Of a stretch of 64,000 bases of DNA, positions 1 through 64,000 are shown piece after piece; within the stretch, counting starts at the first letter, position 1, and each line of letters starts with the position of its first letter. The notes under the pieces were generated by a model. The model ran no database searches and was not told the origin of the DNA. It was given only the letters and a program-made list of their open reading frames with translations. The DNA is from Bacteroidia bacterium. GTDB lineage: Bacteria > Bacteroidota > Bacteroidia > 2-12-FULL-35-15. The position numbers and the translations under genes are program-made. The stretch is from assembly GCA_030654175.1 (NCBI GenBank), contig JAURXZ010000035.1, positions 1-64,000 on the forward strand, given 5' to 3'.

Positions 1-1775
<1,775 letters not shown>

Positions 1776-1810
1776 TTTTTCTAATGACTTAATACTAAGA
1801 AAACAGTTTT

Positions 1811-3175
1811 TTATTCATTTTCTTCTATTAATTTTTTCGCTTCATAAACGGTAATTTGCTTTCCATTTTTAAAAGCGACCACAAATGCACCTTCATTACC
1901 ACCTTTTGATTTAATTATACTTAGAAAAGCCCTGGCTTCTTCATACGATTCAAAAATGCCAGAGTAGTATCTAATCTTACCGTCTTTTCCGGTTTCCTTT
2001 TCAATTTTCCCGGATATGTTTTTCAACATGGGGTGATTAATTCCCAATGGTTTTGAAACAGATCCTATTTGTATTTTGAAAATCACTTTCACGGGCATAC
2101 GATTACGTGCAACAGGTTCTTTTTCAACTTTATTTTTTGGTGAAATGTTTTTGTCATTGCTTTTCGAAGCTTCTTTAGCGGAAACTTTGGTAGTTGATGA
2201 TGGAGATTTAGTAGGACTGGAAGAAGTAATTTTTACTGATTCTAATTCTTCCTCCTCTTCGGATTGATCCTCAATTACGGGTATTTCCGCCTTTGGGACA
2301 GCGGTTTCTGTTATTTCTGGTTTCTTTTCAATTACCGGAAGGTCTTTAGTAGGAGCAGCAGCAATTGGTAAAGTCTCAATAGTATTTTTAGAAGCAGCTG
2401 GTTCTGTTACCGGAACTTTTGAAGGAGGTAACACTGTGGTAGGCATATCAACAATAAAACCAGGTTCTTTTTTGTCAGCAAGCATCTCAAAGGGCTCCTT
2501 TGGTACCCTTTTGGATGTTTTGGCAGAACTAGTAACGTTTAAAGATAAACCCAACTTGATGGAAAAACCACGGTTGTATAAATATTGATCCGCAGTGGTT
2601 TCAATATTTTTTAAGCCTAAAATATAATTGTATTCGGTAAAAATCGAAATTTGCTTTGATATTGTTGCTTTAAATCCCAATGCCAAAAACAATCCTAAAT
2701 CATAATTTTTTATTGATTTACTAGCTTTTATATCGTAACTTTTCTGGCCAATGGATTGATTTGCATTGAGTAAGGAAGCATAATAGGGTGCTAGAGCTTC
2801 ATAAGGTTTTATCCTCCATTTATTGAATTGATAACCAATACCAGCTTTAATATCAGCGTATTGCATCTTCCAAATGTAATCGAGATTACTGAACACCAAT
2901 GCAGAACCGGCTTTACGCATACCAATTCCGCCTAAAATAAAAAAACCATTTGCATCTTCGTATTGGTAGACCAAACTAAAGGCACTTACAGTAGTGTGAG
3001 CATAGGCCTGATTATCCGTAAAGATCTTGTCTTTATCGCTAATTTTAGATGAAAATTTAAAAGTTGAAAATACTTGCGCACCCTCAAGGTTAATATAGGC
3101 TTGAGCTGCAACAGGCTTTGGAAAAACAAAACCTGAAAGAATAATTAATGTTGTGTAAAAACGAAAGTAAAACAT
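1811..3175 (-). CDS. Outer-membrane beta-barrel protein with C-terminal SPOR-like domain
   Basis: A 454-residue exported protein. Residues 1-24 are a signal peptide (ending VAAQA). Residues 25-215 alternate aromatic and polar residues with motifs such as FSLVYQYED and [10 protein letters not shown], typical of a small outer-membrane barrel. Residues 225-355 are a Pro/Ser/Thr/Glu-rich linker with an acidic run (EEEEELE). Residues 360-454 resemble a SPOR or related peptidoglycan-binding fold (FKIQIGS, later [16 protein letters not shown]). That arrangement would place the barrel in the outer membrane and the tail on periplasmic peptidoglycan. It sits 50 bases after the DUF1566 lipoprotein gene and 35 before the collagen-like gene, so co-transcription is likely. 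A role in anchoring or exporting the neighbouring fibre is speculation. Confidence 0.7.
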
Positions 3176-3225
3176 TCTTTATTTTTAAGATTTCAAGTAG
3201 AGCGTAATATTTAATATTTTATTCA

Positions 3226-3780
3226 TCAAAAAGCCCTGATTGCGCGAACACAAGCCTTACTGGATTTATTAGCATAATACTGAGGTCCATAAGGGAAATA
3301 CTGATTCCAGGCATTCAGCGTATCATATTCCGGAGAACTCCAGTAGTAATCATTAGCAAAACCTCCAACTAAATTTCGCTGTTGATATAACAGATTGAGT
3401 TCATCTTTTGAAGGTAAAAACCAATCGCTATAACCATTAAGGACTAATTGATCACAAATACTAGCAGCATAAATTCCATTGCCCTGTACTTCAATAATTT
3501 TGGTTGTATTGGATTGCCCTTTTCCAACATTGCCTTCAAATGTATTTGTAGTTATAAAGTCCCCATTATACCATTGAGCCGAGTCGCAACAGTCGGATTC
3601 AGCTGCTATTAGGCCATGCTGATCTGTTCCATCCACATAAAAAATAATCCCACCGGCATAGCTTTGCCCAACAGCTATGTCTGAAGATGATGGTGATTCC
3701 TCTTTTTTACAAGAAAATATCACCAAACAAAACATTATAAAAATTATTTTTTTCAAAGAGAAAAACATTTTAAAATTCAA
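3226..3780 (-). CDS. DUF1566 (Lcl-type) lipoprotein
   Basis: A 184-residue lipoprotein: the leader ends in the lipobox VIFSC, so Cys24 should be lipidated. The remainder matches the DUF1566/Lcl C-terminal domain in layout: GGIIFYVDGT, then WFLPSKDEL, then YYWSSPEYD and a C-terminal CVRAIRAF. In the family this fold is common in surface or secreted bacterial proteins, and Legionella Lcl combines it with collagen repeats. Here the domain is encoded separately, two genes upstream of a collagen-like gene in the same direction. No enzymatic residues are recognisable. Function is unknown; surface or fibre association is inferred from context. Confidence 0.75.
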   Translation of the reverse strand: MNFKMFFSLKKIIFIMFCLVIFSCKKEESPSSSDIAVGQSYAGGIIFYVDGTDQHGLIAAESDCCDSAQWYNGDFITTNTFEGNVGKGQSNTTKIIEVQGNGIYAASICDQLVLNGYSDWFLPSKDELNLLYQQRNLVGGFANDYYWSSPEYDTLNAWNQYFPYGPQYYANKSSKACVRAIRAF

Positions 3781-3972
3781 TTTCTAATTCGCATTTCAGC
3801 TTAAATAGATGTATATACATTTAATTAAACTAAACCCCTTGCTAACCTTTAGATTCCTTCTAAAATTAAAGAAAAAAACGGGTACAAAAATTGACATTTC
3901 GTTACCTTGTAAAAAAACAACGTTAATCGATAAAAATTGCCGATATCCTGTAAATCAATTGATATGAAATTT

Positions 3973-3986
3973 GCAGGTCGACCTGC
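3973..3986. repeat. Perfect 14-bp palindrome
   Basis: GCAGGTCGACCTGC is fully self-complementary and GC-rich inside an AT-rich intergenic region. It lies about 190 bases upstream of the start of the DUF1566 lipoprotein gene, so it could be an operator half-site pair. No regulator gene is adjacent. Confidence 0.6.
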
Positions 3987-4441
3987 GGTTTAACTCATTT
4001 TTATCAAAAAAAATGAAAAGAAGTGTTTGTTTAGATTACACGTTCTTCAGACATTTTTCGGGCTAAAAAAAACTGAAATAGACTTGAAAATAAATCTAAA
4101 AATTGGAAATATTATAATTGATAGGAATCCATTTTAAGGAAAGAGAGTAGAAGATTTTAAACTGCTAAAATGCGTGTACAGCAGCAAGATTGAAAAACAA
4201 AATATTTCCAAGATTGGAAAAAGTAAAAAAATATTAAGCTTTAACTATTCACTAAAACAGCTAATACCGTTACTTAATATAAATCAGTCCAATTTTGGGG
4301 GTAAAAAAATATAATCATATCTACAAATATTAAAATGCAGTTTATTATAGTTTAGTCCAATAATTAAAAAAAAAAGTTACCAATATTACTGGACTGTTTT
4401 ATAACAAGTAATGGTATAATTCTTTTTTTGACCTTTTCATG

Positions 4442-4485
4442 TACACGAAGAGATATTGAAACGGGTTTCCATATCTGTTCGTGTA
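4442..4485. repeat. 15-bp inverted repeat with 14-base spacer
   Basis: The left arm at 4442-4456 (TACACGAAGAGATAT) pairs with 4471-4485 with one mismatch. The spacer contains a nested GAAAC/GTTTC stem, so the whole element can form one long hairpin. No U-tract follows on either strand, which argues against a simple intrinsic terminator. Confidence 0.65.
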
Positions 4486-4546
4486 AAGCAATCACATTAA
4501 TCCTTTCAGACTAAATTACCTATTATTTTCAGTATTTACACACTTA

Positions 4547-4568
4547 TAACAAAAGGCCGGAGCCTTCT
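4547..4568 (-). terminator. Probable intrinsic terminator of the 4.6-10.9 kb operon
   Basis: Read on the minus strand, about 50 bases after the stop of the delta-60-repeat gene, AAGGC-TCCG-GCCTT forms a 5-bp stem followed by TTTTGTT. This is a plausible intrinsic terminator. Confidence 0.6.
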
Positions 4569-4578
4569 TAATTAGGCA

Positions 4579-4594
4579 TCCCGCAAGTGCGGGA
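4579..4594. repeat. Short GC-rich REP-like hairpin
   Basis: TCCCGC-AAGT-GCGGGA is a 6-bp perfect stem with a 4-base loop. A similar CCCGC/GCGGG hairpin occurs at 61576-61593 before porV. Short palindromes of this kind are often dispersed repeats, but two occurrences in the window do not prove that. Confidence 0.5.
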
Positions 4595-4619
4595 CACTTA
4601 ACAGGGGCCCATCCTGGCA

Positions 4620-7600
4620 CTACCAAGCAATTAGTATTGTACCTGCTGTGCCGGGCACATCAGTAGCACCACCGTTTCCTACCGTTCCGCGATCTGAATC
4701 GCTTGAATTCCCAGGGATTCTCCCGGAACCATTATTCACAGTTGAACCAAAGCTGGTGCCACCGCCACCGCCTGCACCGCCACTACTATCGCAGGTTGGA
4801 GCACCTCCTCCGGTGCCGCCAATGTAACCGCCACCACCACCACCGCCTGCACTACCATCACCGGCATTTTGACCTCCGATTGTTCCGGCAGTGGTTGCAC
4901 TTCCACCAGCTGTTCCTCCAATAGAACTGCAAGTTCCATCGGATCCGTTTACTCCGCCCCCGCCAGCTGCCCCAGCACCGCCACTATTTTCTGATCCGGC
5001 ACCACCACCGCCTCCTCCTGCCACTAACAGGGCTGTTGCGCCCCTGAATACAAAGCTACCACCACCGCCTCCGCCACCACCGGATGAACATCCGCTTGGC
5101 CCGGCATTACCACCATTTCCACCAGGCCCGGTAGTCCCGTCCCCAAGGCCACCAACACCAGCTCCTGCATTAGTAAGGCAACCTGTACCTTGTTTTCCTC
5201 CTCCACCAACAATAAGGGTGAGCGTTTCACCCGGAGTTACGATGATCACATCCGATGCATAAGCACCTCCGCCTCCGGCACCGCCAAATCCGCCACCATT
5301 CCCGCCACCTCCGCCACCGCCACCACCCCAGGCTTTTACAGTGATACTTGTTATACCATCGGGAATTATGAAATTTTGTGAGGTACCAGTGGGGTCATAT
5401 ACACCCGGAATCGGGCGCTTTCCGTATCTATTCAGTGCGCGGTTGCTGCCAATTTTGCCGTTTTTATCAACAAAATTTGAACTAGCAATGGTATTTTCAC
5501 CATATTTTGTAAGGCCACATCTATCTATCACGAGCGCAGCTGTATCGGAAATCATAGAACAAGCGGCATTGACGATGCACAGGTACTGATAATTATTTTT
5601 TGACGCGCCTGCTCCTGTAAGAGTTAAAGTAGCTGAAGTAGCCCCGCTGTATATTCCTCCATTGCTTATGTTAACAAAACCGCTACCGCTGTTTTCCTTC
5701 CATTGATAGGTTACCCCCACTCCAGCTGCTGTTACACTGAAACTCGCATTGCCGCCTTCGCAGATGGTTGAACCGGAAGGCTGAGCTGTAATAACAAAAG
5801 GGAACGCAACCAGATTTTGATATGTGCTATTTCCTCCGATAGTGGTAAAACTACCACCTGCATAAACCATGCTGCTGCTAAGGGCAATAGTATAGACACC
5901 AACTGCACCTGCATCGGGGTTCCATGCTACAGGTGTTCCATCACTTGTTTTGATGGCTGCAATACGGTTTCTTGGTTGTCCTCCAATAGTGGTAAAATCG
6001 CCTCCCGCATAAAGTGTGTTTCCGCTCAGAGCAAAGGTACGAACCGTAGAATTCGCAATAGGATCCAGAGAGGTAAGCGTTCCATCACCAGTATTGATGG
6101 CTGCAATTCTTAATCTTGCTGTTCCTCCCATGGCGGTAAAAGCGCCTCCCGCATACAGCGTGCTACCGCTGAGCGTAAGGACATTCACTTCTCCATTTGC
6201 GTTGGGATCCCAGGCGGTAGCCGTTCCATCACTTATATTTATTTCTGCAATATTGTTTCTGGATTGTCCTCCAACAGCGGTAAAAATACCTCCTGCATAT
6301 ACCTTGCTGCCACTGATAGCAAAGGCATTCACCAAAGAACCAGTTACATTAGGGTCCCAGGAGGTAGCCGTGCTATCGCTGGTATTGATGGCTGCAATGA
6401 GATTCCTGGCTTGCCCCCCGATGGTGGTAAAATTGCCCCCAGCATAGAGCGTGCTGCCTTTAAAAGCAAGGCATTGAACATTGCCATTCGCACTGGCATC
6501 CCAGGAGGTAAGCGTTCCATCGCTGGTATTGATGGCTGCAATGCGGCTTCTGGCTTGTCCTCCGATAGTGGCAAATGCGCCCCCCACATAGAGTATGTTG
6601 CCGCTGAGGGCAGCGGAAAGAACTGTGCTATTCGCATTGGGGTTAAAGGAAGTAGCCGTGCCATCGCTTGCACTGATGGCCGCAATGCGGTTTCTTGCTG
6701 CTCCTCCGATGGAGGTAAAACTTCCACCTGCATAAAGTGAGCTGCCGCTGAGGGCAAGAGCGCTTACAGTAGGACCATTCGCATTGGGGTTCCAGATAGT
6801 GGCCAGGCCATCGATTGTTTTGATGGCTGCAATACTGTTTCTTAGTTGTCCTCCGATGGTGGCAAAATTACCTCCCACGTAAAGTACACTACCGCTAAGG
6901 ACAAGAGCGCTGACAGTACCAATACTTGCATTTGGATTCCATGAGGTAGCCAAGCCATCGCTTAAATTAATTTCTGCAATACGGTTTCTAAATTGTCCTC
7001 CGGTTGTCAATCCTGTGTTAAAACTGCCGCCAATATAAATCGTGCTGCCGCTTAGGGCAAGGGCACTGACGACACCACTCGCATTAGGATTCCAGTTGGT
7101 AGCCAAGCCATTACCGGTATTGATGGCTGCAATACGGCTTCTTAATGCTCCCCCGATGCTGGTAAAAGTGCCACCCACATAAAGTATGCTGTCGCGGAGT
7201 GCAAGGGCGTTGACAGTACCAGCCGCACTAGGATTCCAGGAGGTAGCCGTGCCATCGCTTAAATTAATTTCTGCAATACGGTTTCTTAATGTTGCTACGA
7301 CACCGATCGAGGCAAAACTGCCACCAACATATACCGTGCTGCCACTCAGGGCAAGGGCGAGGACAGCATTATTCGCATTAGGGTTCCAAGAGGTCAACGC
7401 GCCATTTCCGGTATTGATGGCTGCAATGCGGTTTCTTGTTATTCCTCCGATAGTTGTAAAACTCCCGCCAACATAAAGTATGCTGTCGCGGAGTGCAAGG
7501 GCGTTGACAATACCATTTGTCACATTGGGGTTAAAAGAAGTAACTTGTCCGCTGGAATTGATCCGGGCTATCCTGTTTCTTGTCAGCCCACCAACCGAAG

Positions 7601-7943
7601 TGAAGTTTCCGCCAATATAAAACCCACCGCTGCCATCCGGTATTGCAACATTAACTGATGTGCCAACCACCACAGGCCAGGTATGATTGGCCAATCCGCT
7701 TGCGGTATCTAAAAGAGCTCCTTTTGAAACAAATTGATTGACAATTGTAAAATTTCCCCCGATATAGATAAGATTATTGGTAGAATCATACACAGTAGTC
7801 CGGACAACCCCGTTGGTTGAATAAATCCCTGATACCGGGATATTGCAGGGGTCGGGGGCGGACTGGGAAAATGCCTTGTTGAATATTCCGGTAGCAAGTA
7901 TGAATGCTATGGTGATACAGATGGTTTGAGTGAATCGTTTCAT
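4620..7943 (-). CDS. Secreted delta-60 repeat protein with Ig-like and Gly-rich domains
   Basis: About 1107 residues from the ATG at 7943; this start gives a clean signal peptide ending NKAFSQ and avoids overlap with the gene upstream. Residues 50-710 are roughly fourteen copies of a ~47-residue repeat with the core LYVGGSFTTIGG, RNRIAAIN and TSWNPNA, typical of delta-60 beta-propeller-type repeats. About 715-810 is an Ig-like domain (CEGGNASFSV, YQWKENSG, YQYLCIVNAACS). About 870 to the end is an extreme poly-glycine domain starting VKAWGGGGGG. No T9SS sorting domain is visible at the C-terminus, which is GTILIAW. It is the last gene of a three-gene unit, 13 bases after the collagen-like gene. 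Likely extracellular or cell-surface; partner unknown. Confidence 0.8.
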   Translation of the reverse strand: MKRFTQTICITIAFILATGIFNKAFSQSAPDPCNIPVSGIYSTNGVVRTTVYDSTNNLIYIGGNFTIVNQFVSKGALLDTASGLANHTWPVVVGTSVNVAIPDGSGGFYIGGNFTSVGGLTRNRIARINSSGQVTSFNPNVTNGIVNALALRDSILYVGGSFTTIGGITRNRIAAINTGNGALTSWNPNANNAVLALALSGSTVYVGGSFASIGVVATLRNRIAEINLSDGTATSWNPSAAGTVNALALRDSILYVGGTFTSIGGALRSRIAAINTGNGLATNWNPNASGVVSALALSGSTIYIGGSFNTGLTTGGQFRNRIAEINLSDGLATSWNPNASIGTVSALVLSGSVLYVGGNFATIGGQLRNSIAAIKTIDGLATIWNPNANGPTVSALALSGSSLYAGGSFTSIGGAARNRIAAISASDGTATSFNPNANSTVLSAALSGNILYVGGAFATIGGQARSRIAAINTSDGTLTSWDASANGNVQCLAFKGSTLYAGGNFTTIGGQARNLIAAINTSDSTATSWDPNVTGSLVNAFAISGSKVYAGGIFTAVGGQSRNNIAEINISDGTATAWDPNANGEVNVLTLSGSTLYAGGAFTAMGGTARLRIAAINTGDGTLTSLDPIANSTVRTFALSGNTLYAGGDFTTIGGQPRNRIAAIKTSDGTPVAWNPDAGAVGVYTIALSSSMVYAGGSFTTIGGNSTYQNLVAFPFVITAQPSGSTICEGGNASFSVTAAGVGVTYQWKENSGSGFVNISNGGIYSGATSATLTLTGAGASKNNYQYLCIVNAACSMISDTAALVIDRCGLTKYGENTIASSNFVDKNGKIGSNRALNRYGKRPIPGVYDPTGTSQNFIIPDGITSITVKAWGGGGGGGGGNGGGFGGAGGGGAYASDVIIVTPGETLTLIVGGGGKQGTGCLTNAGAGVGGLGDGTTGPGGNGGNAGPSGCSSGGGGGGGGSFVFRGATALLVAGGGGGGAGSENSGGAGAAGGGGVNGSDGTCSSIGGTAGGSATTAGTIGGQNAGDGSAGGGGGGGYIGGTGGGAPTCDSSGGAGGGGGTSFGSTVNNGSGRIPGNSSDSDRGTVGNGGATDVPGTAGTILIAW

Positions 7944-7956
7944 TTTGAGAATCAGT

Positions 7957-10401
7957 TTAATAATAATAATCAAATTGAACTCTATCGCTCAGCAATAAAA
8001 CATACCCACCATTATTTGCAGGCACATACGTTAGAGTAGCCCCGGAAACGCTATATGCTGTATTACTTATTCTCACCCCATTGATATACATTTTCACCTT
8101 GCTGTTTGCGGATGGAGTCTGGGTTAATGTAAAGCTTGTTTGCGCTGCAGTAGGGGTAGGTTCATCCGCTACTTCTATTATTGCAGCGCGCCATACTGGT
8201 ACTACGCCTGCTCCTGCAGAAGTGAGAACCTGGCCTGATGCTCCGGCAGTGTCATTAGGCATAAGTGCCCCGCTGAATTTGATGTTTCCAACAATTTCCA
8301 ATTTCTCTGAGGGGCCTGTTGTACCAATACCAATATTGCCGCCATTATTGAATATATTGCTGCTATTCAGCACCCAGGAGGTGCCATTCCAATACGTGGT
8401 ATTTCCTGCAACGCTTCCATCACCAAGCAATCCTGTTGTTCCGGTTGCGCCAACTTCACCAGTTGAGCCTGTTGAGCCAACAGTTCCGTTTGTTCCATTG
8501 TTTCCTGTAGCTCCGGTTGAGCCTGTTGAACCATCAGTTCCATTGCTTCCGGTTGTTCCATTGCTTCCATTAGCTCCTGTTGAGCCCGTTGAACCATTGG
8601 TTCCGTCAGCGCCTGTTGCTCCTGTTGAACCGGCTGAGCCAGTTGAACCATTAGTTCCATTAGCACCAGTTGCTCCGGATGAGCCTGTTAAACCATTGGT
8701 TCCGTCAGCGCCTGTTGCTCCTGTTGAACCGGTTGAGCCAGTTGAACCATTAGTTCCATTAGCACCAGTTGCCCCGGTTGAGCCGGTTGAACCATTGGTT
8801 CCGTTTGTGCCAGTTGCTCCTATAGAGCCGTTTGTTCCGTTTGTTCCGTTTGTTCCGTTTGTTCCGTTTGTTCCATTGCTTCCATTAGCTCCTGTATTAC
8901 CTGTTGAACCATTAGTTCCATTAGCACCAGTTGCTCCGGTTGAGCCTGTTAAACCATTGGTTCCGTCAGCGCCTGTTGAACCAGTTGAGCCGGTTGAACC
9001 GTTGGTTCCATTAGTGCCTGTTCCACCAGTTGAACCTTTTGTGCCGTTTGTTCCATTGGTTCCTGCATCCCCGGTAGAGCCTGTTGAACCATTAGTGCCA
9101 TTAGCACCCGTTCCTCCTGTTGAGCCTGTTGAACCATTGGTTCCGTTTGTTCCATTGGTTCCTGCAGCTCCTGTTGAACCGGTTGTGCCATTTGTTCCAT
9201 TGATTCCATTGCTTCCGTTTGTTCCAGTATTACCTGTTGAACCGTTTGTTCCATTGGTTCCTGCAGCTCCGGTTGAGCCCGTTATACCATTAGTTCCATT
9301 GCTTCCATTTGTTCCATTAGCACCCGTTCCTCCTGTTGAGCCTGTTGAGCCTGTTGAACCGTTGGTTCCATTGCTTCCGTTTGTTCCATTAATGCCTGTT
9401 GCTCCTGTTGAACCGGTTATACCGAATGTTCCATTTGTTCCATTTGTTCCATTTGCACCAGTTGCCCCTGTTGAGCCATTAGTTCCGTTGCTTCCGTTTG
9501 TTCCATTGGTTCCTGCAGCTCCGGTTGAGCCCGTTATACCATTAGTTCCATTGTTTCCTGTGGCTCCGGTTGAGCCTGTTGAACCGTCAGTTCCATTGCT
9601 TCCGTTTGTTCCTGTAGCCCCTGTTGAGCCAGTTGAACCATCAGTTCCGTTAGTTCCATTGCTTCCGTTTGTTCCTGTAGCTCCAGTTGAGCCGAGTATA
9701 CCAGTTGAGCCGGTTCTCCCTGTAGAGCCGGTAGATCCAGTAGAACCTATTGCGCCAGTGGCACCGGTTTTCCCAGTGGAACCTGTCCTCCCGGTAACAC
9801 CTATTGATCCGGGAGAACCAGTACTCCCAATGCTGCCATTTCCACCGGTATTCCCTATTGATCCTGCTGCTCCGGTTGTACCTGTCGCTCCGGTTGGCCC
9901 CTGAGCCGAAGTATTCCCTGATGTCTCAGCATATAAAGCATAAGGGACACTCAACAATTGTTTTGTTGCACTTATACCGTAGTTTGTTCCTCCAGATGGG
10001 TCAGTTTCTGTTTTAACGAAATATGGTCCATCGGCCCAATCAATAGCCGAAAAATTGCCGCTAACCATTGTCCCATCTCCAATTTGAACTGATACCAATC
10101 CATTACCGTTTGTAGCTGCAGTGTGAGTTTCGATATATACGAGAGGCCCTGTGGCAGATCCTTGCAGAATGGTAACCCGCATACCTATAATACTATTCAC
10201 AATAAGGTTATTGTTTGAGTTGCGTATTACTGCCTGGTAGCTCATCTTTTGAGGAGCCTGGGCAAATGAATCTGCACCGTTCCAAAAGAAAAGTGAGAAA
10301 AAAACAATTGCTGTTTTAATTAAATAAACGCGCAATGAATCGCTAAAGCTTGAATCGCTGAAAAAATGTTGACTTAATGCAAGAGAATGTTTTTTTTTCA
10401 A
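7957..10401 (-). CDS. Large collagen-like protein with Gly-X-Thr/Asn repeats
   Basis: 814 residues. A long leader (1-48, ending SFAQ) is followed by a head domain (about 50-160) that starts [10 protein letters not shown] and ends [11 protein letters not shown], like the paralogue at the left edge. About 170-660 is collagen-type triplet repeat dominated by GST, GAT, GTN and GSN, so NGT/NGS recurs throughout. The C-terminus holds a short [15 protein letters not shown] segment and a beta-rich domain ending RVQFDYYY. No T9SS sorting domain is seen. The start is TTG at 10401; an in-frame TAA lies a few codons upstream and no ATG is available. It begins 12 bases after the small T9SS cargo gene. It probably forms trimeric fibres at the cell surface (inferred from collagen repeats). 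Confidence 0.85.
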
Positions 10402-10413
10402 TTTTAGTTGTTT

Positions 10414-10914
10414 TTAGTTATTTTTAATGATTTTAAATATTTTAACCTCTGTGCTTTTTCTAAGCACTTTTAAAAGATATGCACCATTAGCCAAATCGCT
10501 CATGGTTATTGTTGTTTGAGAGGAATTCACTTCTCGTTTTTCAATTAATTTACCTTCTATATTAAAGAGAGAGCAAGTCAAATTTAGTGGAACGGAATTT
10601 TGAACGCTCAATACAACCAAATCTGCTGTTGGGTTAGGAAATAGCGAAAAGGTAAGATTAATATCATTCTCTTCTATTCCGCTCAAAATCATAATTTCAT
10701 AAGGCTGTTGCAGCCCTTCTGTAATATTCCCTCCACTACCTGTTGCAGTTTCATAATCTATTTGTCCAATAGAGTAACTTACAGTTCCAGCCGGACCGTA
10801 TAACATGCCCCCCATCGCATCGGTATTTTCCTGAGCAACCACTGAGCCTAATCCAAATGACACCAAACAAAACATTAAAATTACTTTAGTAATTGGTTGA
10901 GATCTTTTCATCAT
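10414..10914 (-). CDS. Small secreted protein with T9SS type A sorting domain
   Basis: 166 residues. A signal peptide covers 1-28 (ending VVAQ). A short ~60-residue region follows with GPAGTVSYSIGQIDYET and LQQPYEI, a pattern I associate with small T9SS cargo proteins of Bacteroidota. The last ~80 residues are a T9SS type A C-terminal domain: FSLFPNPTADLV, LFNIEGKLIE, then NGAYLLKV near the end. It should be exported across the outer membrane, cleaved by PorU and released or lipid-anchored. It is the first gene of the unit and the only one of the three with a sorting domain. Either of two adjacent ATG codons could be the start. Confidence 0.85.
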   Translation of the reverse strand: MMKRSQPITKVILMFCLVSFGLGSVVAQENTDAMGGMLYGPAGTVSYSIGQIDYETATGSGGNITEGLQQPYEIMILSGIEENDINLTFSLFPNPTADLVVLSVQNSVPLNLTCSLFNIEGKLIEKREVNSSQTTITMSDLANGAYLLKVLRKSTEVKIFKIIKNN

Positions 10915-11073
10915 AACTTCATCTATATTTTATACTTCAATTCGGCAATAAAACTATGGAAAAGCTATTACTTCTCCAGTTCTATTTCTTATTTTTCAAT
11001 TAACAGCGATTGTTAAAATTTGAGAAAACTCAAATAAAAAAGTAATAAGCTAATAAACAATTTAAAACCTCTT

Positions 11074-13026
11074 TCAGACCACACGTTTTAAATTAATTTC
11101 TTTGGGGGCAGTAATAATAAGCGGAACAGTTTCGGTGGTAACAGAACTAGTATCCAATCCAAAAGCTTTGGCTTCAGATAAACCTAAGTGTTTTAAGAAG
11201 GAATGGATATCCAAAACTACTTTTTCGTAGAAAGGCAGTTCGTTCTCATAAGATAGGAATTTTTCAATAACGATAAATCGGAAATCGCCAATTATATTAT
11301 TTTTATTAAGTGATTTATACCGGCTTGTAATATCAACTTCCTTATTCTTCACCATATCCTCTACCACTTTTCTAAACATTAAGTTTACCTTAGGATCAAC
11401 ACGGAAACCTAATCGGAAATCAATACGGATAACATCATCGTGAATAAATTCGCTTACTTTATATTCCATACGATATGGCTCATCCACCACATCCACGTGC
11501 ACAAACCAGTATATATCAGCACGTTTTGGTTGCTTTTGCATGATGGAATAAATAATTTTAGACTCTATCTCCTCTCTGTTATTTGCACTGGTAAGGTAAA
11601 CCAAATGGGTTGCATATTTAGGTACGCTTAAATCACGACTCAAATCTTCCAATACCGGTAAATAGTCAGACAGTTTTACAAATTCAACATAACGGTTTCT
11701 GATCTTCCTTGCCTGAAACCAAATAAGCATAACAGCAATAAGAAATGCACTAAGGAGTATACTTATCCAGCCACCATGAAGGAATTTTCCTAAGTTGGCC
11801 ACCAAAAATGATAATTCAATGGAAAAGTAGACGAGAGCGAAAAGAACGATAGCCCCCATATTATATCTTTTTAAGTACATAAAAAAGAGCAGAAGCGTAC
11901 TGGTCATCAGCATATCAATATTTATGGTCAATCCGTAAGCGGCTTCCATATTCGAAGATTCTTTGAAATAAGACACCGCAATTATACATCCAACCCAAAG
12001 CATCCAATTGATAGATGGGATATAAATCTGACCTTTTAAAATAGTAGGATAGACTAATTTTACTTTTGGCCAGAAGTTCAAACGAATGGCTTCATTAATA
12101 AGGGTAAATGCAGCGGAAATCAGAGCCTGACTGGCAACAACAGCTGCCGTTGTAGCAATAATTATCCCGGTAACTAAAAACCAATCCGGCATTATAGAAT
12201 AGAAGGGGTTTCCACCTGCAAATTCGCTTAATAATTTCCCCTCATGGTTCAATAACCAGGCGCCCTGACCGAAATAATTTAATATGAGTGATATCTTCAC
12301 AAATATCCAGGCAATACGGATATTTTTTTTACCGCAATGTCCTAAATCGGAATAAAGGGCTTCGGCACCTGTTGTGCATAAAAAGACAGCTCCCAGAATC
12401 CAAAAGCCACCAGGATGCAATACAAGTAAATTGTAGGCGAATTTTGGATTTAGCGCATTAAGAATGGTCAAGTTTGTTGAAAGTGCCATAACACCAAGAA
12501 CAGCCAGGGTCAAAAACCAAATTAACATGACCGGTCCAAAAAATTTACCAATAAACTTTGTTCCAAACTGCTGAATTAAAAACAACAAGGTTAAAATTAT
12601 CAAAACAATAGGAACTGTGTTAATGCCCGGAGTTATCCCTCTCAAACCCTCCACAGCTGAGGAAACCGAAATAGAAGGAGTAATGATACCATCAGCCAAT
12701 AGGGCGCTACCTCCGATTACGGCAGGAAATATCAACCATTTCAGTTTTGTTTTTTTCACTAAAGTAAATAAGGAAAAAATCCCTCCTTCACCTTTGTTAT
12801 CTGCACGTAGTGTAAGGATAACATATTTAATAGTAGTTATTAATGTGAGTGTCCAGAAAACACAGGAAATGGCTCCTATAACCACATCGGCTGAAATCGG
12901 ATTTTTGCCAACTATGGCTTTCATAACGTATAATGGTGATGTACCAATATCGCCAAAAATAATACCGAGTGTTACAAGAAGTGCTCCTGCTGATACTTTG
13001 TGAACCAGATGATGATCTTTACCCAT
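11074..13026 (-). CDS. kup: Low-affinity potassium transporter Kup
   Basis: About 650 residues of the KUP/HAK/KT family, which imports K+ with H+ across the inner membrane. The N-terminus carries the family signature FGDIGTSPLYV, and roughly twelve hydrophobic segments follow to about residue 440. The last ~200 residues are a soluble cytoplasmic domain with VHVDVVDEPYRMEY. The ATG at 13026 (MGKDHH) is preferred over one ten codons upstream, because a -7 promoter element overlaps the upstream sequence. The length is normal for the family. It stands alone, with the desaturase gene divergent. Confidence 0.93.
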   Translation of the reverse strand: MGKDHHLVHKVSAGALLVTLGIIFGDIGTSPLYVMKAIVGKNPISADVVIGAISCVFWTLTLITTIKYVILTLRADNKGEGGIFSLFTLVKKTKLKWLIFPAVIGGSALLADGIITPSISVSSAVEGLRGITPGINTVPIVLIILTLLFLIQQFGTKFIGKFFGPVMLIWFLTLAVLGVMALSTNLTILNALNPKFAYNLLVLHPGGFWILGAVFLCTTGAEALYSDLGHCGKKNIRIAWIFVKISLILNYFGQGAWLLNHEGKLLSEFAGGNPFYSIMPDWFLVTGIIIATTAAVVASQALISAAFTLINEAIRLNFWPKVKLVYPTILKGQIYIPSINWMLWVGCIIAVSYFKESSNMEAAYGLTINIDMLMTSTLLLFFMYLKRYNMGAIVLFALVYFSIELSFLVANLGKFLHGGWISILLSAFLIAVMLIWFQARKIRNRYVEFVKLSDYLPVLEDLSRDLSVPKYATHLVYLTSANNREEIESKIIYSIMQKQPKRADIYWFVHVDVVDEPYRMEYKVSEFIHDDVIRIDFRLGFRVDPKVNLMFRKVVEDMVKNKEVDITSRYKSLNKNNIIGDFRFIVIEKFLSYENELPFYEKVVLDIHSFLKHLGLSEAKAFGLDTSSVTTETVPLIITAPKEINLKRVV

Positions 13027-13053
13027 TGATTGGATGATAAAATAAAAAGTTTG

Positions 13054-13061
13054 CAAAACTA
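13054..13061 (-). promoter_or_regulatory. Putative -7 element for kup
   Basis: TAGTTTTG on the minus strand matches the Bacteroidota consensus TAnnTTTG at all fixed positions. It places transcription start near 13047, about 20 bases before the chosen ATG. No -33 TTG is well spaced. Confidence 0.4.
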
Positions 13062-13462
13062 CTAAATATCAACGCTACTTAGAGGAAAAATAAAAAAATA
13101 AAATTAAATTAAAGAAATCCGGCTATGGAAATTGTAAACCTCATAATTGAAGGCACAAAACAACTTACTAAAAATTGTTAATTTTTTTTGAAAAACCTTA
13201 AAAATGGAAAGCAAAATTCAAAAAAAGAAAACAGTTAGTAAATAGCGCGAATCGCCATATACATCAATGGATTTAAAACACATCACAACACGTTTTTTAG
13301 TTTATTCAGAGCAAATTAATCACATTAATATTGTTAATATCCAGCTGGTTATTTGTTCCGAATGTCAATAATTATTGCTACATTTGTGTGATAAAAGTCA
13401 TTGCTAATGCTAGAAAATAAATTGCATTAATTTTCAAGGCTTCCATTTAATAACATGAATTA
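13062..13462. other. Divergent intergenic region kup/desaturase
   Basis: About 400 bases without a gene. Apart from the promoter candidates on each side I see only AT-rich sequence with no strong hairpin. Confidence 0.6.
13352..13386 (+). promoter_or_regulatory. Putative promoter of the desaturase-porin pair
   Basis: TTTG at 13352-13355 is followed, after 23 bases, by TACATTTG at 13379-13386, an exact TAnnTTTG match. The spacing is at the long end of what is accepted for Bacteroidota promoters. The start codon is 76 bases downstream. Confidence 0.5.
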
Positions 13463-14581
13463 ATGAAACAAAAAATAAAATTTGTAAACAAGGATAAAAC
13501 TCTATTTTTCAATACCCTTAAAGAACGTGTTGATAATTATTTTATAGAGAATAATATTTCTCAACATGCTAATGCAACGATGGTTTTCAAAACCATTTTT
13601 ATGTTGAGCCTTTATTTTGTTCCTTATGCGTTGATTATGACTCAGGGATACAGCCTATTAGGGATGTGGGCTTGTAGTTTAGTAATGGGTTTAGGCTTAG
13701 CAGGAATTGGGATGAGTGTAATGCATGACGCGAATCATGGCGCTTATTCATCTAACCAGACCATCAATAAACTATTTAGCTTATCATTGAGTATTGTAGG
13801 TGGGGATAACAAAAACTGGAAAACACAGCACAATGTTTTGCATCATACGTATACCAATATCCACGGGCATGACAGAGACATTGACAATAAAGTGATCATG
13901 CGTTTTTCGCCTGCCGGAGAATACAAAAAAGTTCAAAGATTTCAAATATTTTATGTTTTTGTTTTTTATTCGATCATGTCGTTGTACTGGACAACAGCAA
14001 AAGATTTTGTTCAGTATTTTCAATTCATTAAAGAAGGTCATAACCGCGAAAGCAAAACAGATCAGATCAAAACGTTACTTACCATTATAGGCTGGAAAAT
14101 AGTTTATTGGGGCTATATAATTGTGTTGCCAATTGTTCTTTTAGATCTTAGTTTAGGACAAGTTCTTCTTGGTTTTTTATCGTTACATATGGTTGCAGGA
14201 CTTATATTAAGCATCATATTCCAATTGGCACACGTGGTTGAAGATACTTCATTTCCCGTGCCTGACAAAAATGGAAATGTTGAAAATGAATGGGCCATCC
14301 ATCAATTAAATACTACAGCTGATTTTGCTAAGGATAATAAGTTAATTACTTTTTATGTTGGAGGATTAAATTTTCAGGCTATCCATCATTTGTTCCCACG
14401 CATTTGTCATGTGCATTATCCTAAAATTGCTCCTATTGTAGAACAAACTGCCAAAGAATTTGGTGTTCCTTACTTGTTTAATGAAAGTCTTGGATCAGCT
14501 TTTTTATCTCACATGAAAGTGATCTCAAAGTTAGGTAAAAATGAAACTACTTTTTTTGCTATAGCAAACAGCATGGGATAA
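13463..14581 (+). CDS. Membrane fatty-acid (acyl-lipid/acyl-CoA) desaturase
   Basis: 372 residues. All three histidine boxes of membrane di-iron desaturases are present: HDANH at 88-92, HNVLHH at 123-128 and QAIHHLFP from 305. Hydrophobic segments lie around 45-85 and 165-250. It would introduce a double bond in membrane acyl chains, using O2 and an electron donor. The QxxHH third box is characteristic of front-end or linoleoyl-type desaturases, but there is no fused cytochrome b5 domain, so regiospecificity cannot be told. The stop is one base before the next ATG, so it is translationally coupled with the porin gene. Confidence 0.9.
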   Translation: MKQKIKFVNKDKTLFFNTLKERVDNYFIENNISQHANATMVFKTIFMLSLYFVPYALIMTQGYSLLGMWACSLVMGLGLAGIGMSVMHDANHGAYSSNQTINKLFSLSLSIVGGDNKNWKTQHNVLHHTYTNIHGHDRDIDNKVIMRFSPAGEYKKVQRFQIFYVFVFYSIMSLYWTTAKDFVQYFQFIKEGHNRESKTDQIKTLLTIIGWKIVYWGYIIVLPIVLLDLSLGQVLLGFLSLHMVAGLILSIIFQLAHVVEDTSFPVPDKNGNVENEWAIHQLNTTADFAKDNKLITFYVGGLNFQAIHHLFPRICHVHYPKIAPIVEQTAKEFGVPYLFNESLGSAFLSHMKVISKLGKNETTFFAIANSMG

Positions 14582-14582
14582 T

Positions 14583-15698
14583 ATGGCTGAAACAGAGGCT
14601 GGATCCCGGAATTTATCAATAACCCAATTTTTACTTCCTGTGCTATTTATATTGGCTTTTGTCAATGCAAATGCACAAGACAGTGCAAAGATTAATCCAT
14701 TAACCTTTTCCGGCTATCTGGAACTATATTACAGTTATGATTTCGCGAAACCAGAGAATCACGAAAGGCCCACTTTCATTTACAGTTTAAACAAGCATAA
14801 CGAAGTAAATCTGAATCTGGGGTTTGTAAAAGCCAGCTACAATACAGATAAATTACGCGGACACTTTGCTTTAATGGCGGGAACCTATTCTCAATATAAC
14901 CTGAAAGGTGAACAAGGATTATTGAAAAATGTTTTTGAAGCCAATATTGGTGTTAAAATCTCAAAGAAACATGATGTGTGGATCGATGCCGGAATTATGC
15001 CTTCACATATTGGTTTTGAAAGTGCTATTACAAAAGATTGCTGGGTGTTAACACGAAGTATTTTAGCTGACAATTCGCCCTACTATGAAACCGGAGTTAA
15101 ACTAAGCTATTCTTCTAAAAATGAAAAACTGTATTTAGCTGCCATGTATCTTAACGGATGGCAGCGGATTCAAAGGATACCTGGCAATCAAACACCTGCA
15201 TTCGGCACACAACTTACTTACCTGCCTAACCGGAAAATCACGTTGAACTGGAGTACATATGCAGGCAATGAACAACCTGACAGTTTAAAACAATGGCGAT
15301 ACTTCAATAATTTTTATGCACACTGTTCCTTTACTCAAAAATTTGGCTTAATTGCAGGCTTTGATATTGGCATGCAACAGCAGAGTACCGGCAGCAATAA
15401 TTACAATACCTGGTATTCTCCGGTATTAATTGCCCGTTATTCACCAACAGATAAAATCAGAATTGCTGCAAGAGGTGAATATTATTCCGATGAAAAAAGT
15501 GTAATTATTGCAACGGGGACACCAAATGGATTTCAAACATTCGGCTTTTCCCTAAACATGGACTATTTGCCAACCGACAATGTTATGTTCCGCATTGAGG
15601 GAAGAGAATTAAGCAGTAAAGACAAAATATTTACTTTAGCTGATAAACCCAATAATCAGAATTATTTCATTACAGGTTTAATTGCTTTAAATTTTTGA
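14583..15698 (+). CDS. Outer-membrane beta-barrel porin (OmpL/BBP2-like)
   Basis: 371 residues with a signal peptide (about 1-31, ending ANAQ). The body starts with FSGYLELYYSYDF and continues in alternating amphipathic strands, ending in the aromatic terminus GLIALNF typical of outer-membrane barrels. The pattern fits the putative beta-barrel porin-2 (OmpL-like) family of Bacteroidota, which are presumed general porins. The gene starts one base after the desaturase stop. That coupling is unexpected for a porin and may reflect a shared membrane-adaptation role (inference). Confidence 0.8.
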   Translation: MAETEAGSRNLSITQFLLPVLFILAFVNANAQDSAKINPLTFSGYLELYYSYDFAKPENHERPTFIYSLNKHNEVNLNLGFVKASYNTDKLRGHFALMAGTYSQYNLKGEQGLLKNVFEANIGVKISKKHDVWIDAGIMPSHIGFESAITKDCWVLTRSILADNSPYYETGVKLSYSSKNEKLYLAAMYLNGWQRIQRIPGNQTPAFGTQLTYLPNRKITLNWSTYAGNEQPDSLKQWRYFNNFYAHCSFTQKFGLIAGFDIGMQQQSTGSNNYNTWYSPVLIARYSPTDKIRIAARGEYYSDEKSVIIATGTPNGFQTFGFSLNMDYLPTDNVMFRIEGRELSSKDKIFTLADKPNNQNYFITGLIALNF

Positions 15699-15765
15699 AA
15701 ATAAATACCTCAAATTTAATACTAAAGCACCCGAAAAAAAGAAGTTCAGACAAACTTGAACCAAG

Positions 15766-16329
15766 TTAAATTTTCTTAAAACCAAACCGCAATCCTACAC
15801 TTAATGTTATCAAAGGATTGGGTTCTTTATCGCGCACAAAAAAGGCCAGACCTAAATTGGTTACAGGGTAAATTCCAAAAGATCTGTTTTTAATGAACGA
15901 TTTAAAATCATAACCTGTTTCAATTGCAACACCGCTGCGATGTATGATGTTTTTAGAATTGCCTAATGTTGCACCTACAACATCATCTACATAATTATCA
16001 AATCCCACTTCGTGATTGTGAGCGAAACCTCCTCCTAAATAAAATCCTTTCGTTAAAAACAATCTATATGTTACTGTAATAGCTCCGGCTTCCCTTTCAG
16101 GCGAGATGATATAAATTTCTTTAGCCCTGAAATCCAAAGCACTTTTTTTGCCAAAAGAAGTAAAAAAGAAACCTGCCCCACCATATACACCACCGGTATA
16201 AGATCCGGAATATGATCCATTAATAAGTCCGATTTCAACATAATTTTTATGCATATTATTGCTTTCCTGTGCCGATAAGAAATTAAAAAACAGAACCGAG
16301 AAAATGAGGGTAAAAAGGGAGGTTTTCAT
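15766..16329 (-). CDS. Small outer-membrane beta-barrel protein, function unknown
   Basis: About 187 residues from the ATG at 16329, which gives a good signal peptide (MKTSLFTLIFS... ending LSAQ); the open frame extends 24 codons further upstream without signal features. The mature part has many glycines early (SGSYTGGVYGGAGFF) and alternating strands, ending GLRFGFKKI. It resembles eight-stranded OmpW/OmpX-sized barrels in length only. It is convergent with the porin gene and stands alone. No function can be assigned. Confidence 0.65.
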   Translation of the reverse strand: MKTSLFTLIFSVLFFNFLSAQESNNMHKNYVEIGLINGSYSGSYTGGVYGGAGFFFTSFGKKSALDFRAKEIYIISPEREAGAITVTYRLFLTKGFYLGGGFAHNHEVGFDNYVDDVVGATLGNSKNIIHRSGVAIETGYDFKSFIKNRSFGIYPVTNLGLAFFVRDKEPNPLITLSVGLRFGFKKI

Positions 16330-16577
16330 AGGTATATAATTTATTTGAGTAAATATAATTAAAAACTTAGCATCAAAAAAACTATCCATCTCAATTTTCA
16401 ATCCTCGTTTTGATTATTGAATTTATTAAACGGAATAGATAGGAAACGCTAATCTCAATAAATTATTATAATTCATTATTGCGGATCAAAAATAAATCAA
16501 TAACAGCACCTGCTATTGATGGCAAAACCTTGAATTAATTAGGTACTTTCGCTGCGTTTAAAGAATATTGAGTATAA

Positions 16578-17864
16578 ATGGGTTACAAGAAAAAGGAATT
16601 TGTTTCTGCATCGGAGGCGGTAAAAATAATAAAGTCAGGAGATAAGGTTTTTATCCATTCGGCAGCAGCCACACCTGTTGTGCTGGTTGAAGCACTTACT
16701 GCCAGAGGAAAAGAGCTAATCGATGTAGAGCTATTGTCAATACATACCGAAGGTCCTGTACCATATGCCGATGAAAAATACAAAGAGAATTTTATAATTA
16801 ACACTTTTTTTGTAGGAGCAAATATCCGACCGTATGTAAATAGCGGCAGAGCCAATTATATTCCCGTATTTTTAAGTGAAATACCCTATCTATTCAGGTC
16901 AGGAATAAAGCAACTTGATGTTGCAATGGTCACGGTTTCTCTGCCTAACGAAAAAGGATATTGCTCTTTAGGTTGCTCCGTTGATATTTCAAATGCAGCC
17001 ATAAATTCAGCCAAATATGTTTTAGCGGTTATTAATCCAAACATGCCTTCGGTATATGGAGATGGCAAAATTCATATTGATAAAATCCATGCAATTGTAA
17101 AAGCCGAAAATCCTTTATTTACCTTATCAGCACAAGAACCTACTGAAATAGAAAATAAAATTGGAGAATTTATTGCGGTAATTGTTGAAGACGGGGCAAC
17201 ACTTCAAATGGGAATTGGAGGAATACCGAATGCAGCGTTGGCGAATTTGATCCACCATAAAAATTTGGGAGTACATACCGAAATGTTTTCAGATGGCGTG
17301 GTAGACCTTGTTAACAGAGGAGTTATCACAGGAATGAATAAAGTAACTGATGTGGGTAAAATTGTTTCGAGTTTTGTTTTTGGAAGCAGAAAGGTATATG
17401 ATTTTATTGATAAAAATCCTATGGTTGAGTTACGTGATTCTGATTATGTAAATGATACACGAATAATCCGACAAAACCCTAAGGTTACTGCAATAAATAG
17501 TGCAATTGAAGTGGATATTTTCGGACAAGTTTGTGCTGATACCATAGGAACAAAACAATATTCGGGAGTTGGAGGACAAATGGATTTTATACGTGGTGCT
17601 GCACTCTCCAAAGGAGGAAAACCGATTATTGCATTACCCTCCATGACAAATAAAGGTGTTTCCCGCATTGTTTCCACTCTAAAAAAGGGAGCGGATGTTA
17701 CTACCTCAAGAGCCCATATTCACTATTTAATTACCGAGTTTGGAGTTGCTTATTTGTATGGAAAAAGTCTTAGAGAGCGAACTAAATCTATAATCGAAAT
17801 TGCTCATCCGGATGTAAGAGAACAACTTGAAAGAGATGCTTTTGAAATCCTTTCAGGAATTTAA
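16578..17864 (+). CDS. Acetyl-CoA hydrolase / 4-hydroxybutyrate CoA-transferase family protein
   Basis: 428 residues of the class I CoA-transferase family (Cat1/AbfT-like). The catalytic glutamate lies in GVHTEMFSDG at about residue 235, preceded by the glycine-rich LQMGIGGIPNA. The C-terminal half has GVGGQMDFIRGA, which binds CoA in the family. The enzyme transfers CoA between acetyl-CoA and an acid such as 4-hydroxybutyrate, succinate or butyrate, or hydrolyses acetyl-CoA; the substrate cannot be told from sequence. It is followed in the same direction by acs, which makes acetyl-CoA from acetate, so the pair may interconvert acetate and acetyl-CoA. A near-consensus -7 element (TACTTTCG, 16544-16551) precedes it. 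Confidence 0.88.
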   Translation: MGYKKKEFVSASEAVKIIKSGDKVFIHSAAATPVVLVEALTARGKELIDVELLSIHTEGPVPYADEKYKENFIINTFFVGANIRPYVNSGRANYIPVFLSEIPYLFRSGIKQLDVAMVTVSLPNEKGYCSLGCSVDISNAAINSAKYVLAVINPNMPSVYGDGKIHIDKIHAIVKAENPLFTLSAQEPTEIENKIGEFIAVIVEDGATLQMGIGGIPNAALANLIHHKNLGVHTEMFSDGVVDLVNRGVITGMNKVTDVGKIVSSFVFGSRKVYDFIDKNPMVELRDSDYVNDTRIIRQNPKVTAINSAIEVDIFGQVCADTIGTKQYSGVGGQMDFIRGAALSKGGKPIIALPSMTNKGVSRIVSTLKKGADVTTSRAHIHYLITEFGVAYLYGKSLRERTKSIIEIAHPDVREQLERDAFEILSGI

Positions 17865-18184
17865 TTATATTTAATTTATTTTCAGTTTTACACATCCCAC
17901 AAATTGGACGAGACGCCAATTTGCAAGGAGTTTGAATAACAATCCCATACCCTATCTAAACATCTCAATTGATTACAACATAATCTGATTAATGCTATAA
18001 ATAACGTTTTCAAGTTCTAGTAAAATAGATATCAAATATGCTCTTGATTATTATTTATCGTCCTTAATGAATTTCAACACGAATTATTTCTTTGATTTTA
18101 ATCATACTTCATCCTACTCCTCTTTTTTTTCTTATTTTTGAAAGCATCTAACACTAACCAGATCTTTCTTAAAACATAAAATTT
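17865..18184 (+). other. Intergenic region between CoA-transferase and acs
   Basis: About 320 bases with no gene. It contains a hairpin at 17900-17923 (CAAATTGG, eight-base loop, CCAATTTG) 35 bases after the CoA-transferase stop. That hairpin may act as a weak terminator, although no U-tract follows. A -7 element for acs lies near the right end. Confidence 0.6.
18133..18140 (+). promoter_or_regulatory. Putative -7 element for acs
   Basis: TATTTTTG matches TAnnTTTG, 44 bases before the acs ATG. There is no suitably spaced TTG upstream, so support is limited. Confidence 0.35.
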
Positions 18185-20077
18185 ATGAAACGAATTACTT
18201 CTTTCGAACAATATGAAAAGGAATATAAACAAAGCGTAGAAAATCCTGAAGCCTTTTGGGCTGAACAAGCTGAGCAGTTTACCTGGCATAAAAAGTGGGA
18301 TAAAGTTCTTGAATGGAATTTTGATGAGCCGGCTATAAAATGGTTCAGTGGCGGAAAACTAAACATTACTGAAAATTGTCTTGATCGCCATCTTGAAAAA
18401 AGAGGTGACCAAATTGCAATTATTGCAGAACCAAATGATCCAAACGGAAAGGTAAGAAAAATATCATATAAAGAGCTGCACACAGAGGTCTGCCGTTTTG
18501 CAAATGTGTTGAAAAACAACGGAGCAAAAAAGGGGGATCGCATTTGTATTTATATGCCGATGGTTCCTGAATTAGCTATTGCTGTTTTAGCATGTGCAAG
18601 AATAGGAGCCATTCATTCAGTTGTATTTGGCGGTTTTTCTTTCAAATCTCTTTCAGACAGAATACATGATGCGGACTGCAACATTGTTATAACTGCTGAC
18701 GGAGGCTTTCGCGGAGCAAAGGATATATCATTGAAGTCCACTGTGGATGAAGCATTGGAGACCTGTCCATCTGTAAAAAAAGTGATAGTGCTAAAACATA
18801 GCAAAATAGAGGTAACCATGAAAGATGGCCGCGATGTTTGGTGGAACGAAGAAATTAAAAATGTTTCCAACAATTGTCCAGCCGAAATAATGGATGCAGA
18901 GGATATGCTTTTCATTTTATATACCTCCGGCTCAACCGGTAAACCCAAAGGAGTAGTACATACAACTGCCGGTTATATGATCTTTGTTGATTACACTTTC
19001 CGCAATGTTTTTCAGTACAATGATGGTGATGTATTTTGGTGTACAGCGGACGTGGGTTGGATAACCGGCCACTCTTATTTGATATACGGACCACTTCTTG
19101 CAGGCGCTACCACGCTCATGTTTGAAGGAATCCCCACCTATCCAGATGCTGGAAGATTCTGGAACGTGATTGATAAACATAAAGTAAACATCTTTTATAC
19201 GGCCCCAACAGCAATACGTTCATTGGAAGCGATGGGACTCGATTTTGTAAAACCATATAAATTAGATTCATTAAGAGTACTGGGATCAGTGGGAGAGCCT
19301 ATCAATGAAGAAGCCTGGAATTGGTACAATGAAAACATAGGGAAGAAAAAATGCCCGATCGTAGATACATATTGGCAAACCGAAACAGGAGGTATAATGA
19401 TCTCTGCATTAGCCGGAATAACTAAAACAAAACCCGGTTTTGCAACGCTTCCTTTACCTGGTATTCAACCTGTATTGGTTGATGAAAAAGGAAATGAACT
19501 TCAAGGAAATGGTGTTGATGGAAGATTGTGTTTCAAATTTCCATGGCCCGGAATAATCCGCACAACCTATGGAGATCATAAGAGATGCAAGGAAACCTAT
19601 TTTGATATTTATAAGGGTTACTATTTTACTGGTGATGGTTCCAGGCGGGATGAAGATGGTTACTATAGAATTACCGGCCGTGTTGACGATGTTATAAAAG
19701 TTTCCGGGCATTTGCTTGGTACAGCCGAAATTGAAAATGCGATAAATGAACATCCTGATATTGTGGAGAGCGCAGTAGTGGGCTTTCCACACGATATAAA
19801 AGGCTGGGGTATTTATGCGTTTGTTATTTGTGATCATCAACGAACAGATACTGATAGTTTGAAAAAAGAAATAATTCAAACTGTCACAAAATTTATGGGT
19901 CCGATTGCAAAACCTGATAAAATACAAATTGTGAAGGGACTTCCGAAAACTCGTAGCGGAAAAATCATGAGAAGAATTTTGAGAAAAATTGCTGAAAATG
20001 ATTTAGCAAACCTTGGTGACACGTCTACATTGCTTGATCCATCGGTTGTTGATGAAATCAAGGAAGGAGTGCTCTAG
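18185..20077 (+). CDS. acs: Acetyl-CoA synthetase (AMP-forming)
   Basis: 630 residues, close to the usual length. It activates acetate to acetyl-AMP and then acetyl-CoA in the cytoplasm. The AMP-binding P-loop-like motif is YTSGSTGKPKGVVH at about residue 245. YWQTETGG (adenylate-binding) lies near 398, and the C-terminal lysine motif TRSGKIMRR lies near 590, where Acs is normally controlled by lysine acetylation. The N-terminal Acs domain (FWAEQAEQFTWHKKWD, FSGGKLNITENCLDRH) separates it from longer-chain acyl-CoA ligases. It lies downstream of a CoA-transferase gene on the same strand. Confidence 0.96.
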   Translation: MKRITSFEQYEKEYKQSVENPEAFWAEQAEQFTWHKKWDKVLEWNFDEPAIKWFSGGKLNITENCLDRHLEKRGDQIAIIAEPNDPNGKVRKISYKELHTEVCRFANVLKNNGAKKGDRICIYMPMVPELAIAVLACARIGAIHSVVFGGFSFKSLSDRIHDADCNIVITADGGFRGAKDISLKSTVDEALETCPSVKKVIVLKHSKIEVTMKDGRDVWWNEEIKNVSNNCPAEIMDAEDMLFILYTSGSTGKPKGVVHTTAGYMIFVDYTFRNVFQYNDGDVFWCTADVGWITGHSYLIYGPLLAGATTLMFEGIPTYPDAGRFWNVIDKHKVNIFYTAPTAIRSLEAMGLDFVKPYKLDSLRVLGSVGEPINEEAWNWYNENIGKKKCPIVDTYWQTETGGIMISALAGITKTKPGFATLPLPGIQPVLVDEKGNELQGNGVDGRLCFKFPWPGIIRTTYGDHKRCKETYFDIYKGYYFTGDGSRRDEDGYYRITGRVDDVIKVSGHLLGTAEIENAINEHPDIVESAVVGFPHDIKGWGIYAFVICDHQRTDTDSLKKEIIQTVTKFMGPIAKPDKIQIVKGLPKTRSGKIMRRILRKIAENDLANLGDTSTLLDPSVVDEIKEGVL

Positions 20078-20086
20078 GAAATGTTG

Positions 20087-20151
20087 AATGTTGAATGATA
20101 AGTGTTGAATTATTCCAGAAACCTCTTTTTTTTCATTTATCATTCAACATT
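20087..20151. terminator. Convergent inverted repeat (acs / M43 protease)
   Basis: AATGTTGAATGATAA (20087-20101) and its exact complement (20137-20151) form a 15-bp stem between two convergent stops. T-rich tracts lie in the loop. It is a candidate bidirectional terminator, built of repeated GTTGAAT words. Confidence 0.5.
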
Positions 20152-20153
20152 TC

Positions 20154-22259
20154 TCATTTCTCATTTTCTGCAATCACTAACGGTTTTTTAAAACTGTTCG
20201 ATCCATCTGATATATTTACAAAATACATTCCTCCTGAAACGCCTTTAATGTCAAGCATTACCGTATGGTCTCCTTTTGAAAAAATTTTTTCTTGGGCTTT
20301 ATAAATTGTTTGTCCTAATACATTTAAAACAGACATATTTATTTTTTTTGTTTCAGATAAAGTAAATGAAATATTTACATGCTCCTTTGCAGGATTCGGG
20401 AATAGTTGAAATACAGAACTTATCTCATCCTGCTCATTTATTCCTGCATTTACATCCAGGTTAATATCATCAATATAAATATTGTTTCCGCCATTTGAAG
20501 TATAAACAATTTTAAATCTGAAACCAGATGTCATGTATGTTCCCGGAATTACAGCGTAGGCTTGTTTCCATTCACCACTATTGGCCGGGATAAAACTTGT
20601 GGTTGTGATTGCTGCTGTTTCTAATGCAGAACCAACCAAATTTAAACGTTGAAGCCAGGCGTTGTTACAATTGCTGGTGATATATAATTGTAAACGATCA
20701 TTATTGGCAGAATCTATTTTTGCATATGCATACTTAAAGCTGATATTCAAGGCAGTTCCTCCGGTTAAATCTATTACTTTACTATAAAGCTCATCCTTAG
20801 TGCTCATTGGATTGTTAAAGTTATTTAGCATAATTGATTTAGTGCCAATACTTGAAGCTGTGTTTGTGATCTGCCAACTATTTATTGTATCAACACTATT
20901 GGAGAACCAGTCCAAACCGTCAAGAGAAGCAGTTGTTTCGAAACTTTCCGTAAAAGGATAGCCGCTTCCGGTATTTGGTAAAACAGAAACAAAATTTGGT
21001 TTTGTTTCCATCACGGAATCGATTCCATTAATTACTTTTAAGGTTACGTCATATTTACCGGGTGTAGAATATGTAACAACAGGACTGTTAGCGACTGATG
21101 TAGCAGGGATTCCACCAGGAAAGTTCCATTGAACAGAAGTAAAAGTTCCGTTAAATGAGGTATTTGTATAAGTAATTGTATTAGATGCACTCTGGCATAC
21201 AACAGTTTTATTACTTGTGAAATTTGCTTTACACAAAGCCGGGGAAGATAATACACCTGTTGCGGCAAGATTTGCAGGCGACCACAAATTATTTCTGCCT
21301 GCAATGGGAGAGTTTAAACATGCCTGCATCCTTGCTTTTTGCCCGTATGTGAACATTCGATTGCAATAAGAGTAATCCATCGTATTTTGAACATTATCCA
21401 CAGCATTACCACATGACGCCCCACTTAAGTTACAACTTTGCCAACCAATGGTTGGCGGTGTGTCGGCAACCAGATCATCAACATTACAATCTTTATTTAA
21501 ATCAGCACAAGGATAAAAATAAAAACCCGGAACATTGTTGCCTCCCCAAATATGATGTAAGTTCAGATAATGTCCGCACTCATGTGCAAAAGCAACTGAT
21601 TGTGTATAGCTTGATGTACCAATACTTCCAACATAATTATAGCCAATAACGATACCATCCCATGCAGGAATTGTATCGGCATCACCTGGCCAAACACAAT
21701 GCCCGGCAAGCCCAGCTGCTTGCGAAACAATATATACATTTAAATATTTATTGGTAGGCCACTGGATCAGTGATTTAACAGAATGGTCACCAATTAAAGT
21801 TAAGGGAGATGCTATACGATTAATACCATTTGTGCAATTCCCATCAGGATCCAACTGGGCCAACTTGAATTCGATATCACAATCGGCATGCAAGGGCTTA
21901 AAAACAGAAACAATGGAAGCGGTATCTGCCAATTGTTTCCGAAAGGTCTTATTAACAATATCCAAGCCATCCAGTATCTGTGCATCCGAAATATTTTCAA
22001 CACCATAATTATGGATCACATGAAATACAACAGGAATGGTATATGTAGCGGAACGGGTATTATTATCATAATAATCAGAAACAAATTGCGCAGTGAATTT
22101 CTCCAATTCGGCATCGCGTTTTATTACTGCCTGAGCAATTTTTGGATTTTGTTTTAAAACAGAAATACGCATTTCATCTGCTCCGCAATATTTTACACTT
22201 TCCTGAGCAAAAGCGTTGAAAGAAAGAAAAGTTAACAAAAAAAACAGCGATTTTTTCAT
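20154..22259 (-). CDS. Secreted M43 (cytophagalysin-type) metalloprotease with PKD and T9SS sorting domains
   Basis: 701 residues. A signal peptide (1-18, ending AFAQ) precedes a propeptide. The zinc site is HECGHYLNLHH at 226-236, matching the HExxHxxxxxH pattern of M43 peptidases; WGG follows as in cytophagalysins. About residues 345-425 are a PKD domain (VQWNFPGG, YSTPGKYDVTLKVI). A beta-sandwich of about 160 residues follows (YPFTESFE, IYIDDINL). The last ~85 residues are a T9SS type A sorting domain (LFPNPAKEHVNI, GMYFVNI). It should be exported by the T9SS encoded at 54-63 kb and degrade extracellular proteins. It is convergent with acs. Confidence 0.92.
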   Translation of the reverse strand: MKKSLFFLLTFLSFNAFAQESVKYCGADEMRISVLKQNPKIAQAVIKRDAELEKFTAQFVSDYYDNNTRSATYTIPVVFHVIHNYGVENISDAQILDGLDIVNKTFRKQLADTASIVSVFKPLHADCDIEFKLAQLDPDGNCTNGINRIASPLTLIGDHSVKSLIQWPTNKYLNVYIVSQAAGLAGHCVWPGDADTIPAWDGIVIGYNYVGSIGTSSYTQSVAFAHECGHYLNLHHIWGGNNVPGFYFYPCADLNKDCNVDDLVADTPPTIGWQSCNLSGASCGNAVDNVQNTMDYSYCNRMFTYGQKARMQACLNSPIAGRNNLWSPANLAATGVLSSPALCKANFTSNKTVVCQSASNTITYTNTSFNGTFTSVQWNFPGGIPATSVANSPVVTYSTPGKYDVTLKVINGIDSVMETKPNFVSVLPNTGSGYPFTESFETTASLDGLDWFSNSVDTINSWQITNTASSIGTKSIMLNNFNNPMSTKDELYSKVIDLTGGTALNISFKYAYAKIDSANNDRLQLYITSNCNNAWLQRLNLVGSALETAAITTTSFIPANSGEWKQAYAVIPGTYMTSGFRFKIVYTSNGGNNIYIDDINLDVNAGINEQDEISSVFQLFPNPAKEHVNISFTLSETKKINMSVLNVLGQTIYKAQEKIFSKGDHTVMLDIKGVSGGMYFVNISDGSNSFKKPLVIAENEK

Positions 22260-22275
22260 GGTATGAGATTTTAAT

Positions 22276-22283
22276 CAAAATTA
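22276..22283 (-). promoter_or_regulatory. Putative -7 element for the M43 protease gene
   Basis: TAATTTTG on the minus strand matches TAnnTTTG exactly, 17 bases before the ATG. The leader would be short (about ten bases) and no -33 element is seen. Confidence 0.3.
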
Positions 22284-22302
22284 AGGATAAAGAATGGTTA
22301 CG

Positions 22303-22396
22303 GTTACGGATAACGAATAAAAAACGAATTTACGAATCTGTGTTTGCTATTTTAACACTCAAATTCGTAAATTCGTAAACATTCACTATCCGTAAC
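22303..22396. repeat. Composite inverted repeat in a divergent intergenic region
   Basis: Two nested perfect stems are present: GTTACGGAT (22303-22311) with ATCCGTAAC (22388-22396), and ACGAATTTACGAAT (22324-22337) with 22363-22376. Related CGTAAATTCGTAA words recur at about 24608-24630. The element lies between divergent genes, so it is not a terminator for either of them. Confidence 0.6.
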
Positions 22397-22465
22397 TAAA
22401 AAATGGTTAAAAATTTATTAGTTAATGAAATTCGACTATCTTCGTAAATTCAAAACAACATTAGT

Positions 22466-23179
22466 GTGTCCGATAGTTTAGTCATCATACCTACCTTTAA
22501 TGAAAAAGAAAATATTGAGCGAATGATTCGCAAAGTATTTTCCTTATCCCATCCGTTCCATTTGTTAATTGTTGACGATGGATCGCCTGATGGTACGGCA
22601 TCTATTGTTAAAAATTTGATCCAGGAATTTCCTGGTAAACTGTTTATTGAAGAACGAAAAGGGAAGCTTGGTTTAGGTACAGCCTATATTCATGGTTTTC
22701 AATGGGCATTGCAACGTAAGTATTCCACTATTTTTGAAATGGATTGCGATTTTTCTCATAACCCGGATGATTTAATACGATTGCATCAGGCATGTGTGGA
22801 TGGAGCAGATGTGGCTATTGGGTCACGTTATGTAAAAGGCGGGAAAATTGAAAACTGGCCCAAAGGACGTGTACTGATGTCATATTTCGCATCGGTTTAT
22901 GTTCGCATCGTACTCTGGCTTCCTATCCATGATACAACTGCAGGATTCAAATGTTATAAACGCAAAGTACTTGAACGTATTAATTTTGATGAAATAAAAT
23001 TTGTTGGATATGCTTTTCAAATTGAAATGAAATATACAGCCTATAAACTGGGATTTAAACTGGTAGAAGTGCCTATTACCTTTATTGACAGAACAGAGGG
23101 TGAATCAAAAATGAGTAAGGGAATATTTAAAGAAGCCTTTTGGGGAGTACTGAAAATGCGTTTTAAAAAAATAAATTAA
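22466..23179 (+). CDS. Polyprenol-phosphate mannosyltransferase (Dpm1-like GT2)
   Basis: 237 residues of glycosyltransferase family 2. It transfers mannose (or a related sugar) from GDP-sugar to polyprenyl phosphate at the inner membrane. Motifs: IPTFNEKENIE at the N-terminus, VDDGSPDGT (nucleotide binding), MDCDFSHNP (the DxD-type metal site) and GYAFQIEMKY. It lacks the C-terminal membrane domain found in longer family members. The start is GTG at 22466; no ATG fits before the first conserved residues. A near-consensus -7 element (TATCTTCG, 22437-22444) lies 21 bases upstream. In many Bacteroidota this gene neighbours dihydroorotase, as here. A strong terminator follows. Confidence 0.9.
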   Translation: MSDSLVIIPTFNEKENIERMIRKVFSLSHPFHLLIVDDGSPDGTASIVKNLIQEFPGKLFIEERKGKLGLGTAYIHGFQWALQRKYSTIFEMDCDFSHNPDDLIRLHQACVDGADVAIGSRYVKGGKIENWPKGRVLMSYFASVYVRIVLWLPIHDTTAGFKCYKRKVLERINFDEIKFVGYAFQIEMKYTAYKLGFKLVEVPITFIDRTEGESKMSKGIFKEAFWGVLKMRFKKIN

Positions 23180-23182
23180 TCT

Positions 23183-23210
23183 AAAGCTCTTTATTTAAAG
23201 AGCTTTTTTT
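23183..23210 (+). terminator. Intrinsic terminator after the Dpm1-like gene
   Basis: AAAGCTCTTTA, a two-base loop and TAAAGAGCTTT form an 11-bp perfect stem that runs into a T tract (TTTTTTT ending at 23210). It starts four bases after the stop codon. Confidence 0.85.
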
Positions 23211-23222
23211 ATTACTAAAAAG

Positions 23223-24563
23223 ATGTCAACAACATTAATAAAAAATTCAACTATTGTTAACGAAGGAAAAAATTTCCGGGCTAATGTTTTGATAGAGAAT
23301 GATATTATTTCAAAAATTTCAGAATCAGAAATTAATACAAACGCAGATAAAATAATAGATGCAACAGGCCTGTTTCTTTTCCCGGGCTGTATTGATGACC
23401 AGGTTCATTTCCGTGAGCCGGGATTGTTGCACAAAGGTGAAATTTACACTGAAGCAAAAGCTGCAGTAGCAGGCGGTATAACATCATACATGGAAATGCC
23501 AAATACAATACCAAATGTATTTACACAAAAATTGCTGGAAGAAAAATACGAAAGAGCTAAAGAAGTATCCTTAGCGAATTATTCTTTTTTTATGGGTGCT
23601 TCAAACGACAATATAGAGGAAGTGCTTAAAACCAATCCAAAAAATGTTTGTGGAATAAAAGTGTTCATGGGTTCATCAACAGGAAATATGCTTGTAGATA
23701 AACGTGAAACATTAGAAGCCCTTTTCTCAAAATGTAAACTTCTCATTGCAACGCATTGCGAAGATGAGGATATTATAAAAAGTAATATGGCTATTTACAA
23801 AGAGAAGTATGGTGAAAATGTTCCAATGGAATGTCATCCTCTTATTCGCAGTGAGGAAGCCTGTTATAAATCATCTGCGTTGGCAGTGGAATTGGCAAAA
23901 AAACACAATACCCGTTTGCATATTTTACATATTTCAACGGCTAAAGAATTGGCGCTGTTTGATAATAAAACTCCATTAAAACAAAAGCGAATTACTGCTG
24001 AAGCATGTATTCACCACCTTTGGTTTAGCGATGAAGACTATAAAACAAAAGGTGCATTTATAAAATGGAACCCTGCGGTTAAAACCAGTGTTGACCGTGA
24101 TGCAATTTTGCAAGGAGTATTGGAAAATAAAATTGATGTGATCGCAACCGATCACGCACCACATACACTTGAAGAAAAACAACAAACTTATTTCAAGGCT
24201 CCCTCTGGCGGCCCCTTAATACAGCATTCGTTAATTGCTATGCTGGAGTTATATCACAAAGGAAAAATCTCTCTTGAAAAGATTGCTGAAAAAATGGCTC
24301 ACGCTGTTGCCGACTGCTTTCAAATTGAAAAACGAGGATACATTCGCGAAGGTTATTTTGCAGATCTGGTCCTTGTAGATTTAAAAGCTTCATGGACCGT
24401 AGAGGAATCAAATATCTTATACAAATGCGGCTGGTCCCCCTTTGATGGACTTACCTTTCATTCAAAAATAACACATACATTGGTAAATGGTAATTTAGTT
24501 TATGACAATGGTAAATTTGATGAACGCAAAAAAGGACAGCGTCTGCTTTTTGAACGAGAATGA
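23223..24563 (+). CDS. pyrC: Dihydroorotase
   Basis: 446 residues of the amidohydrolase superfamily, catalysing carbamoyl-aspartate to dihydroorotate in pyrimidine synthesis. Motifs: FREPG after the metal loop, the KVFMGSSTG lysine loop, THCEDE, LHILHIST and ATDHAPHT, which supply the metal ligands and catalytic Asp. Oddly, the first metal motif reads DDQVHF, with Gln60 where the first His of HxH is normal and His62 kept. I recall this variant from other Bacteroidota dihydroorotases, so it is probably functional. The gene begins 12 bases after a terminator, so it needs its own promoter or read-through. Confidence 0.92.
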   Translation: MSTTLIKNSTIVNEGKNFRANVLIENDIISKISESEINTNADKIIDATGLFLFPGCIDDQVHFREPGLLHKGEIYTEAKAAVAGGITSYMEMPNTIPNVFTQKLLEEKYERAKEVSLANYSFFMGASNDNIEEVLKTNPKNVCGIKVFMGSSTGNMLVDKRETLEALFSKCKLLIATHCEDEDIIKSNMAIYKEKYGENVPMECHPLIRSEEACYKSSALAVELAKKHNTRLHILHISTAKELALFDNKTPLKQKRITAEACIHHLWFSDEDYKTKGAFIKWNPAVKTSVDRDAILQGVLENKIDVIATDHAPHTLEEKQQTYFKAPSGGPLIQHSLIAMLELYHKGKISLEKIAEKMAHAVADCFQIEKRGYIREGYFADLVLVDLKASWTVEESNILYKCGWSPFDGLTFHSKITHTLVNGNLVYDNGKFDERKKGQRLLFERE

Positions 24564-24679
24564 ATCAATTAAAAAATTAAGCTGTATATGCAATTTAACA
24601 AACATGAATTTCGTAAATTCGTAATTATCTGTTAATCATAGCCAATTCAACAATTCAACAATTCTAAAAATCCTCGTAC

Positions 24680-26041
24680 GTGTTATACCACATTTTAAAA
24701 CCTCTTACTAATATTTTTTATCGTGTTTATTATACGATTGAAGTTAAGGGACTTGAAAAAAACCCTTATGGCAAACCTGTTATTTTAGCACCAAATCACA
24801 TCAATGGTTTTGTTGATCCTATAAATATCGGAATGATCCTTTCCCAGAAGGTTCGGTTTTTCGCACGTGGTGATGTTTTTAAAGGCCGTTTAGCAAAATG
24901 GGCATTGAATAAAATGAATGTTAGCCCAATGTATAGACTTAAAGAGGGCTATAGCGAATTAAAGAAAAATGATAAAACATTTGAAGAGTGCCGTAACTTA
25001 TTATCTGATAACAAAACAATACTCCTTTTTCCGGAAGCAATATGCATCCAGGAAAAACGATTACAGCCTTTAAAGAAAGGATTGACCCGGATCCTTTTTC
25101 AAACAGAAGAACTTTTCGATTTTAAAAAAGAGGTTTTGGTCCTACCTATCGGATTAAATTATTCTGATGCGAAAAAATTCAGAAGCAAACTATTTATAAA
25201 TTTTGGTGATCCTATTTCAATAAAAAAGTACGAAGAGCTTTATAAGCAGGATAAAGTAAAAGCGATCAATGAGTTTACAAAAATGCTTGAACAGGAAATG
25301 ACAAAATTAATCATCGTTATTAAAAACAAGGAACATGATGAATTAGTGGAAGGCATTACTGAACTTTACTTACATTATTGGATGAAGGATGAACAGTATG
25401 ATCTAAAAAACATAGAAAAACAATTCTATGTGCGTAAAGACATTGCTGAAATGGTTAATTATTTCGACTCTCAAAATATAACACTACTTGAATCATTAAA
25501 AAAAACAATTATCCCCTATCGTAAAAATCTACAAAAACTTGATTTACGCGATCACCTTTTGCGTCCCGAAATTATCAATAAAATGAATATAGGAAATTTC
25601 CTTCTGGACTTCATCATTATCTGGTTTGGCATTCCAATTTACTTAATAGGTTTATTGATGAACTTCCCGCCTTACTTCATCAGTAAGGATTTCACAGATA
25701 AAAAAGTAAAGAATGTTGAATTTTATGCATCAATATATTTAAATATGTCGATGCTGCTTTGGGTACTTTATTATGGAATTCAATTATTAGTTATAGCTCT
25801 TGTTTTTCGTAGCTGGATTTTTCTGGGAATTTATGCATTAATGGTTCCATTAACAGGAGTATTTGTATTAAAGTTCTACCCAACCATGAAAAAAATACTC
25901 GGGCGCTGGAGATTGATGCGTATGGTGCGTAAAGAAAGAAAGACTATAGAGGATCTGATAAATGAACGCACACCTATTATAAATGAAATAGAATTCGCAA
26001 AAAAAGAATATTTGGCTTCGTTTAAAACAAAACTCTCCTAA
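24680..26041 (+). CDS. Lysophospholipid/glycerol-3-phosphate acyltransferase (PlsC-like) with C-terminal membrane domain
   Basis: 453 residues. Residues 1-240 carry a PlsC-type domain: the catalytic block is PNHINGFVD, which has five residues between His and Asp, as in yeast Gpt2/Sct1-type acyltransferases rather than the usual four. LLFPEA corresponds to the FPEG block. The C-terminal third has two or three membrane spans (about 310-410; IIWFGIPIYLIG, LLVIALVF). It probably acylates a glycerol-phosphate or lysolipid at the inner membrane. The start is GTG at 24680. DUF72 starts four bases after the stop, suggesting an operon. Confidence 0.82.
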   Translation: MLYHILKPLTNIFYRVYYTIEVKGLEKNPYGKPVILAPNHINGFVDPINIGMILSQKVRFFARGDVFKGRLAKWALNKMNVSPMYRLKEGYSELKKNDKTFEECRNLLSDNKTILLFPEAICIQEKRLQPLKKGLTRILFQTEELFDFKKEVLVLPIGLNYSDAKKFRSKLFINFGDPISIKKYEELYKQDKVKAINEFTKMLEQEMTKLIIVIKNKEHDELVEGITELYLHYWMKDEQYDLKNIEKQFYVRKDIAEMVNYFDSQNITLLESLKKTIIPYRKNLQKLDLRDHLLRPEIINKMNIGNFLLDFIIIWFGIPIYLIGLLMNFPPYFISKDFTDKKVKNVEFYASIYLNMSMLLWVLYYGIQLLVIALVFRSWIFLGIYALMVPLTGVFVLKFYPTMKKILGRWRLMRMVRKERKTIEDLINERTPIINEIEFAKKEYLASFKTKLS

Positions 26042-26044
26042 AAT

Positions 26045-26956
26045 ATGAAATTTGGAAGTGTTCAAAACATTGAAGCCATCGATTTTACATTACCACCTGA
26101 TCATCCCGATACCGCAATTATTTTGGGTGGGAAAGCAGAAAAAAAGCTCACTGCATTTGTAGGTTGTGCAAAATGGAACAAACAGGATCTGAAAAACTTT
26201 TATCCTAAAGGTATAAAAGATGAATTGGAATATTATGCTTCTCAATTCAATAGCATTGAACTTAATGCCACATTTTACCAGGCATTAGGCAATGCTCAAT
26301 TTAAAAACTGGCGCGCTAAAACACCAAAAGATTTTAAATTTTCCCCGAAAATACCTCAAGTAATAAGTCATTTAAAAAGACTTAACAATGTTAAAACATT
26401 GACAGATGAATTTTGTAACTCATTAGCCGAATTCGAAGAGAAATTAGGCATGGTATTTTTACAAATGCATGACAACTTTAAACCAAAAGAATTTGAACTC
26501 CTGGAAAAGTTCATTATTGAATTTCCAAAAGGAATCTCTCTTGCAATAGAATTACGTAATACAGAATGGTTCAATACAAAAGCAGAAGCGGATCGTGTTT
26601 GCAAGCTATTTAAAAAACACAAAGTAACAAATATCATTGTGGATACAGCCGGCCGAAGAGATCTGCTGCATATGCGATTGACTACCCCAATTGCTTTTAT
26701 AAGATACGTTGGGGCAAACCATGAAAGTGATTATACCAGGTTAGATCCATGGATCAAACGTATTGCCAAGTGGAAAAAAGAAGGGTTAAAAGAATTGTAT
26801 TTTTTTGTTCATCAAAATGTGGAAGTTGAATCACCAGCATTATCAGCTTATTTCATTGATGGTATAAACAAAAAATTAGAATTAAAACTGCATGTTCCGG
26901 TAAAACCGGTGATCACAAAAACAAAAACGATCAAAGGGCAAAAGAGCTTATTTTAA
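26045..26956 (+). CDS. DUF72 (YecE-like) protein
   Basis: 303 residues. The DUF72 TIM-barrel-like domain begins with VGCAKWNK and continues with FNSIELNATFYQ, FKFSPKIPQ, FLQMHDNF, IELRNTEW and AFIRYVGA, all conserved in the family. The N-terminal ~40 residues precede the domain. The biochemical function of the family is not established. It follows the acyltransferase by four bases and its 3' end overlaps the convergent gene by four bases. Confidence 0.88.
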   Translation: MKFGSVQNIEAIDFTLPPDHPDTAIILGGKAEKKLTAFVGCAKWNKQDLKNFYPKGIKDELEYYASQFNSIELNATFYQALGNAQFKNWRAKTPKDFKFSPKIPQVISHLKRLNNVKTLTDEFCNSLAEFEEKLGMVFLQMHDNFKPKEFELLEKFIIEFPKGISLAIELRNTEWFNTKAEADRVCKLFKKHKVTNIIVDTAGRRDLLHMRLTTPIAFIRYVGANHESDYTRLDPWIKRIAKWKKEGLKELYFFVHQNVEVESPALSAYFIDGINKKLELKLHVPVKPVITKTKTIKGQKSLF

Positions 26957-27327
26957 GGGGAAGGAGAAAACAACAGATCAATTTCTGTATCCAGGTCATA
27001 CAACATTTGAAAACTTCTTGTGTTTTTGTTGCAATACGGCTCTATCAAACGAAGCATTTCTTTATAACCTTCAATAGTTAAATCGCAAAAAAATGTTTTG
27101 TTATCAATTGAAAAAACACCTTCATCTGTATCAGAAATATGAAGTATTAATTTGCAATTAACCGGCTGAATAAAATCAAGTGAATTCAAATCAAGTGGTC
27201 TATTGGCACCTATGATGGTTTCCTGAATTGCCTGCCTGAATTTAACAGCCTCCTCTTTATTAAAGTCGTAAAGCTTTACAATATGGTCACCATATTCGTT
27301 TATTGTATCGAGAAATTCGAGTTTCAT
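26953..27327 (-). CDS. Conserved-looking hypothetical protein
   Basis: 124 residues, soluble, acidic, with no signal peptide. It starts MKLEFLDTINEYGDH and has alternating strand and helix predicted by eye (CKLILHISDTDEGVF, GYKEMLRLIEPY). I do not recognise a family. Codon use looks like its neighbours and the ATG is followed by a normal coding pattern. It is convergent with, and overlaps by four bases, the DUF72 gene. Confidence 0.7.
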   Translation of the reverse strand: MKLEFLDTINEYGDHIVKLYDFNKEEAVKFRQAIQETIIGANRPLDLNSLDFIQPVNCKLILHISDTDEGVFSIDNKTFFCDLTIEGYKEMLRLIEPYCNKNTRSFQMLYDLDTEIDLLFSPSP

Positions 27328-27394
27328 CTTTTATTTTTTTTGCAATACTGATATCTTTCCGCAACAGTTCCGTTCTATATTTTATGCAAAGTAT

Positions 27395-27931
27395 TTATAA
27401 AAATTTAGTTCCGGAACCAATCCTCTCAATTCTATGCATAAACTCTTTCTTGTCGTTTGGTAAAAAATAAAAATAGAAAGCATACGTTCGTGATTTTTTT
27501 GACGCACTGTTGGATTTTTTAACAAGAATTTTTTTTACAAATTCGTTTGTTCTTTTATCCAAAACATTTGCTTTATTTTTAAAAATACAATCAGAAAAAT
27601 AAGATAGTGATACATTTATAATTTCCTGGTCTTCAATAATTGAAGAAATACTTGTTGTGTCGCTTTTTTTAGATAATACTATTATTGCTTCAGATGTATA
27701 TTTTATACGTGCTTTATAAGATTCAACGTAATTAGAAGATTTAGCCTGTGATTGAAGATTCGCGATCAAACTATCTCTATCAATATAAATTATAGCATTT
27801 CCGGAAGTATAGGATGCTGTATGTTGAAAATGTTGATTTTTCAGAGGGTACGTTCTCTTATATTTATCTTGAGCGTTTGCAAAGGAGATAACTAATAAAA
27901 AAAATACAATAAAAGGACCTGCTGTTTTCAT
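27395..27931 (-). CDS. Secreted hypothetical protein
   Basis: About 178 residues from the ATG at 27931, where a signal peptide begins (MKTAGPFIVFFLLV, ending ANAQ); the longer open frame would bury this signal and overlap the upstream gene. The mature protein is basic and Ser/Lys-rich (VKKSNSASKKSR) with FYFLPNDKKEFMHRIE near the end. No family is recognised. It may follow the VOC gene in one transcript, 77 bases downstream. Confidence 0.65.
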   Translation of the reverse strand: MKTAGPFIVFFLLVISFANAQDKYKRTYPLKNQHFQHTASYTSGNAIIYIDRDSLIANLQSQAKSSNYVESYKARIKYTSEAIIVLSKKSDTTSISSIIEDQEIINVSLSYFSDCIFKNKANVLDKRTNEFVKKILVKKSNSASKKSRTYAFYFYFLPNDKKEFMHRIERIGSGTKFL

Positions 27932-28008
27932 TCTTATTATGAAGTTACTAATACTTGAATAAGTATTTTTTGATTTTAATGCTACTGTCATCCAAACTTT
28001 TTCACACA

Positions 28009-29073
28009 TTAATCCTTCACCCTATTAAACTTCAAAGCCTTTAACATCCAATTTGGCAAAGGTTTTAACGCATCACGCTTACGCAAATCCAAATACCAAC
28101 CTAATTTTTTTAGTACCGGAATTTTTTTAGTTTCAACAAATTCAATCAATGCTCCATCCGGATCTTCAATATAGCTAAAATGTCCTGCAGCTTCGCCCAT
28201 ATCAAATTTCTCACCGCTGTCAACAGTATATGGGTAGCCTTTTTCAGCGCATAATTGTTTCATTGCAGCTTGATTGGTAATATCAAAACATAAATGAATA
28301 AAACCCTGATCGCCCCAAAACCTGTTTTCAAAAATCTTGCGAGGTGAACGATCAAATATTTGTACCAATTCCATTTCACTTTCTCCCAACAATTTGGAGA
28401 ATGCACCAACACGAGGCTTGCTGTGTTTTAACAATACCCTGCGAGCTTTATTAGTTCCACTTGGTAGATTTTTAAAATCTTCAAACACACCTTCTTTATC
28501 ATAAACCACGGTATCGTAACCTAAAATATCTGCATAGAACTTTTTTGAACGCTCCATATTTGAAACACCGATCATACAACCACCGGGTCCACCGGTTAAT
28601 TGCATTCCATTACCAAACCAGGATTCACTTTTTACGATCTGAAATAAATTATTCCATGGATCACGCAAATAAAAAGTGTCATTACCTCCGGCATCTTTTT
28701 TTAATTCAGTAATCAAATTAACTTTTTTAGATTTCAAAAATTCATAAGAACCTTTTACATCACTTGTTTTCATGCGTGTGCAATAAAAACCCAGATCACC
28801 TAATTGTATTTCAAATGTGGCTGGTTGTGGTACCCTGCTTGTGTATTGCCATATTTCAAAACCTCCGCCACCTTTCATATTGATGGCTAAAATTGCATGG
28901 CGCTGATGAGGCTTTCCGCCTGTGTATGGCAACATTAAGTTAGCTTCCGCTGCCTCTTCAAAAATAGGAATATCCATTCCGAAATGCTGACGATACCACT
29001 TAAATGCTTCATGAACATTGGGAATTCCAATGCCTATTTGTTGAATGCCTGCTATTGTAGGTTTTTGATTCAT
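28009..29073 (-). CDS. Two-domain VOC (glyoxalase/dioxygenase fold) protein
   Basis: 354 residues. Two vicinal-oxygen-chelate domains are visible: about 5-130 (IQQIGIGIPNVHEAFKWY ... FYLRDPWNNLFQIV) and about 155-315 (GCMIGVSNMERSKKFYADI ... YIEDPDGALIEFVE). A ~40-residue tail with basic residues follows. VOC proteins include lactoylglutathione lyases, ring-cleaving dioxygenases and antibiotic-resistance proteins; the substrate is not predictable here. It follows the SDR gene by 56 bases on the same strand. Confidence 0.8.
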   Translation of the reverse strand: MNQKPTIAGIQQIGIGIPNVHEAFKWYRQHFGMDIPIFEEAAEANLMLPYTGGKPHQRHAILAINMKGGGGFEIWQYTSRVPQPATFEIQLGDLGFYCTRMKTSDVKGSYEFLKSKKVNLITELKKDAGGNDTFYLRDPWNNLFQIVKSESWFGNGMQLTGGPGGCMIGVSNMERSKKFYADILGYDTVVYDKEGVFEDFKNLPSGTNKARRVLLKHSKPRVGAFSKLLGESEMELVQIFDRSPRKIFENRFWGDQGFIHLCFDITNQAAMKQLCAEKGYPYTVDSGEKFDMGEAAGHFSYIEDPDGALIEFVETKKIPVLKKLGWYLDLRKRDALKPLPNWMLKALKFNRVKD

Positions 29074-29129
29074 TTTATATTTTTATTAATAATTTTCAAA
29101 ATAACACTTCATTCAATCTTCAAATTGAG

Positions 29130-29927
29130 TTACTCCATTTTTTGTTTTCGTATTATTTTTGAAAATAACTTTGGAAAAAAACGTTTTAACCAGATAGCAC
29201 GTAAATCACTGCCACCGATAAATAATTCTTCCTGATTACTTTTTATTCCACTTAAAATTTGTTGAGCACAAGCTTCAGGGCTTAATCCTTTATCTGTGCT
29301 TTCATCCATCACATTGTGTTTACTGCCGTCACCGGTGACTGCGTTAACAGAAATATTGGTGCGAATCTTCCCCGGACAAACAATTAAGACCTTTACATTA
29401 TCATTATATATTTCCATTCGCATGGATTCAAAAAAACCATGCAAAGCATGTTTTGAAGCTGAATAAGCCGACCGGAGATAAAATCCAAATTTTCCCACTA
29501 TACTGCTGATTGCAATGATGTGCCCGCTTTTTTGCTTCAGCATGTATGGCAATACGCTTTTTGTCAGAGCAATGGTACCAAAATAATTAACTTCCATTAC
29601 CTTTCTGTCAATATCAAGTGAAGTATCTTTTGTTAATGAACGTTGGCTGATACCACCATTATTAATAAGAATATCAATACGCCCGAATCTATCAATTACT
29701 TGCTTTGTGAGGGTATCCGTTTTGGAAGTATCAGCCAGATCAAGCGGCAAGATCAGTACATCTATATCATTTGCCTTCAAGGTGCTTCTAACGCGCTCCA
29801 GTTCTTCTTTTCTTCGTGAAGACAGAATAAGCTTAGCTCCTTCTGAAGCGAAGGCATTTGCTAATGCCTCTCCAATACCGGATGATGCCCCTGTAATCCA
29901 TACTACCTTATTCTGAAATGTACTCAT
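29130..29927 (-). CDS. Short-chain dehydrogenase/reductase (SDR)
   Basis: About 265 residues of classical SDR type, NAD(P)-dependent. The cofactor motif is TGASSGIGEA at about residue 13; NNGG lies near 88, and the catalytic YSASK near 153 with Ser in AISSIVGK. The C-terminus is basic (LKRFFPKLFSKIIRK), as in membrane-associated DHRS7-like members. The ATG at 29927 is preferred to a GTG two codons upstream. Substrate unknown. It is divergent from the DUF4296 gene. Confidence 0.88.
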   Translation of the reverse strand: MSTFQNKVVWITGASSGIGEALANAFASEGAKLILSSRRKEELERVRSTLKANDIDVLILPLDLADTSKTDTLTKQVIDRFGRIDILINNGGISQRSLTKDTSLDIDRKVMEVNYFGTIALTKSVLPYMLKQKSGHIIAISSIVGKFGFYLRSAYSASKHALHGFFESMRMEIYNDNVKVLIVCPGKIRTNISVNAVTGDGSKHNVMDESTDKGLSPEACAQQILSGIKSNQEELFIGGSDLRAIWLKRFFPKLFSKIIRKQKME

Positions 29928-29977
29928 AAACACAAAAATAAATAATTTTTCAGTACTTTCGCTGAAGTTTAAATATA

Positions 29978-30334
29978 ATGATGATGCAAAAATTCACTCT
30001 GATTATCGCTTGTTTCTTATTTTTTGCCTGTTCGGGTAAAAAAACGGTTAGTATTCCCGAAACCATTTTACCAAAAGAAAAAATGGCCGAAGTAATGCTA
30101 GATATTCATTTGTTAGAAGCAACCATGAATTTGAACGCAACGAGTGCTGATAAAATGAACCCGGCAAACCCAAGTCCCAATTTTGACGTATTGAAAAAAA
30201 ACAATATCAGTAAAAAACAATACGATGAAAGTTTTGATTTTTATTCACAAAACCCCGAATTATTAATTGAAATTTATCAAACTGTATTAAACGATTTAAG
30301 CAAGATGCAGGCCGAAGTCACGAATAAAAAGTAA
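29978..30334 (+). CDS. DUF4296 lipoprotein
   Basis: 118 residues. The leader ends in a lipobox (LFFACSGKK), so Cys18 is probably lipidated. PKEKMAEVMLDIHLLEA is the conserved core of DUF4296, a small Bacteroidota-specific lipoprotein family without known function. Three consecutive ATG codons open the gene. In several Bacteroidota this gene sits between dihydroorotase and an NAD-dependent epimerase; here only the epimerase is adjacent (convergent). Confidence 0.82.
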   Translation: MMMQKFTLIIACFLFFACSGKKTVSIPETILPKEKMAEVMLDIHLLEATMNLNATSADKMNPANPSPNFDVLKKNNISKKQYDESFDFYSQNPELLIEIYQTVLNDLSKMQAEVTNKK

Positions 30335-30355
30335 ATCCTCCCCCGCCCCTTCTAT

Positions 30356-31402
30356 TTAAAGGTTTACCTTAATACTTGAAGGGACATTATCACTCAAATA
30401 CAGTTTGCAGGTATCTTTTACAGCTTGTTCAATTGAAATAAATTTATAATCAGGAAAGATTTTTTTTATTTTTTCGTTTGAAAAGAGGCTGATACGATGT
30501 CCTGATTGAATCGTTTCTCTGGTGATCAATGGTTTTGTACCGCTCAACATACAGCGTATCCCCTCTACTCTCCAGGCGAAATTGCTCAGCAACATTCCAA
30601 CTTTGAAATTTGCCTTTGGCCTCCCAAATTCCTGGTGCATAAGGTCGAAAAAGTATCGGTATGGTGTATTTTCAGAACTAAATAAAAAACGTTCATTTTT
30701 AATTTTACTTTTCATTAAAAGGATCATAAGTGCAGTAACATCACGTACATCAATAAATCCATTCACCCCATCAGTATAATATTTCATTCCGGTATATCCT
30801 TTACTAAACATATTGGAACTGCTTTGTTGCCAGTTTCCTGCTCCGATAATTAAAGCCGGGTTTACAATTACAACATCTAATCCTTCTTCAGAGGCACGCC
30901 AAACCTCTCGTTCAGCAGCATATTTACTAATTGCATAATTAGAATGATCTGGAGATGATTTCCAAAATGTTTCTTCAGTAGATAATTCGGCATGTTCTGC
31001 GCGACCAAGAGTAGCAATGGAACTCACATGGCAGAATTTTTTTATTCCCTTTTCTAAGGCCGCATTTACCATATTAGCTGTGCCTTCAACATTTATCTTC
31101 ATCATTTCGGTTTCATTTTTCTGTTCAAACGAAACCATGGCAGCACAGTGATATACTTCAGCAATACCATCCATTGCCTCCATTATTGAATAAACATCGA
31201 GTAAATCGGCATCCACCCATTCAATATTTTTGAGTAATTCATCAGCGTTTACAGCATAGTATGAAAACACTTTTTTCACAACAGCAATATTGCTATTGGC
31301 GCGTTTTAATGCTCGTACCTGTTCGCCTGATTTACACAAATCAAATAGTAAATGGCTACCTACTAATCCTGTTCCACCTGTTACTAATATCACTTTATCC
31401 AT
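30356..31402 (-). CDS. NAD-dependent epimerase/dehydratase (extended SDR)
   Basis: About 348 residues from the ATG at 31402, which begins directly at the Rossmann strand (MDKVILVTGGTGLVGS); the open frame extends 33 codons further upstream through non-homologous sequence. Catalytic YAISK lies near 160, with VSSIATLG before it. It resembles dihydroflavonol-reductase/3beta-HSD-like extended SDRs. Substrate not assignable. It is divergent from tyrS and convergent with the DUF4296 gene. Confidence 0.88.
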   Translation of the reverse strand: MDKVILVTGGTGLVGSHLLFDLCKSGEQVRALKRANSNIAVVKKVFSYYAVNADELLKNIEWVDADLLDVYSIMEAMDGIAEVYHCAAMVSFEQKNETEMMKINVEGTANMVNAALEKGIKKFCHVSSIATLGRAEHAELSTEETFWKSSPDHSNYAISKYAAEREVWRASEEGLDVVIVNPALIIGAGNWQQSSSNMFSKGYTGMKYYTDGVNGFIDVRDVTALMILLMKSKIKNERFLFSSENTPYRYFFDLMHQEFGRPKANFKVGMLLSNFAWRVEGIRCMLSGTKPLITRETIQSGHRISLFSNEKIKKIFPDYKFISIEQAVKDTCKLYLSDNVPSSIKVNL

Positions 31403-31527
31403 TTTATTTGACACGAATTTACTGATTAAATATATCAGTTTGACACATTTAAATTCAGGAATAAGATGCAAACCAATAAAGAAAATATAAACCTTAGCCA
31501 CTTAGCACCTTGGCGGTGAAAAAGATT

Positions 31528-31535
31528 TATCTTTG
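31528..31535 (+). promoter_or_regulatory. Putative -7 element for tyrS
   Basis: TATCTTTG is an exact TAnnTTTG match, 21 bases before the ATG at 31557. It overlaps an upstream TTG, which supports the downstream ATG as the start. A TTG at 31510-31512 is only 15 bases away. Confidence 0.45.
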
Positions 31536-31556
31536 CCCCCCAAAAAGAAACACAAA

Positions 31557-32840
31557 ATGAGAAAAAACTTTGTTGAAGAATTAAAGTGGAGAGGCATGCT
31601 GCATGATATCATGCCGGGTACCGAAGATGTTTTAAATAAGGAAATGGTAACCGGTTATATCGGTTTTGATCCTACGGCCGATTCTTTGGGTGTGGGTAAT
31701 ATGGTTCAAATAATGACATTACTTCATTTTCAACAAGCAGGGCATAAACCGATGGCTTTAGTTGGAGGTGCTACCGGAATGGTTGGTGATCCTTCCGGAA
31801 AATCAGCAGAACGGAATTTACTGGATGAAAAAACATTGGAATATAATTTAGCTTGCCAACGCGCCCAATTGGAAAAGTTCTTAGATTTTAATTGCGGAGC
31901 AAATTCAGCCGAGATCGTTAATAATTATGATTGGTTTAAGGGCTTTAGTTTTTTAGATTTTATACGTGATATTGGTAAACATATCAGTGTAAATTATATG
32001 CTTGCTAAAGATTCGGTAAAAAGCCGATTGGAAACGGGAATGAGTTTTACAGAATTCAGTTACCAGCTTGTACAGGGATACGATTTTTATTATTTGTGGA
32101 AAAACAACAATGTAAAACTGCAGATGGGTGGTTCCGACCAATGGGGAAATATTGTTACAGGAACTGAACTGATCAGGCGCAAATCAAGTGGAGAAGCTTA
32201 TGCGCTCACCACACCATTGATCAAAAAAGCTGATGGAACTAAATTCGGCAAAAGTGAAAGTGGTAATGTATGGTTGGACAGAAAAAAAACATCCCCTTAT
32301 AAATTCTATCAATTTTGGCTAAACTCAAGTGATGATGATGTAAAAAATTACATTCGCATTTTCACTCTTTTTACAAAGGACGAAATTGAAAAACTGGAAG
32401 CAGAACATGCGTTAGCACCCCATTTAAGAGCCCTACAAAAAGCATTGGCAAAGGATATTACGATACGTGTACATTCCGAAACTGATTACAGGGCAGCAGT
32501 TGAAGCATCAGAAATATTGTTTGGTAAAGGAACCGCTGAAAGTTTAAGAGAATTGTCTGAAGAAGACTTTTTTAGCGTGTTTGAAGGTGTTGAACAATTC
32601 GAAATCTCCAGATCGGAAATTGAGGAAGGTATTTCAATTGTTGATCTTACAGCTGAAAAAACAAAAATTTTCCCATCAAAAGGTGAAGCAAAAAAAATGA
32701 TCCAGGGTGGTGGTGTTGCAGTGAATAAATTAAAAGTGGAAAATGTAGAACTAAAAATTAATGCAGAATATCTGATCAATGAAAAATACATTTTAATGCA
32801 AAAAGGCAAAAAAAATTATTACGTTATTAAGGTTTATTAA
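31557..32840 (+). CDS. tyrS: Tyrosyl-tRNA synthetase with a degenerate HIGH motif
   Basis: 427 residues. It charges tRNA-Tyr in the cytoplasm. The tyrosine-binding and class I features are present: [47 protein letters not shown] and the KMSKS equivalent KFGKS. A C-terminal S4-type RNA-binding domain ([17 protein letters not shown]) closes the protein. The HIGH motif reads GVGN at residues 45-48, so the first His is Gly. The DNA there is GGT GTG GGT AAT. The ATG at 31557 is chosen over an upstream TTG because of the promoter position. A terminator follows. Confidence 0.95.
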
Positions 32841-32896
32841 TTCGCTTCATATTATAAAAACCTTTGTACATTAATTTAACATTATAAAAAATCACC

Positions 32897-32931
32897 AACC
32901 CTGACAGGGCTTTTAGCTCGTCAGGGTTTTA
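32897..32931 (+). terminator. Intrinsic terminator after tyrS
   Basis: AACCCTGAC (32897-32905) pairs with GTCAGGGTT (32920-32928), with a partly paired loop, followed by TTATTT. It lies 57 bases after the tyrS stop. Confidence 0.8.
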
Positions 32932-32992
32932 TTTAAACTCCCCCCTTTTCTTAATAATAATCTATTCTCAAAATAAAGTGCCGTATAAATTT

Positions 32993-34882
32993 ATGAAACA
33001 AAAGAATATATATATAGTTTCCTGCTTGCTGTTAAGCCTGATTACACTTACTTCCGGAGGTGTAAAAAATAAAAACACCGGAGATACCACCGGAAAGGAT
33101 TCCATACTGTCCGGCTATCGATCGGTAGGTAAAGACCGCGAGATCAAAACAACTTCATTCTATTTAACGATGCGGGATGGAGTAAAGATCGCAGTAAGCC
33201 TTCATTTACCAAGCGATTTAAAAAAAGGAGAAAAACTACCAACGATCCTACATCAAACAAGATATTGGCGTTCAATGCAACTTCGATGGCCTGTAAATAT
33301 GTTCAGCAGTAGATTTTTTGATTTATATAATAAAATAATAAAAACATTAGTTCTCAATCGCTATGCAGTAGTGAACATAGATGTGAGAGGTACTGGTGCT
33401 TCATTCGGGAGGCAAACCAACCCTTTCCCTAAAGAACAAATAAAAGATGGGGCTGAAATAATTGATTGGATCATTCAACAAAACTGGTCGGATAGTATTG
33501 TAGGTCTGTTAGGCGCATCTTACACCGGCATGGCCGCAGAATTTACTCTATCAAACAAACATCCTAATATCAAAGCCTTGATGTCGCTTTATACAGGGGT
33601 AGATTTTTACGATGAAGTGATTTTACCGGGTGGTATCTATAATCAGTATTTTGTAAAAGCTTTTGGAGAGCTATGTTCCTCATTGGACGAGAACGAATTT
33701 AAACTTGGAAGTAAAGTTGAAAATTTCATTATTAAAGGCGTCACTCCGGTTCAAAAAAACGGAAAAAAAATGTTAAAAAAAGCACTGGCAGAACACACAA
33801 CAAATTTTAACATATATGACCAAACGCAACCCATCAAATTCAGAGATGATCCCCCTTTTGATAAAAGCTTTCAAGCGATAGATGAACTTAGCCTGCATAC
33901 GTTACTTGACGATTTAAATGCCGCCAATGTGCCTATATGCCTTTATACCGGATGGTTTGACGGATCCTTTGCCTTGGGCTCTGCCAGATTGTTTAACAAT
34001 TTAGATGGCAAACAAAACAAACTTATTATTGGCCCATGGGATCATGGAAGTATATATAATTGCAGCCCTTACGTTCAGGAGGCCTGTTCATTTGACAGGA
34101 TGGGGGAAGTCTTGAAATTTTTTGATTACCATTTAAAAAAGAAAAATAATGGTTTGGACAAAGAAGGTGCTGTCCATTATTTTACAATGGGGGAAGATAT
34201 ATGGAAAACGTCCGAAAAGTGGCCACCGGTAAACACAGTAGACCAAACCTTTTATCTCAATCCAAACAATGAATTGTCTACTCAGCCCAATAATACATCA
34301 TCGGGGTACGACACTTATATTGCCGATAGTTCAGCCGGGACCGGAGAAAACACCCGTTCAGAATCATTAGTTTTCAGATTGACATCTGCAAATATGTACG
34401 ATTCACGTACTGAAAGAGACCTCAAACTACTGTGTTACACTTCTAAAAAATTAGAAGCGGATATTGAAATTACTGGCCATCCATTGATAACATTATATAT
34501 TGATGCAGATACTTCGGACGCAGGATTTTTTGTTTACCTCGAAGATGTGGATGAAAAAGGAGAAGTACATTATATAACCGAAGGGATGTTCAGGGCAATC
34601 CACAGAAACAGTTTAGGTAGCGTTGGATATAATGATATAGTACCGCAATATACTTACAGGAAAAACGATATAGCACCTCTGAAGCCTGGCGAAATAGCGA
34701 AAATTGAGTTCGACCTGCTTCCTACCTCCTTTTTATTTAAAAGAGGGCATAGCATTAGAATAGCGATAAGCTGCGGAGATAAGGACCATTACAAAGAGAT
34801 AACACCTGACAATACTAAAATTCACGTTCATAGAAACACCATTCATGCCTCAAAAATCATTCTTCCCGTTGCCCGGCACTAA
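32993..34882 (+). CDS. CocE/NonD-family alpha/beta hydrolase (X-Pro dipeptidyl-peptidase type)
   Basis: About 629 residues from the ATG at 32993, giving an N-terminal hydrophobic leader (IYIVSCLLLSLITLTSG). The catalytic serine lies in GASYTG at about 176, the acid in YTGWFDGS near 320, and the histidine in GPWDHGS near 347. The C-terminal jelly-roll domain (about 420-629) is typical of S15/CocE proteins. Family members cleave X-Pro dipeptides, cocaine or acyl-amino esters; no signature here fixes the substrate. It is probably periplasmic or surface-exposed. It is convergent with purB. Confidence 0.88.
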   Translation: MKQKNIYIVSCLLLSLITLTSGGVKNKNTGDTTGKDSILSGYRSVGKDREIKTTSFYLTMRDGVKIAVSLHLPSDLKKGEKLPTILHQTRYWRSMQLRWPVNMFSSRFFDLYNKIIKTLVLNRYAVVNIDVRGTGASFGRQTNPFPKEQIKDGAEIIDWIIQQNWSDSIVGLLGASYTGMAAEFTLSNKHPNIKALMSLYTGVDFYDEVILPGGIYNQYFVKAFGELCSSLDENEFKLGSKVENFIIKGVTPVQKNGKKMLKKALAEHTTNFNIYDQTQPIKFRDDPPFDKSFQAIDELSLHTLLDDLNAANVPICLYTGWFDGSFALGSARLFNNLDGKQNKLIIGPWDHGSIYNCSPYVQEACSFDRMGEVLKFFDYHLKKKNNGLDKEGAVHYFTMGEDIWKTSEKWPPVNTVDQTFYLNPNNELSTQPNNTSSGYDTYIADSSAGTGENTRSESLVFRLTSANMYDSRTERDLKLLCYTSKKLEADIEITGHPLITLYIDADTSDAGFFVYLEDVDEKGEVHYITEGMFRAIHRNSLGSVGYNDIVPQYTYRKNDIAPLKPGEIAKIEFDLLPTSFLFKRGHSIRIAISCGDKDHYKEITPDNTKIHVHRNTIHASKIILPVARH

Positions 34883-34933
34883 CCTTTGTATATTAGGCAA
34901 ATAATGAAGATGAAAAGAAACTTGAAACACTAT

Positions 34934-36280
34934 TTATATCCCGGTGTATGAACTTGGTGAAATGGCTTTCAATTCCTTTTTTATTGCATCGCTTACATTG
35001 AGCGTATCAATAAAAACAGAAATGCTTTCTTTTGTAATATGTGTATTCGTGCGGGTTAATTCTTTTAAGGCTTCATAAGGCTTAGGATAGCCTTCCCTGC
35101 GCAGGATCGTTTGCAGGGCTTCTGCAACCACAGCCCAGTTGCTCTCCAGGTCATTTTCCAAAGCTTCCTTATTCAGGATCAATTTATCCAAACCTTTCAA
35201 CAATGATTTGTATGCGATCAAGCTGTGTGCTAAGGGCATTCCAACATTACGGAGCACTGTAGAATCCGTTAGGTCTCGCTGTAAACGTGAAATTGGCAAT
35301 TTAGCTGAAAGGTGCTCAAACAATGCGTTAGCAATCCCTAAATTACCCTCCGAATTTTCAAAATCAATAGGATTTACCTTATGTGGCATTGCAGATGAAC
35401 CGATTTCACCTTCTTTTATTTTTTGTTTAAAATAATTCATTGAAATATAGGTCCACATATCACGGTCAAAATCCATGATGATGTTATTGATACGCTTTAA
35501 AGCGTCACAAAAGGCGGCAAAATTATCGTAATGTTCAATTTGAGTTGTAGGATAAGAACGACTCAGTCCCAACGAATTATTTACAAAATCATTCGCAAAT
35601 GTGAACCAGTCAATTTGGGGATATGCAACATGGTGCGCATTCAAATTGCCGGTTGCTCCACCGAATTTTGCACTGTAAGGCACTAAATTTAATTGGGCAA
35701 TTTGATTTTCTAAACGCACTACAAATACCTGGATCTCTTTCCCCAAACGTGTTGGTGAAGCAGGTTGTCCATGTGTCCGGGCAAGCATAGGAACAGCAGC
35801 CCATTCCTTTGAATAGGCGGAAAGTTTTTGTAAAATTTCTTTTAACACAGGCAACAAACACTCGTTCATTGCATCTTTAACAGAGTATGGAATTGCAGTG
35901 TTATTAATATCCTGAGAAGTTAAACCAAAATGAATAAATTCCTTTTGAGAAGTTAAATTAAGGCCATCAAATTTTTCTTTAATAAAGTATTCAACCGCTT
36001 TTACATCATGGTTAGTTACTTTTTCAATGTCTTTTATTTTTTGAGCATCGGCTTCTGTAAAATTGATATAAACAGAGCGTAATTCACTATATAATTTTTT
36101 GTCAAAATCTTTCAATTGCGGTAATGGTAATTCACACAAAGCGATAAAATATTCGATCTCAACCAACACTCGATATTTGATCAAAGAGGCTTCTGAAAAA
36201 TATTCCGCAAGTTTTTCAGTAGTATTTCTATAACGACCATCAACAGGGGAAATGGCAGAAAGTTTGGTTAATTGATCCAT
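34934..36280 (-). CDS. purB: Adenylosuccinate lyase
   Basis: 448 residues. It catalyses two fumarate-releasing steps in purine synthesis (SAICAR and adenylosuccinate cleavage). The fumarase/aspartase signature GSSAMPHKVNPIDFEN is near residue 290; the N-terminal LSAISPVDGRY and TSQDINNTA (active-site region) are also present. This resembles the longer E. coli-type enzyme rather than the Bacillus type. It starts at an ATG and is divergent from the DUF1328 mini-gene. The neighbours give no purine operon. Confidence 0.95.
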   Translation of the reverse strand: MDQLTKLSAISPVDGRYRNTTEKLAEYFSEASLIKYRVLVEIEYFIALCELPLPQLKDFDKKLYSELRSVYINFTEADAQKIKDIEKVTNHDVKAVEYFIKEKFDGLNLTSQKEFIHFGLTSQDINNTAIPYSVKDAMNECLLPVLKEILQKLSAYSKEWAAVPMLARTHGQPASPTRLGKEIQVFVVRLENQIAQLNLVPYSAKFGGATGNLNAHHVAYPQIDWFTFANDFVNNSLGLSRSYPTTQIEHYDNFAAFCDALKRINNIIMDFDRDMWTYISMNYFKQKIKEGEIGSSAMPHKVNPIDFENSEGNLGIANALFEHLSAKLPISRLQRDLTDSTVLRNVGMPLAHSLIAYKSLLKGLDKLILNKEALENDLESNWAVVAEALQTILRREGYPKPYEALKELTRTNTHITKESISVFIDTLNVSDAIKKELKAISPSSYTGI

Positions 36281-36572
36281 TGAATAAAATGTTTTTTTGT
36301 AATTGTAAAAAGAAGGTGAATTATCACCAATTCTTAATAAAATATATTTTCAATAAAAAAGAAACGAAGATAAGAAAAAAACCAAGAGAGAAATATCACC
36401 GATACAACGTAATTGTATTAAAATGTGTAAAGCAATTAAATATCTATTGCCGGTTTCGCTTTATCACCATAATTATATTTTTCATCTATTAAAGATATAA
36501 CTACAACGAAAACTGAATGAATTTACTACAAAGGAATACTACTTTTACCTTAAACTAAAAAACAAATCTCTC

Positions 36573-36740
36573 ATGCTTAAATGGTCAGCTATTTTTTTTA
36601 TCATTGCAATAATCGCAGCATTATTTGGGTTTACAGGCTTGGCGGCAGGGGCCGCTTCTATAGCCAAAATTTTATTTGCGGTATTTATGGTTCTATTTCT
36701 TCTTGCCTTAATCCTTGGACTTACTCTCTTTAAAAAATAA
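36573..36740 (+). CDS. DUF1328 small membrane protein
   Basis: A 55-residue protein beginning [14 protein letters not shown], with two hydrophobic spans (about 3-20 and 31-52) around a small-residue loop [11 protein letters not shown]. This matches the DUF1328/YtjA family, small inner-membrane proteins often linked to stress. A near-consensus -7 (TACTTTTA) lies about 25 bases upstream. A long terminator hairpin follows at 36787. Confidence 0.85.
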
Positions 36741-36786
36741 ATACTTTTCGAATTGGCAAAAATCCTTAGCGCAAATATTATACAAT

Positions 36787-36825
36787 AAAAAGAGCTAATT
36801 GAAATCCTTTCAATTAGCTCTTTTT
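36787..36825. terminator. 18-bp-stem bidirectional terminator
   Basis: An 18-base arm (36787-36804, starting AAAAAGAGC) pairs perfectly with 36808-36825 around a three-base loop, with A and T runs at the outer ends. It lies between the convergent DUF1328 and M20 genes and can terminate both. Confidence 0.85.
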
Positions 36826-36849
36826 ATGTTAGTAGTATTGTATGTAAAC

Positions 36850-38040
36850 TCAACTATTTAGCTCATTCAGGGCTAACCAAGCCATCAGGCCTGAAGATAT
36901 TTCCAAGGCCTGTTCATCAATATCAAAAGTGGAAGTATGTACACCGCTAATAATTCCTTTTGATTTATTGCCGGTTCCTAAACGGTAAAAACAAGCCGGC
37001 ACTTTCTGAGAGTAAAATGCAAAATCTTCAGCTGTCATGCGCATAGGCAGCTCTTCTACATTTTCTTTTCCTAAATAAATTTCCGCTACAGCACGAGCTT
37101 TGTTTGTGACAACTTCATCATTCACTAAAAAAGGATAGCCATGCTCAATTCTAAAATCACAGGAACCTCCCATCTGTTGTGCGATCTCTTCAGCTCTCTT
37201 TTTCATTATTGAATGTGCTTCCGCCCTCCAGGATTCATCCATGGTCCGAAACGTACCCTCCATTTGCACTGTTTCAGGGATCACATTAGTGGCACCATTA
37301 CCGGTGATCTTACCAAAAGCTAAAACAGTAGGAGCTTTGTGCTCCTTCTGCATAAAAAATTTATTTAACTCCAATAAAATTTGTGAGGCTATCAGCAGAG
37401 GGTTGTTGTAATCGGCCGGCATGGCCGCATGACCGCCTTTGCCTTTAACACTAACATAAATTTCATCGGTACTCGCCATGTACATTCCACTGCGAAATCC
37501 AACTTTACCAACTTCCATACTCGGGAAAACATGTTGTCCGAAAATGCTTTGCGGACAAGGATTTTCAAGCACTCCTTCTTTTATCATCAATGATGCGCCA
37601 CCGGGTAATTTTTCTTCACCGGGCTGAAAAATTAATTTCACGGTTCCATCAAAATCATTTTTTAATTCATTCAGAATTTTTGCAGCCGCAAGCAAGGAGG
37701 CACTATGCACATCATGTCCACAGGCATGCATCACACCATTATTTTGAGAGATATATTCTACATTATTTTCTTCAATAATTGGTAAAGCATCCATATCGGC
37801 ACGTAACGCAATTATTTTTTTATCAGGATTACGTCCTTCTATCAGCGCCACAATTCCAGTTTTTACAATACCTTGTTTAAAGGGAATAGAATATTCCATC
37901 AACTTAGAAGCAATGTAATCGGAAGTAGCATATTCTTCAAACGATAATTCGGGATGTGCATGCAGATGCCTTCTGATTTCAATAGTTTCAGAAAGATATT
38001 GTTTTGCGAGAATTTGAATTTTGGATTTTAGATGAAGCAT
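36850..38040 (-). CDS. M20 family amidohydrolase (N-acyl-amino acid/hippurate hydrolase type)
   Basis: About 396 residues from the ATG at 38040 (MLHLKSK); the longer frame begins in a repeat. Metal and catalytic motifs: ALRADMDALPI, MHACGHDVHSA, FQPGEEKLPGGA and, near the C-terminus, MTAEDFAFY. The insert domain has GHAAMPADYNNPL. This matches M20D amidohydrolases, which remove acyl groups from amino acids (hippurate, indole-acetyl-amino acids, N-acetyl-diaminopimelate). The substrate is unknown. No signal peptide, so cytoplasmic. Confidence 0.9.
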   Translation of the reverse strand: MLHLKSKIQILAKQYLSETIEIRRHLHAHPELSFEEYATSDYIASKLMEYSIPFKQGIVKTGIVALIEGRNPDKKIIALRADMDALPIIEENNVEYISQNNGVMHACGHDVHSASLLAAAKILNELKNDFDGTVKLIFQPGEEKLPGGASLMIKEGVLENPCPQSIFGQHVFPSMEVGKVGFRSGMYMASTDEIYVSVKGKGGHAAMPADYNNPLLIASQILLELNKFFMQKEHKAPTVLAFGKITGNGATNVIPETVQMEGTFRTMDESWRAEAHSIMKKRAEEIAQQMGGSCDFRIEHGYPFLVNDEVVTNKARAVAEIYLGKENVEELPMRMTAEDFAFYSQKVPACFYRLGTGNKSKGIISGVHTSTFDIDEQALEISSGLMAWLALNELNS

Positions 38041-38050
38041 ATTGTTTTTG

Positions 38051-38148
38051 CACAGATTACACAGATTCCACAAATTTAAAGTAAAAATTACAGAGCAAAA
38101 TTCTAGATTCAGTTTTTAATTTTCAATTCATAATCTGTGAAATCTGTG
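38051..38148. repeat. 17-bp inverted repeat of CACAGATT words
   Basis: CACAGATTACACAGATT (38051-38067) and its near-complement 38132-38148 (one mismatch) flank 64 AT-rich bases. It lies between the TauE-like gene stop and the M20 gene start, both on the minus strand, so it could attenuate or terminate. Confidence 0.55.
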
Positions 38149-38178
38149 GCAATTTATTTTTCTGAGTGGGGTTTACTA

Positions 38179-38562
38179 CTATTTCCAAAAAATCATTTTA
38201 ATTGAAAGTAAAAGCATAAAAACACCAAATACTTTTTTCAATATATTCTGGTCAATTGAAATTGCGATTTTTGAGCCTACAAATCCGCCAACTACAAAGG
38301 AAAGTGCAATTATTAATGAAGGTTTTATATCCACATAACCGGCATTATAATAATAGTAAACAGCAAGAATTCCAACAGGCAATAATAAAACGGCAAGAGA
38401 TGTTCCCTGCGCCTCATGCTGGCTCATACCCATAAAAAAAACCAAGGCAGGAACAATAATAATTCCACCACCAATACCAACCATACCACTAAGTGTTCCG
38501 GCAAGTAAGCCGATACATAATAAAATCAGAATTGTAGTCATATTTAATTGTTTGGATTTCAT
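38179..38562 (-). CDS. Half-size TauE/SafE-like membrane protein
   Basis: 127 residues with about four hydrophobic segments. The N-terminal motif GTLSGMVGIGGGIIIVPAL is the conserved TauE/SafE half-repeat, and ASFVVGGFVGS-like sequence (LSFVVGGFVGSKIA) follows. Full TauE exporters carry two such halves (about 250 residues), so this would need to dimerise. I recall short versions from other Bacteroidota, so it need not be a fragment. The family exports sulfite, sulfoacetate or organosulfur anions. The gene starts five bases after the preceding propeller-barrel stop. Confidence 0.78.
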   Translation of the reverse strand: MKSKQLNMTTILILLCIGLLAGTLSGMVGIGGGIIIVPALVFFMGMSQHEAQGTSLAVLLLPVGILAVYYYYNAGYVDIKPSLIIALSFVVGGFVGSKIAISIDQNILKKVFGVFMLLLSIKMIFWK

Positions 38563-38567
38563 TGCTA

Positions 38568-41500
38568 TTAGAAGTCAAGGCTTAATGATAAATAAGTAAT
38601 TGGTTTTAAAACAATTCCATCCTGTACCCCCCATGCTCTGTCTACACGGATAAAATAGCCAAAAATACGACTCCTTACCCCCCAGCCATATCCACCTACA
38701 ATAGGATTGTGCTGTGTATTTAACGTAATAATAAGTGGAGTTTGGGCAGAGCCGATAACAGTTGTATTCAGTGAATTTTTATCTGAATAGGGCGAAGGTC
38801 CTGTCCAGGCAGTTCCAACATCACCAAAGGTTATAATTTGGAAATTCTGAGCAAAATCAGAGCGGATCGGACGTTTAGAGAAATATTTAAATAATGGAAA
38901 ACGAATTTCACTATTAACTACAGCAAAACTGTTCCCGTTACGAATATTCTGGAAGAACCCCCGCATATTGGTCGCTAATGTCTGATATGCATAATTTTGA
39001 TCCGTTGCAATATTTGTAGTATTGTTAAACTTAGGTCCAAACCAGTTATCAACTCCGCCCATATAATAGATCAGTTTTTGATTGCCAAAAGATGTACTCA
39101 CAGCAATACGATTGGCCCAAATAATATCGCGATGAATTTTTTTGTAATAACGGGCATCTAAACCTACAACAAAAAAATCCGTTTTAACTTTATCGATCTG
39201 GCGGTAATATTCACCAAACACTTTTGCACGCATTCCGTTATATAAATTCAGTCCCTTTTTAATGGAATTATCAAAGACATATTCCATTTTCACAAAACCC
39301 CAGTTCTCCTGTGTAGTGGGCTTAGGCAAGGTGTTATCGTTAGTTCCCAGATAAACAGTTCTGTCATTACGAAAACTCACGGTACCTCTTACACTCGCTA
39401 CCTCATTAAAAGGATACTTTAAAATGTATTTGGCATCATGTGTGAAAATTTTCACTAACGAGCTGTTATCAGCAATATTAAGCAGGGCCTGGCGGTGAAC
39501 AACAATTTGTTTATCCAGATTTTTAATCCGGTTTTCATAGCTTAGATAATATTCATTGTTATTCAAATCAAAAGAAAGGCGCATCCCACCTGAAATACGG
39601 TAGTCTTCAAACAAATCACTCATCCCCACCTTAAAAAAAGCATTTAACCCCGGATTCAAATAAATAGGACTGCCACCGCCTGAAAACTTTTGGTACGATC
39701 CATTTAAAAAAGAGTTATCCAATTGTGAAACAACATAATCAACTGAATAATTGATGTTATAATTTTTTTGCTTCCCTATTTGAAATTCACTATCATTTTT
39801 TGATTTAAAAGCAGAAGAGTCAATTCCGTTTAAAGTCTCATTACCTTTTTCCGGCTTTCTCTCGGTCTTCTTCAGCTCATTTTCAAATGTATAATTATTT
39901 ATATCGATTTCACTTGAATCCTTTTTCACAGACTCATTCGTATTTTTAATTACTCTTACATTTTCAACCTGTGGTGTTTCATTAACAACTCTGTTTTTTG
40001 CATCCAATTCAAGCTGTTCCTTTTTCTCCAAACGGTTTTTATAATCACGATATGAAGTGTTTTTTAAATCAACAGGTTTAAGATCTTTAGTACTCACTAT
40101 CGGGGCTACATACATTTTATATTTTCCCTTCTCGAAAATGATTTCACTGAATTTGGAAGATTTAACATTTATATCCTGCTCCACAATAGAACGTGAATAA
40201 TTGGTTATCGGGAAGGAGGTCACCACTGTACGATAATGTGCAGCTGTATCAATATATGCTATAACACTGTCAAAACGGGCAATATAACGGTTACGCACCC
40301 CATTTAGGTCGCTCAGGTATGAAATATGTGTGCTGTCATAATCTGTAGGATAAGTTTCATCAATTGTAGGAGTATTAGTTACTCGTTTTAATAATCGCGA
40401 TTTACTTACATTATCAAAAACAAAAAGATCTTTATGAGCTTGCCCTTCTTCATATTTACGTTTAGGGTCAAAAAACAGTGTATCGAGAGGCCTGTTGGAA
40501 GCAAATACAATTTCCTTTGAATTGTGAACAAAACGAGGTGTCAGGTCATCGTAAATATCTTTGGTGATCTGATCATAAGCACTGGAGGCGGCAGTAAAAA
40601 CAAAAATATCGGTTTGTCCTTTTTGCACAGCCGACATTACAAACTTTTTGCCATCATTATTATAAGAATAATCCAATATTTTTTCGAATCCGGTAATGTT
40701 GCGCTCCGATTTTTCTTTTGTTTCTAATTCATAGGTGATCATCACCAAATAACCTTTTCGTTCCACAATATAAGAAAACAGTTTCCCGCTTGGGTGCCAC
40801 GCTAATAAAGGATATGAATAATCATTGATCCGGTCTATTTTATGTCCTGATTTGAATATACGGTCAACTTTATTTTCCTGAACATCATACAACCAAATTT
40901 TATTTTGCCCCATTTCATTGGTAGTATAAAGTATTTTCTTTCCATCCGGACTAACTTTTAATTGACCGTAAACCCTTGCTACTTTAGGCTTGGCAAGTAT
41001 TGGTGATTGTGCCGGTGCTGTTTTTGTCGAATCATTTTCGGTGTATTTATTTGTGAATGAATCATAACATTCCGCCCATAAATTACCTATCGATATTCCT
41101 AAAACAAATAGTGCTGAATTATCAATATTACGGTTCACTTTGGTCATATACAAAATATTTGAAATGACTGCTTCACCATAGTTATCGGCAATATGTTTCC
41201 ATAATGCATGACCTGCATACACCGCATCTTTACCCTCCAAACGGTTAATGTTTTTGTATTTTTTACTCAGGATCCCATCTTTTACACGATTATCAATATC
41301 GGAATTCCAATCATTGGCAACATAGGAGATCAAGCCTTTCTGATACCACTCCGGTAAGTTTAAAAGTGTATTATTTTTAAGCATTTCACGGATATTTCCG
41401 CCATACATTATCTGGTCTATAAGCACCTGTGCAACGCCTTCACGAATCTGCGCATCTAATTTTGCATGATCACCTTCATAGTACAAAATAATTTTTGAGC

Positions 41501-41897
41501 CTACTATATGTGTAACACCGCCTGTATTGTACTGTTCATCAGTAGACAAACCGATATTGCTTTGTTTAAAATCAGATTGTTTATTAAATATTATAAATTG
41601 AAAACGCTCATCAATAGAATAATCGAAAAGCTTTTCGATAGCGGTTATTTGTTTTTTGGCCGATTTAGAAACGTAATTAGCCAGCTCTTTTCCTTCCTCA
41701 TAAAAATAAACATCATAGCGGTCGTAGCTATAGTATGTCCAGAAGAAGTTTTCGTATTTCACCCTGTTTTTACCAAACTCCATTTGGGAGCCTGTATAAA
41801 ATTGAGCATTCACAACAGAACTATTAATAAAAAGGCCTGATAAAATTACGATACCAATAACTAGCGTCTTATAGGAAATGAAAAAGGTGTTCTTCAC
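38568..41897 (-). CDS. TolB-like propeller / outer-membrane barrel fusion protein
   Basis: About 1109 residues from a GTG at 41897, which gives a normal signal peptide (ending SVVNAQ); the open frame continues 22 codons upstream without another ATG closer. About 40-190 resembles a peptidase MA-type domain but lacks the zinc motif (REGVAQ where HExxH is expected). About 310-600 contains PD40/TolB beta-propeller repeats (LKVSPDGKKILYTT, LLAWHPSGKLFSYI, FVHNSKEIVFASNR). A Glu/Lys-rich stretch follows, then a ~350-residue C-terminal barrel (YFSKRPIRSDFAQNF, ending LSLSLDF). The barrel should sit in the outer membrane. Function unknown; a scaffold role is guessed. Confidence 0.8.
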   Translation of the reverse strand: MKNTFFISYKTLVIGIVILSGLFINSSVVNAQFYTGSQMEFGKNRVKYENFFWTYYSYDRYDVYFYEEGKELANYVSKSAKKQITAIEKLFDYSIDERFQFIIFNKQSDFKQSNIGLSTDEQYNTGGVTHIVGSKIILYYEGDHAKLDAQIREGVAQVLIDQIMYGGNIREMLKNNTLLNLPEWYQKGLISYVANDWNSDIDNRVKDGILSKKYKNINRLEGKDAVYAGHALWKHIADNYGEAVISNILYMTKVNRNIDNSALFVLGISIGNLWAECYDSFTNKYTENDSTKTAPAQSPILAKPKVARVYGQLKVSPDGKKILYTTNEMGQNKIWLYDVQENKVDRIFKSGHKIDRINDYSYPLLAWHPSGKLFSYIVERKGYLVMITYELETKEKSERNITGFEKILDYSYNNDGKKFVMSAVQKGQTDIFVFTAASSAYDQITKDIYDDLTPRFVHNSKEIVFASNRPLDTLFFDPKRKYEEGQAHKDLFVFDNVSKSRLLKRVTNTPTIDETYPTDYDSTHISYLSDLNGVRNRYIARFDSVIAYIDTAAHYRTVVTSFPITNYSRSIVEQDINVKSSKFSEIIFEKGKYKMYVAPIVSTKDLKPVDLKNTSYRDYKNRLEKKEQLELDAKNRVVNETPQVENVRVIKNTNESVKKDSSEIDINNYTFENELKKTERKPEKGNETLNGIDSSAFKSKNDSEFQIGKQKNYNINYSVDYVVSQLDNSFLNGSYQKFSGGGSPIYLNPGLNAFFKVGMSDLFEDYRISGGMRLSFDLNNNEYYLSYENRIKNLDKQIVVHRQALLNIADNSSLVKIFTHDAKYILKYPFNEVASVRGTVSFRNDRTVYLGTNDNTLPKPTTQENWGFVKMEYVFDNSIKKGLNLYNGMRAKVFGEYYRQIDKVKTDFFVVGLDARYYKKIHRDIIWANRIAVSTSFGNQKLIYYMGGVDNWFGPKFNNTTNIATDQNYAYQTLATNMRGFFQNIRNGNSFAVVNSEIRFPLFKYFSKRPIRSDFAQNFQIITFGDVGTAWTGPSPYSDKNSLNTTVIGSAQTPLIITLNTQHNPIVGGYGWGVRSRIFGYFIRVDRAWGVQDGIVLKPITYLSLSLDF

Positions 41898-41970
41898 AAT
41901 TATATATTTTAGAAATGCTAAATTACAAAATTTTGAAGCTAAATACAAGCTATTTAAAACCATATTTTGT

Positions 41971-41978
41971 TAAATTTG
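41971..41978 (+). promoter_or_regulatory. Putative -7 element for the 42040 gene
   Basis: TAAATTTG fits TAnnTTTG exactly, 61 bases before the ATG. The only upstream TTTG is too far away. Confidence 0.35.
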
Positions 41979-42039
41979 TCTCTCAATATTTCAAATATGA
42001 AGTTGAATAACACCAATTATTGAATTAAGCTGAAGAGAA

Positions 42040-42819
42040 ATGAAAAAAATCCTGATCTATTTAATTTTTATTTTAATGCTGCCTGTTATAGTTTATGGTC
42101 AAAGCAAAGGCAATTCTAAAGATTCCCATACTGTAAACACCGCAAAAAAGATGGAAGATGTTATTTATCTTAAAAATGGTGCAATTGTTAGAGGAATAAT
42201 TATTGAACAGGTACCTAATAAAAGTGTAGAAATAAAATCGAATGATAACAATTATTTTATTTTTAAGATGGATGAAGTTCAAAAGATCGCAAGAGAAAAC
42301 CGACTTAATGATCCTACCGACTATAAGAAAAAAGGCTTTTTAAATATTACCGAAATTGGTTTTGGTTTTGGTGTAAATACCATCAATACCTATCAGGGTT
42401 CGTTTGATATTGACGGACAAGATCCAATATTAGGAATAAGAACAATAAATGGATATCAACTAAACGAATATTTTTCATTCGGACTAGGTGTTGGCTTTGA
42501 AGCTTTTCTGGATGGCGACAATAAAGGAGCTTTGATCCCTTTTACAATTGACACCAGAATAAATTTCAGAAAAGGAAAAATTTCTCCAACATTAAATCTA
42601 AACGGAGGATATTCTGTGGGGGTGCAAAACTCTAGCGGATTAGCTGCTAATCCATCAATTGGCATAAAACTTTATTTAACAAAAAAAATTGCTTACATTT
42701 TTAATATCGGTTATAAAGTGCAACAACAGAATGTTAACCTGCCGGACGAATTTGGTGTTGAAATACCAAGAATTGTAAATTACCAGTTTTTATCTCTAAG
42801 CACTGGGCTTATCTTTTGA
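42040..42819 (+). CDS. Outer-membrane beta-barrel protein with N-terminal small domain
   Basis: 259 residues. The signal peptide ends VIVYGQ. About 38-90 (DVIYLKNGAIVRGIIIEQVPN, then FKMDEVQKIARE) is a small beta-domain that I know from many Bacteroidota outer-membrane proteins. The rest is barrel-like (FGFGVNTIN, FSFGLGVGFEAFLDG, ending LSLSTGLIF). Function unknown. It lies upstream of the MBL hydrolase gene on the same strand, 54 bases apart. Confidence 0.75.
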   Translation: MKKILIYLIFILMLPVIVYGQSKGNSKDSHTVNTAKKMEDVIYLKNGAIVRGIIIEQVPNKSVEIKSNDNNYFIFKMDEVQKIARENRLNDPTDYKKKGFLNITEIGFGFGVNTINTYQGSFDIDGQDPILGIRTINGYQLNEYFSFGLGVGFEAFLDGDNKGALIPFTIDTRINFRKGKISPTLNLNGGYSVGVQNSSGLAANPSIGIKLYLTKKIAYIFNIGYKVQQQNVNLPDEFGVEIPRIVNYQFLSLSTGLIF

Positions 42820-42873
42820 TATTGCTCAATTTTCAAATTTTCAAATCATTACATTTTCAAATTAATTTCACTC

Positions 42874-43512
42874 ATGATTTCAATTAAATCCTTTGTTTTT
42901 GGCCCATTTCAGGAAAACACCTACATTCTTTACGATGAAACAAAAGAGTGCATTATTATTGACCCCGGTTGTTATGATAATCGCGAACGTGCCGAATTAG
43001 CAAGCTTTATAGACGACAATAAATTAAAACCTGTAAAATTAATAAACACACATTGCCATCTCGATCACGTGTTTGGAAACGGATTTGTAGCTGATACCTA
43101 CACCTTGAAGCTTGAAATAAATAAACAGGATCAACCGGTACTTGACTCCTATTTAATGAGTGCCAAAATGTATGGTTTAAATGCAGCTCCTTCACCTCAA
43201 CCATCTGTTTTTTTAAACGAAGGAGATATTATTTCATTTGGAAATTCAACATTAGAAATACTTTTTACCCCAGGCCATTCTCCGGGTAGCATTACATTTT
43301 ATAATCGCGAACAAGAGGTTATGATTGCCGGAGATGTATTATTTTACGGTAGTATTGGTCGCAGTGACCTGCCCGGTGGAAATTCAGCAACACTCATCAG
43401 CAGCATTAAAAATAAATTATTTCCTTTAGGTGATAATTACACCGTTTATAGCGGACACGGTCCTTCTACCACTATTGGTTTTGAAAGAATGAATAATCCG
43501 TTTTTGGTATAG
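42874..43512 (+). CDS. MBL-fold metallo-hydrolase (glyoxalase II-like)
   Basis: 212 residues. The di-metal motif is THCHLDH (HxHxDH) at about residue 59, followed by TPGHSPGS and AGDVLFYGSIGRSDLPGG, with SGHGP near the C-terminus. This is typical of the YcbL/GloB-type hydrolase that acts on thioesters such as S-lactoylglutathione. The true substrate is unknown, since Bacteroidota mostly lack glutathione. Cytoplasmic. Confidence 0.92.
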   Translation: MISIKSFVFGPFQENTYILYDETKECIIIDPGCYDNRERAELASFIDDNKLKPVKLINTHCHLDHVFGNGFVADTYTLKLEINKQDQPVLDSYLMSAKMYGLNAAPSPQPSVFLNEGDIISFGNSTLEILFTPGHSPGSITFYNREQEVMIAGDVLFYGSIGRSDLPGGNSATLISSIKNKLFPLGDNYTVYSGHGPSTTIGFERMNNPFLV

Positions 43513-43556
43513 ACTGTATTTAATTTACCTACAAATTGATTTTAGATTTCTCTGTT

Positions 43557-43661
43557 GGGCGTTCCTCTTTCTCGAAAAAAGAAAGAGTCCGGGCTTTACG
43601 CTTCAATCTTCACTACCGCTAAATAGCGGTAGCAAAGGATTTCTGCTGCAATCCCTAACGC
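43557..43661. repeat. Structured intergenic repeat with terminal and two internal stems
   Basis: The ends GCGTT (43559-43563) and AACGC (43657-43661) pair. Inside are CTCTTTC/GAAAGAG (43565-43571 with 43581-43587) and CTACCGCT/AGCGGTAG (43613-43620 with 43625-43632, loop AAAT). Conserved-looking words CCGGGCTTTACGCT and ATCCCTAACGC match a dispersed intergenic element I have seen in other Bacteroidota genomes. The element can fold as a three-way junction. No gene overlaps it. Confidence 0.7.
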
Positions 43662-43723
43662 AGCATCTGGAATAGAACAAACCATTTATTCCTTCACTAA
43701 AACTTGATCAAATATCTATATAC

Positions 43724-43942
43724 ATGAAATTAAAACCCGGCAAATATCAACATTACAAAGGCAAACAATATGAAGTGATCGGTGTAGCCAAACATAGCGA
43801 AACTCTAGAAGAACTGGTCATATACAAAGCCCTCTATCAATTGGAAGGTGAAAACTTATGGGCTCGTCCTTTGAAAATGTTTACCGAAAATATTGTTTCA
43901 GAAGGAAAAGAAATACCAAGGTTCAAATTTCAAGGTATATAA
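43724..43942 (+). CDS. DUF1653 protein
   Basis: 72 residues. The sequence [20 protein letters not shown], then [12 protein letters not shown] and [11 protein letters not shown], follows the DUF1653 family pattern closely. The family is a small beta-rich domain of unknown function. It has no signal peptide. It is flanked by the structured repeat and, downstream, by a 25-bp-stem hairpin. Confidence 0.88.
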
Positions 43943-44001
43943 TAGACTTTAAATACATTATAATGTTTACAACGAAATTGAGGGTTAAAATGCTTACACA
44001 T

Positions 44002-44061
44002 ACTTTCTTGACAAGCTCGAAATGACTGCGCGAATGGTCATTTCGAGCTTGTCGAGAAAGT
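44002..44061. terminator. Convergent 25-bp inverted repeat
   Basis: A 25-base arm at 44002-44026 pairs with 44037-44061 around a ten-base loop, with a single non-Watson-Crick (wobble-type) position. It lies between convergent DUF1653 and DAHP-synthase genes. The word TCGAGCTTGTCGA in the arm is common in dispersed Bacteroidota repeats (recollection). Confidence 0.65.
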
Positions 44062-44125
44062 GTGGCTGCTTACCTTAATGAATTAACTTATATAAAGTCT
44101 AATATTTAATTATCCCCTTCAACTA

Positions 44126-45259
44126 TCAAATTTGTGTATTTTCTGAAGAAGGAGGATTATTCAGAAGTGCGGATATATTCATTACTTCCGTTTGTTTACG
44201 AATAGATTCATCATGTATCAATTGATAGATACCTTTAATGAACTCTTTTGTAAGCCCAAGTTGATAGCCGCTTGAAATGCTTGTTTCAACCAGTTTTCTC
44301 CAATGAGCTACCTGCAAAACCGTAACATTGTTATCACGTTTGTATTCCCCAATATTTGCAGAAACTACCATTCTTTTGGCCAGCAATTCCAACAGATCAT
44401 TATCTAATTTATGAATAATGGCACGCAATTCTTCCAACTTGGTCTGCACCTCAATATTTGCAGTTGATGCAGAACGTATATTTAATTCACTTATAATTTT
44501 ATTAAGCTCTATAGGCGTGATCTGCTGTTTTGCATCACTCAATGCCGAAATGGGGCTATTGTGAGTTTCAATCATCAGTCCATCCATATCCATGTCCATG
44601 GCTTTTTGGGCCAGGTAAGGTATCAATTCAGGAGTTCCGCCTATATGCGAAGGATCACATATTACGGGCAATTCAGGGCAAGCTGTTTTTAATTCGATAG
44701 CAAGTTCCCATTTGGGAGAATTACGAAACGGCCCATTATCATACGAATAAAATCCCCGATGTATTGCAGCAATTTTTTTGATCCCTGCATTGTTGATACG
44801 CTCCAATGCTCCTGCCCATAATTGCAGATCGGGATAAATGGGGTTTTTTACAAAGACAGGAATATCCACACCTTTCAAAGCATCAGCGATCTCCTGAACC
44901 GAAAAAGGATTTACAGTGGTACGGGCACCAATCCAAAGGATATCGATCCCATGTTTCAAACATTTTTCAACATGTTCAGCATTTGCAACTTCTGTTGCAG
45001 TAAGCAAGCCAGTTTCCCTTTTTACAGCCTGCATCCATTTCAAACCAATATCTCCTATCCCTTCAAACGTATTTGGGCGTGTTCGGGGTTTCCAAATTCC
45101 TGCTCTAAAAACACTATTCGGGTAAAAAGCCGCAATTTGTTTTGCAGTATCCAGCATTTGCTCTTCACTTTCTGCACTGCACGGACCAGCTATCAGCAAA
45201 GGTTTTGCATAAGTTGAAACCCATTTTTTTAATGGGATTATGTCAAGTTCTAAATTCAA
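44126..45259 (-). CDS. Bifunctional DAHP synthase / chorismate mutase (type II)
   Basis: 377 residues. About 10-260 is a type Ibeta DAHP synthase (IAGPCSAES, AGIWKPRTRPNTFEG, CDPSHIGG, MIETHNSP), which condenses PEP with erythrose-4-phosphate. About 270-360 is an AroQ-type chorismate mutase helical bundle (LRAIIHKLDNDLLELLAKRM). This arrangement (synthase first, mutase C-terminal) is common in Bacteroidota, and the mutase domain often provides feedback control by prephenate. The start is TTG at 45259, 29 bases after the predicted transcription start. No further aromatic genes are in the window. Confidence 0.93.
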   Translation of the reverse strand: MNLELDIIPLKKWVSTYAKPLLIAGPCSAESEEQMLDTAKQIAAFYPNSVFRAGIWKPRTRPNTFEGIGDIGLKWMQAVKRETGLLTATEVANAEHVEKCLKHGIDILWIGARTTVNPFSVQEIADALKGVDIPVFVKNPIYPDLQLWAGALERINNAGIKKIAAIHRGFYSYDNGPFRNSPKWELAIELKTACPELPVICDPSHIGGTPELIPYLAQKAMDMDMDGLMIETHNSPISALSDAKQQITPIELNKIISELNIRSASTANIEVQTKLEELRAIIHKLDNDLLELLAKRMVVSANIGEYKRDNNVTVLQVAHWRKLVETSISSGYQLGLTKEFIKGIYQLIHDESIRKQTEVMNISALLNNPPSSENTQI

Positions 45260-45293
45260 AGGTTAAATTTTTGAGCTTATTATTAAAATTTAA

Positions 45294-45301
45294 CAAATTT
45301 A
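45294..45301 (-). promoter_or_regulatory. Putative -7 element for the DAHP synthase gene
   Basis: TAAATTTG on the minus strand is an exact match to TAnnTTTG, 35 bases before the TTG start. No spaced -33 element is seen. Confidence 0.4.
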
Positions 45302-45440
45302 CTCAAAAAAATCAGCACCTGCCAGAAACGCATCTATGACTAATTTCCCTGAACTCAAAAAAGCCCCACAAATTTCGCGGGATAATCGCAGAAAACACCT
45401 CTGCCATCTGCGTAAATCTGCGAAAGAAAAAATGCTGAAC

Positions 45441-48400
45441 TTATTTTGTTTTCACCATTTTTTTCGTTTCCACTGTTTGTCCGTCAACAATTAAAGAGTA
45501 GGTGTAAATACCATTTGACAGATCATTAGCAAATACATTTAATACACCTTTTCCTTTCTCTCTTAAATCAACTGTTTTGATGATTTTACCCGATTGCTCA
45601 AAAAACAGTATTTGTGCACGTTGAACATTATCCGGCAAATAATAAGTGATGGAGGTTTGTTCCGCGAAAGGATTTGGAACATTCTGGTCAAGCACTATTA
45701 CATTTTTATTGCTTAATTCAACATCCGTAAGCGTTGTTATGGTTTGGTCATTATTTGCCAGTAATTGCAATGAACGGTCTTCATGCGTTTTTTTGCAGCA
45801 ACTGTTTATTGCAGTCATCATTTGATTTAACTGATTTTGCATAAAAGTATTCATGGAATCAGTTTTTGTTTTCTCTGCAAGTAGTCCTTGCGATAAGTTA
45901 TTAATCGTTTGCATTTGCAACGTATTGATAGAGTCCTGATTGTTTGTTTTTATTTTCAAACTGTCATTTTCACGGCTCAACTCCTGAATAGCTTTCAACG
46001 TAATAGCTGTAAAGGCATTGTAGTTTAACACTTTGTAAGTTACTGCCGAAGTTAATAATGTTCCTGCGGTATCATAAGTAGCTGTTTTAGTTGTATTGCT
46101 AACCAATTCAGGCAGTATCTGTTCTACATCCTGTGCAATTAAGCCATACTGTTTTTGTTCGTTAAAATTCAAACCATACACGTTTGTAGTATCAAAATAG
46201 AACGAACGTGGTTTTAATTGTTTAATTAGTGATACCGCGTTAGAAATACTATCAACAGATGTTTTGAATTGCTGATCAGAGGTAAACACATTACCATTCT
46301 GATGATACGTTCCATTCACATTCACATCACCATTTACATCTAATTTATAAGCTGGGGCTGATACTCCTATGCCGACATTTGCTCCACTGCCAAGCACCAA
46401 ACTATTGCTTGCTGTAACCCATGCATTTGCGCCAATAGCAGAAGCATTAGTAAGGCCATCTATGCTGTTCGAATTGGAGCCAAGATAAGTATTGTTAATA
46501 CCGGTACTATTTGAATAACCTGTAAGATATCCTAAAGCGGTATTTTGACTTCCCGTGGTGTTATTATGAAGTGCATAAGTTCCGGTGACGGCATTTTGAT
46601 TTCCGCTGCTGTTCTCATGAAGCGCCCGATATCCTGTGGCGGTATTTTGGTTTCCATTGGAGTTATTATGAAGTGAGTAATTTCCAATGGCAGTATTTTG
46701 ATTGCCATCGGTGTTCAAAGTAAGTGCAGATTCTCCCATAGCAGCATTTTCGCTTCCGGTGATGTTGCTAAAAAGTGCAAACATCCCATTAGCGGTATTG
46801 GAGCTTCCAGTAGTATTCAGGTAAAGTGCATGCCCTCCAATAGCGGTATTACGCACACCTGAGGTATTGGAATAAAGCGCCCGAAATCCGTTACCGGTAT
46901 TATACTCACCAGTAGTATTGGCGTTAAGTGCAGACTCTCCAATGGCGGTATTCTGGCCACCTGATGTGTTGGAATAAAGCGCGCCAAATCCATTAGCTGT
47001 GTTGTAAGGTCCAGTGTTAGAGTTGCCAGCCACGTAACCATAAAAAGTACTATGTGAGGTTAAATCTATTCTTCCTGCTTTTTGATTATTTACACGAATA
47101 TTAAAAGGTACACCATCTGTAGTTCCAATAAAGTTGGTTCCATCTACGGTACCTGCATTACCAGTCCGCGACCATGCATTCTGTGCTCCATCTGCTCCGG
47201 TAGCGCCTGTTGCTCCCGTAGAACCCGTTGCACCATTTAATCCATCGGTTCCGTTAGTGCCATTAGCACCCGTTGCTCCTGTATTACCTGTTGCACCTGT
47301 AACTCCGTTTGTGCCTGCTGCCCCGGTAGCACCCGTTGCACCAACAGTTCCGTAAGTTAATATTACAGCACCACTTGAATTAAGGCTCAGCACCTTCCCA
47401 TTAGCGGAATCTGCCGTAGATGCCAAGTTTAAATTAGTGAAGGTTAAACCACTGGCATTAGCTATTCCTGAATTAATTTCTAATTTGTTGTTAGGGGTAC
47501 TTGTATTTATTCCCACATTGGTTCCATCATCTACTATCTGGCTGTTGGCAATAGTGGTACTATCAGTGAATTTTGTAAGGCTGTTCACCAAAGGAGTTCC
47601 TGCGGTAATAACTCCTTTGTTTGATACGGATGTAAGACTTGAATCAAGTTCCTGAACGGCTTTAACTAATGGGACAACAAAGGAGGAATAACTAAGCCCA
47701 TAATGATCTGCGGCATTTATAGGTTTATGAAGCCCATTAAAATCATAACCGGATTCTTGAGCAGCGCTATCTACTTCCTGGGCAATGAACCCTGTTTCTG
47801 TAGTTGCCGAAACAGCAGCTAATTGAGCGAAATACCTGTTTTTTTGTGCTACATCATTACAAGTATCCATTCGTTGTTTAATTCCCAATGATTCATCAAT
47901 CAGTTGAGCCTTAAGCTGAAAAGTAACCGGACGAAGTTTAGTAATAAAAGATAAGCCGGGAACATTTTCTTGAATGTTATCTTTAAATCTGCCATCAGAC
48001 AGGTTTTGCACGGTGCCGGATACCCAAACATTGTTATTATTTGCAGTAGTTCCTATAACAATTCTATTGGGTGCATCCGTTCTGGCATTATAACCTAAAG
48101 CCATTGCACCATTAAGGTTACCAAAACCATTAGCCATATCTGCCTGACAACCTATTGCAGTATTTTGGTTACCTGTTACATTGTTACTAAGAGAAAAATA
48201 ACCATTTGCGGTATTGCCCTGTCCTGTAGTATTCTGTAAAAGAGTAGTTTGACCGATAGCGACATTATCCTGTCCATCAGTATTTGAATGCAAGGCCCAA
48301 ACTCCAAGAGCAATATTATTGCCTCCAATGTTAGTGGGATCAGAACTAAGGTTGTTCTGTAACGCCCCTTGCCCGATAGCAATATTATTATCTGTATTAT

Positions 48401-50924
48401 TGTTTTGCAGAGCCGTCCACCCTATGGCGACATTGTAATTAGGGTAATTGCCAGGAGTGTTTATGGTGTTTTGAAGTGCCAGATACCCTATGGCAGTATT
48501 TCCAAATCCATTGCCGTTTTGAAGTGCCTGATAACCACAAGCTGTATTCAAGCCCCCTGTGGTATTTGATTGAAGAGCCTGGTATCCATTGGCGGTATTA
48601 TTGCTTCCCTGTGTATTTGATTGAAGTGCTTGAAACCCATTTGCGGTATTATAGTATCCGGTAATATTTAATGCGAGAGCCTGATATCCCGTGCCAGTAT
48701 TATAATATCCGGAAGTATTGTTTTGAAGTGCCTGCACCCCATTTGCGGTATTATAGTACCCATCAATATTTAATCCAAGAGCCTGATATCCAGTAGCGGT
48801 ATTATAATATCCGGAAGTGTTGTTTTGAAGAGCCTGAAAACCATTTGCGGTATTATAGTATCCATCAATATTTGATTGAAGTGCCTGATATCCACTGGCG
48901 GTATTATTTCTACCGGAGGTATTGGAAAATAATGCCTGATAACCAATACCGGTATTAGAGGTAGCTGTATTGCTGTTACCTGCCTGATAACCTAAGAAAG
49001 TTGGGCCAGCTTGATCTATTCTTCCTGCTTTTTGATTATTTACCCTTATATTTAAAGGTATATTGTCAATAGTGCCAATAAAATTGATTCCATCAACAGT
49101 TCCTGCATTTCCGAGAAGCGCCCAGGCATTTTGGGCGCCATCCGCACCTGTTGCGCCTATAGAACCAGTTGAACCGGTACTTCCGGCTGAACCATTAGTT
49201 CCATTTACACCTGCACTTCCGGTAGCACCGGTATTACCGGTAGAGCCCATATTACCAGTTGAACCGGTACTTCCCGTTGAACCAACACTTCCTGTAGCGC
49301 CAGTATTACCGGCAGATCCTGTGTTACCTGTTGAACCAGTACTACCTGTTGTACCGGTGGCTCCTGTAGAACCTGTAACTCCTGAACCGGCCAATCCGCC
49401 ATTTACAAGGATAACATCACCGGAATTATTTACGCTTAACACAGTACCTGATGTGTTTGCAGCTGCATCAACGAGCATCGTTGCCGTAAGGTTTGTTAAA
49501 CGTAAGCCGCTGCGGGTAGGAGCGGTAGCACTTATTGGGTTAAGTGTTGCTGGGGCAACACCTGAATTAATATCGGTTCTGTTAACTGGGGTTGTCGTAC
49601 CAATTCCCACACGACCAATAGCATCTATACGCACACGTTCAAGTGTGTTTGTGCCGTCATTAGTAAAAAAAGTCATTGGCGCATTTTCCTGCTGGATAAG
49701 CTCCGCATCGCCACTTTCGGCTATACCGACCTTAAAACCATCCGTAGCAGTGGGATTTGTAGGGGTAGGATTTGTGAAGAAATTTGTCCATTGAGTATAA
49801 ACACCCGTATTAGTTTTAGGTTCATTAATATGCAAACGCGATAGAGGCGCAAGAAAACTATCACCAATTCCAACAAATCCATTGGCAAGAATAGTTGCCA
49901 CTTGAAGATTGTTCGTTAAAAAATTCATTGACAGCAGCGGTTCCTGCTGGCGAAGTTCTGCTGTGCCATCAGCGGCAATGCCTATTTTGAAGCCATCGGT
50001 AGCAGCCGGGCTCAGTCCCCCTGAGTTATTGGTTTGAAAGTTAGTGATTTGCAGGTAAGTAGGAAATAGTCCATCGTTGAGATGTAACTGCGATTTGGGT
50101 GTAGTAAAACCATTTCCCATTCCTATTAAGCCGCTATTACCTGCAAACGCTCCATCAGTAATTACCATGCGCGTTATCGGCCCTGAACCACCAAAAAGAC
50201 TGGTGCCGGCTATATTAAAACGCATGACTGCGCCCGACTGAGTGGCTTGAAGTATTACGTCATTAGGGGTAGCTGATGTTGAAGGAGGAACTATTATACT
50301 AAATTTTTCGGAAAAACCCGCGCCTGTTCCGGTGGACATGCGCCAGGCATTAACACTACCGGCAGCGGCATTACTACTGGTACGAAATACTTCGCCTGAT
50401 GTGCTTGACTGTAAGTTCAGTACAGAGAAAAGAGCGGAAGTACCGATGCCTATATTACCGTTTTGATCTATTCGCATACGTTCAAGCGTACTTGTTCCAT
50501 TGTTGGTAAAAAAAGTCATTGGTGCATTTTCCTGTTGCCTGAATTCAGCAACTCCGACATTTGTAATGCCAATTCGCAAACCTTGATTCGCATTGTTATT
50601 GTTGGTGGTTCCGTTTGTCCATTGTGTGTATATAAAATTCGCTCCTGTTTGATGTAAATGAAAACGGCTTTGTGGTGCAGTAAAGTTATTCCCAATGCCT
50701 ATAAAACCAGCACCTACAGCTGTTCCACCGTCAGCAATAAACATACGCGGTGTGCCATTAGTAATTATGGTAATGGGCTGTGATGTTCCTAAATTTGTTC
50801 CAAATGTTGGTGCGCCTGCCGCTGGATTCCCACCTCTTAGCCAAGACTGAGCATTTAATAAATTACTAAAAAACATAAAAGCAACAACTATTGCTGCATT
50901 TAAAATTATGCGTTTTATTTTCAT
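45441..50924 (-). CDS. Giant mosaic adhesin: collagen-like, head-repeat and S74 modules with T9SS sorting domain
   Basis: 1827 residues from the ATG at 50924. Order of parts (approximate residues): signal peptide 1-26; three related ~100-residue modules up to 460 (QENAPMTFFTNNGT, DGFKIGIA); collagen-like GSTGNTG 515-590; an array of about sixteen 17-residue repeats 650-940 (NTANGYQALQSNTTG); a first S74 intramolecular-chaperone-like domain 975-1100 (SDGRFKDNIQ, GFIAQEVD); a second collagen stretch 1195-1250; a second array of about ten repeats 1300-1480; a second S74-like domain 1550-1655 (YGLIAQDVEQILPE); a coiled coil to about 1735; and a T9SS type A sorting domain (NVPNPFAEQTSITYY, LSNGIYTYSLIV). 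It is likely a trimeric surface fibre. The upstream barrel gene ends 18 bases before. Confidence 0.88.
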   Translation of the reverse strand: MKIKRIILNAAIVVAFMFFSNLLNAQSWLRGGNPAAGAPTFGTNLGTSQPITIITNGTPRMFIADGGTAVGAGFIGIGNNFTAPQSRFHLHQTGANFIYTQWTNGTTNNNNANQGLRIGITNVGVAEFRQQENAPMTFFTNNGTSTLERMRIDQNGNIGIGTSALFSVLNLQSSTSGEVFRTSSNAAAGSVNAWRMSTGTGAGFSEKFSIIVPPSTSATPNDVILQATQSGAVMRFNIAGTSLFGGSGPITRMVITDGAFAGNSGLIGMGNGFTTPKSQLHLNDGLFPTYLQITNFQTNNSGGLSPAATDGFKIGIAADGTAELRQQEPLLSMNFLTNNLQVATILANGFVGIGDSFLAPLSRLHINEPKTNTGVYTQWTNFFTNPTPTNPTATDGFKVGIAESGDAELIQQENAPMTFFTNDGTNTLERVRIDAIGRVGIGTTTPVNRTDINSGVAPATLNPISATAPTRSGLRLTNLTATMLVDAAANTSGTVLSVNNSGDVILVNGGLAGSGVTGSTGATGTTGSTGSTGNTGSAGNTGATGSVGSTGSTGSTGNMGSTGNTGATGSAGVNGTNGSAGSTGSTGSIGATGADGAQNAWALLGNAGTVDGINFIGTIDNIPLNIRVNNQKAGRIDQAGPTFLGYQAGNSNTATSNTGIGYQALFSNTSGRNNTASGYQALQSNIDGYYNTANGFQALQNNTSGYYNTATGYQALGLNIDGYYNTANGVQALQNNTSGYYNTGTGYQALALNITGYYNTANGFQALQSNTQGSNNTANGYQALQSNTTGGLNTACGYQALQNGNGFGNTAIGYLALQNTINTPGNYPNYNVAIGWTALQNNNTDNNIAIGQGALQNNLSSDPTNIGGNNIALGVWALHSNTDGQDNVAIGQTTLLQNTTGQGNTANGYFSLSNNVTGNQNTAIGCQADMANGFGNLNGAMALGYNARTDAPNRIVIGTTANNNNVWVSGTVQNLSDGRFKDNIQENVPGLSFITKLRPVTFQLKAQLIDESLGIKQRMDTCNDVAQKNRYFAQLAAVSATTETGFIAQEVDSAAQESGYDFNGLHKPINAADHYGLSYSSFVVPLVKAVQELDSSLTSVSNKGVITAGTPLVNSLTKFTDSTTIANSQIVDDGTNVGINTSTPNNKLEINSGIANASGLTFTNLNLASTADSANGKVLSLNSSGAVILTYGTVGATGATGAAGTNGVTGATGNTGATGANGTNGTDGLNGATGSTGATGATGADGAQNAWSRTGNAGTVDGTNFIGTTDGVPFNIRVNNQKAGRIDLTSHSTFYGYVAGNSNTGPYNTANGFGALYSNTSGGQNTAIGESALNANTTGEYNTGNGFRALYSNTSGVRNTAIGGHALYLNTTGSSNTANGMFALFSNITGSENAAMGESALTLNTDGNQNTAIGNYSLHNNSNGNQNTATGYRALHENSSGNQNAVTGTYALHNNTTGSQNTALGYLTGYSNSTGINNTYLGSNSNSIDGLTNASAIGANAWVTASNSLVLGSGANVGIGVSAPAYKLDVNGDVNVNGTYHQNGNVFTSDQQFKTSVDSISNAVSLIKQLKPRSFYFDTTNVYGLNFNEQKQYGLIAQDVEQILPELVSNTTKTATYDTAGTLLTSAVTYKVLNYNAFTAITLKAIQELSRENDSLKIKTNNQDSINTLQMQTINNLSQGLLAEKTKTDSMNTFMQNQLNQMMTAINSCCKKTHEDRSLQLLANNDQTITTLTDVELSNKNVIVLDQNVPNPFAEQTSITYYLPDNVQRAQILFFEQSGKIIKTVDLREKGKGVLNVFANDLSNGIYTYSLIVDGQTVETKKMVKTK
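47180..47360 (-). repeat. Second collagen-like block of the giant adhesin
   Basis: Codes for Gly-X-Y triplets such as GATGNTG and GTNGTDG. It is shorter and more Ala/Asn-rich than the first block at 49150-49380. Confidence 0.75.
48100..48970 (-). repeat. First 51-bp (17-residue) head-repeat array
   Basis: About sixteen units of the form NTAxGYQALQxNTxG. They resemble the left-handed beta-roll repeats of trimeric autotransporter heads but are 17 residues long. A second array of about ten units lies at 46480-47030. Confidence 0.8.
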
Positions 50925-50942
50925 AATATGCAAGGTTTTAGT

Positions 50943-51773
50943 TTATATTTTATTTTGTTTGTTTCCGAAATGATAAGCAATAGAAAGCATTGTTTTTACC
51001 TCATCAAATCCAATTCTTTCTATTGAATTTCGCTGTATCATCACTAAATTACCACCACTAGGCGAAGTAGTATAAAAATCCGAATAAGCATCGCCTCCAA
51101 ACTTCATATAGGTATATGAAAACGCAACTTCCGCACCTATTGAAATTCTTTTCATCACATACAAATTGCAGCCGATATAGGGACTTGCTCCAATAACAAA
51201 TCCCCCTGGAATATCCCAATTACCTTCTGAGACATCAGTGATCGTATCACGGACATTTAGAGTAGTATAATGCAAAGTAAAATGACTATAACTTGTATAT
51301 TGAAATTCCAAGCCTGCGTACGCATCAAAATTATTAAGGTGAAATGCTCTCTGAATACCAATTCCAAATCGTTGGGCTGATTGTTTTACTGTTGCAGTTC
51401 CTATATCACAAAAATTAGTCGGAAGAGCTATTCCATTAAATGTTCCTTCAGAAGTGTTATAATATTGTGTGATTTTTCTATTGTTCACTCCTGCTCTAAA
51501 ACGAAGAGTAATATTATTATTGATATTATAATGAACAATAGCTCCATAGGAAAAAAATGTTTTTTCTTTCAAATCAGTTCCGGAGTAATAGTGCCCGTCC
51601 TGAGAAATGCCGCCACCGCCAGTTGCAACAGGGTTTAGTTTTTCTGGAGAATAGCATTGTATTCCAACACTCCATTTATTTATAGTGGTAGTGTTTACCG
51701 TTTCCTGTGCAAAAGAACTATTTGCGACATAATTGAGCAAAATAAAAAATATAATTAAAAGTTGTTTTATCAT
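50943..51773 (-). CDS. Outer-membrane beta-barrel protein upstream of the giant adhesin
   Basis: 276 residues. The signal peptide ends SFAQ. The mature protein has alternating barrel-type strands (FFSYGAIVHYNINNNITLRFRAG, YAGLEFQYTSY, IGAEVAFSYTYMKF) and ends IAYHFGNKQNKI. It precedes the adhesin ATG by 18 bases, so the two are co-transcribed. The function is unknown. Its leader (bases just upstream of the ATG) is nearly identical to that of the degraded gene at 52280. Confidence 0.75.
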   Translation of the reverse strand: MIKQLLIIFFILLNYVANSSFAQETVNTTTINKWSVGIQCYSPEKLNPVATGGGGISQDGHYYSGTDLKEKTFFSYGAIVHYNINNNITLRFRAGVNNRKITQYYNTSEGTFNGIALPTNFCDIGTATVKQSAQRFGIGIQRAFHLNNFDAYAGLEFQYTSYSHFTLHYTTLNVRDTITDVSEGNWDIPGGFVIGASPYIGCNLYVMKRISIGAEVAFSYTYMKFGGDAYSDFYTTSPSGGNLVMIQRNSIERIGFDEVKTMLSIAYHFGNKQNKI

Positions 51774-51837
51774 TTTGCTAAATGAAACTATTTTTATGAA
51801 AAATGCAATGGGAACAGTTTATTGTTTTGATTTGTTA

Positions 51838-52280
51838 TTAACAGAAAGAGCTATTCGTTAAAAAAATCATTGGTAACGCTTCCTGCTGACGAAGTTCGGC
51901 TGTTCCATTGTCGGTAATACCTATTTTGAAGCCATCGTTTGCGTCAGGGCTTAGTCCCCCAGAGTTATTGGTTTGAAATATTCGCGACCACCACCATAGG
52001 TGCCAACTAAAGCATATGCATTTCCGCTGGCCGGATATTGGTATCCCGCAGCATTTTGGGGGGCTCCAAAGGGCCAGGAAGCACAACCATTAAAATAATC
52101 GGGGGTGTATCCTGCCGAATACCATCCAGTTGCTAAGCTTATTCCACACTCTGTGCTTGGGCAACTGCTGTATTGCTCAAAACTTGGGTTGGGAACAAGG
52201 TTGGTTTGTGCATAAGTATGATGTACTTTGCAAAAAATAAAAGAAAAAATAAAGAGAAAAAAAAGTAAGAGTTTTTTCAT
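51838..52280 (-). pseudogene. Broken chimeric gene remnant
   Basis: The 5' part (52280 down to about 51975) encodes a signal peptide (MKKLLLFFLFI ... TYAQ) and the start of a surface protein (NLVPNPSFEQYSSCP, GWYSAGYTPDYFNGC, SGNAYALVGTYGGGREY). Reading then shifts frame at the junction and stops. The 3' part (about 51975-51838) encodes, in another frame, QTNNSGGLSPDANDG and TDNGTAELRQQEALP, which is a clear copy of the N-terminal module of the giant adhesin (related bases around 49915-50040). So two unrelated gene pieces have been joined out of frame. It is non-functional as a full-length protein. Confidence 0.75.
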
Positions 52281-52443
52281 TTTGCTAATTGAAACTATTT
52301 AAATAATAAAAGCAAGCAAAAAGAGTTTATTATTTAATTGCTGTCAAAAATGCTCCATTTCTAATATTTTCATTCTTGGAAAAAGGCCATTTGTCTTTAA
52401 AATAATGTCTTTTGTATCAAAAAAAAGGCCAAAAAAAGTTTAG

Positions 52444-54168
<1,725 letters not shown>

Positions 54169-54494
54169 ATTTGAGTATTGAGATTTGAGTATTGAGATTC
54201 GAGGATCAGGAAGCTAAACTTTTTAGAACCAAAATACCAAAGGGAAGTTCTAAAAATTCATTTTTTACTTACCGCAAAGGCGTAGAGCCGCAAAGAAAAA
54301 TTAAAAAAACAAACAGTTTAGTATCAACACTTTGCGCCCTTTAGCGCCTTTGGGGTTACGATTGTATTTTGGGGGAGAATTCCACGAGAATCAAGGCTAC
54401 AACCAATACAAAAGTAATTGCCTAAAATATAAAATGTGAGTATTGAAATAAATAACTTATCTCAATACTCACATCTCAAATCTAATATCCAATA
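54169..54494. terminator. Nested inverted repeats between pyrG and gldJ
   Basis: This ~325-base gene-free stretch contains an outer 13-bp perfect stem, TGAGTATTGAGAT at 54172-54184 with 54459-54471. Inside it is an imperfect second pair of CCGCAAAGGCG-type arms at about 54269-54295 and 54329-54357. It separates two convergent genes and is a candidate bidirectional terminator. No coding sequence is seen. Confidence 0.5.
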
Positions 54495-56045
54495 CTATTT
54501 TTTTCCTAAACCTGTTGGACTACCAACACGGGTCATTGCACAACGGAATCCTAACCAGGCTGTTGACTGACGTTCATCAAGGAAACGTCTTGTTCCCGGT
54601 ACCATCCAATATGCACGGTCTTTCCAGGATCCACCTTTGTAAACACGAGCCTTATCATTAATAAGTGAAGTAACCGTATATTCATACATACCATTACTCT
54701 CCGCTTTACCTGTTGCCGGATCATATGCTTCAGACCATGCAGCACCACTCAAACCAACAGCTTGCGTTTTAACATCACCATCCAAATAGTTGATATTATC
54801 GGCATATTTATAATTTCTTCTTTCATCCAGGTTATCATCAGCTACTGTAATGCTAACATCTCTCCAGCGAACCTGCCCCGGTACACTTATTATATTTCTG
54901 TGAGCAGTATCAGTTGGATTATCATACTGAATTGTATCATTTATTACAATACCATCCTCATTGCGGATCTGTGTTTTAAACACATTTCCTCTGAACGGAC
55001 GGAAGTCAGCCTTATCTTCAGCAGAAAGCGGACGATAGGTATCCATTACCCACTCACTTACGTTGCCTGCCATATTATATAAACCATAATCGTTTGGCCA
55101 ATATGAATATACAGGAGTAGTAATATCACCAGCATCATTAAGCGAACCAGCTGTACCCATCATATCACCATTACTACGCTGATAGTTAGCCATCATCTGA
55201 CCTAAAAATTTCTCATCCGGATTACGTGTTCCGTGACCATTCCAAGGATATAATCTTCTATCAGTGATACGCTCACCAACAGTATTTCCAATCAAACCAT
55301 AAGCAGCAAATTCCCACTCAGCTTCAGTTGGCAGACGGTATCTTGGTAAGAATATACCATCTTCCATACGCACCAAACGATCACCACCATCAGGGCTCAT
55401 TGAGTGAAGTGGAGTAACCACAGTTCCTTGCCATTTACCGGCAAGATATTGATCAGTATTAAAATAATCAGTTTCTGTAGGGGTTGGAGCGTGATCCAAA
55501 ATACCTTCACGAATTAAAATAAATTCGTTTACACGATCAGTACGCCAAGCACAAAAATCGGATGCCTGTAACCAGTTAATACCTACCACAGGATAATCTC
55601 TGTAAGCCGGATGGCGTAAATAATACTCAACATAGGGCTCGTTAAAAGCTAAACGATCTCTCCATACTAAAGTATCAGGCATAGCCTTTTTTAATACATC
55701 GTAAAAATTGGCAGCAAACACTCTTGTTGTCCAATGAATGTATTCAAGATAATCAAGGTTACGAACCTCTGTTTGGTCCATATAAAACGAGGAAACAGTT
55801 ACTCTTCTTGGAATTGAGTTCCAATCATACGTAACATCCTGCTCAGCTCTACCCATAGTAAAACTACCACCTTGTACCAAAACCAAACCGGGACCAGTTT
55901 CCTGTTCTTCATAAGGGATAACTTCGAAACCTCCGTTTTTGGGATTATTATATTCCCAAGCAGTAATAGGCGATCTTTCTTTGGCACAAGATCCAAGGAC
56001 CAAAATTCCAGAGAATAAGATGATTTTGCTTGATACTTTTTTCAT
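54495..56045 (-). CDS. gldJ: Gliding-motility/T9SS lipoprotein GldJ
   Basis: 516 residues. The signal peptide has a lipobox (LVLGSC), so Cys20 should be lipidated. The N-terminal WEYNNPKNGGFE and ETGPGLVLVQGGSFTMGR are typical of GldJ. The formylglycine-generating-enzyme-like fold follows (FYMDQTEVRNLDYLEY, YPVVGINWLQASDFC, YRLPTEAEWEFAA, YNMAGNVSEWVMD), ending with KGGSWKDRAYW and GFRCAMTR. In Flavobacterium, GldJ is required for gliding and T9SS stability, and gldJ, porU and porV are neighbours. Here a PorP-like gene lies between gldJ and porU. Confidence 0.92.
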   Translation of the reverse strand: MKKVSSKIILFSGILVLGSCAKERSPITAWEYNNPKNGGFEVIPYEEQETGPGLVLVQGGSFTMGRAEQDVTYDWNSIPRRVTVSSFYMDQTEVRNLDYLEYIHWTTRVFAANFYDVLKKAMPDTLVWRDRLAFNEPYVEYYLRHPAYRDYPVVGINWLQASDFCAWRTDRVNEFILIREGILDHAPTPTETDYFNTDQYLAGKWQGTVVTPLHSMSPDGGDRLVRMEDGIFLPRYRLPTEAEWEFAAYGLIGNTVGERITDRRLYPWNGHGTRNPDEKFLGQMMANYQRSNGDMMGTAGSLNDAGDITTPVYSYWPNDYGLYNMAGNVSEWVMDTYRPLSAEDKADFRPFRGNVFKTQIRNEDGIVINDTIQYDNPTDTAHRNIISVPGQVRWRDVSITVADDNLDERRNYKYADNINYLDGDVKTQAVGLSGAAWSEAYDPATGKAESNGMYEYTVTSLINDKARVYKGGSWKDRAYWMVPGTRRFLDERQSTAWLGFRCAMTRVGSPTGLGKK

Positions 56046-56181
56046 TGCTTTTTAATTTTAATTAATAAATTAAGTATAGGCGTAATAAGTAATAAGGTAC
56101 TTGAACGGACAATTTCTTAATTTGTTACTCTCAACTGAATTTTAATTTTTAAAACTGATAATTTTACCTATTTAATAAAAT

Positions 56182-56223
56182 ATACAATTTCTAACATTGA
56201 ATAGTTAATGTTAGAAATTGTAT
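56182..56223 (-). terminator. 17-bp-stem terminator after the porP-like gene
   Basis: Arms 56182-56198 and 56207-56223 are perfectly complementary with an eight-base loop. The hairpin begins 13 bases past the porP-like stop, and the minus strand is T-rich beyond it. It probably separates that transcript from gldJ. Confidence 0.75.
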
Positions 56224-56235
56224 TGAAATATACTT

Positions 56236-57198
56236 TTAGAATGAAGGACAGCTTACTAACCTAAACTTTTTCTTTTTTGGTTTACATTCAAATTGTAATG
56301 AGAATGAAATTTCGTGAGAACCGGCAGTAGCATTTGTTAGTTTTGATACTGTTACATCATAACTGTATCCGATTTTAAAGAAATGCTGCTGAAAACCAAT
56401 AACTGCTATAAAGGAATCCTGGTTACGATACCATAAACCGGCTACCATAGAACCTTTGGTAAAATATAATCCCAAATTAAGTTGTTGGAAATCCTGTTGC
56501 TTTTGAAACAATACGTTTGGAGAAATAAATGTTTGACTTCCTTTATCACCTACCGGCAAGGTTGCTCCGGCATGTCCTGTTAATTTCATCGGAAGTTTGC
56601 TTATTCCAAGTAACCCTTCATCCGGTTCAGCTAAATGGTGAGCTGCAAAACCAAAGAAATAACGTTTACTATAACCCAATACACCAGCCGAAAAATCAAT
56701 ACCTGATTTACTTTGCAGTCTTTGTACCTCATTGGTATTGTAAACAAATCCTCTGCGTTCGTCAATCATATCACCAAAAGTAAGTTTACTCCAGTCTATG
56801 CTTTTTTGAAAATAAGTTGCCTGGGCACCAAACTTCAATGAAAATTCTCTTGTAACATTTAAAAGATAAGAATACATACCGCTAACATTGGTAGTAGTTA
56901 AGGTGCCTTGACCGGCTTTGTCATTGATAACAAGCAAACCTAAACCTCCTCCGATCGCATCAACGTGCTGATCATAAGACGCTGAATAAGTAACATAAGT
57001 TCCTGAAATACCCGGCCATTGGTTACGGTAGTTAAGGTTAACTCTTGGACATCGCGCAGTTCCTGCAAGTGCAGGATTCAGATAAAGAGGATTTGCATAG
57101 AACTGAGTAAATACAGGATCTTGGGCAAATACACTTTCGCTAAAGCCTAAAGAAAACAGTATAGTTGAAGTTACAAGGATTCGTTTTAACATAGCCAT
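56236..57198 (-). CDS. PorP/SprF-family T9SS outer-membrane protein
   Basis: About 320 residues from the ATG at 57198 (MAMLKRILV); the open frame continues 29 codons upstream without features. The signal peptide ends SVFAQ. DPVFTQFYANPLYLNPALAG is the diagnostic PorP/SprF N-terminal motif, followed by VNLNYRNQWPG and barrel strands. PorP-type proteins work with PorK/L/M/N and with gliding adhesins (SprF for SprB). Many genomes have several copies, each beside its substrate gene; here it adjoins gldJ and porU. It is divergent from porU. Confidence 0.9.
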   Translation of the reverse strand: MAMLKRILVTSTILFSLGFSESVFAQDPVFTQFYANPLYLNPALAGTARCPRVNLNYRNQWPGISGTYVTYSASYDQHVDAIGGGLGLLVINDKAGQGTLTTTNVSGMYSYLLNVTREFSLKFGAQATYFQKSIDWSKLTFGDMIDERRGFVYNTNEVQRLQSKSGIDFSAGVLGYSKRYFFGFAAHHLAEPDEGLLGISKLPMKLTGHAGATLPVGDKGSQTFISPNVLFQKQQDFQQLNLGLYFTKGSMVAGLWYRNQDSFIAVIGFQQHFFKIGYSYDVTVSKLTNATAGSHEISFSLQFECKPKKKKFRLVSCPSF

Positions 57199-57558
57199 GT
57201 TTTTATAGTAGGACACAATTATACATAAAAAATATTTAAATTTACAAAATAATGTTAAAATAAATTCAAATACAATATTCAACAAAAAAAGTCGTTACTC
57301 AAAATATTATTGTACAAAAAACAAATTTATACAAAAAAAGTTAAAAAAACGAAAATAAGCTCTTCTTTGGTAGGAATTTATTGTTAATCGGGAGGAGAAT
57401 TTATTCAAAACAAGAAAAAATTGCTCATTTTTGACTTTTCAAGGAAAAAGGGACAATTTTTTAATTATCTGTTTTTTATTTGTTAAATTGGTATATTAAA
57501 CCATTCTAAATTATCTAATTTTACCCGAATTGGTATTTACTTAATTTCTGACAATTTT
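57199..57558. other. Divergent control region porP-like/porU
   Basis: About 360 AT-rich bases without a gene. It contains a -7 candidate for the porP-like gene at 57322-57329 and a weaker one for porU (TAATTTTA, 57516-57523). Confidence 0.55.
57322..57329 (-). promoter_or_regulatory. Putative -7 element for the porP-like gene
   Basis: TAAATTTG on the minus strand matches TAnnTTTG exactly; the leader to the ATG at 57198 would be about 120 bases. No -33 element is seen. Confidence 0.35.
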
Positions 57559-60500
57559 ATGCGTATTCGCTTTTCATTAAGTTTGATTTTATTTCTCTTC
57601 ATGAGCTTTGTCGCTTTTGGGCAATCCAAATTTGTTACCCCTGCAAATTCAGGCTCGAACAAAATTGTTTGGTATGCACCATCAATCATAAAAATTTCTG
57701 ACAGCGAATCCCAACATTTTTTATCATTTAGCGGAGCTCAATATGCTTTTGAAGATGATTTTCTGCCTCGTTACAGCCAAAAAATAAAATTAACAGGCAA
57801 TGAACAAAAATTTTCTACAATAATTGTAAATCCTGTTTTTGAATCGTTAACAGATGTAGAAATATCCCTGATAAAAAATCCTGCAAAAATCGGCAACCAA
57901 ATAATTGTAAGTTCGAATGTTTTTACCTCAAAAAAGAAGTCGTATGGTGTAGTTTCATTTATTCCAATTCGTAAAAATCCAGGTACCGGAAAATTTGAAA
58001 AATTAGTATCTTTTGATCTGACCACAACAACTGAGTTCGCCCCGAAATCAGAATCCCGTGCAGTTCACACGTATGCTACTAATTCAGTTTTACAAAATGG
58101 TGCATGGTATAAAATTGGTATCCAGAATGATGGGATCTACAAACTGTCCTATACTTTTTTGCAAAACATTGGAATGGATATGACTGCAATTAATCCCCAA
58201 AATATCCGGATCTATGGTAATGGTGGAGAAATGCTTTCGGAATTAAACGCTAAATCGCGTCCTGATGATCTTGTTGAAAATGCAGTGTTTGTTCAAGGAG
58301 AGAGTGACGGAATATTTAATGAAAGTGATTATGTATTATTTTTCGGAAAAGGGCCAAATACATGGTCATACGATAGTACCTCCTGCCCGAAATTTACTCA
58401 TTCCATACATTTGTATTCCGATTCGGCTTATTATTTTATCACCGCTGATATGGGTGCAGGCAAGCGCATCCAGCCACAAGCATCATCTTCCGCAACTGCA
58501 ACGCATACTGTAAGCAGTTTTGATGATTACTCTTTTCATGAAAATTCAACAACAAATTTTATAAAATCGGGAAGACAATGGTTTGGTGAATATTTTGAGA
58601 ATACAACCTCTTATAATTTTTCCTTTTCATTTCCGAATATTGACGGAACTGTCCCTGCTACGGTAAAAACGAATATTGCATCGCGTCATTTAATTTCCGG
58701 TAATGCCACTTATTCGGTTAGCAGCCAATCAGGAAGCGGTATAATTTCTATTCCTAATGTTTCTGGCAGTGCTTATGATAATTATGCCAAAATTGTTTCC
58801 GGATGTTATTCCTTTAATCCTTCCAGTCCAACCATCACAGTAAACGTTACCAAACAAACAGCCGATGCAATAGCCTGGCTGGATTATATTGAAGTAAATG
58901 TAAGACGTCAGTTAACCATGAGTGGTTCCCAACTTATTTTCAGAGATGCTCAATCGGTTGGTACAGGCAATTTAGCTGAATATAATGTTACAAGTAATTC
59001 AGCGATCCAGATATGGGATATTTCTGATAAAGCTAATATTAAACTTCAATCAGTGATTAATCCGGTAGCAACACTCAGTCAATTTGTTTTGCCGGCTGAT
59101 TCATTAAAACAATTTATAGCATTTACAGGGTCTTCCTACCTTACACCATCTTCCTCCGGTATAGTTGCTAATCAGGATCTGCATGCCTTATCTGATAAGG
59201 ATTATATTATTGTTGCCCACCCTGATTTTTACCAGGAAGCGCTGCAACTAGCTGCTCATCATGAAAGCAAGGATGCTCTATCTACCATAGTGGTAACACC
59301 TCAGCAAATTTACAATGAATTTTCGTCAGGTTCCCAGGACATATCAGCTATCCGGGATTTTGTAAAAATGTTTTATGATAAGGCTGCAAATGCAAGTGAA
59401 ATGCCACAATATTTATTATTATTCGGAGATGGATCATACGATAATAAAAAAACTACCGGCAGCAATAGTAATTATATTCCAACCTATCAATCGGATAATT
59501 CAACAGTCCCAACATCATCATACGTATCAGATGATTTTTATGGTTTGCTTGATGATAATGAAGGTTTGTGGAACGCTGATGCAGTAGATATCGGAATTGG
59601 ACGTTTTCCGGTAAAAACAAAAGCAAGCGCACAAGCGGCAGTAAATAAAATATTAAATTACACAAAAACTGGAGTACCATTATCAGAAACTTCTACTACT
59701 TCCTGTACTGATCAAATTGCAGGCTCTCCATTTGGCAGCTGGCGTAATACAGTTTGTTTTGTTGGTGATGACGAAGATGGGGGTATACACGCATCTCAGG
59801 CTAACCAACAAGCCACTTTGGTAGATACCAGCTATAATGATTACAATATTGATAAGATCTATTTAGATGCTTATAAACAGGAAGCTACACCAGGAGGGAA
59901 CCGCTATCCTGAAGTGGTGGATGCGATCAATAAACGAATTGAGCAGGGTACCTTAATTTTAAATTACACAGGCCATGGAGGTGAATTAGGTTTAGCACAT
60001 GAACGTATCATAGAAGTTTCGCAAATAAATAAATGGAACAATGCGAATAAATTATTTTTGCTTTTTACTGCTACCTGTGAGTTTAGCCGTTATGACGATC
60101 CGGAAAGAACCTCCGCAGGAGAATATGCTTTTTTAAATCCTGATGGCGGTGCAATAGCTTTATTTAGTACTGTTCGGCTGGTATTTGCAAGTCCTAATTT
60201 TTATCTGAACCTGGATTTTTATAAAGCTGCATTCGAACCTATAAACGGAAAGATGCCACGGTTGGGTGATCTGTATGAATTTATAAAAACACAATCGGGC
60301 GGAAATTCGGTAAATAGCCGGAATTTCACATTACTTGGCGATCCGGCCTTAACATTAGCATATCCGAAATATAACGTTGCTACAGATACAGTTAATTCAG
60401 TTGCAGTTACCACCACCAGCTCAGATACATTGACGGCTCTTTCCATTGTTACCATTAGCGGGCATGTACAAGACAATTCAGGCACTATATTACCTGGCTA

Positions 60501-61455
60501 TAACGGGATCTTATACCCTACTGTTTATGACAAATCCCAAGATGTAACCACCTTATCAAATGATGGATCAGCAAGCCCGGCTTATACTTTTAAACTTCAA
60601 AAAAATATTTTGTATAAAGGGAAAGTAAGTGTGACCAATGGCTATTTTAAATTTTCATTTATCATTCCAAAAGATATCGCCTATCAATATGGTGTTGGCC
60701 GTGTAAGCTATTATGCCGAAAACGGGAACGAGGATGCAATAGGTAATTATGAAAAAATAATTATTGGAGGATCCAATAATAGCGCTCCTGCTGATGCTGT
60801 TGGACCTGAAGTAAGTTTATATCTGAATGATATTAAATTTGTATTTGGAGGCACAACCAATGAAAACCCTGATCTGTATTCCATTTTGAAAGATGAAAAT
60901 GGGATCAATACTGTTGGAAATGGGATAGGACACGACATCATTGCTACATTGGATGCTAATACTGAAAAAGCGATCGTGTTAAATGATTATTACCAATCTG
61001 ACCTAAATAGTTATAAAAGCGGAAAAATACGATATCCTTTAGCGGATATAAGTGAGGGAAAACATACTTTAAAATTAAAAGTGTGGGATGTTTATAATAA
61101 TTCATCTGAATCCTATACCGAATTTGTTGTTGCCAAATCGGCCGAATTGGCTTTGAGCCATGTATTAAATTACCCAAATCCTTTTACAACCAGAACACAA
61201 TTTTATTTTGAGCACAACCAGGCCTGTGATCAGTTGGAGGTTCAGATCCAGGTATTTACAGTGTCGGGTAAACTGGTAAAAAGCATTAATCAGTTCGTAC
61301 ATTCGGAAGGTTTCCGGTCAGAACCAATTGAATGGAATGGCCGTGATGATTTTGGTGATAAAATAGGCAGAGGGGTTTACCTGTATCGTGTTAAAGTAAA
61401 AACAAGTGACGGTGCAGCTGCAGAGAAATATGAGAAACTTGTAATTTTAAATTAA
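57559..61455 (+). CDS. porU: T9SS signal peptidase PorU (C25 gingipain family)
   Basis: 1298 residues, in the range of PorU. The signal peptide ends AFGQ. The C25 peptidase domain spans about 530-950: LLLFGDGSYDN, IGIGRFPVK, the catalytic His in NYTGHGGE near 804 and the catalytic Cys in TATCEFSR near 840. The C-terminus is a T9SS-like sorting domain (NYPNPFTTRTQFYFEHN, GRGVYLYRVKV). PorU cleaves sorting domains from cargo at the cell surface and stays bound to PorV. Its cargo here would include the proteins at 10.4, 20.2 and 45.4 kb. porV follows 138 bases after the stop. Confidence 0.95.
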   Translation: MRIRFSLSLILFLFMSFVAFGQSKFVTPANSGSNKIVWYAPSIIKISDSESQHFLSFSGAQYAFEDDFLPRYSQKIKLTGNEQKFSTIIVNPVFESLTDVEISLIKNPAKIGNQIIVSSNVFTSKKKSYGVVSFIPIRKNPGTGKFEKLVSFDLTTTTEFAPKSESRAVHTYATNSVLQNGAWYKIGIQNDGIYKLSYTFLQNIGMDMTAINPQNIRIYGNGGEMLSELNAKSRPDDLVENAVFVQGESDGIFNESDYVLFFGKGPNTWSYDSTSCPKFTHSIHLYSDSAYYFITADMGAGKRIQPQASSSATATHTVSSFDDYSFHENSTTNFIKSGRQWFGEYFENTTSYNFSFSFPNIDGTVPATVKTNIASRHLISGNATYSVSSQSGSGIISIPNVSGSAYDNYAKIVSGCYSFNPSSPTITVNVTKQTADAIAWLDYIEVNVRRQLTMSGSQLIFRDAQSVGTGNLAEYNVTSNSAIQIWDISDKANIKLQSVINPVATLSQFVLPADSLKQFIAFTGSSYLTPSSSGIVANQDLHALSDKDYIIVAHPDFYQEALQLAAHHESKDALSTIVVTPQQIYNEFSSGSQDISAIRDFVKMFYDKAANASEMPQYLLLFGDGSYDNKKTTGSNSNYIPTYQSDNSTVPTSSYVSDDFYGLLDDNEGLWNADAVDIGIGRFPVKTKASAQAAVNKILNYTKTGVPLSETSTTSCTDQIAGSPFGSWRNTVCFVGDDEDGGIHASQANQQATLVDTSYNDYNIDKIYLDAYKQEATPGGNRYPEVVDAINKRIEQGTLILNYTGHGGELGLAHERIIEVSQINKWNNANKLFLLFTATCEFSRYDDPERTSAGEYAFLNPDGGAIALFSTVRLVFASPNFYLNLDFYKAAFEPINGKMPRLGDLYEFIKTQSGGNSVNSRNFTLLGDPALTLAYPKYNVATDTVNSVAVTTTSSDTLTALSIVTISGHVQDNSGTILPGYNGILYPTVYDKSQDVTTLSNDGSASPAYTFKLQKNILYKGKVSVTNGYFKFSFIIPKDIAYQYGVGRVSYYAENGNEDAIGNYEKIIIGGSNNSAPADAVGPEVSLYLNDIKFVFGGTTNENPDLYSILKDENGINTVGNGIGHDIIATLDANTEKAIVLNDYYQSDLNSYKSGKIRYPLADISEGKHTLKLKVWDVYNNSSESYTEFVVAKSAELALSHVLNYPNPFTTRTQFYFEHNQACDQLEVQIQVFTVSGKLVKSINQFVHSEGFRSEPIEWNGRDDFGDKIGRGVYLYRVKVKTSDGAAAEKYEKLVILN

Positions 61456-61575
61456 TTAGTACTTTAGCAATCCCAAAAAAGGACTGGCATACTATTTTAT
61501 ATAATTATAACGTTAGACGATGTCTTTCATTAATAAAAAAAAATTCAGATGAATTATTTAAAAGTAATCCCACTG

Positions 61576-61593
61576 CCCGCTATAAAAAGCGGG
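61576..61593 (+). repeat. GC-rich hairpin abutting the porV start
   Basis: CCCGCT and AGCGGG form a 6-bp stem with a six-base loop ending directly before ATG 61594. If translation starts there, the stem covers the ribosome-binding region. A similar hairpin lies at 4579-4594. Confidence 0.5.
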
Positions 61594-62856
61594 ATGAACA
61601 AAAAAAATATAGCGGCCTTATCACTGATTTTATTGGGTATTAATTACTCTTTTTCACAGATCAATTACAATCAAATTTCCGGTCAGGAGTTAGATAGCCG
61701 CCTCAATACAATTACTACTGCTGTGCCATTTTTATTGATATCACCCGATTCAAGAGCAGGCGGGATGGGAGATGCAGGCTGTGCTTCATCAACTGATGTA
61801 AACTCTATTCATTGGAATCCTGCTAAATTAGGTTTTGCCGATAAACAAATGGGTATAGGTGTTTCATACACCCCATGGTTAAGAGCCCTTGTTCCTGACA
61901 TCAACCTTGCTTATTTATCCGGTTATTATAAAACTAAAAAAAGTGGAACTATTGGAGCTTCGTTACGTTATTTCTCTTTGGGGGACATTACATTTACGGA
62001 TATCAATGGTAATACAACAGGGCAGTTTCGTCCAAATGAATTTGCAATTGATGTAGCTTATGCAACCAAATTAGGTAAAAACTTTTCGGCAGGTGGGGCT
62101 GCACGTTATATCAATTCAAATTTAACAGGTGGCACCTTTGTAGATGGTTCTGCAACACGCCCTGGGCGTTCTTTTGCTGTGGATATTTCCGGCTTGTATA
62201 AAGTGGATAAAATTAAGCTTGGCGATAAAAAAGCGATTGCAGCAGTAGGTTTGAATATTTCGAATATTGGAGCTAAAATGTCGTATTCCGATAGAGGCGG
62301 GAAAAATAATTCTGATTTCATTCCAATCAATATGCGTTTAGGAGGTTCCCTATCTATCAATATTGATGATTTTAACAGTATAGTTTTTGTTGCTGATGTT
62401 AATAAATTATTGGTACCAACCCCTCCAATCTATAAACAAAAAATAAATTCAATCACAGGAAAACCCGATGGTGTAGAGTACGATGCAAATGGTGATCCCA
62501 TCATCCTTAAAGGCAAAGATCCAAGAAGAGGGGTTGCAGAAGGTATTTTAGGATCCTTTAGCGATGCACCTGGTGGAGGCAAAGAAGAGTTAAGAGAACT
62601 TAATTATTCAGCAGGAATGGAGTATTGGTATAATAAATTATTCGCCATCCGTTTAGGATATTTTTATGAGCATCCTACAAAAGGAAACCGTCAATATTTT
62701 ACATTGGGGGCAGGAGTTAAATACAATGTGTTCGGTTTGGATTTTGCTTACCTTATTCCAACGCAACAGCGAAACCCACTTGAGAACACCTTAAGATTTT
62801 CACTTACTTTTGATTTTGATGCATTTAAAGCTCAAAATGATGCACCTGCGGAATAA
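61594..62856 (+). CDS. porV: T9SS outer-membrane protein PorV (LptO)
   Basis: About 420 residues from the ATG at 61594, where a good signal peptide begins (MNKKNIAALSLILL, ending SFSQ); the alternative ATG 15 codons upstream reads through a hairpin repeat. AVPFLLISPDSRAGGMGDAG is the conserved PorV N-terminus, and the body is a FadL-like barrel (WNPAKLGF, GASLRYFSLG, ending LRFSLTFDFDAF). PorV shuttles cargo from the translocon to the PorU-containing attachment complex. The porU-porV order is as in Flavobacterium and Porphyromonas relatives. Confidence 0.93.
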   Translation: MNKKNIAALSLILLGINYSFSQINYNQISGQELDSRLNTITTAVPFLLISPDSRAGGMGDAGCASSTDVNSIHWNPAKLGFADKQMGIGVSYTPWLRALVPDINLAYLSGYYKTKKSGTIGASLRYFSLGDITFTDINGNTTGQFRPNEFAIDVAYATKLGKNFSAGGAARYINSNLTGGTFVDGSATRPGRSFAVDISGLYKVDKIKLGDKKAIAAVGLNISNIGAKMSYSDRGGKNNSDFIPINMRLGGSLSINIDDFNSIVFVADVNKLLVPTPPIYKQKINSITGKPDGVEYDANGDPIILKGKDPRRGVAEGILGSFSDAPGGGKEELRELNYSAGMEYWYNKLFAIRLGYFYEHPTKGNRQYFTLGAGVKYNVFGLDFAYLIPTQQRNPLENTLRFSLTFDFDAFKAQNDAPAE

Positions 62857-62867
62857 AGTTTAAAGTT

Positions 62868-62910
62868 GGAAAGTATAAAGTTGGAAAGTTCAAAGTTTAA
62901 AGTTGATATA
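62868..62910 (+). repeat. AAAGTTGGAAAGT tandem words
   Basis: Four or five degenerate copies of an AAAGTT(G)GAAAGT-type word follow porV, with related complementary words (CTTTCTAACTTTAAA) about 50 bases further. Similar words occur after ispF. Confidence 0.5.
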
Positions 62911-62986
62911 TTCTATTTTAAAATTTCATGCGTAATCTGGAATCTTAACTTTCTAACTTTAAATTTTTAAACACTAAAACTAGATT

Positions 62987-63478
62987 ATGAAAATACGCGT
63001 TGGATTCGGTTTTGATGTTCACCAGTTACAAGAAGGAAAAGAATTTTGGCTTGGGGGCATTAAAATTGCAAATGCAAAAAAAGGTGCGGTTGGCCATTCT
63101 GATGCAGACGTTCTGATCCATGCTATTTGTGATGCTTTACTTGGCGCTGCAGGAAAGCGTGATATCGGATTTAATTTTCCTGACACCTCATCAGAATTCA
63201 AAGGAATAGACAGTAAAATATTACTTGCCCGAGTAATGGACCTGTTGAAAAAAGAAAACTATACCATTGGAAATATTGACTGCACACTGGTTTTAGAAAA
63301 CCCCAAAATAAATCCACACATTGATACGATGAAATTAACGCTTGCACCAATTATGGATATAGAAGTGAGCGATCTGGGTATTAAGGCCACCACCAACGAA
63401 AAAATGGGGTTTATAGGCAGAGAGGAAGGCGTTTGTGCTTATGCTGTTGCATTAATAAGTTCAAAAGTTCAAAGTTGA
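62987..63478 (+). CDS. ispF: 2-C-methyl-D-erythritol 2,4-cyclodiphosphate synthase
   Basis: 163 residues, normal length. It forms the cyclodiphosphate in the MEP isoprenoid pathway. Metal ligands lie in GFGFDVHQL (Asp and His) and GHSDADVLIHAICDALLGA (His). The C-terminal TTNEKMGFIGREEG is the family signature. The protein acts as a cytoplasmic trimer. It follows porV by 130 bases and is unrelated to it in function; a short repeat lies between. Confidence 0.96.
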   Translation: MKIRVGFGFDVHQLQEGKEFWLGGIKIANAKKGAVGHSDADVLIHAICDALLGAAGKRDIGFNFPDTSSEFKGIDSKILLARVMDLLKKENYTIGNIDCTLVLENPKINPHIDTMKLTLAPIMDIEVSDLGIKATTNEKMGFIGREEGVCAYAVALISSKVQS

Positions 63479-63481
63479 AAG

Positions 63482-63557
63482 TTCAAAAGTTGAAAAATAA
63501 AAATTTAAATTTCTTCTTTTGAATTTTAATTAATTCTCTATTTCTTTAACTTTTGAA
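63482..63557. terminator. Convergent inverted repeat after ispF
   Basis: TTCAAAAGTT (63482-63491) and AACTTTTGAA (63548-63557) are perfectly complementary and flank an AT-rich loop between convergent genes. This is weak terminator evidence. Confidence 0.4.
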
Positions 63558-63583
63558 TCTTAAATTTATCTCTTTTAACTTAT

Positions 63584-64000
63584 CTACAAAGTGAGTGTAT
63601 ATTCCAGTCCAACAATGTATATATTCTCCGGGGCAGAAACATTAAATTCATTTTGAATTAAGTAGTAAAATCCAAACGTATCCCTATCATTTTTTTTATA
63701 ATCTAAACCAACAATATAACGCTGGCGGTGTAATGTCTTGTCGGATTCAACATTTCTCGGGTCATTGATCTGATACCGAAACTCAGCAGCAATGTATGGT
63801 CTAATAGGTTTATCTATATCATATTTCAATTCAAACTTGTTTCTTGAATACCATTCAGGTACACTTCCATCAGCACTGGAATAAATATTTCTTACTTCGG
63901 ACTGAAGGCGATGACGGTATGATAAAGAAAACTGCCCTGCCTTTTTTTTAACTGTAATATCTAACATTAAACGATGACGATAACTAAAAGTATTATCCAG
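63584..64000 (-). CDS. DUF2490-like outer-membrane protein, 5' end beyond the window
   Basis: The C-terminal 138 codons, open to the right edge. The sequence has repeated barrel-like strands (FSYRHRL, GQFSLSYRHRLQSEVRN, YIAAEFRYQIND, RYIVGLDYKK) and ends IYIVGLEYTLTL, as expected for the last outer-membrane strand. The FxxSYRHRL pattern fits the DUF2490 family of Bacteroidota. The function is unknown. Convergent with ispF. Confidence 0.72.
   Translation of the reverse strand: MDNTFSYRHRLMLDITVKKKAGQFSLSYRHRLQSEVRNIYSSADGSVPEWYSRNKFELKYDIDKPIRPYIAAEFRYQINDPRNVESDKTLHRQRYIVGLDYKKNDRDTFGFYYLIQNEFNVSAPENIYIVGLEYTLTL

Follow-up and report, generated by a model that had tools for sequence, protein, structure and literature searches.

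S74 domains are known as removable C-terminal chaperones of the fibres of phages and predatory bacteria and, in MyRF, as an internal domain. In phage endoNF, the T5 L-shaped tail fibre and the GA-1/phi29-type neck appendage, the S74 domain ends the chain and the N-terminus sits on the virion, such that cutting exposes the tip rather than detaching the fibre. In MyRF, a eukaryotic membrane transcription factor with one intramolecular chaperone autocleavage (ICA) domain, the domain is internal, the C-terminal part of the protein is held and the cut frees an N-terminal trimer; MyRF is cleaved only as a trimer, and mutating either the Ser or the Lys of its catalytic dyad abolishes cutting (PMC8326128). 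Among bacteria, the mosaic adhesive trimeric (MAT) proteins of Bdellovibrio are trimeric phage-like fibres with a signal peptide, a conserved beta-rich domain of ~130 aa following it and, at the end of the chain, an S74 or other tip domain; those of the S74 group have a single S74 in this position. Self-cleavage of one of these, Bd3182, occurs at the Ser of its SDxxxK motif, and no T9SS tail has been reported for the group (PMC10769870).

The window analysed here is a 64,000-nt stretch of genomic DNA from a Bacteroidia bacterium (contig JAURXZ010000035.1), in which the gene at 45441-50924 encodes a protein whose layout resembles two phage tail fibres joined in series, both equipped with a self-cutting domain of their own, followed by an export tag. 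With the phage proteins it shares the S74 fold, the catalytic pair and the position of the fibre or tip N-terminal to S74; with MyRF, the internal placement of the domain and the same Ser-Lys dyad; and with the MAT group, a bacterial origin, a signal peptide, the SDxxxK motif and a predicted trimeric, phage-like form. However, in contrast to the MAT proteins, it carries two internal S74 domains and a sorting domain, and the chain does not end in a tip domain but continues for 169 residues, including the T9SS tail, after the second S74 (S74_2). Single-S74 fibres of Bacteroidota, represented in the source genome by L013, L016 and L017, belong to the same S74 clades and also have a T9SS tail, but hold one S74 per chain; these are presumably the proteins that NCBI names 'tail fiber domain-containing protein', and L016 and L017 bear the same kind of head repeats as the dual-S74 fibre. 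We found no description of S74/T9SS proteins of this kind in the open-access literature, which is weak evidence of novelty.

Layout and surroundings of the fibre gene

The features of the fibre gene, together with the two T9SS genes identified by family models in the window, are as follows.

45441-50924, minus strand: dual-S74 fibre gene, an uninterrupted ORF of 1827 aa with an ATG start
50847-50924, minus strand: putative signal peptide MKIKRIILNAAIVVAFMFFSNLLNAQ, residues 1-26, judged by eye from the sequence
49389-50846, minus strand: N-terminal stalk with recurring G-V/I-G-I-G motifs, residues 27-512
49131-49382, minus strand: collagen block 1, residues 515-598, 28 Gly-X-Y triplets (PF01391)
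49005-49130, minus strand: connector 1 (AWALLGNAGTVDGINFIGT...QKAGRID), residues 599-640, 72 % identical to connector 2
48105-49004, minus strand: head array 1, residues 641-940, 17-aa repeats NTAxGxQALxxNTxGxx, with PHROG tail-spike/virion matches
47619-47999, minus strand: S74 domain 1 (S74_1), long-insert type, residues 976-1102 (Pfam, AlphaFold, Foldseek)
47982-47999, minus strand: predicted cut site 1, between Leu975 and Ser976, and catalytic pair Ser976-DGRF-Lys981, by homology to MyRF S587/K592 (PMC8326128)
47352-47618, minus strand: candidate fusion linker (stalk 2), residues 1103-1191, with 70 % identity in genus genome G021 and 63 % in G019
47181-47351, minus strand: collagen block 2, residues 1192-1248, 19 Gly-X-Y triplets (Pfam)
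47055-47180, minus strand: connector 2, residues 1249-1290
46410-47054, minus strand: head array 2, residues 1291-1505, 17-aa repeats
45951-46280, minus strand: S74 domain 2 (S74_2), short T9SS-linked type, residues 1549-1658 (Pfam, AlphaFold, Foldseek)
46263-46280, minus strand: predicted cut site 2, between Thr1548 and Ser1549, and catalytic pair Ser1549-DQQF-Lys1554, by sequence alignment
45762-46022, minus strand: long helix of ~87 residues, probable coiled coil, residues 1635-1721, overlapping the end of S74_2 (AlphaFold model)
45444-45710, minus strand: T9SS type A sorting domain, residues 1739-1827 (TIGR04183, 26.2 bits against a cut-off of 23; fold match)
57559-61455, plus strand: PorU, T9SS sortase (NF033707, 1367 bits)
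61549-62856, plus strand: PorV, T9SS (NF033710, 487 bits)

Read from the N-terminus, the order is signal peptide, stalk, collagen, array, S74, stalk, collagen, array, S74, coiled coil and T9SS tail. A first-pass annotation of this DNA had described an array-S74-collagen-array-S74 pattern; the cassette-like order holds, and both head arrays are present as 17-aa repeats along with two collagen blocks, but collagen block 1, which lies before array 1, had been overlooked. With this block included, both cassettes share the order stalk-collagen-array-S74. A Pfam scan extended to E = 1 returned no family for the YadA head or anchor domains of trimeric autotransporter adhesins, and the repeat of the fibre is 17 aa long. 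The T9SS tail of the same annotation was likewise recovered: TIGR04183 exceeds its cut-off when the scan is restricted to the last 119 aa (it is absent from the matches of the whole-protein scan), and the modelled tail matches, alongside numerous other proteins of the beta-sandwich type, the sorting domains of PorU and mirolase and substrate chains of T9SS complexes.

The arrays and S74 regions match tail-spike, tail-fibre and virion families in PHROGs, as would be expected if the gene were the tail fibre gene of a prophage or tailocin residing in the chromosome. However, housekeeping and T9SS genes surround it in the window, with no phage structural gene neighbourhood: a GldJ-like lipoprotein, a PorP/SprF family protein, PorU and PorV are encoded between 54495 and 62856, none of them more than 12 kb from the fibre gene, and other neighbours encode CTP synthase (by sequence) and DAHP synthase/chorismate mutase. 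The chain itself combines a signal peptide with a T9SS sorting domain, and none of 118 viral S74 ORFs is dual; their S74 lies near the C-terminus, with at most 62 residues after the domain in those with a readable end. We therefore rejected a phage origin for the gene as it stands, on account of its neighbourhood and T9SS tail, and consider it highly improbable.

Immediately upstream of the fibre gene, at a distance of 18 bp, ends a minus-strand gene (50943-51773) for a 276-aa outer-membrane beta-barrel-like protein, to which PF13505 matches below its cut-off; the two genes may be co-transcribed. Further upstream, positions 51854-51978 of the minus strand match positions 886-1013 of the fibre gene (128 columns, 83 % identity) and join the end of a truncated 109-aa ORF (51951-52280); this remnant is probably a recombination scar. 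Elsewhere in the window, positions 1-1200 and 8480-9750 consist of long tandem repeats with periods that are multiples of 9 bp, resembling collagen-type coding repeats.

The two S74 domains and their Ser-Lys pairs

Both domains are confirmed as genuine S74/ICA domains, in agreement with the two internal copies claimed at first pass. PF13884 matches the fibre twice (whole protein 1.1e-20 in the Pfam scan; S74_1 3.9e-12 and S74_2 2.2e-8 in the genome search; 49.0 and 36.5 bits against a cut-off of 22). A profile built from ten S74 domains, all from the source genome, retrieved from the PDB a T-even-type phage long tail fibre distal subunit (6f45, E value 2.3e-10), MyRF (7dc3, 7e-9) and another tail fibre (8jov, 9.4e-7), as well as the neck appendage 3gud and the T5-type L-shaped fibre 8hqz. 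AlphaFold monomer models were obtained for residues 930-1195 and 1500-1827, with relatives from viral and genome contigs, and pLDDT was mostly >90 within the S74 parts of both. Foldseek ranked MyRF (7dc3), 3gud and the endosialidase 3gw6 at the top for each model. Re-alignment using VIA-align gave Z scores of 7.7 (3gw6), 6.7 (7dc3), 6.0 (T5, 4uw8) and 5.8 (3gud) for S74_1, and of 7.7 (7dc3) and 7.2 (3gud) for S74_2; these values are moderate throughout, although for S74_1 the ICA structures outrank all unrelated matches. Sequence and fold thus agree for both domains, and neither is merely a fibre-like repeat.

Inspection of the Ser and adjacent residues at the two cleavage sites, as the first-pass annotation had proposed, revealed an intact Ser-x4-Lys pair in each domain. 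SDGRFK at residue 976 and SDQQFK at residue 1549 place Ser first and Lys sixth in SDxxxK, the same five-place spacing as in MyRF (S587/K592) and endoNF (S911/K916) (PMC8326128). Neither residue varies in two alignments, one of 45 and one of 39 S74 domains; in the latter, with a mean column identity of 18 %, the only invariant columns are the Ser, the Lys and one Gly. Among 64 bacterial domains sampled, the dyad is intact in 25/25 from T9SS-tailed ORFs and 39/39 from untailed ORFs, and it is also intact in all 18 S74 domains of nine dual-S74 proteins, counts that are biased somewhat upward since the PF13884 search profile includes the Ser and Lys positions. In the T9SS-linked clade, the Arg of SDxRxK is often lost beside a retained Ser and Lys, suggesting that the motif is not simply preserved as a block.

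This conservation bears on whether the domains cut at all. The S74 domains could act solely as trimerisation and registration modules in one whole, C-terminally anchored adhesin in which self-cleavage is sluggish, inhibited or lacking: a chain of this length, with its two collagen blocks, would plausibly require at least two sites at which trimers nucleate, each cassette has one S74, a long helix follows S74_2, and the C-terminal sorting domain would, together with PorU and PorV, permit anchoring. However, a chaperone-only role would need neither Ser nor Lys, and their retention in every sampled bacterial domain, dual proteins included, while the neighbouring Arg is frequently lost, counts against such an adhesin, which we regard as unlikely though by no means negligible.

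Relationship of the two cassettes and distribution of dual-S74 proteins

The fibre had been thought to contain a duplicated cassette. Collagen, connector and array do recur in the same order, and their DNA is ~66 % identical between the two cassettes across 579 bp; however, S74_1 and S74_2 share 24 % identity and fall in separate clades. The nearest paralog of S74_1 is the long-insert L017 (44 %), while that of S74_2 is the T9SS-linked L013 (59 %). A tree of 64 S74 domains places S74_1 of the three dual proteins from the genus inside a 29-member clade (support 100/99) and their S74_2 inside a ten-member clade (99/89) whose members are nearly all T9SS-tailed; both clades include single-S74 relatives from the genus. 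Simple tandem duplication is ruled out by this placement; rather, with similar repeat modules but S74 domains of separate clades, the chain appears to have arisen by the joining of two distinct fibre cassettes that share those modules. Judged from sequence divergence, this fusion is not recent.

A recent tandem duplication or an assembly join, leaving the second S74 functionless, might be entertained on account of the 128-bp remnant of the N-terminal part of the fibre gene just upstream, which indicates that recombination occurs here. We give this very little credence, as the S74 domains are too unlike and belong to different clades, the DNA of the cassettes is only 66 % identical, and the linker recurs in two other genomes (70 and 63 % identity).

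The source genome contains ten S74 matches in nine ORFs, with two per chain only in the fibre described here. Our survey of the genus covered 36 genomes (for the 31 others with any PF13884 match, every match was tabulated), and the same linker and domain order was present in three: the source genome, G019 and G021. No further genome among the 36 had the linker region above 53 % identity. Synteny with the fibre locus does not extend to G019, where an L-aspartate oxidase-like gene (by sequence) comes after the dual gene. The fusion in the genus may have arisen once, with S74_1 exchanged later: the shared linker favours a single origin, but S74_1 of G021 groups elsewhere in the tree.

Four further families of the class also have double-S74 proteins (genomes G042, G093, G050, G091 and G067), bringing the number to nine. 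The dual ORFs of G042 and G093 consist of S74, a FnIII-like spacer (by eye), S74 and a T9SS tail, while the two from G067 both run off contig ends; in the latter (L241 and L242), the S74 domains are a few residues apart (L242: 723-829 and 832-888). A T9SS tail ends every one of the seven dual proteins whose C-terminus could be read. In the tree, the S74 domains of the dual proteins from G042 and G050 lie away from those of the genus, suggesting that dual S74 originated more than once.

S74 placed internally before a T9SS tail had seemed an oddity at first pass, but this arrangement is not exceptional in the group, being found in 15/54 single-S74 ORFs sampled; the unusual feature is the presence of two S74 domains in one chain. 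The 54 ORFs are a partly hand-picked sample; hence, the association of dual S74 with T9SS is suggestive only. A contig scan using the C-terminal half of the fibre returned six loci, three of which had S74 ORFs (five in total), every one of them single-S74. Two S74 fibres, L012 and L014 (G000:C6 near 87509 and G000:C16 near 17656), carry very long collagen-like tracts and no T9SS tail.

Export and a proposed route of self-cleavage

Beyond the PorU and PorV genes of the window, the source genome encodes SprA and yields at least 150 TIGR04183 matches. The domains, their fold, the intact dyads, the conserved architecture and these T9SS genes are established by computation, and from them we infer export, trimerisation, actual cutting and its timing, and an adhesive role for the fibre. 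The reading we favour, and hold to be reasonably probable, is that the gene encodes a trimeric, phage-fibre-like bacterial fibre, surface-located or extracellular, which comprises two fused cassettes, is exported by the T9SS and cuts itself outside the cell.

Under this scheme, the S74 of each cassette would trimerise and register the part N-terminal to it. Chains would cross SprA singly, confining trimerisation, and hence cutting, to the outside; as S74 cleaves only as a trimer, the predicted order is export, trimerisation outside and then cutting before Ser976 and Ser1549, with residues 27-975, 976-1548 and 1549-1827 as products. Trimerisation restricted to the outside would make a self-cutting domain compatible with a downstream export tag. 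That export precedes cutting is assumed for this fibre; a periplasmic cut upstream of the tag would be harmful. The export tag is at the C-terminus and, if the cell holds this tag, cleavage on its N-terminal side would separate the fibre from both the tag and any anchor, a topology like that of MyRF. The cut pieces could nevertheless remain together non-covalently.

More tentatively, and as something possible rather than probable, the fibre may be a secreted poly-fibre precursor in which the two S74 cuts yield two mature fibres and a tag-bearing remnant, a scheme that would have arisen more than once in the class. If true, folding quality control, release and export tagging would be coupled in one chain. 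The predicted cut sites and fragments are specific enough for direct testing. The locus also raises the question of whether T9SS cargo trimerises before or after the outer membrane, and whether a self-cutting domain can time its release, and it suggests that bacterial fibres may be built through the joining of different phage-like cassettes.
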